Shown here: piece after piece, positions 1 to 64,000 of the stretch
How positions within the stretch are numbered: position 1 is the first letter of the stretch
Layout: the number at the start of each line of letters is the position of its first letter
Source of the DNA: Watersipora subatra
Lineage: Eukaryota > Bryozoa > Gymnolaemata > Cheilostomatida > Watersiporidae
Assembly (NCBI RefSeq): GCF_963576615.1
Contig: NC_088714.1
Coordinates: 744,001 to 808,000, forward strand
Length of the DNA stretch: 64,000 nucleotides
Direction of reading: 5' to 3'
The notes under the pieces: generated by a model
Database searches by the model: none
Seen by the model: the letters and a program-made list of their open reading frames with translations, nothing else
Told to the model about the DNA's origin: nothing
Made by a program: the position numbers and the translations under genes

Positions 1-75
1 AAGCACACAAAGCTGTTGATTGTGATGATATGAAAAGTTTAATAACTGTTGAATGACTAACAGTTTGAAGGCTAC

Positions 76-3000
76 CTCGGGTTTTCTCAAAGTCTGTAAC
101 ATGTTATCATCCTTTGCTTCCTCTGAGTCTTCATCTAAATCTGATAGCTTTTTCTCTGAGAATTTAGTCTTATCTTTGGAGACAACATCATCCTGTCATT
201 AAAAAACCAATTACAAATGGCCGCAGTGTAAGCTGGCATCAAGAACTTCAATTCCTTACTCAGAAACAACAGCCTGTGAATGCTTTTACTATATTTATCA
301 CGGCATGCATTACAATTTCTCCGAAAGCAAGCACTTACTCCAGTAAGGCTTCTCTGAGACAGACGAATGTCCATGTTTGTTCTATTAACAAGCTCGTTTC
401 CCTCTGAGTCTGGGATGATGTAAATGCTTGTTGATGCTCTTTTTGGGAAGAGCTGGAGCTTCTTGTCTTCCTTTTGGTGGTCTACTTGAAGAAGGTCCTT
501 ATCTCTTTTGACATATGTGAGACCACAGGCTATGTTGACAGTTAGTACACACCCTACAAGAGCATAGACTTGTCTTAGAGATAAACACACAAACTAATTC
601 TATATTTCTGATTCTGTAAAAGAAAACAAAATAATCATACATCTTCATCAGTCTTTCATCTGATTGGGAATAAAACAGTTGTGAAAACTTTTATAATTAT
701 GCCGTAAACTACAGCATAGCATTTATTACATTAGTTAAAATAATCACGTCTGAAGCTCTGGGGGTCATTAACTAGTATGGTTGTCAGTTATGCTTACCGT
801 AACGATTATTAAGCCATCTGCAGGCACGTAATTGTTTCAGTAAAGTTAAGCTTACCTTTTCTGGTTCACGAGGTAAGTTACTCAAATTCATTGGGTAAGT
901 ACATGTATATTATCACCAGTGCCACGCCGGGCATTCAGCTAGTCTATTATGTATACAACTTCCATGACATTCTACTTCATCGTGATAAGTTGTCAGATGT
1001 GTAGAAAAACAAGAACAGGTAACTGCACAATTATTCATAAATACTTGAAGCCAATTGATTGGTGCAGGTGTTACAGTATAATGGTCTACCAGTCTGAATG
1101 TCACGAGTTGGGTACTGTTGAAAGTTTTCTTTTATCCTAACCTTGAGCCCTGAATACACGTAGACGACGAACAGCTATTACCACTCATTTTATAGTAAAA
1201 TATATTTTGTTTTGCTTTATTGTACACGAGTAAAATATTTGTTATTAGTTTTATTTTGTGGAATAGACTTTGCTGTTTAAAAAACATAAGCAAATCATTG
1301 TAACTGAATATGGAAGATGTGCGCTCCTTATCAACTTATTGTAAAATTACCGCAATCATTGTCTATAAAACCTGTCAACTTAGTCAAAAAAAGAGAAAAG
1401 TTGTTGGGGCAAACCGATAATACTGCAGTTACTGTACAGCCCACAAATCAAAAGTTAAGTCTAGTTTTTCCTTTTTGTGTTGCCAAAGGAGCGAGTTAAG
1501 AAAGATCTTGGAACAGATTAGGCATGTACTGTTCATCTAGCTTAAAATCTCTACAGCGTAACGTAAACGTTCCTGGAACGCATTATTTATGTTGTAGGAG
1601 TGCCTACTGTACTTATATATTATGTGTTTGGTCTGCAATGTTGTAGGAGTGCCTACTGTACTTATATATTATGTGTTTGGTCTGCAATGTTGTAGGAGTG
1701 CCTACTGTACTTATATATTATGTGTTTGATCTGCAATGTTGTAGGAGTGCCTACTGTACTTATATATTATGTGTTTGGTCTGCAATGTTGTAGGAGTGCC
1801 TACTGTACTTATATATTATGTGTTTGATCTGCAATGTTGTAGGAGTGCCTGTACTTATATATTATGTGTTTGGTCTGCAATGTTGTAGGAGTGCCTACTG
1901 TACTTATATATTATGTGTTTGATCTGCAATGTTGTAGGAGTGCCTGTACTTATATATTATATGTTTGGTCTGCAATGCGGTATTTTTGTCTGCAATTGCA
2001 GATAAAAAGACAATAACACTGGAGAAATATCAAACATCCCCAAAAAACATAATATACCAAGCTGAAATAACAAATAAAACTGATATAAAAACAGAATCAT
2101 ACAATGAATTATGTACAACAGAATTCAAATCCAAATACAATAACCACACAGCTTTATTCAATAAAAACAATAAATAAAATTAGACAGAACTTTATAAATA
2201 CATATGGAATTTCAAAAACAACAACCAAAGTTTTGAGATACATGCAACTTGGATAATAAAAGCACTTGCCCAACCCTACAACAACAGAATAAAAGGCTGC
2301 TGTAATTTATGTCTATTAAAAGATATTACATAATGTTCAAACCAGAACTAGCAACACTAAATAAAAGGGATGAATTAATATCAACGGCAGGCATGCACAG
2401 AGCTATCCTTTCGAAATTTTATAAGTACTGCCCCTACACTGCACCATCTTATTAAAACCATCAGTGACAACCTAACCAGTGCTAAACACAAAGCAACATT
2501 GTAGCTGCCGCAAAAAGACTTTAGTTAAAAGTTGTCTAATAATATACATATACTAGATATAAAATATATTAAGAACTGAAAACTTTTAAAACATTTTACT
2601 ACTTAAAGTTTCATGGTTGTTACCATTTATCAGGTAAAATTAAAATGATCTCTAGATATACTAGATATATATATAGATATATATATATATATCTTGTTTA
2701 TATATATAAATCTTAGTGGTTGTTGTTTGTCTGTCGTTCGTGTGTTCAGTTATAGCGATAAAAGTTTAGAAATGAAAAATCTGCTTTGCACTAGATTTCA
2801 ATTCGGAACCTCCGAGTTCAAATTGAGTGCACCTGTTTAGCGTGGCTGTCTGCAGACAGCCACGCTAAATCAAATTGCTAGACTACGTATCCAACTGATC
2901 ATAGTGATGAATAATTGTGAACATACTTATTACTGTCATAGTATAGTATAATCCAGAACCTTCTAGACTATTACTCATGCTTACATTATTGCATCATTTA

Positions 3001-6000
3001 CTAGTCTTGTTTATATGTTATACTGTTATACACTTGTGTGCATGACAAGAATTGCGCAAGTCATGTTTACTATTATTCTGGCATATTCTAGAACATGTTT
3101 TCCTACTATATGAGCAAAGTTCCTGGTTATGGCAAATCAGTTCAGTATTACACTTCTACATTACAGTTCAATACATTATACATACAGCTGTCCTCTTCTG
3201 CTCTTCTATAATAGACATACACGCATACGTGAACACAGAGCTAACTTTCACAATTACATCAAGTAAAGTACACATTATGACGTTGTGTGATGCTTAATGT
3301 CACACAAGCTGGCTTCATGGCTCACGGCTCAAAGTTCTTATTATAATAAGTTTAACAATATTTATAAGCAAGCTCAAGTCACTAGCTTACGTTACTCAAA
3401 CTAACCAAGTTGCTAATTTTTCCATTTGCTAATTAGTCAGCTTAGCCAATGGCAACTGCATTACCTGCTACTGTTTATAAGCTGCGTTTATTACCCATGC
3501 AACTACATGCATTCATCTAGTATACATTGTATATATAATATATATGATATATAATATATATATGAGTATATGCTCCCTCACTTCGGTTTGGTTGAGCACT
3601 CTGTGAGAGGTGCGGCACTATTAGCCTTTGTGCAAAGCTCATCACTTTTGTGATTTGAGCACTCTGGTGTCAGCACATTGACTTTCTTAAAGTCTGCGAG
3701 GCAACTTAGTTGTTTCGTGGCAGGAAGTCAACTCTCATGGGTAATGGGATTTGTGTCCCTTGCCTAAGCTCTGAGCTGCACTGATGAGGCTTAAATAGCC
3801 GAAACAGTACTGTCTGTAGCATGATATATAATATATATTTACAAAAATACATTAAATCATGAACAATATGTCAAGGTTTGAGTGTTACAAATTTGCTAGA
3901 AAAATGTTGTCTGAACCCCTTTTAACCAGTTAGGTTGAGCTCTGATCTAAACAACTAAGTTGTTTAGGGTTTATTACAACTATGGTGTAACTTTGATGTT
4001 ATCGTTAGTCTAGCTGCCATATCTAGTAGGGGCTGTCATGTAGTTACCAAAGTGACGCACAATAGCCTCACTCCAACATCTTAATTACTGAAACTGTTAA
4101 AAGGGTATTATTGACTGCCACACCTCTGCTAAAATGAAACACAAAGGGTGCACTCTTTCTAAGATGGAGACGGAAATGCAAGTTGATAAACTCACCTATA
4201 GTAACGAGAGCCAGTTGCCAGGTCAGAGCAGTCATCAAATATCTCCAGAGTTGAGGGGCCACTATTGTAGCCAAGAACAACGACAAGCAGGTGGCACCAA
4301 ACGGCCCGATCTGTTTGCCTGGAAAATGTTCTTTTATTATGTTGGTAGTGGCTACGTGTAACATCCCACTTCCAGAACCTTCAATATCGGTACATTTTAT
4401 AAACTGGGTAAATATGAATCGTTTAATGCCGAGGAAACATGCTGCCAGATTTACCTGAGACGATTCCGGTCAGCAACAGTGCTTGCCATGAAGAAGAAGT
4501 GACGGCCGTTAGAGCTATCCCTCCTGAGAGAAAAATGCCTCCTATAAGCTGCAGCCACTTGCTACCCAATTTCTTGTGTAGGTAGAATGAGGGCAAGCCT
4601 GAAACACGGCTGAATATAAAGTCTTACTGCTGAAAATGACCTGTTTGTTACTTGTGTTCCTAGTAAATGTTCTCTGGTGAATAAATAGTGGGTCAAACGA
4701 TGGTGTAATATTACTCCTATGACATGCTAAGACAAACATTGAGGGAATATTTTCAAGCTGAAACATTAAAAACACACGCAACTGTAAAATCCAATTGCTT
4801 TGCGGTCTTTTCATACTTGGTAATATTTTATCCAGCTTTTTCAAATTGTTTTATAAGTTGAAACGAGTTGAGGCTAGCAAAATAATAGGACCAGCATTAT
4901 TGAAGTAGCAGTGGACAAGTGAAAACAAATTTCTGTCACCAGCCTTATGAAAACTTAGCTTGCCAAGTTTTCTAATACATGCCACTATGTCAATAGCTAC
5001 ACATTTCTACACATGTGTCACTATTACGCTAGCTACAGCTGCTGTCATGCTAATATTTCTACACATGTGTCACTATTACGCTAGCTACAGCTGCTGTCAT
5101 GCTAATATTTCTACACATGTGTCACTATTACGCTAGCTACAGCTGCTGTCATGCTAATATTTCTACACATGTGTCACTATTACGCTAGCTACAGCGGTCA
5201 TGTGTTTATCTGCAACTCGAACATTTCTATACATGTCACTATGTCACTAGCTAAACATGTCTTGTGTTTATGTATATATGGCTGGTACATAAAAATTATG
5301 TGTTGTAGCATAAAGTACATATGGCTGGTACACAGGAGGTATGTGTTGTAGCATATAGTATATATGGCTAGTACATAGAAATTATGTGTTGTAGCATAAA
5401 GTACATATGGCTGGTACACAGGAGGTATGTGTTGTAGCATATAGTACATATGGCTAGTATATAAGAAGTATGTGTTGTAGCATATAGTATATATGCCTGG
5501 TACATAGGAAGTATGTGTTGTAACATATAGTACATATGCCTGGTACATAGGAAGTATGTGTTGTAACATATAGTACATATGGCTATTATATAAGAAGTAT
5601 GTGTTGTAGCATATAGTATATATGGCTAGTACATAGGAAGTATGTGTTGTAGCATATAGTACATATGGCTAGTACATAGGAAGTATGTGTTGTAACATAT
5701 AGTACATATGGCTATTATATAAGAAGTATGTGTTGTAGCATATAGTATATATGGCTGGTACATAAGAAGTATGTGTTGTAGCATATAGTATATATGGCTG
5801 GTGCATAGGAAGTATGTGTTGTAGCATATAGTGCATATGGCTGGTACATAGGAAGTATGTGTTGTAGCATATAATACATATGGCTGGTATATAGGAAGTA
5901 TGTGTTGTAGCATATAATACATATGGCTGGTACATAAGAAGTATGTGTTGTAGCATATAGTACATATGGCTGGTGCATAGGAAGTATGTGTTGTAGCATA

Positions 6001-9000
6001 TAGTATATATGGCTGGTACATAGGAAGTATGTGTTGTAGCATATAGTGCATATGGCTGGTGCATAGGAAGTATGTGTTGTAGCATATAGTACATATGGCT
6101 GGTGCATAGGAAGTATGTGTTGTAGCATATAATACATATGGCTGGTACATAGGAAGTATGTGTTGTAGCATATAGTACATATGCCTGGTACATAAGAAGT
6201 ATGTGTTGTAGCATAAAGTACATATGGCTAGTATATAAGAAGTATGTGTTGTAGCATATAGTACATATGCCTGGTACATAAGAAGTATGTGTTGTAGCAT
6301 ATAGTACATATGGCTGGTGCATAGGAAGCATGTGTTGTAGCATATAGTATATATGGTTGGTACATAAGAAGTATGTGTTGTAGCATATAGTACATATGGC
6401 TGGTGCATAGGAAGCATGTGTTGTAGCATATAGTATATATGGTTGGTACATAGGAAGTATGTGTTGTAACATATAGTACATATGGCTATTATATAAGAAG
6501 TATGTGTTGTAGCATATAGTATATATGGCTAGTACATAGGAAGTATGTGTTGTAGCATATAGTACATATGGCTAGTACATAGGAAGTATGTGTTGTAGCA
6601 TATAGTATATATGCCTGGTATATAGGAAGTATGTGTTGTAGCATATAATACATATGGCTGGTACATAAGAAGTATGTGTTGTAGCATATAGTACATATGG
6701 CTGGTGCATAGGAAGTATGTGTTGTAGCATATAGTGCATATGGCTGGTACATAGGAAGTATGTGTTGTAGCATATAATACATATGGCTGGTATATAGGAA
6801 GTATGTGTTGTAGCATATAATACATATGGCTGGTACATAAGAAGTATGTGTTGTAGCATATAGTACATATGGCTGGTGCATAGGAAGTATGTGTTGTAGC
6901 ATATAGTGCATATGGCTGGTGCATAGGAAGTATGTGTTGTAGCATATAGTACATATGCCTGGTACATAAGAAGTATGTGTTGTAGCATAAAGTACATATG
7001 GCTAGTATATAAGAAGTATGTGTTGTAGCATATAGTACATATGCCTGGTACATAAGAAGTATGTGTTGTAGCATATAGTACATATGGCTGGTGCATAGGA
7101 AGCATGTGTTGTAGCATATAGTATATATGGTTGGTACATAGGAAGTATGTGTTGTAGCATATAGTACATATGGCTGGTACATAGGAAGTATGTGTTGTAG
7201 CATAAAGTACATATGGCTAGTACATAAGAAGTATGTGTTGAAGCATATAGTACATATGGCTAGTATATAAGAAGTATGTGTTGTAGCATATAGTATATAT
7301 GGCTGGTACATAGGAAGTATGTGTTGTAGCATATAGTACATATGGCTGGTATATAGGAAGTATGTGTTGTAGCATATAGTACATATGCCTGGTACATAGG
7401 AAGTATGTGTTGTAACATATAGTACATATGCCTGGTATATAAGAAGTATGTGTTGTAGCATATAGTATATATGCCTGGTACATAGGAAGTATGTGTTGTA
7501 ACATATAGTATATATGGCTGGTACATAGGAAGTATGTGTTGTAGCATAAAGTACATATGGCTAGTACATAAGAAGTATGTGTTGAAGCATATAGTACATA
7601 TGGCTAGTATATAAGAAGTATGTGTTGTAGCATATAGTATATATGGCTGGTACATAGGAAGTATGTGTTGTAGCATATAGTACATATGGCTGGTATATAG
7701 GAAGTATGTGTTGTAGCATATAGTACATATGCCTGGTACATAGGAAGTATGTGTTGTAACATATAGTACATATGCCTGGTACATAAGAAGTATGTGTTGT
7801 AGCATATAGTATATATGGCTGGTACACAGGAAGTATGTGTTGTAGCATATAGTACATATGGCTGGTACATAGGAAGTATGTGTTGTAGCATATAGTATAT
7901 ATGGCTGGTACATAGGAAGTATGTGTTGTAGCATATAGTACATATGGCTAGTATATAAGAAGTATGTGTTGTAGCATATAGTATATATGGCTGGTACATA
8001 AGAAGTATGTGTTGTAGCATATAGTATATATGCCTGGTGCATAGGAAGCATGTGTTGTAGCATATAGTACATATGGCTAGTATATAAGAAGTATGTGTTG
8101 TAGCATATAGTATATATGCCTGGTACATAGGAAGTATGTGTTGTAACATATAGTACATATGCCTGGTACATAAGAAGTATGTGTTGTAGCATATAGTATA
8201 TATGGCTGGTACATAGGAAGTATGTGTTGTAACATATAGTACATATGGCTAGTATATAAGAAGTATGTGTTGTAGCATATAGTATATATGCCTGGTGCAT
8301 AGGAAGTATGTGTTGTAGCATATAGTATATATGGCTGGTATATAGGAAGTATGTGTTGTAGCATATAATACATATGGCTGGTACATAGGAAGTATGTGTT
8401 GTAGCATATAGTACATATGGCTGGTACATAAGAAGTATGTGTTGTAACATATAGTATATATGCCTGGTACATAGGAAGTATGTGTTGTAACATATAGTAC
8501 ATATGCCTGGTACATAAGAAGTATGTGTTGTAGCATATAGTATATATGGCTGGTGCATAGGAAGTATGTGTTGTAGCATATAGTACATATGGCTAGTATA
8601 TAAGAAGTATGTGTTGTAGCATATAATACATATGGCTAGTACATAGGAAGCATGTGTTGTAGCATATAGTATATATGGCTAGTACATAAGAAGTATGTGT
8701 TGTAGCATATAGTATATATGGCTGGTACATAGGAAGTATGTGTTGTAGCATATAGTATATATGGCTAGTACATAAGAAGTATGTGTTGTAGCATATAGTA
8801 TATATGCCTGGTACATAGGAAGTATGTGTTGTAGCATATAGTACATATGGCTGGTACATGAAGTATGTGTTGTAGCATATAGTACATATGGCTGGTACAT
8901 AGGAAGTATGTGTTGTAGCATATAGTACATATGGCTAGTACATAGGAAGTATGTGTTGTAGCATATAGTATATATGGCTAGTACATAAGAAGTATGTGTT

Positions 9001-12000
9001 GTAGCATATAGTACATATGGCTGGTACATAGGAAGTATGTGTTGTAGCATATAGTACATATGGCTGGTACATGGAAGTTTGTGTTGTAACATATAGTATA
9101 TATGGCTGGTACATAGGAAGTATGTGTTGTAGCATATAGTATATATGGCTAGTACATAGGAAGTATGTGTTGTAGCATAAAGTACATATGGCTGGTACAT
9201 AGGAAGTATGTGTTGTAGCATATAATACATATGGCTGGTACATAGGAAGTATGTGTTGTAGCATATAGTATATATGGCTAGTACATAAGAAGTATGTGTT
9301 GAAGCATATAGTACATATGGCTAGTATATAAGAAGTATGTGTTGTAGCATATAGTATATATGCCTGGTACATAGGAAGTATGTGTTGTAACATATAGTAC
9401 ATATGCCTGGTACATAAGAAGTATGTGTTGTAGCATATAGTATATATGGCTAGTACATAGGAAGTATGTGTTGTAGCATATAGTACATATGGCTGGTACA
9501 CAGGAAGTATGTGTTGTAGCATATAGTGCATATGGCTGGTACACAGGAAGTATGTGTTGTAGCATATAGTGCATATGGCTAGTACATAAGAAGTATGTGT
9601 TGTAGCATATAGTATATATGGCTGGTACATAAGAAGTATGTGTTGTAGCATATAGTACATATGGCTGGTACATAGGAAGTATGTGTTGTAGCATAAAGTA
9701 CATATGGCTAGTATATAAGAAGTATGTGTTGTAACATATAGTACATATGCCTGGTACATAAGAAGTATGTGTTGTAGCATATAGTACATATGGCTGGTAC
9801 ATAGGAAGTATGTGTTGTAGCATATAGTACATATGGCTAGTACATAGGAAGTATGTGTTGTAGCATATAGTATATATGGCTGGTATATAGGAAGTATGTG
9901 TTGTAGCATATAGTGCATATGGCTGGTACATAGGAAGTATGTGTTGTAGCATATAGTATATATGGCTGGTACATAAGAAGTATGTGTTGTAGCATATAGT
10001 ATATATGGCTAGTACATAGGAAGTATGTGTTGTAGCATATAATACATATGGCTGGTACATAGGAAGTATGTGTTGTAGCATATAGTATATATGGCTGGTA
10101 CATAGGAAGTATGTGTTGTAGCATATAGTACATATGGCTGGTACATAAGAAGTATGTGTTGTAGCATATAGTACATATGGCTGGTACACAGGAAGTATGT
10201 GTTGTAGCATATAGTGCATATGGCTAGTACATAAGAAGTATGTGTTGTAGCATATAGTACATATGGCTGGTACATAGGAAGTATGTGTTGTAGCATAAAG
10301 TACATATGGCTAGTATATAAGAAGTATGTGTTGTAACATATAGTACATATGCCTGGTACATAAGAAGTATGTGTTGTAGCATATAGTACATATGGCTGGT
10401 ACATAGAAAGTATGTGTTGTAGCATATAGTACATATGGCTAGTACATAGGAAGTATGTGTTGTAGCATATAGTATATATGGCTAGTATATAGGAAGTATG
10501 TGCTGTAGCATATAGTACATATGGCTGGTGCATAGGAAGTATGTGTTGTAGCATATAGTACATATGGCTGGTACATAGGAAGTATGTGTTGTAGCATATA
10601 ATACATATGGCTAGTATATAAGAAGTATGTGTTGTAGCATATAGTATATATGCCTGGTACATAGGAAGTATGTGTTGTAGCATATAGTATATATGGCTGG
10701 TACATAGGAAGTATGTGTTGTAGCATATAGTATATATGCCTGGTACATAGGAAGTATGTGTTGTAGCATATAGTACATATGGCTGGTACATAGGAAGTAT
10801 GTGTTGTAGCATATAGTACATATGGCTGGTGCATAGGAAGTATGTGTTGTAGCATATAATACATATGGCTGGTACATAAGAAGTATGTGTTGTAGCATAT
10901 AGTACATATGGCTGGTGCATAGGAAGTATGTGTTGTAGCATATAATACATATGGCTGGTACATAAGAAGTATGTGTTGTAGCATATAGTACATATGCCTG
11001 GTACATAGGAAGTATGTGTTGTAGCATATAGTACATATGGCTGGTACATAAGAAGTATGTGTTGTAGCATATAGTATATATGCCTGGTACATAGGAAGTA
11101 TGTGTTGTAGCATATAGTACATATGGCTAGTATATAAGAAGTATGTGTTGTAACATATAGTACATATGCCTGGTACATAAGAAGTATGTGTTGTAGCATA
11201 TAGTACATATGGCTAGTACATAGGAAGTATGTGTTGTAGCATATAGTACATATGGCTAGTATATAAGAAGTATGTGTTGTAGCATATAGTATATATGGCT
11301 GGTACATAAGAAGTATGTGTTGTAGCATATAGTACATATGGCTGGTACATAGGAAGTATGTGTTGTAGCATATAATACATATGGCTGGTACATAGGAAGT
11401 ATGTGTTGTAGCATATAGTACATATGGCTGGTACACAGGAGGTATGTGTTGTAGCATATAATACATATGGCTAGTATATAAGAAGTATGTGTTGTAGCAT
11501 ATGGTACATATGCCTGGTACATAAGAAGTATGTGTTGTAGCATATAGTATATATGGCTAGTACATAGGAAGTATGTGTTGTAGCATATAATACATATGGC
11601 TGGTACATAGGAAGTATGTGTTGTAGCATATAGTATATATGGCTGGTACATAGGAAGTATGTGTTGTAGCATATAGTACATATGGCTAGTATATAGGAAG
11701 TATGTGTTGTAGCATATAGTACATATGGCTGGTACATAGGAAGTATGTGTTGTAGCATATAGTATATATGCCTGGTACATAGGAAGTATGTGTTGTAGCA
11801 TATAGTACATATGGCTAGTATATAAGAAGTATGTGTTGTAACATATAGTATATATGGCTGGTACATAGGAAGTATGTGTTGTAGCATATAGTATATATGG
11901 CTGGTACATAGGAAGTATGTGTTGTAGCATATAATACATATGGCTGGTGCATAGGAAGTATGTGTTGTAGCATATAGTATATATGGCTGGTACATAAGAA

Positions 12001-15000
12001 GTATGTGTTGTAGCATATAGTATATATGGCTAGTACATAGGAAGTATGTGTTGTAGCATATAGTATATATGGCTAGTACATAGGAAGTATGTGTTGTAGC
12101 ATATAGTATATATGGCTAGTACATAGGAAGTATGTGTTGTAGCATATAGTACATATGGCTAGTATATAAGAAGTATGTGTTGTAACATATAGTATATATG
12201 GCTGGTACATAGGAAGTATGTGTTGTAGCATATAGTATATATGGCTGGTACATAGGAAGTATGTGTTGTAGCATATAATACATATGGCTAGTATATAAGA
12301 AGTATGTGTTGTAGCATATGGTACATATGCCTGGTACATAAGAAGTATGTGTTGTAGCATATAGTATATATGGCTAGTACATAGGAAGTATGTGTTGTAG
12401 CATATAATACATATGGCTGGTACATAGGAAGTATGTGTTGTAGCATATAGTATATATGGCTGGTACATAGGAAGTATGTGTTGTAGCATATAGTACATAT
12501 GCCTGGTACATGGAAGTATGTGTTGTAGCATATAGTACATATGGCTAGTATATAGGAAGTATGTGTTGTAGCATATAGTACATATGGCTGGTACATAGGA
12601 AGTATGTGTTGTAGCATATAGTATATATGCCTGGTACATAGGAAGTATGTGTTGTAGCATATAGTACATATGGCTAGTATATAAGAAGTATGTGTTGTAA
12701 CATATAGTATATATGGCTGGTACATAGGAAGTATGTGTTGTAGCATATAGTATATATGGCTGGTACATAGGAAGTATGTGTTGTAGCATATAATACATAT
12801 GGCTGGTGCATAGGAAGTATGTGTTGTAGCATATAGTATATATGGCTGGTACATAAGAAGTATGTGTTGTAGCATATAGTATATATGGCTAGTACATAGG
12901 AAGTATGTGTTGTAGCATATAGTATATATGGCTAGTACATAGGAAGTATGTGTTGTAGCATATAGTATATATGGCTAGTACATAGGAAGTATGTGTTGTA
13001 GCATATAGTATATATGGCTAGTACATAGGAAGTATGTGTTGTAGCATATAGTATATATGCCTGGTACATAGGAAGTATGTGTTGTAGCATATAGTACATA
13101 TGGCTAGTATATAAGAAGTATGTGTTGTAACATATAGTATATATGGCTGGTACATAAGAAGTATGTGTTGTAGCATATAGTATATATGGCTGGTACATAG
13201 GAAGTATGTGTTGTAGCATATAGTATATATGCCTGGTACATAGGAAGTATGTGTTGTAGCATATAGTATATATGGCTAGTACATAGGAAGTATGTGTTGT
13301 AGCATATAGTATATATGGCTAGTACATAGGAAGTATGTGTTGTAGCATATAATACATATGGCTGGTACATAGGAAGTATGTGTTGTAGCATATAATACAT
13401 ATGGCTGGTACATAAGAAGTATGTGTTGTAGCATATAGTATATATGGCTAGTACATAGGAAGTATGTGTTGTAGCATATAGTATATATGCCTGGTACATA
13501 GGAAGTATGTGTTGTAGCATATAGTATATATGGCTAGTACATAGGAAGTATGTGTTGTAGCATATAGTATATATGGCTAGTACATAGGAAGTATGTGTTG
13601 TAGCATATAATACATATGGCTGGTACATAGGAAGTATGTGTTGTAGCATATAATACATATGGCTGGTACATAGGAAGTATGTGTTGTAGCATATAGTACA
13701 TATGCCTGGTATATAGGAAGTATGTGTTGTAACATATAGTATATATGGCTGGTACATAGGAAGTATGTGTTGTAGCATATAGTATATATGGCTGGTACAT
13801 AGGAAGTATGTGTTGTAGCATATAATACATATGGCTGGTATATAAGAAGTATGTGTTGTAGCATATAGTACATATGGCTGGTACATAGGAAGTATGTGTT
13901 GTAGCATGAAGTACATATGGCTAGTATATAAGAAGTATGTGTTGTAACATATAGTACATATGCCTGGTACATAAGAAGTATGTGTTGTAGCATATAGTAC
14001 ATATGGCTGGTACATAGGAAGTATGTGTTGTAACATATAGTATATATGGCTGGTACATAGGAAGCATGTGTTGTAGCATATAGTATATATGGCTGGTGCA
14101 TAAGAAGTATGTGTTGTAGCATATAGTACATATGGCTAGTACATAAGAAGTATGTGTTGTAGCATATAGTATATATGGCTAGTACATAGGAAGTATGTGT
14201 TGTAGCATATAGTATATATGGCTAGTACATAGGAAGTATGTGTTGTAGCATATAGTATATATGGCTAGTACATAGGAAGTATGTGTTGTAGCATATAGTA
14301 CATATGGCTAGTACATAGGAAGTATGTGTTGTAGCATATAGTACATATGGCTGGTACACAGGAAGTATGTGTTGTAGCATATAGTGCATATGGCTAGTAC
14401 ATAAGAAGTATGTGTTGTAGCATATAGTATATATGGCTAGTACATAGGAAGTATGTGTTGTAGCATATAGTACATATGGCTAGTATATAAGAAGTATGTG
14501 TTGTAACATATAGTATATATGGCTGGTACATAGGAAGTATGTGTTGTAGCATATAGTATATATGGCTGGTACATAGGAAGTATGTGTTGTAGCATATAAT
14601 ACATATGGCTGGTACATAAGAAGTATGTGTTGTAGCATATAGTATATATGGCTGGTGCATAGGAAGTATGTGTTGTAGCATATAGTACATATGGCTGGTA
14701 CATAGGAAGTATGTGTTGTAGCATATAGTACATATGGCTAGTACATAAGAAGCATGTGTTGTAGCATATAGTATATATGGCTAGTACATAGGAAGTATGT
14801 GTTGTAGCATATAGTATATATGGCTAGTACATAGGAAGTATGTGTTGTAGCATATAGTATATATGGCTAGTACATAGGAAGTATGCGTTGTAGCATATAG
14901 TACATATGGCTAGTACATAAGAAGTATGTGTTGTAGCATATAGTACATATGGCTAGTACATAGGAAGTATGTGTTGTAGCATATAGTATATATGGCTAGT

Positions 15001-17068
15001 ACATAGGAAGTATGTGTTGTAGCATATAATACATATGGCTGGTATATAGGAAGTATGTGTTGTAGCATATAGTACATATGGCTGGTACACAGGAAGTATG
15101 TGTTGTAGCATATAGTACATATGGCTAGTACATAGGAAGTATGTGTTGTAGCATATAGTATATATGGCTAGTACATAGGAAGTATGTGTTGTAGCATATA
15201 GTATATATGGCTAGTACATAGGAAGTATGTGTTGTAGCATATAGTATATATGGCTAGTACATAGGAAGTATGTGTTGTAGCATATAGTACATATGGCTAG
15301 TACATAAGAAGTATGTGTTGTAGCATATAGTACATATGGCTAGTACATAGGAAGTATGTGTTGTAGCATATAGTATATATGGCTGGTGCATAGGAAGTAT
15401 GTGTTGTAGCATATAGTACATATGGCTGGTACATAGGAAGTATGTGTTGTAGCATATAGTATATATGGCTAGTACATAGGAAGTATGTGTTGTAGCATAT
15501 AGTACATATGGCTAGTACATAGGAAGTATGTGTTGTAGCATATAGTATATATGGCTAGTACATAGGAAGTATGTGTTGTAGCATATAGTACATATGGCTA
15601 GTACATAAGAAGTATGTGTTGTAGCATATAGTACATATGGCTAGTACATAGGAAGTATGTGTTGTAGCATATAGTATATATGGCTGGTGCATAGGAAGTA
15701 TGTGTTGTAGCATATAGTACATATGGCTGGTACATAGGAAGTATGTGTTGTAGCATATAGTATATATGGCTAGTACATAGGAAGTATGTGTTGTAGCATA
15801 TAGTACAAATGGCTGGTACACAGGAAGTATGTGTTGTAGCATATAGTACATATGGCTGGTACATAGGAAGTATGTGTTGTAGCATATAATACATATGGCT
15901 GGTACATAGGAAGTATGTGTTGTAGCATATAGTATATATGGCTGGTGCATAGGAAGTATGTGTTGTAGCTTATAGTACATATGGCTAGTACATAGGAAGT
16001 ATGTGTTGTAGCATATAGTGCATATGGCTAGTATATAAGAAGTATGTGTTGTAGCATATAGTATATATGGCTGGTGCATAGGAAGTATGTGTTGTAGCTT
16101 ATAGTGCATATGGCTAGTACATAAGAAGTATGTGTTGTAGCATATAGTACATATGGCTGGTACATAGGAAGTATGTGTTGTAGCATATAGTATATATGGC
16201 TAGTACATAAGAAGTATGTGTTGTAGCATATAGTATATATGGCTGGTGCATAGGAAGTATGTGTTGTAGCTTATAGTGCATATGGCTAGTACATAAGAAG
16301 TATGTGTTGTAGCATATAGTATATATGGCTGGTACATAGGAAGTATGTGTTGTAGCATATAGTATATATGGCTAGTACATAGGAAGTATGTGTTGTAGCA
16401 TATAGTATATATGGCTAGTACATAGGAAGTATGTGTTGTAGCATATAATACATATGGCTGGTACATAAGAAGTATGTGTTGTAGCATATAGTATATATGG
16501 CTAGTATATAGGAAGTATGTGTTGTAGCATATAGTATATATGGCTAGTACATAGGAAGTATGTGTTGTAGCATATAATACATATGGCTGGTACATAAGAA
16601 GTATGTGTTGTAGCATATAGTACATATGGCTAGTACATAGGAAGTATGTGTTGTAGCATATAGTATATATGGCTGGTACATAGGAAGTATGTGTTGTAGC
16701 ATATAGTACATATGGCTAGTATATAAGAAGTATGTGTTGTAACATATAGTACATATGCCTGGTACATAAGAAGTATGTGTTGTAGCATATAGTATATATG
16801 GCTGGTACATAGGAAGTATGTGTTGTAGCATATAGTGCATGTAATTGGAAGATAAAAATTTCAAGACAATATTAATCAGCGTACAAGCTATCTTGTGCAT
16901 GCTCGTCTGAACCGGTCCAACTATACTGCTGACAATCCTCTCATTGTATATCTGAATGTAGTAGACAGTCCCAATAGAGACGCTGCCGGTGATGTAGCCG
17001 TAGGATGCAAAGGTGCTGATACTAGTTGCCGCCAGAATCACCCACTTATACCATATCGGCACTGCCAT
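76..17068 (-). CDS. MCT-1: MCT-like (SLC16-like) transporter, exons 1-5, 3' part beyond the left edge
   Basis: Five exons on the minus strand with GT-AG borders: 16885-17068 (ATG at 17068, helix 1), 4455-4598 (helices 2-3), 4196-4378 (helices 4-5), 339-553 (helix 6 and start of the central loop) and 76-192 (acidic loop, DSEEAKDD). They join in frame to 281 codons. Exon lengths (184, 144, 183, 215, 117 nt) and phases equal those of MCT-2. The glycine-rich helix 4-5 segment (SGSGMLHVATTNIIKEHFPG) and the W-QLALVTIG start of helix 6 match the layout of SLC16 transporters, which move monocarboxylates with protons across the plasma membrane. The family's usual N-terminal DGGWGW motif is replaced by VPIWYKW, so the substrate is unknown. 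Intron 1 is 12,286 nt because of the 43-bp array, against 1,084 nt in MCT-2. Exon 6 onward would lie left of base 1. Confidence 0.68.
1591..1976. repeat. 49-bp minisatellite, eight units
   Basis: Units start with gttgtaggagtgcctactgt; most are 49 bp and two are 46 bp, lacking a triplet. The homologous place in MCT-2 intron 3 (29371-29418) has one unit, so this is a local expansion in MCT-1 intron 3. Confidence 0.95.
1985..2480 (+). mobile_element. Degenerate Penelope-like GIY-YIG remnant
   Basis: The plus-strand translation contains PKNIIYQAEITNKTDIKTES then YNELCTTEFKSKYNNH. After stops it continues in the same order with LYKYIWNFKNN, CCNLCL and ATLNKRDELIS-like text. This is the order seen at the 3' end of Penelope-like elements (IYQA, YIGLT, NH, YIWNLK, CNLC, LNKRNEL). 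The intact element at 60369-61001 shows the same series. The YIG catalytic motif is lost (YNE), so the copy is dead. A sister copy lies at 29440-29960. Confidence 0.5.
2836..2869. repeat. Perfect 34-bp palindrome
   Basis: Two 17-base arms (tttagcgtggctgtctg and its complement) meet without a spacer. In MCT-2 intron 3 the matching site (about 30174-30220) keeps the arms with a few changes and gains a short loop. It lies beside a conserved segment containing ctccgagttcaaatt. Confidence 0.9.
3562..3820 (+). mobile_element. Short non-autonomous element ending in a hammerhead ribozyme
   Basis: A 259-bp insertion flanked by a perfect 18-bp direct repeat (atgatatataatatatat at 3544-3561 and 3821-3838). 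The matching site in MCT-2 intron 3 (about 31443-31460) has one copy of that sequence and no insertion. The 3' end falls exactly on the last base of ribozyme stem I. The interior has no open reading frame. It fits a retrozyme-like or Penelope-LTR-derived non-autonomous retroelement and lies antisense to MCT-1. Confidence 0.7.
3775..3820 (+). ncRNA. Type I hammerhead self-cleaving ribozyme
   Basis: Stem I 5' strand GCTGCA (3775-3780); core CTGATGA (3781-3787); stem II GGCT/AGCC with loop TAAAT; core GAA (3801-3803); stem III ACA/TGT (3804-3806 and 3811-3813); GTC cleavage triplet ending at 3814; stem I 3' strand TGTAGC (3815-3820), pairing with one G-U. All invariant hammerhead bases are present. 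Confidence 0.88.
4996..5220. repeat. 52-bp minisatellite, about four units
   Basis: Unit gctaatatttctacacatgt... with ctagctacagctgctgtcat, repeating every 52 bp in MCT-1 intron 1. The counterpart in MCT-2 (32640-33050) is a related 49-bp unit with about eight copies. Confidence 0.9.
5281..16838. repeat. Giant 43-bp minisatellite array, about 269 units
   Basis: Unit, in two parts: gtagcatatagtatatatgg then ctggtacataggaagtatgtgtt split as ctggtacatagg and aagtatgtgtt; 43 bp. Units differ mainly at a few positions (ggctgg/ggctag/gcctgg, gtacat/gtgcat/gtatat, ataggaag/ataagaag, agcat/aacat). A few units lack one or more bases (for example near 8855, 9070 and 12510). It fills most of MCT-1 intron 1. 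The same unique flanks in MCT-2 (tgtgtttatgtatatatg on the left, ggaagataaaa on the right) enclose only about four units. Confidence 0.98.
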
Positions 17069-17231
17069 CTCAGCCTGATTTATCTAACAAGCACAACATA
17101 AAGAAGGATGCACATTATAAGATTCAGCATGGGTATCTCTGAATATCAAAGCGAGTTTAACCCTCACTGGCACATGAAGTTACACTTGTCAGATATCTCA
17201 TCATTCACTCCTGCTGAAGCAATAGCGAACA

Positions 17232-17280
17232 CATAGACCTATTAACTATACTATTATTAAGTATAGTTAATAGGTCTATG
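17232..17280. repeat. Inverted repeat, 20-bp arms, 9-base loop
   Basis: Arms catagacctattaactatac and its exact complement are separated by tattattaa. It lies about 160 bp upstream of the MCT-1 start codon. It could be a cruciform or foldback remnant; no regulatory role is shown. Confidence 0.85.
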
Positions 17281-18029
17281 GGTGAACATTACACAATGAT
17301 TAACTGAAGAGGTTGTATTGTGTATATCACACTATATCATATATTCTGAAGTCAAGTCAACAGTTGCCACAAATCAAGTTTGCTTGCTGATAACCGGAGA
17401 AGTTGAGATGAGACAATACAGCATGTTCTGCACACCCTAATAACTTGAGTAGTTGCTGTCTAAATGATATTCAGGAAATAGCTTAAACTGCTGATACAAG
17501 CTGTCTGGTGTCTGATCATTCAAATTTTTAGAGATTTGACAACCAAGACATCGCAAAACAAGAACGCAAATAAAGTTTGTGTTAGCTCAATTCGACCAAT
17601 AGGAGATTTTGGTTTTAAACTGAATGCAAGTAGTTAATGTATGATGTCACAACACAAACAAGTTTCACTTATGCTGCAGTCATTCTTCTGACCTGTAAAT
17701 AGTTTAGTAGTCACAAAGAAATATACTAAACTGATTTGAAATATATTAACTTGACTATCTTATCAATTGATTTAGTTTGGTAGTTGAATGAAGCCTACTA
17801 ACGTTTAGCGTAGATGCCAAACAATAGTGATCAGAAGGCTGGTGAGAAAGGCAGTTTTGGTACTGAGAATTGCACTCCTGTCCTCTTCTCCAATATATGG
17901 ACAGCTAGTTGGTGGTTAGTGATGAGCAAGGAGTCAGATAGTTGGTAGCTAGCTGATCACAAGAAGACAAATAGTTGAACAGATAGTGGACAGACAATTG
18001 ACGGTATATTGGTGCACAACAGTGTACAG

Positions 18030-18120
18030 TTAGTATGCTATTGGATAGATAGTGGCTAGATAGTGAGTAGATGGTGGGTAAATAGTGGGTAGATAGTGGG
18101 TAGATAGTGGGTAAATGCCT
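18030..18120. repeat. Degenerate 11-bp tandem repeat
   Basis: Repeats of tagtgggtaga with variants (tagtggctaga, tagtgagtaga). The surrounding stretch 17300-18770, upstream of MCT-1, shows no recognisable gene. A second short repeat of the type agttatacttgtaatatata lies at 18355-18450. Confidence 0.7.
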
Positions 18121-19109
18121 GCAAATACAAAGAGGCTGGCTGATAATCTGTAATAGCTGCATCCGGTATCCACACAAACATACCACAGCTGCCGGAAAGG
18201 TCAGCCCAGTCTATTGAGTAATGAGAGAAATAGCCTCTGGTCTAGGAAGGTATAGTTACACCTGAGTGTGTTGTTGATAGACAGAAATAGGAATGCTTCA
18301 GTTGGTAAAGTAGCATTTGAGCTTACCTCTACTAAGTTTGCTCTCAATAATAAGAGTTATACATATAATATATTATAGTTATACTTGTAATATATAATAG
18401 TTATACTCGTAATATATTATAGTTATATTTGCAATATATAATAGGTATACATACATTTCTTTCTTGCAGTCCAAAACAGCGCCAAATACTTTACTGATAT
18501 GATTTGAATTTCACATTCTGCAGGATGAATGCATTGCGAAAGATGCTGTCATATGCTGACCTTGATTATGTAATCAAACCTTACACAGTTCAAATGAAAG
18601 GTCAGCGTTTTATAGCATTCTTAAATGCTCAAGTAAGGTCAAGGGCTTCATCTCATTCGTAGTTGTCGCAGCATAAGATGGACAAAGCAGTTTAAGGATG
18701 AAATGTCAGATGTCACATTGAGGCATAGTCTGCTACTTGTCTGGTCCTCAGCTACCCCTACAACAGGACTTGTTATTATTCATAGATTGATTTTTGCAAC
18801 AATCTTTTACCGCGACTGGTAATATTTTTGCAGTAGTTTGAGTTAACTGTAACTCGTGTAGATTTGTCAGTTTTTAGGGCAGCCAGTGAGTGAGTCATTG
18901 AGTAGGTAGGGTGGATGGTTACCCTTCCTGTCATTGTGTAACTATCATGTAAAATCAATATTAGGAATAGTAGTAGCCTAATCATTTTCTGAAAGTGTGA
19001 ATTTAAAATGATGAGTCTCTCTCCTGTCACACGGGTGCAACAGTTACAATCGTTGCTTGCAGTGTTTGGAAAGACCAACAAAAGCTGCGTAAGGTATGAC
19101 CTCCGCCAG

Positions 19110-19245
19110 CCAAGGGCGTCACTTTACCTTCTGATAAAGCAAATATATTACAGAGTTGAAATAATTGTAAAGATTTCTTAGCCAATATGGATGGTCGTTC
19201 GATCAGACTTTGATCCCAAGGACAAAAGTGAGTTTGTTGCATGAT
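19110..19245 (-). other. Conserved segment, possible exon (unconfirmed)
   Basis: Minus-strand reading MQQTHFCPWDQSLIERPSIL then AKKSLQLFQLCNIFALSE runs to an AAG/gtaaag donor-like site. The copy at 56970-57113 keeps the frame. The few differences are mostly amino-acid changing (P/L, S/C, R/P, S/L), which argues against strong coding constraint. No family is recognised. Confidence 0.2.
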
Positions 19246-19325
19246 ATTCATTAGGACCGAGACCGTAAGAGAAGATGAGAGGTATATAAGATTTTTATAG
19301 AATTAGTGAGTCATGTATTGAAATG

Positions 19326-19639
<314 letters not shown>

Positions 19640-19641
<2 letters not shown>

Positions 19642-22142
19642 ATTTCACCTTTAAAGATTACACAATTGAATTAATACTCGAGACAAAATATAATTAACCA
19701 ATGCGTGAAAAAAATAACAATAAGTAAGAAATGATGATGGGGCCCATTGCGAAATGGCAAAGCCAGTGGTACGCGAGCCCGAGTCAGCAGCACAAAAACC
19801 AGACCGTAACACTCACTCTCCAGACTGGAGATGGTGCCTCAGTTCCACCTTATATTTACCGAGACATTTTATTGATCTTATTGAATTAGGTAGTCGATTC
19901 CACAGCGCAGGTGTTGCAAAGTTTGAGGATCGTTGACCGGCTAAAGTTAGATGATTAGGTACGGGAAGAGAAAGTAATTGATGACGAGTATTATAAAATG
20001 GCAGTGCTGGATCACATTTTGAGTAAAATAATTTATGGGCTTGAATAAGCAACTTATATTTATGCAATTTATCAATAGTTAAAATATCAGAGGTTTTAAA
20101 TAAATCGTTTGTTGGAAATCCAAATGGCTTACGGTTAATGATTCTGACAATTTTCTTTTGAAACTGTATTATTTTGCTAAGCTGAATTTTGGATGCATTG
20201 CCATAAGTTTCTATTGAATAGCATAATTTGGAGTGAATAAGTGTGTAATAAAGCATAATCAGCAATTTTTTTGGAATGAAAGCACTTATGCGGTAAAAGA
20301 TGCCTGATATAGGCCGTAAATCTAATAAAAGCTTACGAGCGTGGGAAGACCAGTTCAAATTTTTATCAATTGACACTCCAAGAAATTTGACTTCATCAAT
20401 TGCTTTAATAAAAGTGTTATTAAAAAGAATAGGCTGATCAAATTTAATTTTGCTCTGGTAATTTTTAAAAACAGTAAAACAGGTTTTGTCAAAGTTAATG
20501 GTTAATTTGTTCGTTTGACACCAATCAGCTAGTTTTTCAAGATCAGATTGGACTTTAGGTAAATCGTCGTTTAGGTTCTTTGAACTCATAAACAAATTGG
20601 TATCATCAGCATACAATATAGGAGTTAGATGAGTTAAACAATCACAAAGATCATTTATGTAAATTAAGAATAAAGTCGGGCCTAGCACCGAGCCCTGAGG
20701 TACGCCACAAGTCAAATTGTCAGCGTTAGAAAAAGTATCATTAATTTTTGTTGTTTGGGTTCGGCGGGTTAAATAGCTTTGTATCCATCTGATGGTTAAC
20801 TCACTAAAATTAAATTGCTCTAGTTTTTTAAATAATATTGCGTGATCGATCGTATCAAAGGCCTTCCTGAAATCTATAAAAATTCCTATAACACATTCAC
20901 TTCGGTCAAACGATTCTAGAATTTGGTTAGTAAAAGTTGAGATGGCATCAGATGTGCCTCTAGCTCTTCTGAATCCAAATTGGTTTTTATGTAAAAGTGA
21001 TTTATTTTCTAAATAATCAACAATTTGTTGATTAACAAGTTTTTCCAATATTTTACTAAAGACTGGTAGAATTGAAATTGGACGAAAATTACCGCATTCA
21101 TTTAAAGAACCCCCTTTGTGCAAAGGTAATATTTTAGCTTTTTTAAGTGCATCAGGTACCTTCCCAGTCTCTAGTGATTTGTTAAAAATCTTACATAAAG
21201 GGTAAGCAATACTCTGTGAAACCGATTTCATAAATTTTGCAGTAATTTGATCTAGGCCAGAGGCTTTGTTTGAATTTATTGTATCTACAATTTTTAATAA
21301 ACCAGTTATATCGATGTATTGGAATTCAAAAGCTTCACCAGCATTATTTTCAAGCCACAATGCTTGATTTTGGATAGGGGGTTGAGGTACTAAGTTTACA
21401 AATTTCAAGGCCAGTCTTTTACCAATATTACTAAAAAAGGAATTGAGCTCATTAGCTTTTTCAACATCCGTTATGGCTAGTTCATCAGGATTAAGATAAC
21501 AAATCAGTTTAGAAGGCTGTTTATGGCTATTTGTCTTTTGTTTTCCTAGAAGCTCATAGTTTACAAGCTGCCAAATCTGCTTTGAGCTGGTGCAGCTATT
21601 GAAAGCTTGCGAAAAATAATTATATTTGGAGTCCCTCAAATTCCTGCTAACATCGTTTCTAAGTTTGTTATATTGGCACTTCAATTTTAAATTAAGTGGG
21701 TTAGATTGAAGTTTTCTATGAAGACGATATTTCTTTTTAACGCTCAACAAAAGGTTTTCAGTCATCCATGGCTTTAAGAAAGTTTGATTAGATTTAGTGT
21801 TTACTGATTTTTGGTATTTACATTTCTGGGAACAATCAGATAATTTGTCAAAAAAAGCGTTATAGAAGTAATCGACATCATTTGAAAAGATTTTGTCCCA
21901 ATTAGTGTTTTCAAGCATGATTCTTAGACTTTTATAATCAATTACAGGATATGAATTAGTAGTTTTTCGGGAGATGGGTTGATTATTTTTAAATTTGTGA
22001 AAAAATGAAAATGTGGGCAAGTGGTCACTAAAGTCTGCGCTTATAGTTCCAGATGTCACTGTCGGACTAACAAAGTTTGTCAAAATGTGATCCAAGCACG
22101 TCCATTTGTTTGAGGGCTTAAAATGGTGGGTTGCAATAGTTA
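19640..22142 (-). mobile_element. 5'-truncated non-LTR retrotransposon (CR1/Jockey-type LINE)
   Basis: Inserted between homologous flanks (gaaatgaatg on the left, ctgacaagtagatagaaacc on the right). The block around 57340-57370 has the same flanks with nothing between. The element runs on the minus strand: the end of an endonuclease domain, reverse transcriptase, a short 3' UTR and a CA-repeat tail. The 5' part of the endonuclease and any ORF1 are missing, which is typical of truncated LINE insertion. No clear target-site duplication was seen. Confidence 0.85.
19813..22142 (-). CDS. LINE ORF2 fragment: endonuclease end plus reverse transcriptase
   Basis: An open frame of about 775 codons with no true start; it is entered by truncation. 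Near the N-terminus are LDHILTN and FSDHLPTF, the end of an APE-type endonuclease (SDH motif). Reverse-transcriptase motifs follow: LPLHKGG, NFRPISILP, QFGFR, IDFRKAFDTIDH (motif A), GVPQGSVLGPTLFLIYINDL, YADD (catalytic, 20602-20613) and KLTINFDKT. The C-terminal LWNRLPNSIR text is usual for CR1/Jockey-group elements. The frame is uninterrupted, suggesting a recent insertion. It cannot mobilise alone because the endonuclease is incomplete. Confidence 0.9.
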
Positions 22143-22328
22143 CTGACAAGTAGATAGAAACCCATCATCTCTTTAGACTGAGATCACAGCTTTTTTGACA
22201 AAAACAAGATATTTTATTGTTTTGACCAGTGTAGCATGCCAAGTCTTTTCTGAGACGAGTCATTTCATGAATATGTATATAAATACATCTTTATACGCAG
22301 CTATTTTTCTTTTTTATGTAAAACTTAC

Positions 22329-22473
22329 ATGGCAGAGCATAGCCTTAAATAGAACGTTAAATGGCAAGCTTGCTTTTGACATTTTCACTAAACTGAGGCT
22401 TAGCATTGTTGGTCCAAAGGCTGATGCGCTGTATAAGGCTCTCCCTATCAAGCCTTGTAGCTCTCTCTTGAGG
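22329..22473 (-). other. Candidate conserved exon of unknown gene
   Basis: Minus-strand reading GLIGRALYSASAFGPTMLSL then SLVKMSKASLPFNVLFKAMLCH (split: SLVKMSKASLPF, NVLFKAMLCH) ends at a gtaagt donor. The copy at 57536-57690 differs only by L/I, V/A, F/Y and two synonymous changes, and keeps the donor. The 5' limit is unclear because the copies differ by one base near the acetylated-looking upstream cctcaagag stretch. It lies 3' of the last MCT exon in both blocks. No family is recognised. Confidence 0.33.
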
Positions 22474-22544
22474 GTTTGATCGTTGTCTCTGTGTGTTATT
22501 CTAATTCATTTTCATAAACAGGATAGATTGACATACTTGTACTA

Positions 22545-22826
22545 TAAATTTAGTAGACAATAAATAGGTCACTAACAGTGTGACACAAAGATACTTCTAT
22601 GAATTTCAGTAGAGAAAGAATAGGCCACTAACAATGTGACACAAAGATACCTCTATGAATTTCAGTAGAGAAAGAATAGGCCACTAACAATGTGACACAA
22701 AAATACTTCTATGAACTTTAGTAGACAACAGTTAGGCCACTAACAATGTGACACAAAGATACTTCTATGGATTTTAATAGACAACAGATAGGCCACTAAC
22801 AATGTGACACAAAGATACATTCATAA
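22545..22826. repeat. 56-bp minisatellite, about five units
   Basis: Unit begins cactaacaatgtgacacaaa and repeats every 56 bp just 3' of MCT-2 exon 9. The homologous array after MCT-4 is at 57760-58030 with a similar number of units. Confidence 0.9.
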
Positions 22827-22933
22827 TGGATAAATGGGTCTCTACAGTAGCTCTCTCCCTCGTCTAATAACACCGAACAACTTTGGCATTTATTAATAGT
22901 GTAACGCAAACGTGTAGGACTAGTCGACTTTTG

Positions 22934-25900
22934 CTAATAGCTAACAAAACTGGTGATCCCAATGGAATCTTGGGTAACTTCATTATTCCATTTTCGTCTT
23001 GGCTCCTGAAGAACTTTCTTGAGGAAAGGTGTGAGTACGCTGGCAGAGGTAAGAAGTGCTGCTGATGCTAGGTAGAGAGCTGCTTTCTCATTGACTGTCT
23101 CCTGGATGTACACTGTAATATATACATGTATGTCTGTTCAATGTACACTGTAATATATATGTCTGTTGAATGTACACTGTAATATATATATATGTCTGTT
23201 GAATGTACACTGTAATATATATGTTTCCTGTATGTGCACTGTAATACACATGTCTGTTGTAGGGAAACTATAATATATATGTCTGTTGTATGTACACTGT
23301 AATATATATGTCTATTGTATGTATACTGTAATATATGGCTGTCGTATGTAAACTGTAATATATATGTCTATTGTATGTATACTGTAATATATATGGCTGT
23401 TGTATGTACACTGTAATATATATGTCTATTGTATGTACACTGTAATACACATGTCTGTTGTAGGGAAACTATAATATATATGTCTGTTGTATGTACACTG
23501 TAATATATATGTCTATTGTATGTATACTGTAATATATGGCTGTCGTATGTAAACTGTAATATATATGTCTATTGTATGTATACTGTAATATATATGGCTG
23601 TTGTATGTACACTGTAATATATATGTCTATTGTATGTACACTGTAATATATATGTCTATTGTATGTACACTGTAATATATATGTATGTTGTATGTACACT
23701 GTAATACACATGCATGTACACTGTAATATATATGCATGTACACTGTAATATATATTTCTGTTATAGATAGATAGAAAAACAGGTAGAGGAGTAGATAGAT
23801 AAATAGGTAGATAGGTAGATAAGGAGATAAGTAGATAGAGAGCCAATATACGTCGGTTACCACCTGCAAGGAAAGGTACTCCTGCTAGTCCCAAACCATC
23901 TATAAGACACTTGACTACATACAGTCGCATCATTCTCTGGGGACTGGATAACTCTAAGGTCAGAGGAACAGCATTTCCTGTGGTAAAAGCTTTGAAGAAC
24001 CCTATGATTCCAATTATGACATAAAGCTCCACTGTAAATGAAAAGAGAGGCAGTGAGAGGCAAAGGGTTTAGGAGTAGAACAGTGAAATTTAAAGTGCTG
24101 TTGAGAAGCATCAGCCTGGTCCTATCAGAAAACAAAGAAATGTTACGACAAGATGTCTGTGATGTCAGTACAAACACTCATCTCAACCACAGCCAGGCTC
24201 ATAATCACAGTTACTATGACTTTCCACCGCCGTCAGAGTGACAAAACTATTAGGAAGTGGTATGATAATTAGACCACAGCTTCTGGATGTTCGGAACAAT
24301 AAAAAACCAATAGTTTGAATGAGCAAGAAGGTCATACGTACAGCGTAAAGTTATGAGGTACAAATTTCCTTTCTAAACCAAAGAGCGATTAGCTGTTATT
24401 CTGATATAGGCAATACTCGAGTGGCCTTGTATTTAATTTAGTTATACATACCTTCAGACTTTATGAAAGTCAAGGTAAAGATGGAAATAGCGAGCACAAA
24501 AATGCTGACAGTTTGTAGCAAGACAGCACTGAACTCTGTACAGGCAGTCAGTAGAAGATAGACAACAGCAGAGATAATCTGTGTAATTCCTTGAACGGAT
24601 AGAGTATTGGCTATCTGTAATAAAGAATATACACATATGTTTAATATCTCAGTATAACATGTTTAGTTATATTACATCAGTCACATGATATTATATCATA
24701 ATATACTTACTATAATATATCTGTTCATATCCTCATATAGCATATTATATTTTGGTATTTTGTCATATAGTTTACTATGTTCCATCATATTACAATATTT
24801 ATGACAAACTATTCTATGATGCATTATATTATGTTACATGTATATGATATGATATTATATGAAATTATATTTTATTGTACTAGAAAATCTCCTGTCATAC
24901 AGCCCACGACCAAAGTGATATTGGAAAAAAGAAAGGGTACTGATGGTTGAAAATGCAATATTAGCAGTCAAATGGCACTGCAGTGCAATAGGATAACTGC
25001 AATGGTAGCTGCAATGGTACCTGTAATGTACTGGGTGTTATTATATACAAGAAACAGCAATAATGAAAGGAAAAGATTATATGTTTATATATCTCCCCCT
25101 GCAATAGGAGACATGCAATATTGGCCAATATTAGAAGTAAAATGCACTGATATTATTAGAATAACCATTATTATTAATATAGTAATAATAAAAAACCAAC
25201 GCACAGTTTTGTTTACAATTCAAAACATCATAGCTAACAATATCAAGAAGTTGTGATAATTATATAGATTTTTAAAAAATCTATTTTAAAAAATGTTTGG
25301 TCATGACAAACAGCAATAATAAAAAGAAAAGATTATATGTTTATATCTCTCCCCCCCTGCAATAGGAGAAATGCAATATTAGAAGTAAAGTGCACTGATA
25401 TTATTAGAATAACCAATATTATTAATATAGTAATACAGTAATAATAGAAAACCAATGCACAATTTTGTTTACATTTCAAAAGGTCATAGCTAACAATATC
25501 AAGAAGTTGTGATATTTATATAGATTTTTAGAAAATCTATTTAACAAAATTATTTAGAAAAAATAATCACAGTAACATATTGCCCATCATCGATGTTGTT
25601 AGTGTGACTATAACACTTCAATAGTCATCCAAACTTATAATTAAATATTGTGATAATCTCATAAGAATCGTTAGAAAAAACCATCATCGTCATTTCCTCT
25701 ACTTTCACTGCTTTGGACATCAGTTAGAATACCAAAGTACTCAAAAGTTTCCAAAATGTCAGTTACTTTGAAATCGGCAGAAAAGAAACGATTATATTTC
25801 AGTACTTCTACGATAATTACAGAAACCTTTGGCAATTCGCCAATGCTATAGACTGGGGAAATGTGCACATTATTCTTTCATGAAATGCGCACGACTTAAT

Positions 25901-28900
25901 GGTTCTATTCTGTGTCGCTCAGCGGTTCGTTTGCCGGTCTTAATTTTGATAAAAGCAAGGCTTGGCAAGTTTTAATAACGATTTTCGGCCAAATTAATGT
26001 CTATTTGTGTATAATCCGATCAGATGGGTAAGGTTTAGGAATATGTCAACAATTTTCAAAGACTTGGTAACATGGTAACATGGTATGTTTTTATGTGTTT
26101 TGTATCGTTATTATACTTAAACGACTCTACACAAAAATGGTTAAATTTGTTGATGAGATTTCGGTTCAAGGGTTTGCGACGTTGTTGATGAATAATTTTC
26201 GTGAGTTGTGTGCACATGCATTTATCATATAACTCTCAAACATTCGCTCCGCTCGTTTGGTCGTGGGATTATCCTATAAAATATTATACCTTATGATATA
26301 TATGTTATATATTATACTATATTGTATTATTTTATATCATAATGTATTAAATAATGTGGTATTAACTTATATTATCTTATACTGCGCAATGATATGTTAT
26401 ACTCAATTGTATTATGTTATATTATTATATATTACAACTTTACTCTGTTATATTGTGTTACATTATAATATTTGATGGTATATGATTAAACTGTAATTAC
26501 ATGTATATTAATTAATATTATGTTATCTTATGTTATTCTACATTGGTAAGATTTTATTGTACTATTTTGTACTATAACATTTTATATTATATTGTATTTG
26601 TGTCATACTATGTTATATTGTATTATATTATAGTAGATTACGTTATATCATTTTATTTTACAACATGATTTATTTTTTTATTTTACATTGTAATCTATTT
26701 TATTATTTTATATTTCACTATATTACCAAAAATTATACTATGTTACAATGTAATTTATTATACTAAATTGTAATCTATCATATTATAGGCCTACTATGTT
26801 TTGCTATATTATACTAAAACCTTGGTCAGATACTAACCTGAGTCATATACTAGCCTGAGTCAAATACTAGCCTGCGTCAGATACTAGCCTGAGTCATATA
26901 CTAGCCTGAGTTAGATACTAGCCTGAGTTAGATACTAACCTGAGTCATATACTAGCCTGAGTTAGATACTAGCCTGAGTCAAATAGTAACCAGTTGATGA
27001 AACTGAAAATAAATATGAATAAGCTATTATAGAGTTGTTCCTGATTACTCTTTCTGGTCGGCTTCCAGAGGTAACATTTTAGTCTTTTCATGCAAATGCC
27101 ATAAATTTTAATTTTTTCAATTTATTAGTAAATTATTTTCTGTTTAATGCTTAGTCAAAAGAACTAAGTAAATTTTTACCAATGAAAATATGGTGAAAAA
27201 TGACTATGACAATTGAACTAAAGTCTGCCATTGTAGCCACCAATAGATAAATCAGTACGCTATCATAAGGTAGCACTAGTTTTATCACTCTTTGCTCATG
27301 CTCACTCTTTGTAATGTCCCCATAGACATGCTCACTTTCTGAAATATCCCCATAGACATGCTCACTCTCCGTAATATCCCCACAGACATGCTCACTCTAT
27401 GTAATATCCCCAGAGACATGCTCACTTTCTATAATATTCCCATAGACACGCTCACTTTCTGTAATATCCCCATAGACATGCTCACTATATGTAATATCCC
27501 CAGAGACATGCTCACTTTCTATAATATTCCCATAGACATGCTCACTTTTTGTAATGTCCCCATAGACATGCTCAGTCTAACAAACTATGTGCATGGTATA
27601 TTATGACTATTATTAACATCTACCTGGTCATTAGTCAGTCCAAGTGTCCTTTCTGCATAGTCTCCCAGTACTGTGAAGCAAGAGTCAACACCGCCAGAGT
27701 ACAAGCCAGAGACCACTAGCAGGGCTATTGACTGTAATAGTCAGGCAGATCTGATGAGAGATCAGTGAGCAAACAAAGCTGTTTATTGTGATGATATGAA
27801 AAGTTTAATAACTGTTGAATGGCTAACAGTTTGAAGGCTACCTCGGGTCTTCTCAAAGTCTGTAACATGTTATCATCCTTTGCTTCCTCTGAGTCTTCAT
27901 CTAAATCTGATAGCTTTTTCTCTGAGAATTTAGTCCTCTCTTTGGAGCCAACCTCCTCCTGTCATTATGAGGAACAATTACAAATGGCCACAGTGTAAGT
28001 CGACATTAAGAACTTCAACACCTTACTCAGAAGCAACTGTCTGTGAATGCTTTCACTATATTTATCATAGTACGCATTGCAATTTCTCCGAAAGCAAGCA
28101 CTTACTCCAGTAAGGCTTCTCTGAGACAGACGTATGTCCATATTGGTTCTAATAACAAGCTCGCTGCCCTCTGAGTCTGGGATGATGTAAATGCTGGATG
28201 ATGCTCTTTGTGGGAAGAGCTGAAGCTTCTTGTTTTCCTTTTGGTGGTCTACTTGAAGAAGGTCCTTATCTCTTTTGACATATGTGAGACCACAGGCTAT
28301 GTTGACAGTTAGTACACACCCTACAAGAGCATAGACTTGTCTTGGAGATAAACACACAAACCAATTCTATATTTCTGATTCTGTAACAGAAAACAAAATA
28401 ATCCTACATCTTCATTAGTCTTTCATCTGATTGGGAATAAAACAGTTGTGAAAACTTTTATAATTATGCCGTAAACTACAGCATAGCATTTATTACATTA
28501 GTTAAAATAATCACGTCTGAAGCTCTGGGGGTCATTAACTAGTATGGTTGTCAGTTATGCTTACCGTAACGATTATTAAGCCATCTGCAGGCACGTAATT
28601 GTTTCAGTAAAGTTAAGCTTACCTTTTCTGGTTTACGAGGTAAGTTACTCAAATTCATTGGGTAAGTACATGTATATTATCACCAGTGCCACGCCAAGCA
28701 TTCAGCTAGTCTATTATGTATACAACTTCCATGACATTCTACTTCATCGTGATAAGTTGTCAGATGTGTAGCAAAACAAGAACAGGTAACTGCACAATTA
28801 TTCATAAATACTTGAAGCCAATTGATTGGTGCAGGTGTTACAGTATAATGGTCTACCAGTCTGAATGTCACGAGTTGGGTACTGTTGAAAGTTTTCTTTT

Positions 28901-31900
28901 ATCCTAACCTTGAGTCCTGAATACACGTAGACGATGAACAGCTATTACCACTCATTTTATAGTAAAATATATTTTGTTTTGCTTTATTGTACACGAGTAA
29001 AATATTTGTTATTAGTTTTATTTTGTGGAATAGACTTTGCTGTTTAAAAAACATAAGCAAATCATTGTAACTGAATATGGAAGATGTGCGCTCCTTATCA
29101 ACTTATTGTAAAGTTACCGCAATCATTGTCTATAAAACCTGTCAACTTAGTCAAAAAAAGAGAAAAGTTGTTGGGGCAAACCGATAATACTGCAGTTATG
29201 GTACAGCCCACAAATCAAAAAGTTAAGTCTATTTTTTCCTTTTTGCATGGCCAAAGGAGTGAGTTTGAAAAGATATTGGAACAGATTAAGTAATTTAAAT
29301 GTATTTTACTGTTCATTTAGCATAAAATCCCTACAGCGTAACGTAAACGTTCCTGGAACGCATTATTTATGTTGTAGGAGTGCCTACTGTACTTATATAT
29401 TATGTGTTTGGTCTCTAATGCGGTGTTTTTGTCTGCAATTGCAGATAAAAAGACAATAACACCAGATAAATATCAAACATCCCCAAAAAACATAATATAC
29501 CAAGCTGAAGTAACAAATAAAACTGATATAAAAACAGAATCATACATTGAATTATGTACGACAGAATGCAAATCCAAATACAATAACCACAGCGTCAGTA
29601 AATTAGAACAGTAAACAAAATTAGACAGCATTTAATAAATACATATGGAATTTGAAAGACAATGACCAAAGTTTTGAGATACATGCAACTTGGATAATAA
29701 AAGCACTTACCCAGCCCTACAACAACAGAACAAAAGGTTGCTGTAATTTATGTCTATTAAAAGATATTACATAATATTCAAACGAGAATTAGCAACACTA
29801 AACAAAAGGGATAAATTAATATCAGCACGCAGGCAGGCACGGAGTTATCATTTCAAAATTTTATAAGCACTGTCCCTACACCGCGCCATCTTATCAAAAC
29901 CATCAGTGACAACCTAACCAATGCCAAACACAAAGCAACATTGCAGCTGCCGCAAAAAGACTTTAGTTAAAAATTGTCTAATAATATACATATACTAGAT
30001 ATATATATATATATATATCTTATTTATATATACAAATCTTAGGGGTTGTTGTCTGTCTGTTTGTTGGTCTGTCGTTTGTGTGTCCAGTTATAGCGATAAA
30101 AGCTTAGAAATGAAGAATCTGCTTTGCACTAGATTTCAATTCGGAACCTCCGAGTTCAAATTCAATGCACCTGTTTAGCGTGCCTGTCTGCCAGCCTGCA
30201 GACAGGCATGCTAAACCAAATTTCTAGACTACGTATCCAACTGATCATAGTGTTGAATAATTGTGAACATACTTATTACATCAGATAAAATACACATTAT
30301 GACATTGTGTGATGCTTAATGTCACACAAGCTGGCTTCATGGCTCACGGCTCAAGGCTCTTATTATAATAAGTTTAATAATATTTATAAGCAAGCTTAAG
30401 TTACTAGCTTAAAGGTTGACTTGCAACAAAATTCACATTACAGTTATTTGATATGAAAAGATTCACCATGTCTTACTCTGTTGTGTTGTAGGTGCCACAT
30501 ATGTGGAAATGTGATTACAAGCTCTTAAAAGCTCAAAAATGAAAAGCCGCCGTAGATTGGAATCTCTTTATTTCTCTGACGTAGTCATTACAGTTTGGTT
30601 ATTGTCTTGTCACGTGATGTTCTCACGTGAACTGAAAAGCCAGTATAAAGCTCAATATAAAACTTATCGTAGCAATAGTTTATGACAAACACTCCGGGTT
30701 TTACTGAAGACCCCGTATCAAATATAGATACTCGCTCCTTTACAGTTTTGTTTCGGCTTGATCTAATCTTCAAGTCGTAATCTGATCACGTGACCCAATA
30801 CTTCGCAAATAGTTTTTGCAGCACTTTTCGATTATCACAGGTGACCAACAGGCTCATCTTGTTTATCAAACAATGATATGTACTCCTTCAAAGTAAGGTT
30901 GAAAAATTAAATGAATTTTTACGGTAAGTTATAAGATATCAGTGCTGAAAGTGACTGCATTACAATGACGATAAAACATACGCGTAAGAACAATAGACAT
31001 GGTTTTATTGAATGCGTGAATTATATTTGTGAAAATATTTCGTCGAATAAGGTTGCATGAAAGTGTGAACAGAAACCATCTACCACAACTACGTCACATT
31101 TGAGCCATTTTGGAACGAGAATCCAAACTACGGCAGTCTTTGTGGCTGCGATAAACTGTTCGTTTTTTTAGCTTTTAAGAGCTTGTAATCACATTCCCAC
31201 ATATTTTGCACTTACAACACAACAGAGTAAGGCATGGTGAATCTGTTTATACCAAATAACTGTAATGTGAATTTTGTTGCAAGTCCACCTTTAGGTTACT
31301 CAAACTAACCAAGTTGTTTTCCATTGTCTAATTAGTCAACATAGCCAATGGTAACTGCATTACCTGCAACAGTTTATAAGCTGGTTTAATTACCCATGCA
31401 ACAACATGCATTCATCTAGTATACAATGTATATATCATATATATGATACATAATATATATTTACAAAAATAAATTAAATCATGAACACTATGTCAAGGTT
31501 TGAGTGTTACAAATCTGCTAGAGAAATGTTGTCGGAACCCCTTTTAACCAGTTAGGTTGGGCCCTGATCTAAACAGCTAAGTTGTTTGAGGTTTATCACA
31601 ACTATGGCGTAACTTTGGTGTTCTTGTTAGTCTAGCTGTCATCTCTAGTAGGGGCTGTCATGTAGTTCCCAAAGCGATGCACAATAGCCTCACTCCAACA
31701 TCTTAATTACTGAAACTGTTGAAAGGGTATTGACTGCCACACCACTGCTAAAATGAAACACAAAGGGTGCACCCTGACTAAGATGGAGATAAAAATGCAA
31801 GTTGATAAACTCACCTATAGTAACGAGAGCCAGTTGCCAGGTCAGAGCAGTCATCAAATATCTCCAGAGTTGAGGGGCCACTATTGTAGCTAAGAACAAC

Positions 31901-33485
31901 GACAAGCAGGTGGCACCAAACGGCCCGATCTGTTTGCCTGGAAAATGCTCTTTTATTATGTTGGTAGTGGCTACGTGTACCATCCCACTTCCAGAACCTT
32001 CAATATCGGTACATTTTATAAACTTGGTAAATATGAATCGTTTAATGCCGAGGAAACATGCTGCCAGATTTACCTGAGACAATTCCGGTCAGCAACAGCG
32101 CTTGCCATGAGGAAGAAGTGACGGCCGTTAAAGCTATCCCTCCTGAGAGAAAAATGCCTCCTAACAGCTGCAGCCACTTGCTACCCAATTTCTTGTGTAG
32201 GTAGAATGAGGGCAAGCCTAAAACACGGCTGAATATATAGTTCTACTGCTGAAAATGACCTGTTTGTTACTTATGTTCCTAGTAAAATTTAATGTTCTCT
32301 GGTGAATAAATAGTGGGTCCAACGATGGTGTAGTATTAATCATATGACATGCTAAGACGAACATTGAGAGAATATTTTTAAGCTAAAACATTAAAAACCC
32401 ACGCAACTGGATAGTACAGGTGCTTTGCAATCTTTACGCATTTGGTAATTATTCATCCAACTTTTTCAAATTGTTTTATAGCTTAATAGGTTGAGATGGA
32501 TAGATGCTACCAAAGTGATATGACAAGCATTATTGAATTAACAGTTGGACAAGTGAAAACAAATTTCTGTTAACAGCCTTATGAAAACTTAGCTTGCCAA
32601 GTTTGCTAATACATGCCACTATGTCAATAGCTACACATTTCTACACATGTGTCACTATGTCACTAGCTACTACTCTCATGCTAATATTTCTACACATGTG
32701 TCACTATGTCACTAGCTACTACTGTCATGGTAATATTTCTACACATGTGTCACTATGTCACTAGCTACTGCTGTCATGCTAATATTTCTACACATGTGTC
32801 ACTATGTCACTAGCTACTGTTGTCATGCTAATATTTCTACACACGTGTCACTATGTCACTAGCTACTACTGTCCTGCTAATATTTCTACACATGTGTCAC
32901 TATGTCACTAGCTACTGCTGTCATGGTAATATTTCTACACATGTGTCACTATGTCACTAGCTACTGCTGTCATGCTAATATTTCTACACATGTGTCACTA
33001 TGTCACTAGCTACTGCTGTCATGACAATATTTCTATACATATGTCAATATGACACTAGCTAAACATGTCTTGTGTTTATGTATATATATGGCTGGTACAT
33101 AAGAAGTATGTGTTGTAGCATATAGTACATATGGCTGGTGCATAGGAAGTATGTGTTGTAGCATATAGTACATATGGCTGGTATATAGGAAGTATGTGTT
33201 GTAGCATATAATACATATGGCTGGTATATAGGAAGTATGTGTTGTAGCATATAGTGCACGTAACTGGAAGATAAAATTCAAGACAATATTAATCAGCGTA
33301 CATGCTATCTTGTGCATGCTCGCCTGAATCGGGCCAACCATACTGCTGACAATCCTCTCATTGTATATCTGAATGTAGTAGACAGTTCCGATAGAGACGC
33401 TGCCGGTGATGTAGCCGTAAGAGGCAAAGGTGCTGATGCTAGTTGCCAACAGAATCACCCACTTATACCATATCGGCACTGCCAT
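22934..33485 (-). CDS. MCT-2: complete MCT-like (SLC16-like) transporter, nine exons, 487 aa
   Basis: Exons on the minus strand: 33302-33485, 32074-32217, 31815-31997, 28106-28320, 27842-27958, 27624-27731, 24452-24614, 23861-24031 and 22934-23112. Total CDS is 1,464 nt, giving 487 aa and a TAG stop. Every intron is GT-AG and phases chain (1,1,1,0,0,0,1,1). Exons code in order for helix 1; 2-3; 4-5; 6 plus loop; an acidic cytosolic loop (LDEDSEEAKDD); helix 7 (GLYSGGVDSCFTVLGDYAER, GLTNDQ); helices 8-9 (IQGITQIISAVVYLLL-like); helices 10-11 (ending PFLAG); helix 12 (VYIQETVNEKAALYLASAALL) and a short basic tail. This is the MFS/MCT order and usual length of about 450-520 aa. An in-frame TAG lies 9 nt upstream of the ATG, supporting this start unless a 5' exon exists. 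The canonical MCT helix-1 motif is absent, so this is a divergent member of unknown substrate. Confidence 0.72.
23100..23757. repeat. Approx. 29-bp minisatellite carrying a splice-acceptor sequence
   Basis: Unit tgtacactgtaatatatatg plus tctgttgta-like spacer, about 20 copies, in MCT-2 intron 8. On the transcribed minus strand each copy reads tatatattacag/TGTACA, which is the very sequence that forms the exon 9 acceptor at 23112. MCT-4 has one good copy at its exon 9 border and only scattered relatives near 58900. Confidence 0.9.
24903..26267 (-). mobile_element. Interspersed repeat, copy 1 (non-autonomous DNA transposon?)
   Basis: About 1.37 kb in MCT-2 intron 6. Ends are cccacgaccaaa and tttggtcgtggg, an inverted repeat of about 12 bp. 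The left flank homology continues outward (ctcctgtcatacag) as in copy 2, so the true end may lie slightly beyond. It carries on the minus strand a short conserved frame (25671-25868) with PKVSVIIVEVL, FFSADFKVTDILETFEYFGI and SSESRGNDDD. No transposase is seen. Other copies: 47981-49600 and 55914-56838. Confidence 0.65.
26270..26815. repeat. Low-complexity AT-rich tract
   Basis: Mostly ttata/tatat words without a fixed period. The homologous tract in MCT-4 intron 6 is 62370-63120. No gene is seen. Confidence 0.85.
26820..26990. repeat. 17-bp minisatellite, about ten units
   Basis: Unit agatactagcctgagtc in MCT-2 intron 6. The homologous array in MCT-4 starts at 63690 and is longer. Confidence 0.95.
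27297..27575. repeat. 30-bp minisatellite, about nine units
   Basis: Unit catgctcactttctgtaata plus tccccataga, 30 bp, near the 3' side of MCT-2 exon 6. Because 30 is a multiple of three, a plus-strand frame with a ten-residue period (MLTFCNIPID) runs through it; this is not a gene. Confidence 0.95.
27624..27731 (-). CDS. MCT-2 exon 6: transmembrane helix 7
   Basis: A 36-codon exon bounded by ttacag and a CAG/gta donor. It codes for SIALLVVSGLYSGGVDSCFT then VLGDYAERTLGLTNDQ. This matches the helix 7 and G-L-S/T-N-x-Q loop region of MCT transporters and continues directly into IANTLSVQGITQ of exon 7. It gives one of the clearer links to the family. Confidence 0.65.
27842..27958 (-). CDS. MCT-2 exon 5: acidic central-loop exon
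   Basis: A 39-codon exon between acceptor aatgacag and donor gtagcc, phase 0 on both sides. It codes for EEVGSKERTKFSEKKLSDLD followed by EDSEEAKDDN and a basic end (LRRPE). No membrane segment is present; it fits the large cytosolic loop between helices 6 and 7 of MCT proteins. The MCT-1 copy at 76-192 has the same length with a few changes (EEVGSKER to DDVVSKDK). Confidence 0.65.
29440..29960 (+). mobile_element. Degenerate Penelope-like GIY-YIG remnant, sister copy
   Basis: Reads PKNIIYQAEVTNKTDIKTES then YIELCTTECKSKYNNH, followed after stops by the same downstream blocks as 1985-2480. YIE is closer to the YIG motif than the MCT-1 copy (YNE). The element predates the MCT-1/MCT-2 duplication because both intron 3 copies have it at the same place. 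Confidence 0.5.
30412..31291. mobile_element. 880-bp element with long terminal inverted repeats, TA target (MITE)
   Basis: Left end aaggttgacttgcaacaaaa and right end ttttgttgcaagtccacctt are inverted repeats. The first 130 bp or so match closely and homology continues weakly to about 190 bp. TA flanks both ends. The MCT-1 intron 3 site near 3387 (agcttacgttac) has a single TA and no element. TA target and AAGG...CCTT ends suggest a non-autonomous Tc1/mariner-type element. No transposase is encoded. Confidence 0.8.
32640..33050. repeat. 49-bp minisatellite, about eight units
   Basis: Unit tgctaatatttctacacatg plus tgtcactatgtcactagcta plus ctgctgtca, in MCT-2 intron 1. It is the counterpart of the 52-bp array at 4996-5220. 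Confidence 0.92.
33085..33258. repeat. Short 43-bp array, about four units (progenitor state of the giant array)
   Basis: Same 43-bp unit and same flanks as 5281-16838, inside MCT-2 intron 1, but only about four units long. Confidence 0.97.
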
Positions 33486-33659
33486 CGTCAGCTATGGCGA
33501 TTAGAATGTACAGCAATCATAAGAATCATGGTTGAACCAAAATAAAATGTAGTTTGTAGCCAATGTCACAAAATGCTGTCAAGTTCTGTATGTTCAGACA
33601 AGATAGTAACTCTTTCATGTTGTGAAGTGATTGCAAGTCTAGCTATTGCCTAGATTTAT

Positions 33660-34985
33660 ACATGTCACTCAGTGAGTTTAACTGATACACTGACTTACCC
33701 CTATCTTTAGTACTCCTTTATACATGTACATGTCACTCAGTGAGTTTAACTGATGTACTGACTTACCCCTATCTTTAATACTCCTTTATACATGTCACTC
33801 AGTGAGTTTAACTGATGTACTGACTTACCCCAATCTTTAGTACTCCTTTATACATGTCACTCAGTGAGTTTAACTGATGTACTGACTTACCCCTATCTTT
33901 AGTACTCCTTTATACATGTCACTCAGTGAGTTTAACTGATGTACTGACTTACCCCTATCTTTAGTACTCCTTTATACATGTCACTCAGTAAGTTTAACTG
34001 ATACACTGACTTTCCCCTATCTTTAGTACTCTTTTATACATGTCACTCAGTGAGTTTAACTGATATACTGATTTACCCCTATCTTTAGTACCCTTTTATA
34101 TATGTCACTCAGTGAGTTTAACTGATGTACTGACTTACCCCTATCTTTAGTACTCCTTTATACATGTCACTCAGTAAGTTTAACTGATACACTGACTTAC
34201 CCCTATCCTTAGTAGCCCTTTGTAGATGTCACTCAGTGAGTTTAACTGATTTACTGATTTACCCATATCTTTAGTACCCCTTTATACATGTCACTCAGTA
34301 AGTTTAACTGATGTACTGATTTACCCATATCTTTAGTACCCTTTTGTAAATGTCACTCAGTGAGTTTAACTGCTTTACTGATTTACCCATATCATTAGTA
34401 CTCCTTTATACATGTCACTCAGTGAGTTTAACTGATGTACTGACTTACTCCTATCTTTAGCACTCCTTTATACATGTACATGTCACTCAGTGAGTTTAAC
34501 TGATGTACTGACTTACTCCTATCTTTAGTACCCCTTTGTAGATGTCACTCAGTGAGTTTAACTGATGTACTGACTTACTCCTATCTTTAGTACTCCTTTA
34601 TACATGTCACTCAGTAAGTTTAACTGATGTACTGATTTACCCATATCTTTAGTACTCCTTTATACATGTCACTCAGTAAGTTTAACTGATGTACTGACTT
34701 ACTCCTATCTTTAGTACTCCTTTATACATGTCACTCAGTAAGTTTAACCGATGTACTGATTTACCCATATCTTTAGTACTCCTTTATACATGTCACTCAG
34801 TGAGTTTAACTGATACACTGACTTACCCCTATCTTTAGTACCCCTTTATACATGTCACTCAGTGAGTTTAACTGATGTATTGACTTACCCATTGCTTTAG
34901 TACTCCTTTATACATGTCACCCAGTAAGTTTAACCGTTACACTGACTTCCCCTATCTTTAATACTCTTTTATATCTGTCAGTCAG
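33660..34985. repeat. 62-bp minisatellite, about 21 units
   Basis: Unit tgtcactcagtgagtttaac plus tgatgtactgacttacccct plus atctttagtactcctttataca split at the end. It starts about 175 bp upstream of the MCT-2 start codon. Units vary in acc/act, ccta/ccat and gtac/acac. Confidence 0.95.
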
Positions 34986-34989
34986 TGAC

Positions 34990-36930
34990 TGTTTATTCAA
35001 AGAAATGCTTTGTTTAATTTAAGGTGCGCCCAAACCTTTTCATCATTTTAAATAGTAACAGGCGTGGTGGAAATCTGCACAGATTTGCAATGAGTTGGCT
35101 GAGCTTTAACAAGATAAGCTCTCATACATAGCTATAAATTTTGCAGATTGTGATGGTCTGGTGAGGGTTCATATGTGTTATATGTACTATAGCTATGTTA
35201 TACTATGTTTTTATAATTTATTTGCAAACAGTGAAAGCAACAAAGAGAGGGATGGGGAGGGAAAGAAAGTGGTGAAAGGGCAAGAGGTAGGAGGAAGAGA
35301 GGTCAGGAAGTAGAAAAATCCAATTATATGTGCTGTTTGGAATAGTAAAAAAAGTTGGAACCAATTACAATAGAATGTGTGCTAATTTTGGCAAAAAACT
35401 AAATACTTAAAAACGTAAACATTCAGCCATTCACAGTTTTGGCAAAAGGCTAAATACTTAAAAACGTAAACATTCAGCCATTCACAGTTTTGGCAAAACA
35501 AAAATTTTCTGGAAAATATTTACAGCTGATCTTTCGCAAGAAAAACAAAAAACTGTGATAAACTAGGCAATAGATGGAAAATATAAATATTACATCACTC
35601 CCTCTCTCTCCATAAATTATCTGTGTCAAAAGATGACCTCAATACCTCACTTTAACCATAATCTTGTTATTTATTTTGTAATCAATACTCTATTTGTATT
35701 TGATGCCAGTTCAGCAGAGGTCACCTTAGTCAATGGCATTATAGCCGGAAAGTTCTGGTTTTTAAGTAGATAAACGTTAAGTTGTTTTTTACAAGTATTC
35801 AAATAATATTGGTAGCAGTTTAGGCTGTGTTATACTATTGAGCTGTAGTTAAGGTTAAACCATCTCCAATAAATATGTCTTCTTAAATGGCTTCAGTTAA
35901 TAGCTTTTTATTTGAGAATATGCATTTTATATCAAGTCTTGTGTTAAAAATACTTAAACCATATCTTCAATCTATCTGACTATTAATTACATTCCTACTT
36001 CCCCAAAAAAACCACTGCACCTTATACCAGACACCAACACAGTTGCCAAGTTACAATATAGAACAGAGTTATGCAAAAATAGCTTTCTATTTCAAAACAT
36101 ATAAATTACTTTACTATTTTCTGTTTTTGTCTAATGGTCTAATTTGCATTGAATGACATGAACCAGTGTAAATAAACTTATTATCTATTTATACATGTGT
36201 TTTGCTCAACTCTGGTTTGACCTACTGCATATTGTGGTGTAGAGCAGATAACTCCTGAGTACAAAGAGCAAAAAACATTTTTGTTTCATCAATCTCAAAA
36301 GAGGGAAGATCAAAAGATCCCTTTCAAGACTCAGTTTACTTAAAGCTATTCTGACTGAGTTTCAGGCTATTTAAGAATATTCTAAGGCTCTCCCTCTCCC
36401 CAATGTAGTGATGCATTCTAATACGCACTTACCTATAACATAGGTCTAATACATATTCTAAGGTTATCGTTTACTTATATTTATACCACAGAATATTTTT
36501 GAAACTTAACTTTGCTTGATTTGCCAAATAAAATTGCAACACAGAAATGAGTGCCGTAAAACAAACACATGAAAGCTCTGGTTCAGACTTTACAAGTACG
36601 TATTTTGGTTAAATTGTAACAAAAACTTCAATTTATGTTCTTTTTAAAACTGGACTGACAGAAATACCCACAGTTGTTTGGGTCACTTTCAAAAAATGAA
36701 ATTTGCATATGGCTTCAAAATCATTATCACTCCTAATGAATATACTGTAAACACCAATCACTGGATATACTTTGAAGTTATGTTGTCCTGTTCAATAAAA
36801 AACTATAAATGAAGCTGACAACTCAAAATATTTCCCTTATATACCTTTAAAAAAACTTAGAAATATCTTTAAAAATCTGGAGTAGGTAATTTACCTAAGG
36901 GAGCTGCTAAAACTATTCTTGCATTATGAA
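34990..36930. other. No gene recognised
   Basis: AT-rich unique sequence. A tandem duplication of about 57 bp (actaaatacttaaaaacgta and following) sits at 35390-35495. I see no convincing exon, RNA gene or mobile element otherwise. Confidence 0.5.
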
Positions 36931-36934
36931 AGGT

Positions 36935-37090
36935 GGCTGATTAGCTCAGTTGATTGAACATCAGTCATAGGATCAAACCCTGTAGTGCGCAACTTTTTAG
37001 TCATGTCGTCGCAAAATCGCATGTAGGCCACGACACACCATATGAGTGGTGACACCAATACCTTTTTGTGCCTAAAGTCTGGAGGTTTGC
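36935..37090 (+). mobile_element. tRNA-derived SINE
   Basis: Has an A-box-like ttagctcagttgattgaa and, about 25 bases on, a B-box-like ggatcaaaccctg, in tRNA spacing but without an intact anticodon arm. A non-tRNA body follows (gtaggccacgacacaccata and tgagtggtgacacc). It fits an RNA polymerase III-transcribed SINE head rather than a true tRNA gene. Confidence 0.6.
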
Positions 37091-37099
37091 TAAAAAAGT

Positions 37100-40000
37100 C
37101 ACATGCAAATTTTCAGACAAACTGTTTAACTAGAAGTTAGTTTCCAGAGAAGACAGATAAATAAAAACAAATCATATATAGATAAAAAGTGGTGTATTTT
37201 ACTAGGCTACAACCAGGCTTATACGTGTACGTCTCTTTAAGACTTAGATACAAAGGTAATGAGCATTTATGGTGCACAAACGAAGCATTCTTACTCTCCA
37301 GCTGCTTTCAAAAGTTGCCACACTTGTCATCATGTTACCGTAAAATACAGCAAATGTTTAAATATATTCTACAGTTGATCACCACTAAACATACAGCAAA
37401 ATCAAACATCTGCAAAGGCTTAATATTGAAAGAACGCTATTTATAAATTTTATCATAAATTAAACCTTTGAAATGTAAATAAATGACAAACCGAGCTCAA
37501 ATGTTTAAGTCCTGATGTTATCAGAGCAAAACCAAAATAAACGAAGACATATAAACATCAACAAACTTACGACTGGCTGTAATATGACAAGTAGATGCAG
37601 GTGTCAGGCAGTTTTAAATGGTTTGCATGATTAGGGTAAAACTGAAGTATATATTTTCTTTTTAAGAAATGCAATCCTTATTAGTTGTCATAGTTACGCA
37701 CAAGAATTTTTGCTAAGTTGATGTACATTCCACAATAATAAACATTGATATTTATTAGTAAACAACTGAGGAATTGTAGTCCTGCTTATTCACATAAGAT
37801 TGCAGAGAAGAGATTCTGTAACGAAAGGCAAGGCACAGAGAGCATATAATTCATGAGTCAGTGTTGTGTCCATTTCACTGTAGTCACAGGTGGACAAACT
37901 ACAGATCTATAATACGGGAGGGGTAAAATATGCATTGGCAAGAGCTGCTCACGGCAGCAGATTAAATGTAACCAAATAGAAAAAAAGGAGTGAAGGAGTG
38001 AAGGAATAAAGAATTTTGCGGTATATAAGAATTCTCTAATACAACAAGTTTGGAGGTCAAGAATAGTTTGAATACAGTTTCTTTGTAACACAGGCTATAG
38101 ATTAGTAGGTGGTGGAAATTGACTAACCCTTCAATAATCCCTCAATGGCAGAAATTATAGATGTATGCAAATGCCCGTGCGTACATGTGTGCAGGTGTGG
38201 CCATGCACGCGTGTGCGTGCCTGTGTGCATGCCTGTGCGCGTGCCTGTGTCTACATATACATGTATGTATAGCTGGAAGACATGTAGTGAGTAATGATCC
38301 TGGAGTTGTTTCCCCCTTTGAGGCAAGAGTAAGGCGTGCTCAGCTTTAGCATTTCCTGAAGGAATTTAGATAAATTTCAAGAATAACCCAGCGAAAGTTG
38401 CAATACTAAACACACTCCGGGCTCTGCTTGGCTGGACTTAGCTCTTAGCTGGCACCTCTTAGCTTTAACTGAGATCATTCAGTTACACTTCAGTGTGTTC
38501 TTATGCAGAGTTGAACAACTTTATCACTAAATTAATTGCCTTGAAGACTAAATGAATTTTAGAGATGAAGGTGTAGTCTGTCTCTGCAGGTTGAACCAGT
38601 TGTCTCTGCTATCTGTAGATGTGATTGTCTATATACAGTATAAATTGATTGACAAGTACAAGCACAGATTACATGTGAAATAACAACGCTGCTCTAGCTA
38701 AAGCCTGATTCTCACCTCACCGTAAGGAATGGCGACGGTGCAACCGGTGGCTGCCTGCGTTGCTGAAAACCAGCCGGATGGCCAGAGTCGATGACAATTT
38801 TTCTGCTAGCGGTGGTCGCCAGCAAAGCTTAGCAAGTTGAACTTTTTTACGGTGCCAAGCGTATGTTGTATGATGTCGCCGGTAGTGCAATTTGTGCAGC
38901 GGCGACTTGAGCCCCCAGAATGTATTGGGTGTACAAATTCCACAAGGGGTTTGACTCAAAAATTTAGCAATACGTCAACTACCATTCTACCATACTACAT
39001 TTTTTTTGTCTTTTTTCCCGGGGATAAAGGAATTTATATGACTTTGACCTACACAGAGAGAAAAAAATGATTGTAATTTGATTTAGCCAGGCTTAAGATT
39101 TAATATTATGTTGATAATGATCTAAAAGTCACTGTTACCCATAACACATACCCATACTGATTGAAAAATGATTTGATAATGATAATTAATGGCAAATTAA
39201 TCAAGAGCTGGAGTAAATAGTGAGTCTATCCTACATTCAACTGACAACTCAAACTTCAATCACAACTGATCATTCTTAAATCAGTGAAGCAAAATGAAAA
39301 AGTCAATCATATGACACTGAAGATTGATTTAATTATGATCGCTAATTAATTGTTGACAGCCAGGACTATCAAAATTCAATCAGATACTTTCTCATGAATC
39401 TGTTTTAAATCATTGTTAAAATAAATCAAATTTCAAACAGTTGCCATTTAATATTGATTCCACAATCCACAGCAGTTTAGACCAAGAGTTGTTCCCACTT
39501 TAATCTGGTTACACATATTAAATATTGTTAAATTGTTCAATTGTCTTTGTATGAAATGCTTACAAGCATTCAATTTGCTAGAGTCTAACGCTATAAAGTT
39601 GCCGTGTGAGCTACCATAACAATTGTTTTTCTCTGTATATTCCAAATATAATAAAAGTTCAATAAGTTTACATCATTTCTATCATCTGAATTATTTTTTA
39701 TTCTTATCTGACAAAAAATCACTAACGATCGCAGGATCAAATAACTTTTATTTTACCATTTTAAAATTTGAGCCTATGTTGACTAGGTTTTTCAATTTTT
39801 ATTCTTTTCCAAAAAGGCACGATTTTTTTAGCTTTTAGCACAAAGCAACGTCTCTCAGATAATCGTTTCATATTGTAATTCATCGACTAATATCTTGTTG
39901 ATGATATTTAAAACTTACTAGCATTCACATCCTTTGTTTAACGCTACTAGACGACAGCTTTATAAACGTCTACTGAAAGCGACGTAAAGTTCATTTCTCC

Positions 40001-43000
40001 ATGCAACCGATAAACGACATTAAAACGATAAACGGTAAATGACACCCTTTCCCCAGCCCAAGGGTTGAAGTCAAGCAAAAATGACGTGAATTCCAGGATT
40101 TGAGTTTTAAAAAATGGTACTGCCATGGCAGAAACCGCAGTATAGAAGGATACGGCCCTGCATGGCAGTTTAGTGAACTGAGCTAAGAAATGCAATGCAT
40201 TGTATTTTGAACCGCATCAAGCTGGGGTTAGTTCATGAAATTATCTGTTCCCTAATTGGAACTAGACAGAAGCATTGGATTTGAACTTGGTAGTGGAAAC
40301 TAACAGTCAATAAATAAAAAGTACTGGACATCCTTCCTTGCTGAGATCTGGGCACTGCCCCCTTGATTGATTCATATGAACAATTTATACATTTGGAGAA
40401 TTATAAATATATTCATTCGTCATTTTGTTCAAACCTAGCTAGATATTCTCTCAAGAAAGGTTTTCAACATGGCATTGTTGAGTTCACTGAACTAAGGTTC
40501 CTTTGCACAACTTTGCAGAAATGGTGTGTAGCCAAACACCGTTTTTGGCCCAAGACTGCTTTGGTCTGATCGCTGGGGTAATGAAATGCTGGAATAAGAC
40601 TACACAACAGAGTAAATTATTGAGAATTTGGTAATTGCATTAACCTTTTGCCTAAAAAATGTAAAATGGTAAAATACGAAATTTCCTCTAGCAACTTATC
40701 TCATCATAATATGTTTAGCTTGGATGTCAAAAGTCTAGTAATATAAGGGCCAATACTGAGATCTCATTAATAAATCCAGACCACCATATCATCGACTTAG
40801 CTGCACAGACTGCAGCAAGTCATATCTCGCGTTCTACCAGCAACACAAAATTGAGCTGTCATTTACAAAGCTGTTTATTAACGAGCTTATGCAGAAGCAA
40901 TGAAAGCTCTTTAGGCATGCTCTCTATCTAATGAATCCAATGAAATAGCTGGCCAAGGACTGACATGATCAACTTGCAATAGTTGTTTTAAATTTTCTAT
41001 TAAACCTTGGACTGTTGTAGTAAGGAAATAGCTATGATCAGAATGTTGTTGAGTTTCAAATCTGGAATAATTGAAAAATTGCCTTATTGCATATTATTGG
41101 TCTACTCTGGAATGTTAACAGTATAATTATTATTATTAGACTTCTTTGATATTGAAAAAATTTATTTTGAAGCAATTGAAATTTCACAAGCATGACTAAG
41201 TTGTGTACATATTAATAATTAGAGCTTTGTATATATTCTTCTTGATAAACATAGAATTGTGTTGTGAATCTCTTGACTAAATAGTTGTACATGTAAAACC
41301 AAGTAAAATTATAGTATCACACCTTTTCACACTTGCAGAAAATTGGAATGAGCTACAATAAAAGAATGTTGAAAACAAAGCAATCAGTCAAACATTGCTT
41401 TTGTAGACAGTTTTAGATATAATTGATATCAATGGTAAAAACCCTCTAATATTATTGGTTTTATTGTTTTATTTATTATTTAGTTTTATTGTAGCCTAAG
41501 CTCAGCCTGTCTCAGGTTAGTTGCAGTTGATATATTTTTATATACATGCTAGATGGTAAACTCATTGGCAGTTATGCTACAGCCTTCCTAATTCAGCGAG
41601 CCCAATACTATCTACTAGCCAATGCCTAAAACCTCTGTTGGATTGTGCATAAAATGCTATCTTCCACAATCTTCTACTACAATTATCTAATACTATATGA
41701 TTGCTTATTTATAGCATGGTTATACCTTGTCTTATTATTAACAGATGCTATGAGTTACATAACTTAATTCAATGATGGGATTTATGTTGTATATGAAACA
41801 ATGACGCTGTGAGTTATTGGGAGTGCTTGCTTTCAGTATGGGCCAGCGCAACAACTAGAGCGACCTGGTAATATTACAACCACAGCTGAGAAGAACATTT
41901 TATAGACAAGCATTTAGTTATTATTGTTGGTCACTTTGTTCTTTTAGCTATCAGGATGTTTTGCTGAGCACTGTACACTATGATACCAAGCAGCCATAAT
42001 ACTAGTATTCTGTAATGTGCTTTTGCAGTAGAAACAGGTAGTTGAAACCACCCCTTGACCGACAGCGAAACTCATGATGCCTTGAAATGATTATGATTTA
42101 AATGTAAATTTCTATATGGCTTGGCACTTCAATTATGGTGGCCTTTTGAAAAAGTGGTTTTTGGTAGAGCTTATTGTATGTCAGGTTTTGAAGCAACTGA
42201 AGCCATTCTCCCATTATCAATGAAAACAAAAATAAAGTTTCAGCTAATCATACAAAATTATTGTGCAATGCAGTCACAGTTGTTTAACCAATGCTTCATG
42301 GATATAATTAATACTATTTGAATGATGGCTTCAAACAACCCATTCAATAGCCATTGTCTGACTCAAATCTCCTAATTCCACTTCCTAATTCAACAAACAA
42401 AATGTAGTTTGTGGAGTCGAATATAAGTGAATAGTATAGTATTAGTTGAGCCATCTGTAAGCTTTCTACTAAAGCTAAAATGATGAAATACTAGATTAAA
42501 TTACTACATTACACTTATTTAGGATGTTTTGCCTTGCTTGATATCGATAAAATACACTTATTACCAGCGAAACATTTGGTTAGGAGCTATGATCTGGCAA
42601 TTGTTTTCACTTAATCTGATACATAGAAACCTTTAGTGTATTTTATTTTACTGAGTGAAGATTGATTTCTCCTATTAAGTTGCATCGTCATTTGTAGTGC
42701 TCAGAAAATCTGTAATCTGTATGTTTATTTGACTTTTGTAAGTGTTGCTTAAAACATGGAGTTAAGGTGGTTATATGTGAGCCAAGGGGGTGGCCATGGT
42801 TTGCCATGAGCTGACATTTATTCACAGTATCATATAGATGTCGATTTCGCTGTTTATTGGTGCTATACAGTATATACACAAAATTTGATTTCCATGGTAA
42901 TAAGGAAAAACCCTGATAGTAATGCATTCCTAACACCGCACATCTTCGCCACTGTTGCAACATCTATCTGATACTCAACCCAACTGAAATGATTAATTTA

Positions 43001-43970
43001 TCCATAATACAATATTCAGTATAAGATAAGCAATTTGTTTTTAAGTCAACTCAAGTAGCTACGCTACACATATTGCGTGGTGGGGTAGAGGCACGGCTCT
43101 TTCCCTCTCCAAGAGAGCCTATCCAGACTAACTCATATTCATTATGTCTTTTTTTACTTATGTTGACATCTTGGGGTTTTTTAAATTCTCTGTATTCCTA
43201 GCTTAAAAATACAAACTAAAATCATTGCATTCGACGGTTAACTATTATTCACAGTATTTTTGCTCAATACATGTACAACAAATTGGCCATGCCTTGCTTT
43301 AAAGCTATAAAAACCCAATATCTATGATGATGATAAGCGGCTCAGGCGCTGGGCAGCCTATTCATCGCATTGACCAATGAAAACAAGGGAGGCATTTTCA
43401 AATCATCCTTGTAGAATTAAAGCTGGCAATGGTCATTTTGCACTTGATACTGTTAAAGCGATCACCTAGTAGGATACACAACACAATAGACAACTATTCA
43501 GATAATTACAAAATATATCGTAGTGACGACATAGACAATATTGAAGCAAGTAACCATGAAGAGCTTGTGCCATCTGTGCCATCACACTTTCTGCAGTCAT
43601 TTGGATAATCAATCGTGAAAGCCTGCCATGGTGAGTTTGTATAACATACAACATGGCACTATTTAGCCAAAAATTTATCATAAATGTCATACTAATGTTT
43701 CTGTCACTAAGCAATGTAAAATTTCTGAGAACTACATCATTGGATATCACAAAAAATCATAGAACACACGCACACCCCTTGGAGCAAGAGTAATGGTGGC
43801 TGTATTGGGATTTTTAAGACTATATTCACAATCTCAAATCTTTTATAATTTAATGTATATTGTCTGTTGTTTAAAACATATAGTAAAATATTTAACCTCA
43901 CAGAAACAACAGAACAACTATGAAGAAATTGCTCACATATTCAACCAGAATATATCATTTAAATTTTTCT
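37100..43970. other. Long gene-poor stretch
   Basis: No exon series or known element is visible. A GC-richer segment at 38705-38955 (starting agcctgattctcacctcacc) shares its edge with the complement of 46020-46060, hinting at a MITE family, but I could not delimit it. A short GT-rich patch lies at 38175-38260. Confidence 0.45.
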
Positions 43971-43981
43971 ATCAATTTTAG

Positions 43982-45037
43982 ACCAAGGCGTCGATGAAGA
44001 TATTTTTATAGAACTGATGGAACACCAGCTGGCCAACCTTCAGCCTAACATGATCTCAAGAACTCAAACTCTCCTTATTAGGAAACAGAAGGAGTTAAAA
44101 CGAGTAAGTTGAAAAAAATTAATTCAAATTGTAAGAGTATGTTGAGTAAATCAATATTCCCCATTGAGTTAGATAACTCAGAATCATTAACGCAAAGTTA
44201 GATAACTCCTAAACATCTACCCTACCTACCCACATAACTATATTACTAGTTGTAGCCAGAGCTATTAGTTATGACTTGTATTATTATCATCACCCAGACC
44301 TTAACACAGAGTTAGATAGCTCCTAATCATTGACGCAGAGCTAGATAACTCCTAATCATTTACCCTACCTACCCACATAACTATATTACTAGTTGTAGCC
44401 AGAGCTCTTAGTTATGAATTGTATTATAATTATTACTCAATCCTTAACACAGAGTAAGGTAACTCCTAATCATTAATCCTACCTACCCACATCACTATAT
44501 TGCTAGTTTTAGCCCATTTACATGAGCTATTAGTTAGGAACTGTGTTATTACCTATATGATTTTTACCTTTGTACCAATTATTACCAATTTACCTTTGTG
44601 GTTTTATAGGTGACAAGCTTGATGATGAAAAGCAATGTGTTTTGAGGGACAAGTCGACAGCCACCAGCCTGTTTATGGAGAGACTTTCGCAAAGTACCTT
44701 GGATGAAACCAGCAGAGGAGCCATTGTATTGACAAATGAACAGGAATGCATCTACCTGGTTTTGCCAACGGGAGCAGTGTTCCTGATGGCAACTGAGGTA
44801 GATGCATGTCTGGCCAATGTTAAGTGTTTGTTTGTGGTTAACCAGAGGTACCACATCCAAGCCCATTCATCAGTTGGGGTTCTGGTGGAACGTCTGTTAC
44901 GGCTGCTCTCATCATTGATGACAACAACCTCTGCATTGCAGATGGGACTTCTTTAAATGATGGGGATAGTCAAGAAACAGCTTCTCTAGAACTCCAACTG
45001 ATGGTATCTCGGCTGGTGTCGCTAGTACTCAATTAAA
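43982..45037 (+). CDS. Uncharacterised gene model, three plus-strand exons
   Basis: Exon a, 43982-44103, follows tttctatcaattttag and ends CGA/gtaagt; it codes for QGVDEDIFIELMEHQLANLQ then PNMISRTQTLLIRKQKELKR (40 codons, phase 0 at the end). Exon b starts at 44610 (after gttttatag) or about 44618, and runs to 44798: LDDEKQCVLRDKSTATSLFM, ERLSQSTLDETSRGAIVLTN, EQECIYLVLPTGAVFLMATE. Exon c, 44849-45037, after ccagag, reads VPHPSPFISWGSGGTSVTAA then LIIDDNNLCIADGTSLNDGD and ends SLVLN-stop. The 50-nt intron between b and c and the exact b acceptor are uncertain. A first exon was not found. No family is recognised; the charged helical first exon could belong to a host gene or a transposon-derived one. 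Confidence 0.4.
44155..44485. repeat. Approx. 125-bp tandem repeat, about 2.5 units
   Basis: Repeats cctacctacccacataacta with ttactagttgtagccagagc and gagttagataactcctaatc. It lies in the first intron of the 43982-45037 gene model. Confidence 0.8.
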
Positions 45038-45384
45038 ATATTTTCTCTTTTATAATTATTTGTAAACATTTACATGTAAATACTTCATTGCAAAACAGTT
45101 CATTTTTAACCTTTTTATTCATATTATAGCTTTAAAGTTATCATAATATATTTTGCTTATACATATATTTAACCTCAGTATTTCATGAAAATAAAAATAA
45201 GAAGTTCATAGTAATCAGTTCACTCAAGTGTGTAATTGTCTTCTCCTGGTATAAAATTACAATTTTATTGTGATTTAAACAGACAGTACCATGAGTGAAC
45301 AGGGAGCATCTATAGCAGCACAGCACTGAATCACAGAATGATTTAGTTTTGGTTATTTCCACAAAAAGCATCCCTGTACAACAA

Positions 45385-45740
45385 CTCGACTATCAATCAT
45401 AATATGATTGAATAAGCCCTATTATACCTGTACCACAGCTCAACAGTCAATCATAATAGGATTGAAAAAGCACTAGCAAACCTGTACAAAAGTTCGACTA
45501 TCAATCATAATATGATTGAAAAGGCACTAGCAAAGCTGTACAAAAGCTCAACTTTCAATCATTATATGATTGATCAGGCACTAGCATACCTGTACAAAAG
45601 CTCAACTTTCAATCATTATATGATTGAACAAGCACTAGCATACCTGTACAAAAGCTCAACCATCAATCATTATATGATTGAAAAGGCACTAGCAAAGCTG
45701 TACAAAAGCTCAGCTATCAATCATAATATGATTTAATAGC
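45385..45740. repeat. 60-bp minisatellite, about six units
   Basis: Unit atcaatcataatatgattga plus a-rich spacer cactagcaaagctgtacaaa agctcaac (split). Each unit contains the short palindrome caatcatnatatgattg. Since 60 is a multiple of three, a plus-strand frame with a 20-residue period (LYKSSTFNHYMIEKALA) is open; not a gene by itself. Confidence 0.92.
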
Positions 45741-46617
45741 CACAGTATGCGTTGGCATAGGTAAATCATTATTAAATGCAAATTAAATCAATTTTGAGTA
45801 CAGTTTTGTCACCCTGAATTTAGATTTATTAATGATTTAAAATTCAATCAAAATTTCTCTCTGTGTAGTCACATCCATTATATTTTAATTCCATGCGTAA
45901 AAGATACTATAATATATTGTCTAGGAGCAAAAAAATCCTTCATTGCGTGATCACCACCGATACCATAGGCACTGAGAACATAGCCTCGTCGGATATCGTT
46001 GATGATTGCAGGCACACCGCCGGCTGTTTACAGTGGGGTAAGAACCAGGCTTAAAACTGTTACATTATTAATATCTATAATCCTGGACATATTTTTGTCT
46101 TGAACAAACCATTTAACAAATGACCTTGATTTTTTACTATATACAATTATAATATGAGCAACACTATTGTTTCGATTACAGTATGCTAAACTCTCTTTTG
46201 GTTCAAGAATTAGCGCGGAATTGAAGCAACTAACTTGTGTCAACTTTTAGTAGAAGTTTCTTGTCATCTTTTTGAATCGTGCCGAAATTGTGAGTTCACA
46301 GAATGAATAAAAATTTTCTTAGAGAAATCAAAGGTTCTTTAAATGGGATAATTGACTTGGAGCGATAACAGAGTTTATACTAAGATTAGCCGAATTCTCG
46401 TTGCACGGGTAATAAAATAATTACCTAATGAATTTGAGTTACTTGCCTGGAAAGCTAGATCTTTACTAAAATATTTGCTAAATCAACACCCACATTTTGG
46501 CTATCAATGGTTTTGACCGTTACGCATAACGGTCAACAGTACTAGTTATTTATCTCGCTTGAAGCGCGAGTATCTTAACCAATGTAATGACTATTTGTCC
46601 AAGGACTCAATTGTATT

Positions 46618-46700
46618 CTGTGTAGCTTAATGGTTAAGTTCGTCGCCTCCAGGTCTGGCGGTTTGGAGACTAAATCCAGTATAGTGTGGATATTTCATTG
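46618..46700 (+). mobile_element. Possible tRNA-like SINE head
   Basis: gtgtagcttaatggttaagt resembles a tRNA A box, and ggtttggagactaaatccag could be a decayed B box at tRNA spacing. No stable cloverleaf was found. Confidence 0.35.
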
Positions 46701-46780
46701 CTGGATTCTAATTACTATAACCGGACACAGGGTTTAACAAAAAGACAAACACTGAGATTTATATATAGAGATTTAGATTC

Positions 46781-47293
46781 TAACATGAACATACTTGGCC
46801 TACTAAAATATCTTCAGTCCCTAGGAGCTGTTTACAAGTATTTCTGACATGAACATACTTGGCCTACTAAAATATCTTCAGTCCCTAGGAGCTGTTTACA
46901 AGTATTTCTGACATGAACATACTTGGCCTACTAAAGTATCTTCAGTCCCTAGGAGCTGTTTACAAGTATTTCTAACATAAACATACTTGGCCTACTAAAA
47001 TATCTTCAGTCCCTAGGAGCTGTTTACAAGTATTTCTGACATGAACATACTTGGCCTACTAAAGTATCTTCAGTCCCTAGGAGCTGTTTACAAGTATTTC
47101 TAACATAAACATACTTGGCCTACTAAAATATCTTCAGTCCCTAGGAGCTGTTTACAAGTATTTCTGACATGAACATACTTGGCCTACTAAAGTATCTTCA
47201 GTCCCTAGGAGCTGTTTACAAGTATTTCTAACATAAACATACTTGGCCTACTAAAATATCTTCAGTCCCTAGGAGCTGTTTACAAGTATTTCA
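46781..47293. repeat. 64-bp minisatellite, eight units
   Basis: Unit gaacatacttggcctactaa ... cagtccctaggagctgttta, exactly 64 bp. Two unit types (ctgacatgaac and ctaacataaac) alternate, a two-unit higher-order pattern. Confidence 0.95.
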
Positions 47294-47980
47294 GTAGGTA
47301 GTGTTTTTATTACCCAGGCGATACAGCACATTCATTCAGTTTAACTATGTATGAAATTATGTGTTTTTGTATAGAATTCGATCTTCTGATGATATCAATT
47401 ATTCATTGAGTTCTGCTGAAGCTTTAACACACAACCATTATCTGTTACTATGCTCAAATGAAAAAGCAAAATTTCCAAATCTTATGATCTGCTCTAGTAT
47501 CAGTTGTAGTAATGCACTTGCATACCAAAAATATACACTTGTTTTATGCTTTTATAAACATGATACCCTTTCATAATTTATTAGCAGAATGAAAGTAAGC
47601 CCAAGTTAATCAGATCTTCCAGATATTTAGTAATAATGACTAGAGATAAGACAACTTCGCACGTTGAACATTAAATTTCATGTTGCCTGTTTATAATCAA
47701 CTCTACTAGTCACTAAACAGATATGGCATTACATACCTCACTATTTCGAAACCTTTCAGCTGTCCTGCTGTTCACTCCAATATCTTTTTAGTCTCCGAAA
47801 GAGACCAACAGTACAGATCTCTAAGTATTAGTCTATTTCCAAGTACCTTAGACACCTGACTTGTACAGCCTAAAATCTCGTTTATTTGATTGGCTGGAGT
47901 TGACTTTTCTGAAGCCTATGACAGGCTCAATCCGTTAGCCCTAATTGATAAAATGAGAAGATATGAATTTGATAATAATT

Positions 47981-49600
47981 CCACGACCAAACACGAGCGA
48001 AGCGAGTGTTTGGGAGCTTTATGATAAATGCATATATGCACACAACTCTCAAAAATTATTTATCAACGACCGTACCTAAACCCTTGTATCGAAATCCCAT
48101 TCAAAAAGTCAACCATTTCTGTGTGGAGTCGTTTAAGTATAATAATGATACAAAACGCATATAAACCTATTTAAAAATATTACCAATTTAAGTCTTTGAA
48201 AAGTGTAGACAATATCCCAAAACTTACCCATCTGATCGGATTATACATAAATAGAAAGGTTAATTTGGCCTAAAATTGCCATTAAAACCTGACAAGCTTT
48301 ATTTAATCAAAATTAAAACCGGCCAACAAAACGCCCAAAAAGCCGTGCGACAGATGGTAGAACCACAAAGCCTTGCGCATTTCACAAGAAAAACGTGCAC
48401 ATTTCACCAATCTATGGCATTGTCCAATTGTCAAAGGTTTCTGTAATAAACGTAGAAATACTGAAAATTAATCATTTATTTTTTGCCGATTTTAAAGATA
48501 ACCCTGACATTTTGGACACTTATAATGAACACTCTGGTATTTCAACTGATATCAAAAGCAGTGAGAGTAAAAGAAATGACGAGGATTTTTTTCTAACGAT
48601 TCTTATAAGACAATATTTGATTATAAGAATAATTATTCGATTTTACAAGATTATTATAAAATTTAGTTATAAGAATAATCATTCGAATTTACAAGATTGA
48701 AGTATATAGTGACCGATGGTTTGCAATATGTTACTGTTATTATTTTTCTAAAGATTTTGTTGATGATACTACGGCTGTGCCCAATATCGCGGCACTGCCA
48801 AGCCGTTTTAATATTTGCAAAATTAAGTAATAGGCCTACATTTTCTTATAGATATACAGCTATTTCTATGACAACCAGCTAAAACCTGTTTAGATTTTTA
48901 AATTCAGCATCACTTTTTGGATATAAATACAGAAATGTAGATAAATATCACAACTTCTTAATATTGGTTGCTATGACGTTTTGAAATGTAAACAAAATTG
49001 TGCGTTGGTTTTCGTTTCTCAAACTTTAACACCGGTTTTCTCAGAACTATGTTTTTGCACTAATGGTAAACATGCATTCAGTTTATTGACCATAAAATCT
49101 GCTGTAATTAAGCTGGAATCAAATTTTTTTTTGCAAAATAACTGAGAGTTTTCTCCTTCTGCTAGTGTAGATAACTCTAAATCTCACACACCTAACTTAA
49201 CCATGGTTTCTGTGACATGACCTATTTCTTTATTTTGCTCCAGTTTGCAAAAAACTTCCAGACACACACATGCTTGCTTTCTGTTACAGATACTAACAAA
49301 ACCATTCTACATTCGACACAACCAACTTTCAATCTGTGTATATTACATAGCAGCTTGTCATTTTACTTCTAATATTGCATTTCTTCAATTGCAGGGGAGA
49401 GATATAAACATATAATCTTTTCCTTTCATTATTGCTGTTTGTTGTACATAATAACACCCAGTACATTACAGCTACCATTGCAGCTACCATTGCAGTTCTC
49501 CTATTGCACTGCAGCGCCATTTGACTGCTAATATTGCATTTCTCAACCAGCAGTACCCTTTCTTTTTCTAATATCACTTTGGTCGTGGGCTGTATGACAG
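47981..49600 (+). mobile_element. Interspersed repeat, copy 2 (longest copy)
   Basis: Begins ccacgaccaaacacgagcga and ends with tttggtcgtgggctgtatga. The plus strand carries the short conserved frame (48395-48700): MHISPIYGIVQLSKVSVINV, then FFADFKDNPDILDTYNEHSG and SSESKRNDED. It is in opposite orientation to copies 1 and 3. No transposase is recognised. Its right end merges into the 34-bp minisatellite. Confidence 0.65.
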
Positions 49601-50047
49601 GAGAATATCACTTTGGTCGTGGGCTGTATGATAGTGGAATATCACTTTGGTCATGGGCTGTATGACAGGGGAATATCACTTTGGTCGTGGGCTGTATGAC
49701 AGGGGAATATCACTTTGGTCATGGGCTGTATGACAGGGGAATATCACTTTGGTCGTGGGCTGTATGACAGTGGAATATCACTTTGGTTGTGGGCTGTATG
49801 ACAGGGGAATATCACTTTGGTCGTGGGCTGTATGACAGTGGAATATCACTTTGGTCGTGGGCTGTATGACAGGGGAATATCACTTTGGTCGTGGGCTGTA
49901 TGACAGGGGAATATCACTTTGGTCGTGGGCTGTATGACAGGGGAATATCACTTTGGTCGTGGGCTGTATGACAGGGGAATATCACTTTGGTCGTGGGCTG
50001 TATGACAGTGGAATATCACTTTGGTCGTGGGCTGTATGACAGGGGAA
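49572..50047. repeat. 34-bp minisatellite made from a transposon end, about 14 units
   Basis: Unit aatatcactttggtcgtggg plus ctgtatgacagggg, 34 bp. The first unit is the end of the repeat element 47981-49600, and the same sequence occurs once, inverted, at the end of copy 1 (24889-24925). Confidence 0.95.
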
Positions 50048-50049
50048 TT

Positions 50050-51700
50050 TCTAGTAATAATAATGGGCACTAAGTGGCATTTAGTAGCCTGTTTTAAAAG
50101 TAACTGTACTGAGCCTGTTCAATATTGACTCAAGCATAGGCACACCATGAGGAACAAACCTGAAGACAACTTAATGGCTCGACTATTGTAATTAATTTGA
50201 GAGATGAAAAACACCGTTTTATGATTCGGATGATACTAGTTTATATGCGCTCGTATCTGGCCATAATAACCAATTTGCTATGCACCATGTTTAGCTGCAG
50301 TATAGCTTGAGAAAATATTTTACAAAAGGTTGGTGAAACACAACTCCTTTGCCTTGCATGCCATCAATTTATTTTGACTGAAGGTGACTGTATGTATGCT
50401 GGAGTTATCTGCTCAATACTAAATCTAGAGTTTAAACTAAGTATATTTATAAGTCACATGCTTCCTCCTTTATTGGTGTAATGATATTACATATCAACAT
50501 AGTCTCAATATTGAAAACGAAGCTCATTGCACACTGAAAGAAAACCTTAAAAAGTGTTTTCCAGTTTGAAACTAATCACTGTTTCCGCTTTTGAGTGCTC
50601 TCGAGCCCTTTGGCATTTCTTAATGTGGAGTTGTGCTTTCACAATTAGAAACACTTATTATGATGATCATGCAGAGGCTTCTTCTTTTTTTCCAGCTTAG
50701 AAAGGGTTTGAACTTATTTAAGAAACACCAAGCAGTTTGTAAGAGTGACCTCTGAGCTATCGAGGCAAAAAGGTAATCCCCTTCATTTAGAAATACAGTC
50801 AAGATCCTGAGGCTATCTCTAAAGCCTATCAGGTAGGCTCACTGCTTTTGTGTGTTGTAAGCTACTTTGTCCTATCATGCAAGACTTTCATCCTTGACCA
50901 TCCAGCTCTACTCCTTTAATAGATTGTCCCACTTTCAGCTTAAAAAGACAATAAACCTGGTAGGTCCTTAGTCTAATGAGTGAGTCAAGTTTCAGCTGTG
51001 TAAACAACTTCAAGAATAAACACGTTTGTTTGAACTCTGCTGTCTTTTCTAAATAATCAGATAACATGGCTGTTCTCTGAAGAAGGCACAACAGAAAGTG
51101 GGTACACAGATAGCAGTATGCTGATAAAAGGAAACTGAACAGCAATTATGGGAGTATATAGAATTGTGCAACGATTACATCACAAAAGCAGATAAACTTT
51201 AATAATACTATTAGGTGCAGGAGCTGTTGTCCCCCGCAGCACTAAAATCCACATGTTACATTCACAATAAGTCGAAACATTGTTTTAGTTTCAGAAACAC
51301 CCTTCTTGAAGCACGCTATTACAAAGAAATCCTTTAATGATGTTTACCCAGACTAAAGAATGGAAACTATTTAACAGGTTGAAGGCAGCACTATCAACTA
51401 TTTTATTAAATGGAGCACCTGCTGCAAGAGTCAGAGTATCAAATGAACTTATGCATTGTCCCATACTCTGTACATATTGCAGCAGACTAACTGTTCTATT
51501 GTATAATTATTTGTATGCTATCCTTGAAAAACTCAAATTCAGTGAGTGAAATTATTTTCTCATTAACTTGAAAAATTGTGTAGATGGGGCATAATTCCTA
51601 TATTGTCTGTGCTTGAAAAACTTTGTCTCAGAAATGACTTTCCAGTGCATAGATATAAGGCATTGATGTCTCTCTATGGGGTAGGTATACAGTATACATT
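50050..51700. other. No gene recognised
   Basis: Unique sequence without a convincing exon or element. Short open frames exist on both strands but lack splice support or recognisable content. Confidence 0.45.
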
Positions 51701-51729
51701 ATACACCGTTGATGTTTTTCCAAGTGATA

Positions 51730-52925
51730 GACATGGGGCATATATGACTGACTGTTCGTGGGATAGGCATAGTGCATATATGACTGTCTATGGGATAGGC
51801 ATAGTGCATAGATGACTGTCCATGGGGTAGGCATAGGGCATATATGACTGTCTATGGGGTAGGCATAGATGACTGTCCACGGAATAGGCATAGTGCATAG
51901 ATGACTGTCCATAGAGTAAGCATAGGTCATATATGACTGTCTATGGGGTAGGCATAGTGCATATATGACTGTCCATGGGGTAGGCATAAGGCATATATGA
52001 CTGTCCATGAGGTAGGCATAGTGCGTAGATGATTGTCCATGGGGTAAGCATAGGGCATATATGACTGTCCATGAAGTAGGCATAGTGCATAGATGACTGT
52101 CCATGGGGTAAGAATAGGGCATATATGACTGTCTATTGGGTAAGCATAGGGCATAGATGACTGTCCATGGGATAGGCATAGTGCATATATGACTGTCCAT
52201 GGGGTAAGCATAGGGCATATATGACTGTCCATGAAGTAGGCATAGTGCATAGATGACTGTCCATGGGGTAAGCATAGGGCATATATGACTGTCTATGGGG
52301 TAAGCATAGGGCATAGATGACTGTCCATGGGATAGGCATAGTGCATAGATGACTGTCCATGGGGTAGGCATAGGGCATAGATGACTGTCCATGGAGTAGG
52401 CATAGGGCATAGATGACTGCCCATGGGTTAGGCATAATGCATAGATGACTGTCCATGAGGTAAGCATAGGGCATATATGACTGTCCATGGAATAGGCATA
52501 GGGCATATATGACTGTCCTTGAGGTAAGCATAGGGCATATATGACTGTCCATGGGGTAGGCATAGGGCATATATGACTGTCCATGGGGTAAGCATAGGGC
52601 ATATATGACTGTCCATGAAGTAGGCATAGTGCATAGATGACTGTCCATGGGGTAAGAATAGGGCATATATGACTGTCTATTGGGTAAGCATAGGGCATAG
52701 ATGACTGCCCATGGGATAGGCATAGTGCATATATGACTGTCCATGGGGTAAGCATAGGGCATATATGACTGTCCATGAAGTAGGCATAGTGCATAGATGA
52801 CTGTCCATGGGGTAAGCATAGGGCATATATGACTGTCTATGGGGTAAGCATAGTGCATAGATGACTGTCCATGGAGTAGGCATAGGGAATATATGACTGT
52901 CCATGGGGTAGGCATAGGGGATAGA
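51730..52925. repeat. 32-bp minisatellite, about 37 units
   Basis: Unit atgactgtccatggggtaag plus catagggcatat. It is 0.1 kb from the MCT-3 3' end. The minus strand is stop-free in all frames over most of the array (up to 388 codons) because 32 is not a multiple of three and no phase has a stop. Confidence 0.96.
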
Positions 52926-54189
52926 TTAAACAAAAAGCAATCCAACAGCATTTAGTCAATAACAAACCAAAAGATAATAGAATTATTAGAGCTCTGAGGA
53001 ACTGTAAGAAGTTAAGAGCTGAGCAGTCAGCTATCAGGTAACATAGCTGATGAATTCAATAGAGTCTTGGGTAACTTCACTTTTCAACTTTTGTCTTGGC
53101 TTCTGAAGAAATCTTTTTAAAAAAGGTGTGAAAATGCCGGCAGATGTGAAAAGTGATGCTGATGCTAGGTAGAGAGCTGCTTTGTCATTGACTGTCTCCT
53201 GGATGAATGTCTCTACTGTCTCCTGACTAATATCAAGCTCTTGGCTTTCGTCACTATTAGCCCACCCAATCCTTCATTCTGAATTCAGAATACAATCGGA
53301 AACAACCAGAATTAGTCTAATTTAAAAGTACCGAAGTAATTTTTATTATAGCAAGAGCGGCGTTTATCCATCTGTCTGAGGCAACAGTTGGCGGTTAGAA
53401 AAAAATTACATTGGATGGGTTTTGAACTCGTAAATAGTGATATCACAAGAAGACAGGATTGTAAATAGTTGGTAGTCTTATGAGATGTCAACAGTACTTT
53501 CTCATAATAGCGTCAGGTCCATTCAGCAAGAATCTTGGCTGAGAGAGCTGAAGTTCTCTAAGTTGGTAATAATTACTGCTTATTAAAGAGACATATTAGT
53601 GTTTACTGGAAGCTTCTGATGTCCATAGGACAAAATTACCTTCACCTTTTAGATAGTAGCTCACCTTCAGACTTGATGAAGGTCAAGGTAAAGATGGAAA
53701 TACCGAGCACAAAAATGCTGACAGTTTGTAGTAAGACAGCACTGAACTCTGTACATGCAGTCAGTAGAAGATAGACAACAGCAGAGATAATCTGTGTAAT
53801 TCCTTGGATGGAGAGAGCATTGGCTATCTGTAAGTAAAAAAAAAAATCAATATATACATAATACATGTGTAATATCTCACTATAATATGTTTAGTTATAT
53901 TATATCAGTCACTTGATATGGTATTGTATCATAATATACTTACTATAATATAATATATCTTTTCTTATCCTATTAAAATCTAATGATTTTTGGTCATAAT
54001 AGTGTATTTTACTATGTTATAACATATGGTTTAATTGGTCTAATAGATTTAATTGCTAAATTGGTCAAGGCCAACACGTTTCACGCGAGCAATTGTATTA
54101 TCTCAAGTAGGAATAGCCTCTACATTCTTTCTCTGTTTGGTCAGACAAAGTACCAAACAAGACGGTGCGGTATCTCATTTTTACATTTG

Positions 54190-54297
54190 TACCAGTATCA
54201 AGAGGTGTCAGTATCAAGAGGTACCAGTATCAAGAGGTACCAGTATCAAGAAGTACCAGTATCAAAAGGTACCAGTGTCAAGAGGTATCAGTATCGT
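54190..54297. repeat. 16-bp minisatellite, about 6.5 units
   Basis: Unit aggtaccagtatcaag, in the interval between MCT-3 exons 7 and 4. Plus-strand frames show a 16-residue period. Confidence 0.93.
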
Positions 54298-54764
54298 CGT
54301 ATTCAAAGTTTTGATAGATATTCTTTGCTGGAACACTAACCTTGTTTATACACACACTTCTATGGTTAACGAATGGTTATTATTAATTCAACCTATTCAG
54401 GATTTTTATTTTGTTTTCTCAGTTCGTACTAATTGTATCATTACCAAGTCGTTATTATTGTAATCACAGCTAAACCAACTTAATTTAGCTATTACTTGCT
54501 AATTATTTCACATTCACATTTAAACACTATTATAGTTGTTTTATTTTGTTTCTCAATTTATTTGACCAGCAGCAAACATTTTTTAGTTACAGTTTCGAAA
54601 GTTACAGTTGTTTGACAAAGTTTGAAAACTTTTGCAGTTGTTTTATTTTTTCTCTCAATTTATTTCAACTACACAAAACACTTCTCTTATGATATGAAGT
54701 TTGAAAGTTAGAATGGTAACTTTTGTTATATGTTAAATGAAAAAAAGTTTTTTGTGCAAAGACT

Positions 54765-54800
54765 TTTATTGCCTGGGCAATGCCTGGCATTCAACTAGTA
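54765..54800. repeat. Short recurrent interspersed motif
   Basis: ttgcctgggcaatgcctggc followed by attcaactagtata. Relatives: 58336-58372 (ctagcggaatgcccggcatt, gcacgggtatt) and fragments near 915, 46400 and 61383. It looks like the end of a dispersed repeat family present in several degenerate copies. Confidence 0.4.
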
Positions 54801-55007
54801 TAACATATGCTATGCTATATAACGTGTATATTACATGATATTATACAGTATTATATAATATGATATTGCAATTTATTATATTATATAGTGATTTATTATG
54901 ATATATTGTATTGTACTATATTATATCAGAATTTAGTAAATTAAATTATGTTTTTTATGGTATATTATACTTAATAGCAACAAATTAAAAAGAACCACAA
55001 ACTGCAA

Positions 55008-55230
55008 TTAGGCATGCTTCCATTCCTCACGGTTCCGTTGCAACTGGGCTAAGACTACAAACTGCAACTGAGCATGCTTCCGTCCCTCACGGTTCCGTTG
55101 CAACTGGGCTATGACCACAAACTGCAACTGGGCATGCTTCCGTCCCTCACGGTTTCGTTGCAACTGGGCTAAGACCACAAACTGCAACTGGGCATGCTTC
55201 CGTCTCTCACGGTTCCGTCGCAACTGGGCC
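55008..55230. repeat. 60-bp minisatellite, about 3.7 units
   Basis: Unit gcatgcttccgtccctcacg plus gttccgttgcaactgggcta plus agaccacaaactgcaactgg. It is GC-richer than its surroundings, and the minus frame shows a 20-residue period (AQLQRNREGRKHAQLQFVV); a translation artefact of the unit length. Confidence 0.93.
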
Positions 55231-55533
55231 AAGCCAAGATCACAGAATCGTTGCTGGTGTAAAAGTGCTCTTAGCTACCCACAACTAAGGGATTAGTAAC
55301 AATAAGGCTGGTTGCAGTGACTGAAACCTTTACTAAAACACCTTGATGCAAGCTGTAGATTTGTGTATTGTTTACCCTAGTTAAGGTAATTTTAATATAT
55401 ATTTATTTCAGCTTTGACCAGGCATTTGTACAATAATTATACTTGCGCCTGTCTCTATGCACAAAATGTTCAGCGATATTGTATACATGTATTTGGACGT
55501 GCAGTAAGCTCAACTGATACAAACCACACTTAC

Positions 55534-55644
55534 CTCAGCATCTTCACTCTGAGACAGAAGAATATCTAGGTTGGTTTTATTCAAATCCTGGTCCCATTCC
55601 GACCTGTCTGCAGCTGTATAAATGCCAGAAAGCTTTTTCACGAC
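55534..55644 (-). pseudogene. MCT-3 exon 4 remnant (central loop)
   Basis: Reading on the minus strand, GIYTAADRSEWDQDLNKTNL then DILLSQSEDAE ends at a gtaag donor. It aligns with SIYIIPDSEGSELVIRTNMD-IRLSQ of MCT-2 exon 4, sharing the I-Y, D-x-S/E, TN-x-DI and LSQ positions. It begins only a few bases after the exon 3 donor, so a deletion joined the two. Confidence 0.55.
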
Positions 55645-55913
55645 CTACCTATAATGATGAGAGCGAGTTACCAACTCAGTGCAGTCATTAAATATCTCCA
55701 CAGCTGGAGCACAACCACGGTAGCCAGGTTCAAGGACAAACAAGCGGCACCAAAGGGGCCAATCTGCTTCCCAGGGAAATATTCTTTAATGATGTTGGTG
55801 GTCGCTACATGAAGCATACCGCTTCCAGAACCTACAGTACATACATACAGGTCCGTAATACATGCACATACATAATCCATAGTTAACTGGTGCTGTAGTA
55901 GCAATGTAGTAGT

Positions 55914-56838
55914 AAAAAATAATAACAGTAATATATTGCCCAACATCGGTCACTATATACTTCGATCTTGTAAATTCGAATGCTTATTCTTATAATTAAA
56001 TCTTATAAAATCGAATAATTATTCCTATAATTGTTAGATATTCAGACAGGAAGTTCTCTTTATTTAATCAGGTCAAGGTTACAACAATGTATAATAACAA
56101 GGTCAAGGGCATTCAGTATAATAATAGAGTTAGTAGAATAGTAGATGAGCTAGTTATGTACAGCCAACAATAATTAAATCTTATAAAATTGAATAACTAT
56201 TCTTATAATTATTAAATATTGCAATAATCTCATAAGAATCGTTAAAAAATTATCATCGTCATTTCCTTCACTTTCACTGCTTTGGATATCAGTTGAAATA
56301 CCAAAGTACTCATAAGTGTCCAAAATGTCAGTTACTTTGAAATCGGCAAAAAAGAAACGATTGCTTTTCAGAACTTCTACGTTAATTACAGAAACCTTCG
56401 GCAATTGGACAATGATACAGACTGGTGAAATGTGCCCGTTTTTTTTGTGAAATGTGCACGACTTAATGGTTCTATTCTCTGTCGCTCGGTATTTCGGTTG
56501 TCGGTCTTACTTTTGATAAAAAATAAGGCTTGTCAAGTTTTAATAACGATTTTAGGCCGATATAATCTGTCTATTTATGTATAATCTGATCAGATGGGTA
56601 AGGTTTAGGAAATTTTTTACAAACAATAAAGACTTGGTAACATATTTAAATAGGTTTATATGTGTTTTGTATCGTTATTATACTTTAACGACTACATTGA
56701 AAAATGGTTAAATTCATTGGTGGGATTTCGGTACAAGGGTTTGCGACGTTGTTGATGAATACTTTTCGGGAGTTGTGTGCACATATGCATTTATCATAAA
56801 TCTCCCAAACCATTGCTTCGCTCGTGTTTGGTCATGGG
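55914..56838 (-). mobile_element. Interspersed repeat, copy 3 (truncated, with an internal insertion)
   Basis: The right end tttggtcatggg matches the other copies; the opposite end is missing. The short frame on the minus strand (56174-56404) reads MPKVSVINVEVLKSNRFFFA, DFKVTDILDTYEYFGISTDI and QSSESEGNDDD. A stretch of about 125 bp at 56041-56165 (tcagacaggaagttctcttt...) is not in the other copies and looks like a later insertion. Confidence 0.6.
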
Positions 56839-57124
56839 AATAGTAGTAGCCTAATCATTTTCTGAAAGTGTGAATTTAAAATAATGAGTCTCTCCTGTCA
56901 CACGGGTGCAACAGTTACAATCGTTGCTTGCAGTGTTTGAAAAGACCAACAAAAGCTGCGTAAGGTATGACCTCCGCCAGCCAACGGCGTCACTTTACCT
57001 TCTAATAAAGCAAATATATTACAGAGTTGAAATAATTGTAAAGATTTCTTAGCCAATATGGATGGTGGTTCGATCAGACATTGATCCCAAAGACAAAAGT
57101 GAGTTTGCTGCATGGTATTTTATG

Positions 57125-57400
57125 GGACAAGACTGTGAGAGAGAATGAGAGGTATGTAAGATTTTCATAGAATTAGTGAGTCATGTATTGAAATGAATAA
57201 TGACAAGTGGATAGAAACCCATCATCTCTTTAGACTGAGATCACAGCTTTGTTGACAAAGCTGATATTTAATAGACAAGACTGTGAGAGAGAATGAGAGG
57301 TATGTAAGATTTTCATCGAGTTAGTGAGTCATGTATTGAAATGAATGTAATGACAAGTGAATAGAAACCCAGCATCTCTTTAGACTGAGATCACAGCTTT
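57125..57400. repeat. Approx. 160-bp tandem duplication containing the LINE empty site
   Basis: gactgtgagagagaatgaga and the following bases, through gatcacagctttgttgacaa, occur twice. The block at 19260-19330 plus 22140-22200 has this once, interrupted by the LINE. Confidence 0.85.
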
Positions 57401-57535
57401 GTTGACAAAAACAAGAGATTTTATTGTTTTAACCAGTGTAGCATGCCATGTCGTTTCTGAGACGGGTCATTTTGTGAATATGTATATAAATACATCTTTA
57501 TACGCAGCTATTTTTCTTTTTGATGTAAAACTTAC

Positions 57536-57690
57536 ATGGCAGAGCATAGCCTTATATAGAACATTAAATGGCAAGCTTGCTTTGGACATTTTCGCTAAAC
57601 TGAGGCTTAGCATTGTTGGTCCAAAGGCTGATGCGCTGTATAAGGCTCTCCCTATCAAGCCTTGTATCTCTCTTTTGAGGGGTTTGATCG
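57536..57690 (-). other. Candidate conserved exon, second copy
   Basis: Reads IQGLIGRALYSASAFGPTML then SLSLAKMSKASLPFNVLYKA and MLCH before a gtaagt donor. Differences from 22329-22473 are conservative or silent. It lies 0.45 kb 3' of MCT-4 exon 9. Confidence 0.33.
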
Positions 57691-57759
57691 TTGTCTCTGT
57701 GTGTTATTCTAATTCATTTTCGTAAACAGGATAGATTGACATACTTGTACTATAAATTT

Positions 57760-58030
57760 AGTAGACAACAGATAGATCACTAAAAGTGTGACACAAAGAT
57801 ACTTCTATGGGTTTCAGTAGAGAACGATTAGGTCACTAACAGTGTGACACAAAGATACTTCTATGAATTTCAGTAGAGAACGATTAGGCCACTAACAATG
57901 TGACACAAAGATACCTCTATGAATTTTAGTAAAGAACAAATAGGTCACCAACAATGTGACACAGAAATACTTCTATGAAATTCAGTAGACAACAGATAGG
58001 CCACTAACAATGTGACACAAAAATACATTC
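57760..58030. repeat. 56-bp minisatellite, about five units
   Basis: Same unit as 22545-22826 (cactaacaatgtgacacaaa), at the homologous place after MCT-4. Confidence 0.9.
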
Positions 58031-58137
58031 ATAAAGGATAAATGGGTCTATACAGTAGCTCTCTCCCTCGTCTAATAACACCAAACAACTTTGGCATTTA
58101 TAGTGTAAGACAAACGTGTAGGACTAGCCAACTTTTG

Positions 58138-62323
<4,186 letters not shown>

Positions 62324-62369
62324 CTGTAAAAAAGAATATACGTATATGCGTAATATCTCAGCATAATAC

Positions 62370-63120
62370 ATTTAATTATATTATATAGTCCTATGATATT
62401 GTATTACATCATAATATACTTACTATAATATAATATATCTTTTCATATCCTATTATAACACATTGTTTTTTGGTATTTTGTCATATAGTGTATTTTAATA
62501 TGTTATATCATATTACAATATTTATTACAAACTATTCTTTGATATACTATATTATATGCTAAGATGTTATATGAAATTATATTTTATTGTATTATCCTAC
62601 AACATATTATACTTCATGGTATAAATAAGTTATATATTGTACTATATTGTATTATTTTGTATCGTATTGTATTAAATAATGTGTTTATTAACTTATATTA
62701 TCTTATACTGCACAATGATATGTTATACTCAATTGTATTATGCTATATTATAATATATTATAACCTTACTCTGTTATATTGTATTACATCATAATATTTG
62801 ATGGTAGATGATTAAATTGTAATTATATAAACTAATATTATATTATCTTATACTGGTAATATTTTATTGTACATTTTTGTACTATAACACATCATATAAT
62901 ATTATTTTGTATTATACTATGTTATATTGTAGGTCTATTATATTATAGTAGATTACATTACATCATTCTGTTTTACAACATGTTTTATTTTATATTGTAT
63001 TCTATTTTATTACTTTATATTATACTATAATATACTATACTTCATAATATATTGTAATCTATTATATTATACTATGTTTTTGCTATATTATACTACAAAG
63101 TAGTGAATTATACTACATGT
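62370..63120. repeat. Low-complexity AT-rich tract
   Basis: Counterpart of 26270-26815 in MCT-4 intron 6, without a fixed period or gene content. The following 63120-63680 is unique AT-rich sequence in which I see no gene. Confidence 0.85.
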
Positions 63121-63689
63121 AGATTGCTCCATGTAGAGAGAGAGTCATTATATCATTCGTTTATACTTTCAACATAGCCTTTAATGTACGTAAACCCCCC
63201 TCCCACTCACGACCTCTGTGACCTATTACTGGCAAGAATTAGCCATAAATGAGCTTGTAGCCTATGAGCCATAGCTCATACACTCCCATGTTTCATCAGG
63301 TATCCAAGCATCAAAGTTATTTATAGGTAATTTGCTGCTTTATTTATAATTCCACGAGCGGCATAAAACTTAATGCAGCTTTTAATTTTTAAATTTTATT
63401 CGAAAACAAAACTCTCTTAGAATGAATAACTACTTCAGAGGTAAAAAACAATGAAAAACGAATTTACATACCGTAGTTTGATAATAGCTAATATATTTGA
63501 TTTATGGTTGGAGGCATTTTGTGCGCTATATCAATAGGCAAATATGTAAGCGTGTATTATTTACTAGTGCATCCTGTACCAACCAGGATGTCTAGAGAGT
63601 TTTACTCTGTTTTTCTTCATATCTGATCAAAAACTCCTTCGAATGTGTTCCAGAGTAACACCAGTGTTTTTGCCAGTTGAACATCAAAA

Positions 63690-64000
63690 CCTGGTCAGAT
63701 ACTAGCCTAAGTCAGATACTAGCCTGAGTCAAATACTAACATGAGTCATATACTAACTTGAGTCAAATACTAGCCTGAGTCAAACACTAACCTGAGTCAG
63801 ATACTAACCTGAGTCAGATACTAACCTGAGTCAGATACTAACCTGAGTCAGATACTAACCTGAGTCAGATACTAACCTGAGTCAGGTACTAACCTGAGTC
63901 ATATACTAACCTGAGTCAGATACTAACCTGAGTCATATACTAGCCTGAGTCAGATACTAACCTGAGTCAGATACTAGCCTGAGTCAGATACTAACCTGAG
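63690..64000. repeat. 17-bp minisatellite, at least 18 units, runs off the right edge
   Basis: Unit gatactaacctgagtca, same family as 26820-26990 and in the same intron position of MCT-4. Confidence 0.96.

Follow-up and report, generated by a model that had tools for sequence, protein, structure and literature searches.

A 259-bp segment of the genome of the bryozoan Watersipora subatra ends in a hammerhead ribozyme motif, is bracketed by a long direct repeat and is missing from a paralogous copy of the same region. The question raised by this locus is how such a segment came to lie there, and what its ends can tell about the RNA from which it may have been copied. We consider it, with a probability of about 0.78, to be one retrotransposed copy of a short, non-coding retroelement with a type I hammerhead, of the same type as the non-LTR retrozymes of metazoans. 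The parts of this reading differ in strength: that an element bearing a hammerhead was retro-inserted, and this after the duplication that gave the two genes here called MCT-1 and MCT-2, is well supported, membership among the retrozymes is probable, and we infer both the RNA intermediate and a helper enzyme. All coordinates refer to the window, i.e., the whole 64,000-nt stretch that was analysed.

The insertion and its empty site

The insertion is defined by four features.

3544..3561, no strand: left copy of the 18-bp target-site duplication, identical to 3821-3838
3562..3820, plus strand: 259-bp insert, 46.7% GC, without tRNA, long A/T runs or terminal inverted repeat
3821..3838, no strand: right copy of the 18-bp target-site duplication, identical to 3544-3561
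31443..31460, no strand: empty site of the MCT-2 paralogue, with a single target copy, 17/18 bases identical

The preliminary description of this DNA had reported a 259-bp insert between perfect 18-bp direct repeats and its absence from the MCT-2 counterpart, and both statements were confirmed, the single target copy of MCT-2 differing at one of its 18 bases. The limits of the insert are unambiguous: base 3543 differs from base 3820 and base 3562 from base 3839, and neither boundary can be slid. In BLASTN comparisons, the flank to the left of the insert (3387-3561) matches 31291-31460 (88.6%), and that to its right (3821-5253) matches 31443-32865 (89.5%). In the paralogue these two matches overlap by exactly 18 bases, which are the target, and the target copy of MCT-2 continues directly into the downstream flank without any insert. 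Since the flanks are paralogous and MCT-2 carries one uninterrupted target copy, the insertion is, on this comparison of the two copies, most likely younger than the MCT-1/MCT-2 duplication. A clean loss from MCT-2, which the earlier description had offered as an alternative, is unlikely because it would have had to restore a single target copy, and exactly one is present at the empty site.

The surroundings of the insert have the following character.

4192..4623, minus strand: presumed MCT-1 exons (major facilitator type), with weak matches to MFS_1 and 6g9x

The minus-strand frames 4426-4623 and 4071-4469 match MFS_1 at E 0.026 and 0.013, both below the cut-off, and the former also matches the lactate transporter structure 6g9x at E 0.018; it is on these weak matches that the name MCT is based. 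A third stretch, 55647-55839, resembles both 4194-4386 and 31813-32005, with 76-77% identity in BLASTN. Four other frames in the window could be assigned to no credible family, and two of them had no PDB match. The insert thus probably lies within an intron of a monocarboxylate-transporter-like gene, in antisense orientation to it, so that the pre-mRNA of the host gene would contain the complement of the ribozyme rather than the ribozyme itself. A long array built from a repeat unit of roughly 43 bp extends over 5198-17083 and keeps overlapping minus-strand frames (PYVLYATTHTSY...) open; these frames are probably an artefact of the repeat and not a gene. A shorter stretch of the same repeat is found in the MCT-2 copy near 33083-33274.

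The hammerhead motif

The elements of the ribozyme, all read from the sequence, were located as follows.

3775..3820, plus strand: type I hammerhead motif, seen in the sequence and in the descriptor scan, with an HH9 match below the gathering score
3775-3780/3815-3820, plus strand: stem I, GCTGCA/TGTAGC, 6 bp
3781-3787, plus strand: core CTGATGA
3788-3800, plus strand: stem II, GGCT-TAAAT-AGCC
3801-3804, plus strand: GAAA
3804-3806/3811-3813, plus strand: stem III, pairs A-T, C-G and A-T
3807-3810, plus strand: palindromic GTAC loop of stem III

Complete by sequence, the hammerhead makes up the last 46 bases of the insert. Its stem III comprises two pairs beyond the conserved A-T, and the cleavage triplet GTC places the predicted cut after C3814 (3814/3815). 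A descriptor of type I hammerheads (stem I of 5 bp, stem II of at least 4 bp, stem III of at least 3 bp) gave a single match in the two strands of the window taken together and none in 1,196,800,000 random bases of first-order sequence with the dinucleotide frequencies of the window. Rfam returned nothing at the gathering score for the whole window; at a lax threshold, eight matches were obtained in 3500-3900, two to hammerhead families (HH9 at 17.8 bits and E 0.092, with a gathering score of 52; RAGATH-1 at 14.6 bits and E 9) and six to unrelated families at E 0.39 to 9.6. Judged by its elements, the motif is a canonical type I hammerhead, and the ribozyme is presumably active.

Hammerheads in viral contigs provided a yardstick. 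The pattern CTGATGAGNCNNAAATAGNCGAAAC, which fixes most of the stem II region and leaves two loop positions free, was found in 45 stretches of viral contigs, 35 of them distinct over 65 nt. All 45 have TT at the two free positions, as does the insert, and would allow a 5-bp stem I; none has a stem III as short as that of the insert. We regard them as hammerheads that belong to the viruses, not as relatives of the insert, and the constant TT suggests a fixed tertiary loop. When the GTAC loop was added to CTGATGAGNCNNAAATAGNCGAAAC, no match was left in the genome contigs or the viral contigs, and a 26-base pattern from the insert had none in the genome contigs, although these zeros weigh little because both collections consist of prokaryotic and viral sequences and entries from the source genome were perhaps excluded.

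Ends of the insert and nature of the template

The cut site is unbroken in the insert and lies 6 nt inside its end. Since the DNA extends these 6 nt beyond the predicted cut, the ends of the insert are not those of a cleaved RNA. With a self-cleaved linear monomer as the sole template, the insert would have started with TGTAGC and ended with GTC, which is not seen; the intact cut site means that the template was not solely the cleaved linear monomer. Barring template jumping, the template would have been continuous across the cut site: a circle closed again by ligation, or else a transcript that had not been cleaved. If the insertion was target-primed, reverse transcription would have started at base 3820 and stopped at 3562.

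Does the ribozyme fold itself set the end? The insert does end exactly at the last base of stem I, as had been pointed out, and this is partly automatic because flanking DNA has no reason to pair; the continuation of stem I into the flank amounts to 2 bp at best. When the two ends of the insert are joined, a 4-bp helix that prolongs stem I can form, and it is present in the predicted circular fold. However, a 4-bp helix is also reached by 41% of 244 14-mers from the insert and by 30% of 9141 14-mers from the window, and 35% of the 244 insert 14-mers fold as stably as the joined-end helix or more so. As evidence for a circle, the extended stem I therefore does no better than the 14-mer controls. 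With the cut 6 nt inside the insert and the joined-end pairing at the level of controls, the proposal that the end is set by the ribozyme fold is unsupported. The related proposal of a circular or self-processed RNA survives in part: the cleaved linear monomer is rejected as sole template, and a circular intermediate is possible. A more specific version, in which the insert would correspond to precisely one turn around a religated RNA circle, with reverse transcription starting at the boundary of stem I and loop 1, 6 nt past the healed cut site, and the monomer cDNA being integrated, is tentative and on balance rather doubtful.

The RNA of the insert is predicted to be highly self-paired, with z-scores against 200 shuffles each of -3.6 for the linear and -4.1 for the circular form. 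The predicted energy of the circle (-90.2 kcal/mol) is not lower than that of the linear molecule (-94.7). The insert is richer in GC (46.7%) than the approximately 1 kb on either side (36.3%), and the stop-to-stop frames of at least 45 aa that overlap it reach 49, 50 and 54 aa.

Candidate helper elements

Two candidate sources of a helper enzyme lie in the same window.

59337..61156, plus strand: remnant taken for Penelope-like, candidate helper, with motifs read from separate frames
60279-61001, plus strand: GIY-YIG-like frame of this remnant
19813-22164, minus strand: open reverse transcriptase frame of 783 aa, RVT_1 E 4.1e-40

The long open frame is presumably of LINE type. The element at 59337-61156 we take to be Penelope-like from its reverse transcriptase-like (RT-like) and GIY-YIG-like motifs, the RT-like motif lying upstream of 60279-61001 in another frame; Pfam and PDB searches with the Penelope-like frame lent no support, the only match being an unrelated ribosomal protein at E 1.5. 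An inverted copy of the 3' end of the remnant occupies 59337-59728 and is 98.7% identical (BLASTN). At both ends of the remnant, a stretch reading CTGATGATTGTCTGCGTAACAGACATGAA(A/C)C looks similar to a minimal hammerhead, and just past its tail, at 61222-61264, a perfect inverted repeat of 20 bp was seen by eye, its arms 3 bases apart. About 1.1 kb from the insert, 2306-2455 may be an older fragment of a Penelope-like endonuclease, with 13/23 residues identical to the frame 60279-61001; the segment that holds it, 1929-2569, is shared with 29369-30012 (BLASTN).

With the Penelope-like remnant, a plausible helper family is present in the window of the insert. In the mechanism that we propose, a helper enzyme, in all likelihood that of a LINE or a Penelope-like element, would have reverse transcribed RNA from another copy of the hammerhead element at a staggered cut in AT-rich DNA of the presumed MCT-1 intron, after the duplication. 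The purified Penelope-like protein of Anolis is described as cutting AT-rich DNA and starting reverse transcription within its RNA, and hammerhead mutants as having no effect on Penelope-like insertion in vitro (PMC11167929). By analogy only, this behaviour would fit an AT-rich insertion from an uncut or circular template.

Probable kinship with retrozymes

The closest known counterparts appear to be the metazoan non-LTR retrozymes, which Cervera and de la Pena (2020, PMC7229834) describe as carrying type I hammerheads in units of about 170-400 nt, with self-paired RNA and duplications of more than 4 bp. The insert resembles them in its type I hammerhead, its size, its lack of coding capacity, its duplication of more than 4 bp, the absence of LTRs and its highly self-paired RNA. 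Its 46.7% GC is under the limit of 50% given in the text of that paper and over the limit of 45% given in one figure legend (PMC7229834). A likely Penelope-like remnant in the window of the insert is a further shared trait. However, retrozymes are described as tandem repeats (PMC7229834), whereas the insert is a lone monomer at its locus, where no tandem copies were found. Within the window, BLASTN returned only the insert itself plus four matches of 13-22 nt, and no LTR-like repeat of it.

Other hammerhead-bearing elements share some of these properties. The hammerhead repeats of Nematostella vectensis likewise combine a type I hammerhead with a long duplication (15 bp, against 18 bp here) but are described as repeats (PMC4918200). 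The LTR retrozymes of plants are also ribozyme-bearing, non-autonomous retroelements for which an empty site is known, from a filled and empty pair between two Citrus genomes; they differ in having mostly type III hammerheads, LTRs and 4-bp duplications (PMC4918200). In the light of these Nematostella and Citrus cases, neither the long duplication nor the empty site is new in kind. The insert is accordingly filed in the broader class of hammerhead-bearing non-autonomous non-LTR retroelements, as a new example of a kind already known.

Alternative origins

The preliminary description had named Penelope LTRs alongside retrozymes. A solo pseudo-LTR (pLTR) or an end fragment of a Penelope-like element would also carry a hammerhead related to type I within a retroelement end, and the remnants in the window (59337-61156 and possibly the older 2306-2455), the preference of a Penelope-like protein for AT-rich DNA (PMC11167929) and the rotifer pLTRs of 193, 212 and 218 bp reported in PMC3846280, close to the insert in size, are in keeping with it. 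Penelope hammerheads are, however, described as minimal and as usually lacking the non-conserved portion of helix III (PMC7229834, PMC7761336), and are attached to a reading frame, whereas the insert has a canonical hammerhead with a closed helix III and no such frame. Within the window, moreover, the remnant and the insert share no BLASTN similarity above 22 nt, and the rotifer duplications are given as 8-10 bp or absent, with none at several solo pLTRs (PMC3846280), compared with 18 bp here. The retrozyme type is thus favoured, and a Penelope pLTR is unlikely. The size and the long duplication would equally suit a SINE mobilised by a LINE, with an internal Pol III promoter and a hammerhead present by chance, and schistosome repeats such as Sm-alpha, short retroelements with a type I hammerhead, do join tRNA sequence to the ribozyme (PMC4918200, PMC8490949, PMC6155905). 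No tRNA-related part was found in the insert: ARAGORN detects no tRNA anywhere in the window, the nearest approach to an A box falls within the ribozyme and has two mismatches, and the sole B-box candidate at up to three mismatches has three. As the insert also contains no A or T run of at least 5, a SINE-like origin is quite unlikely.

That the segment is a DNA transposon of the MITE kind, or an accidental insertion, and not a retroelement at all would agree with its shortness, the absence of a long reading frame and the target duplication. However, it has no terminal inverted repeat, with no more than 5/12 bases matching when 12-nt stretches within 6 nt of the two ends are compared, and 18 bp is a long duplication for a DNA transposon. 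So improbable a ribozyme motif also has, to our knowledge, no role in a DNA pathway, and we find this origin scarcely credible. An endogenised foreign viroid-like circular RNA, without a genomic family, would share the size, the strong self-pairing and the single copy seen within the window. Several viroid-like RNAs, however, carry ribozymes on both strands, and the descriptor finds no hammerhead on the minus strand. Genome-encoded families with the same features are, moreover, described from several animal phyla (PMC7229834), and a viroid-like origin is very improbable.

Implications for retrozyme biology

For animal retrozymes, the route by which the RNA re-enters the genome, from a circle or from an uncut template, has been proposed and not demonstrated in the accounts of PMC7229834 and PMC7761336. 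A monomer with clear ends, a target-site duplication and an empty site marks the point at which reverse transcription would have started, here base 3820 if the insertion was target-primed. Should the insert indeed be one lap of a religated circle, it would preserve in genomic DNA a trace of the step with a circular template that is proposed in the retrozyme literature. Comparing many such integrants from one genome would provide a direct test of the circle model.
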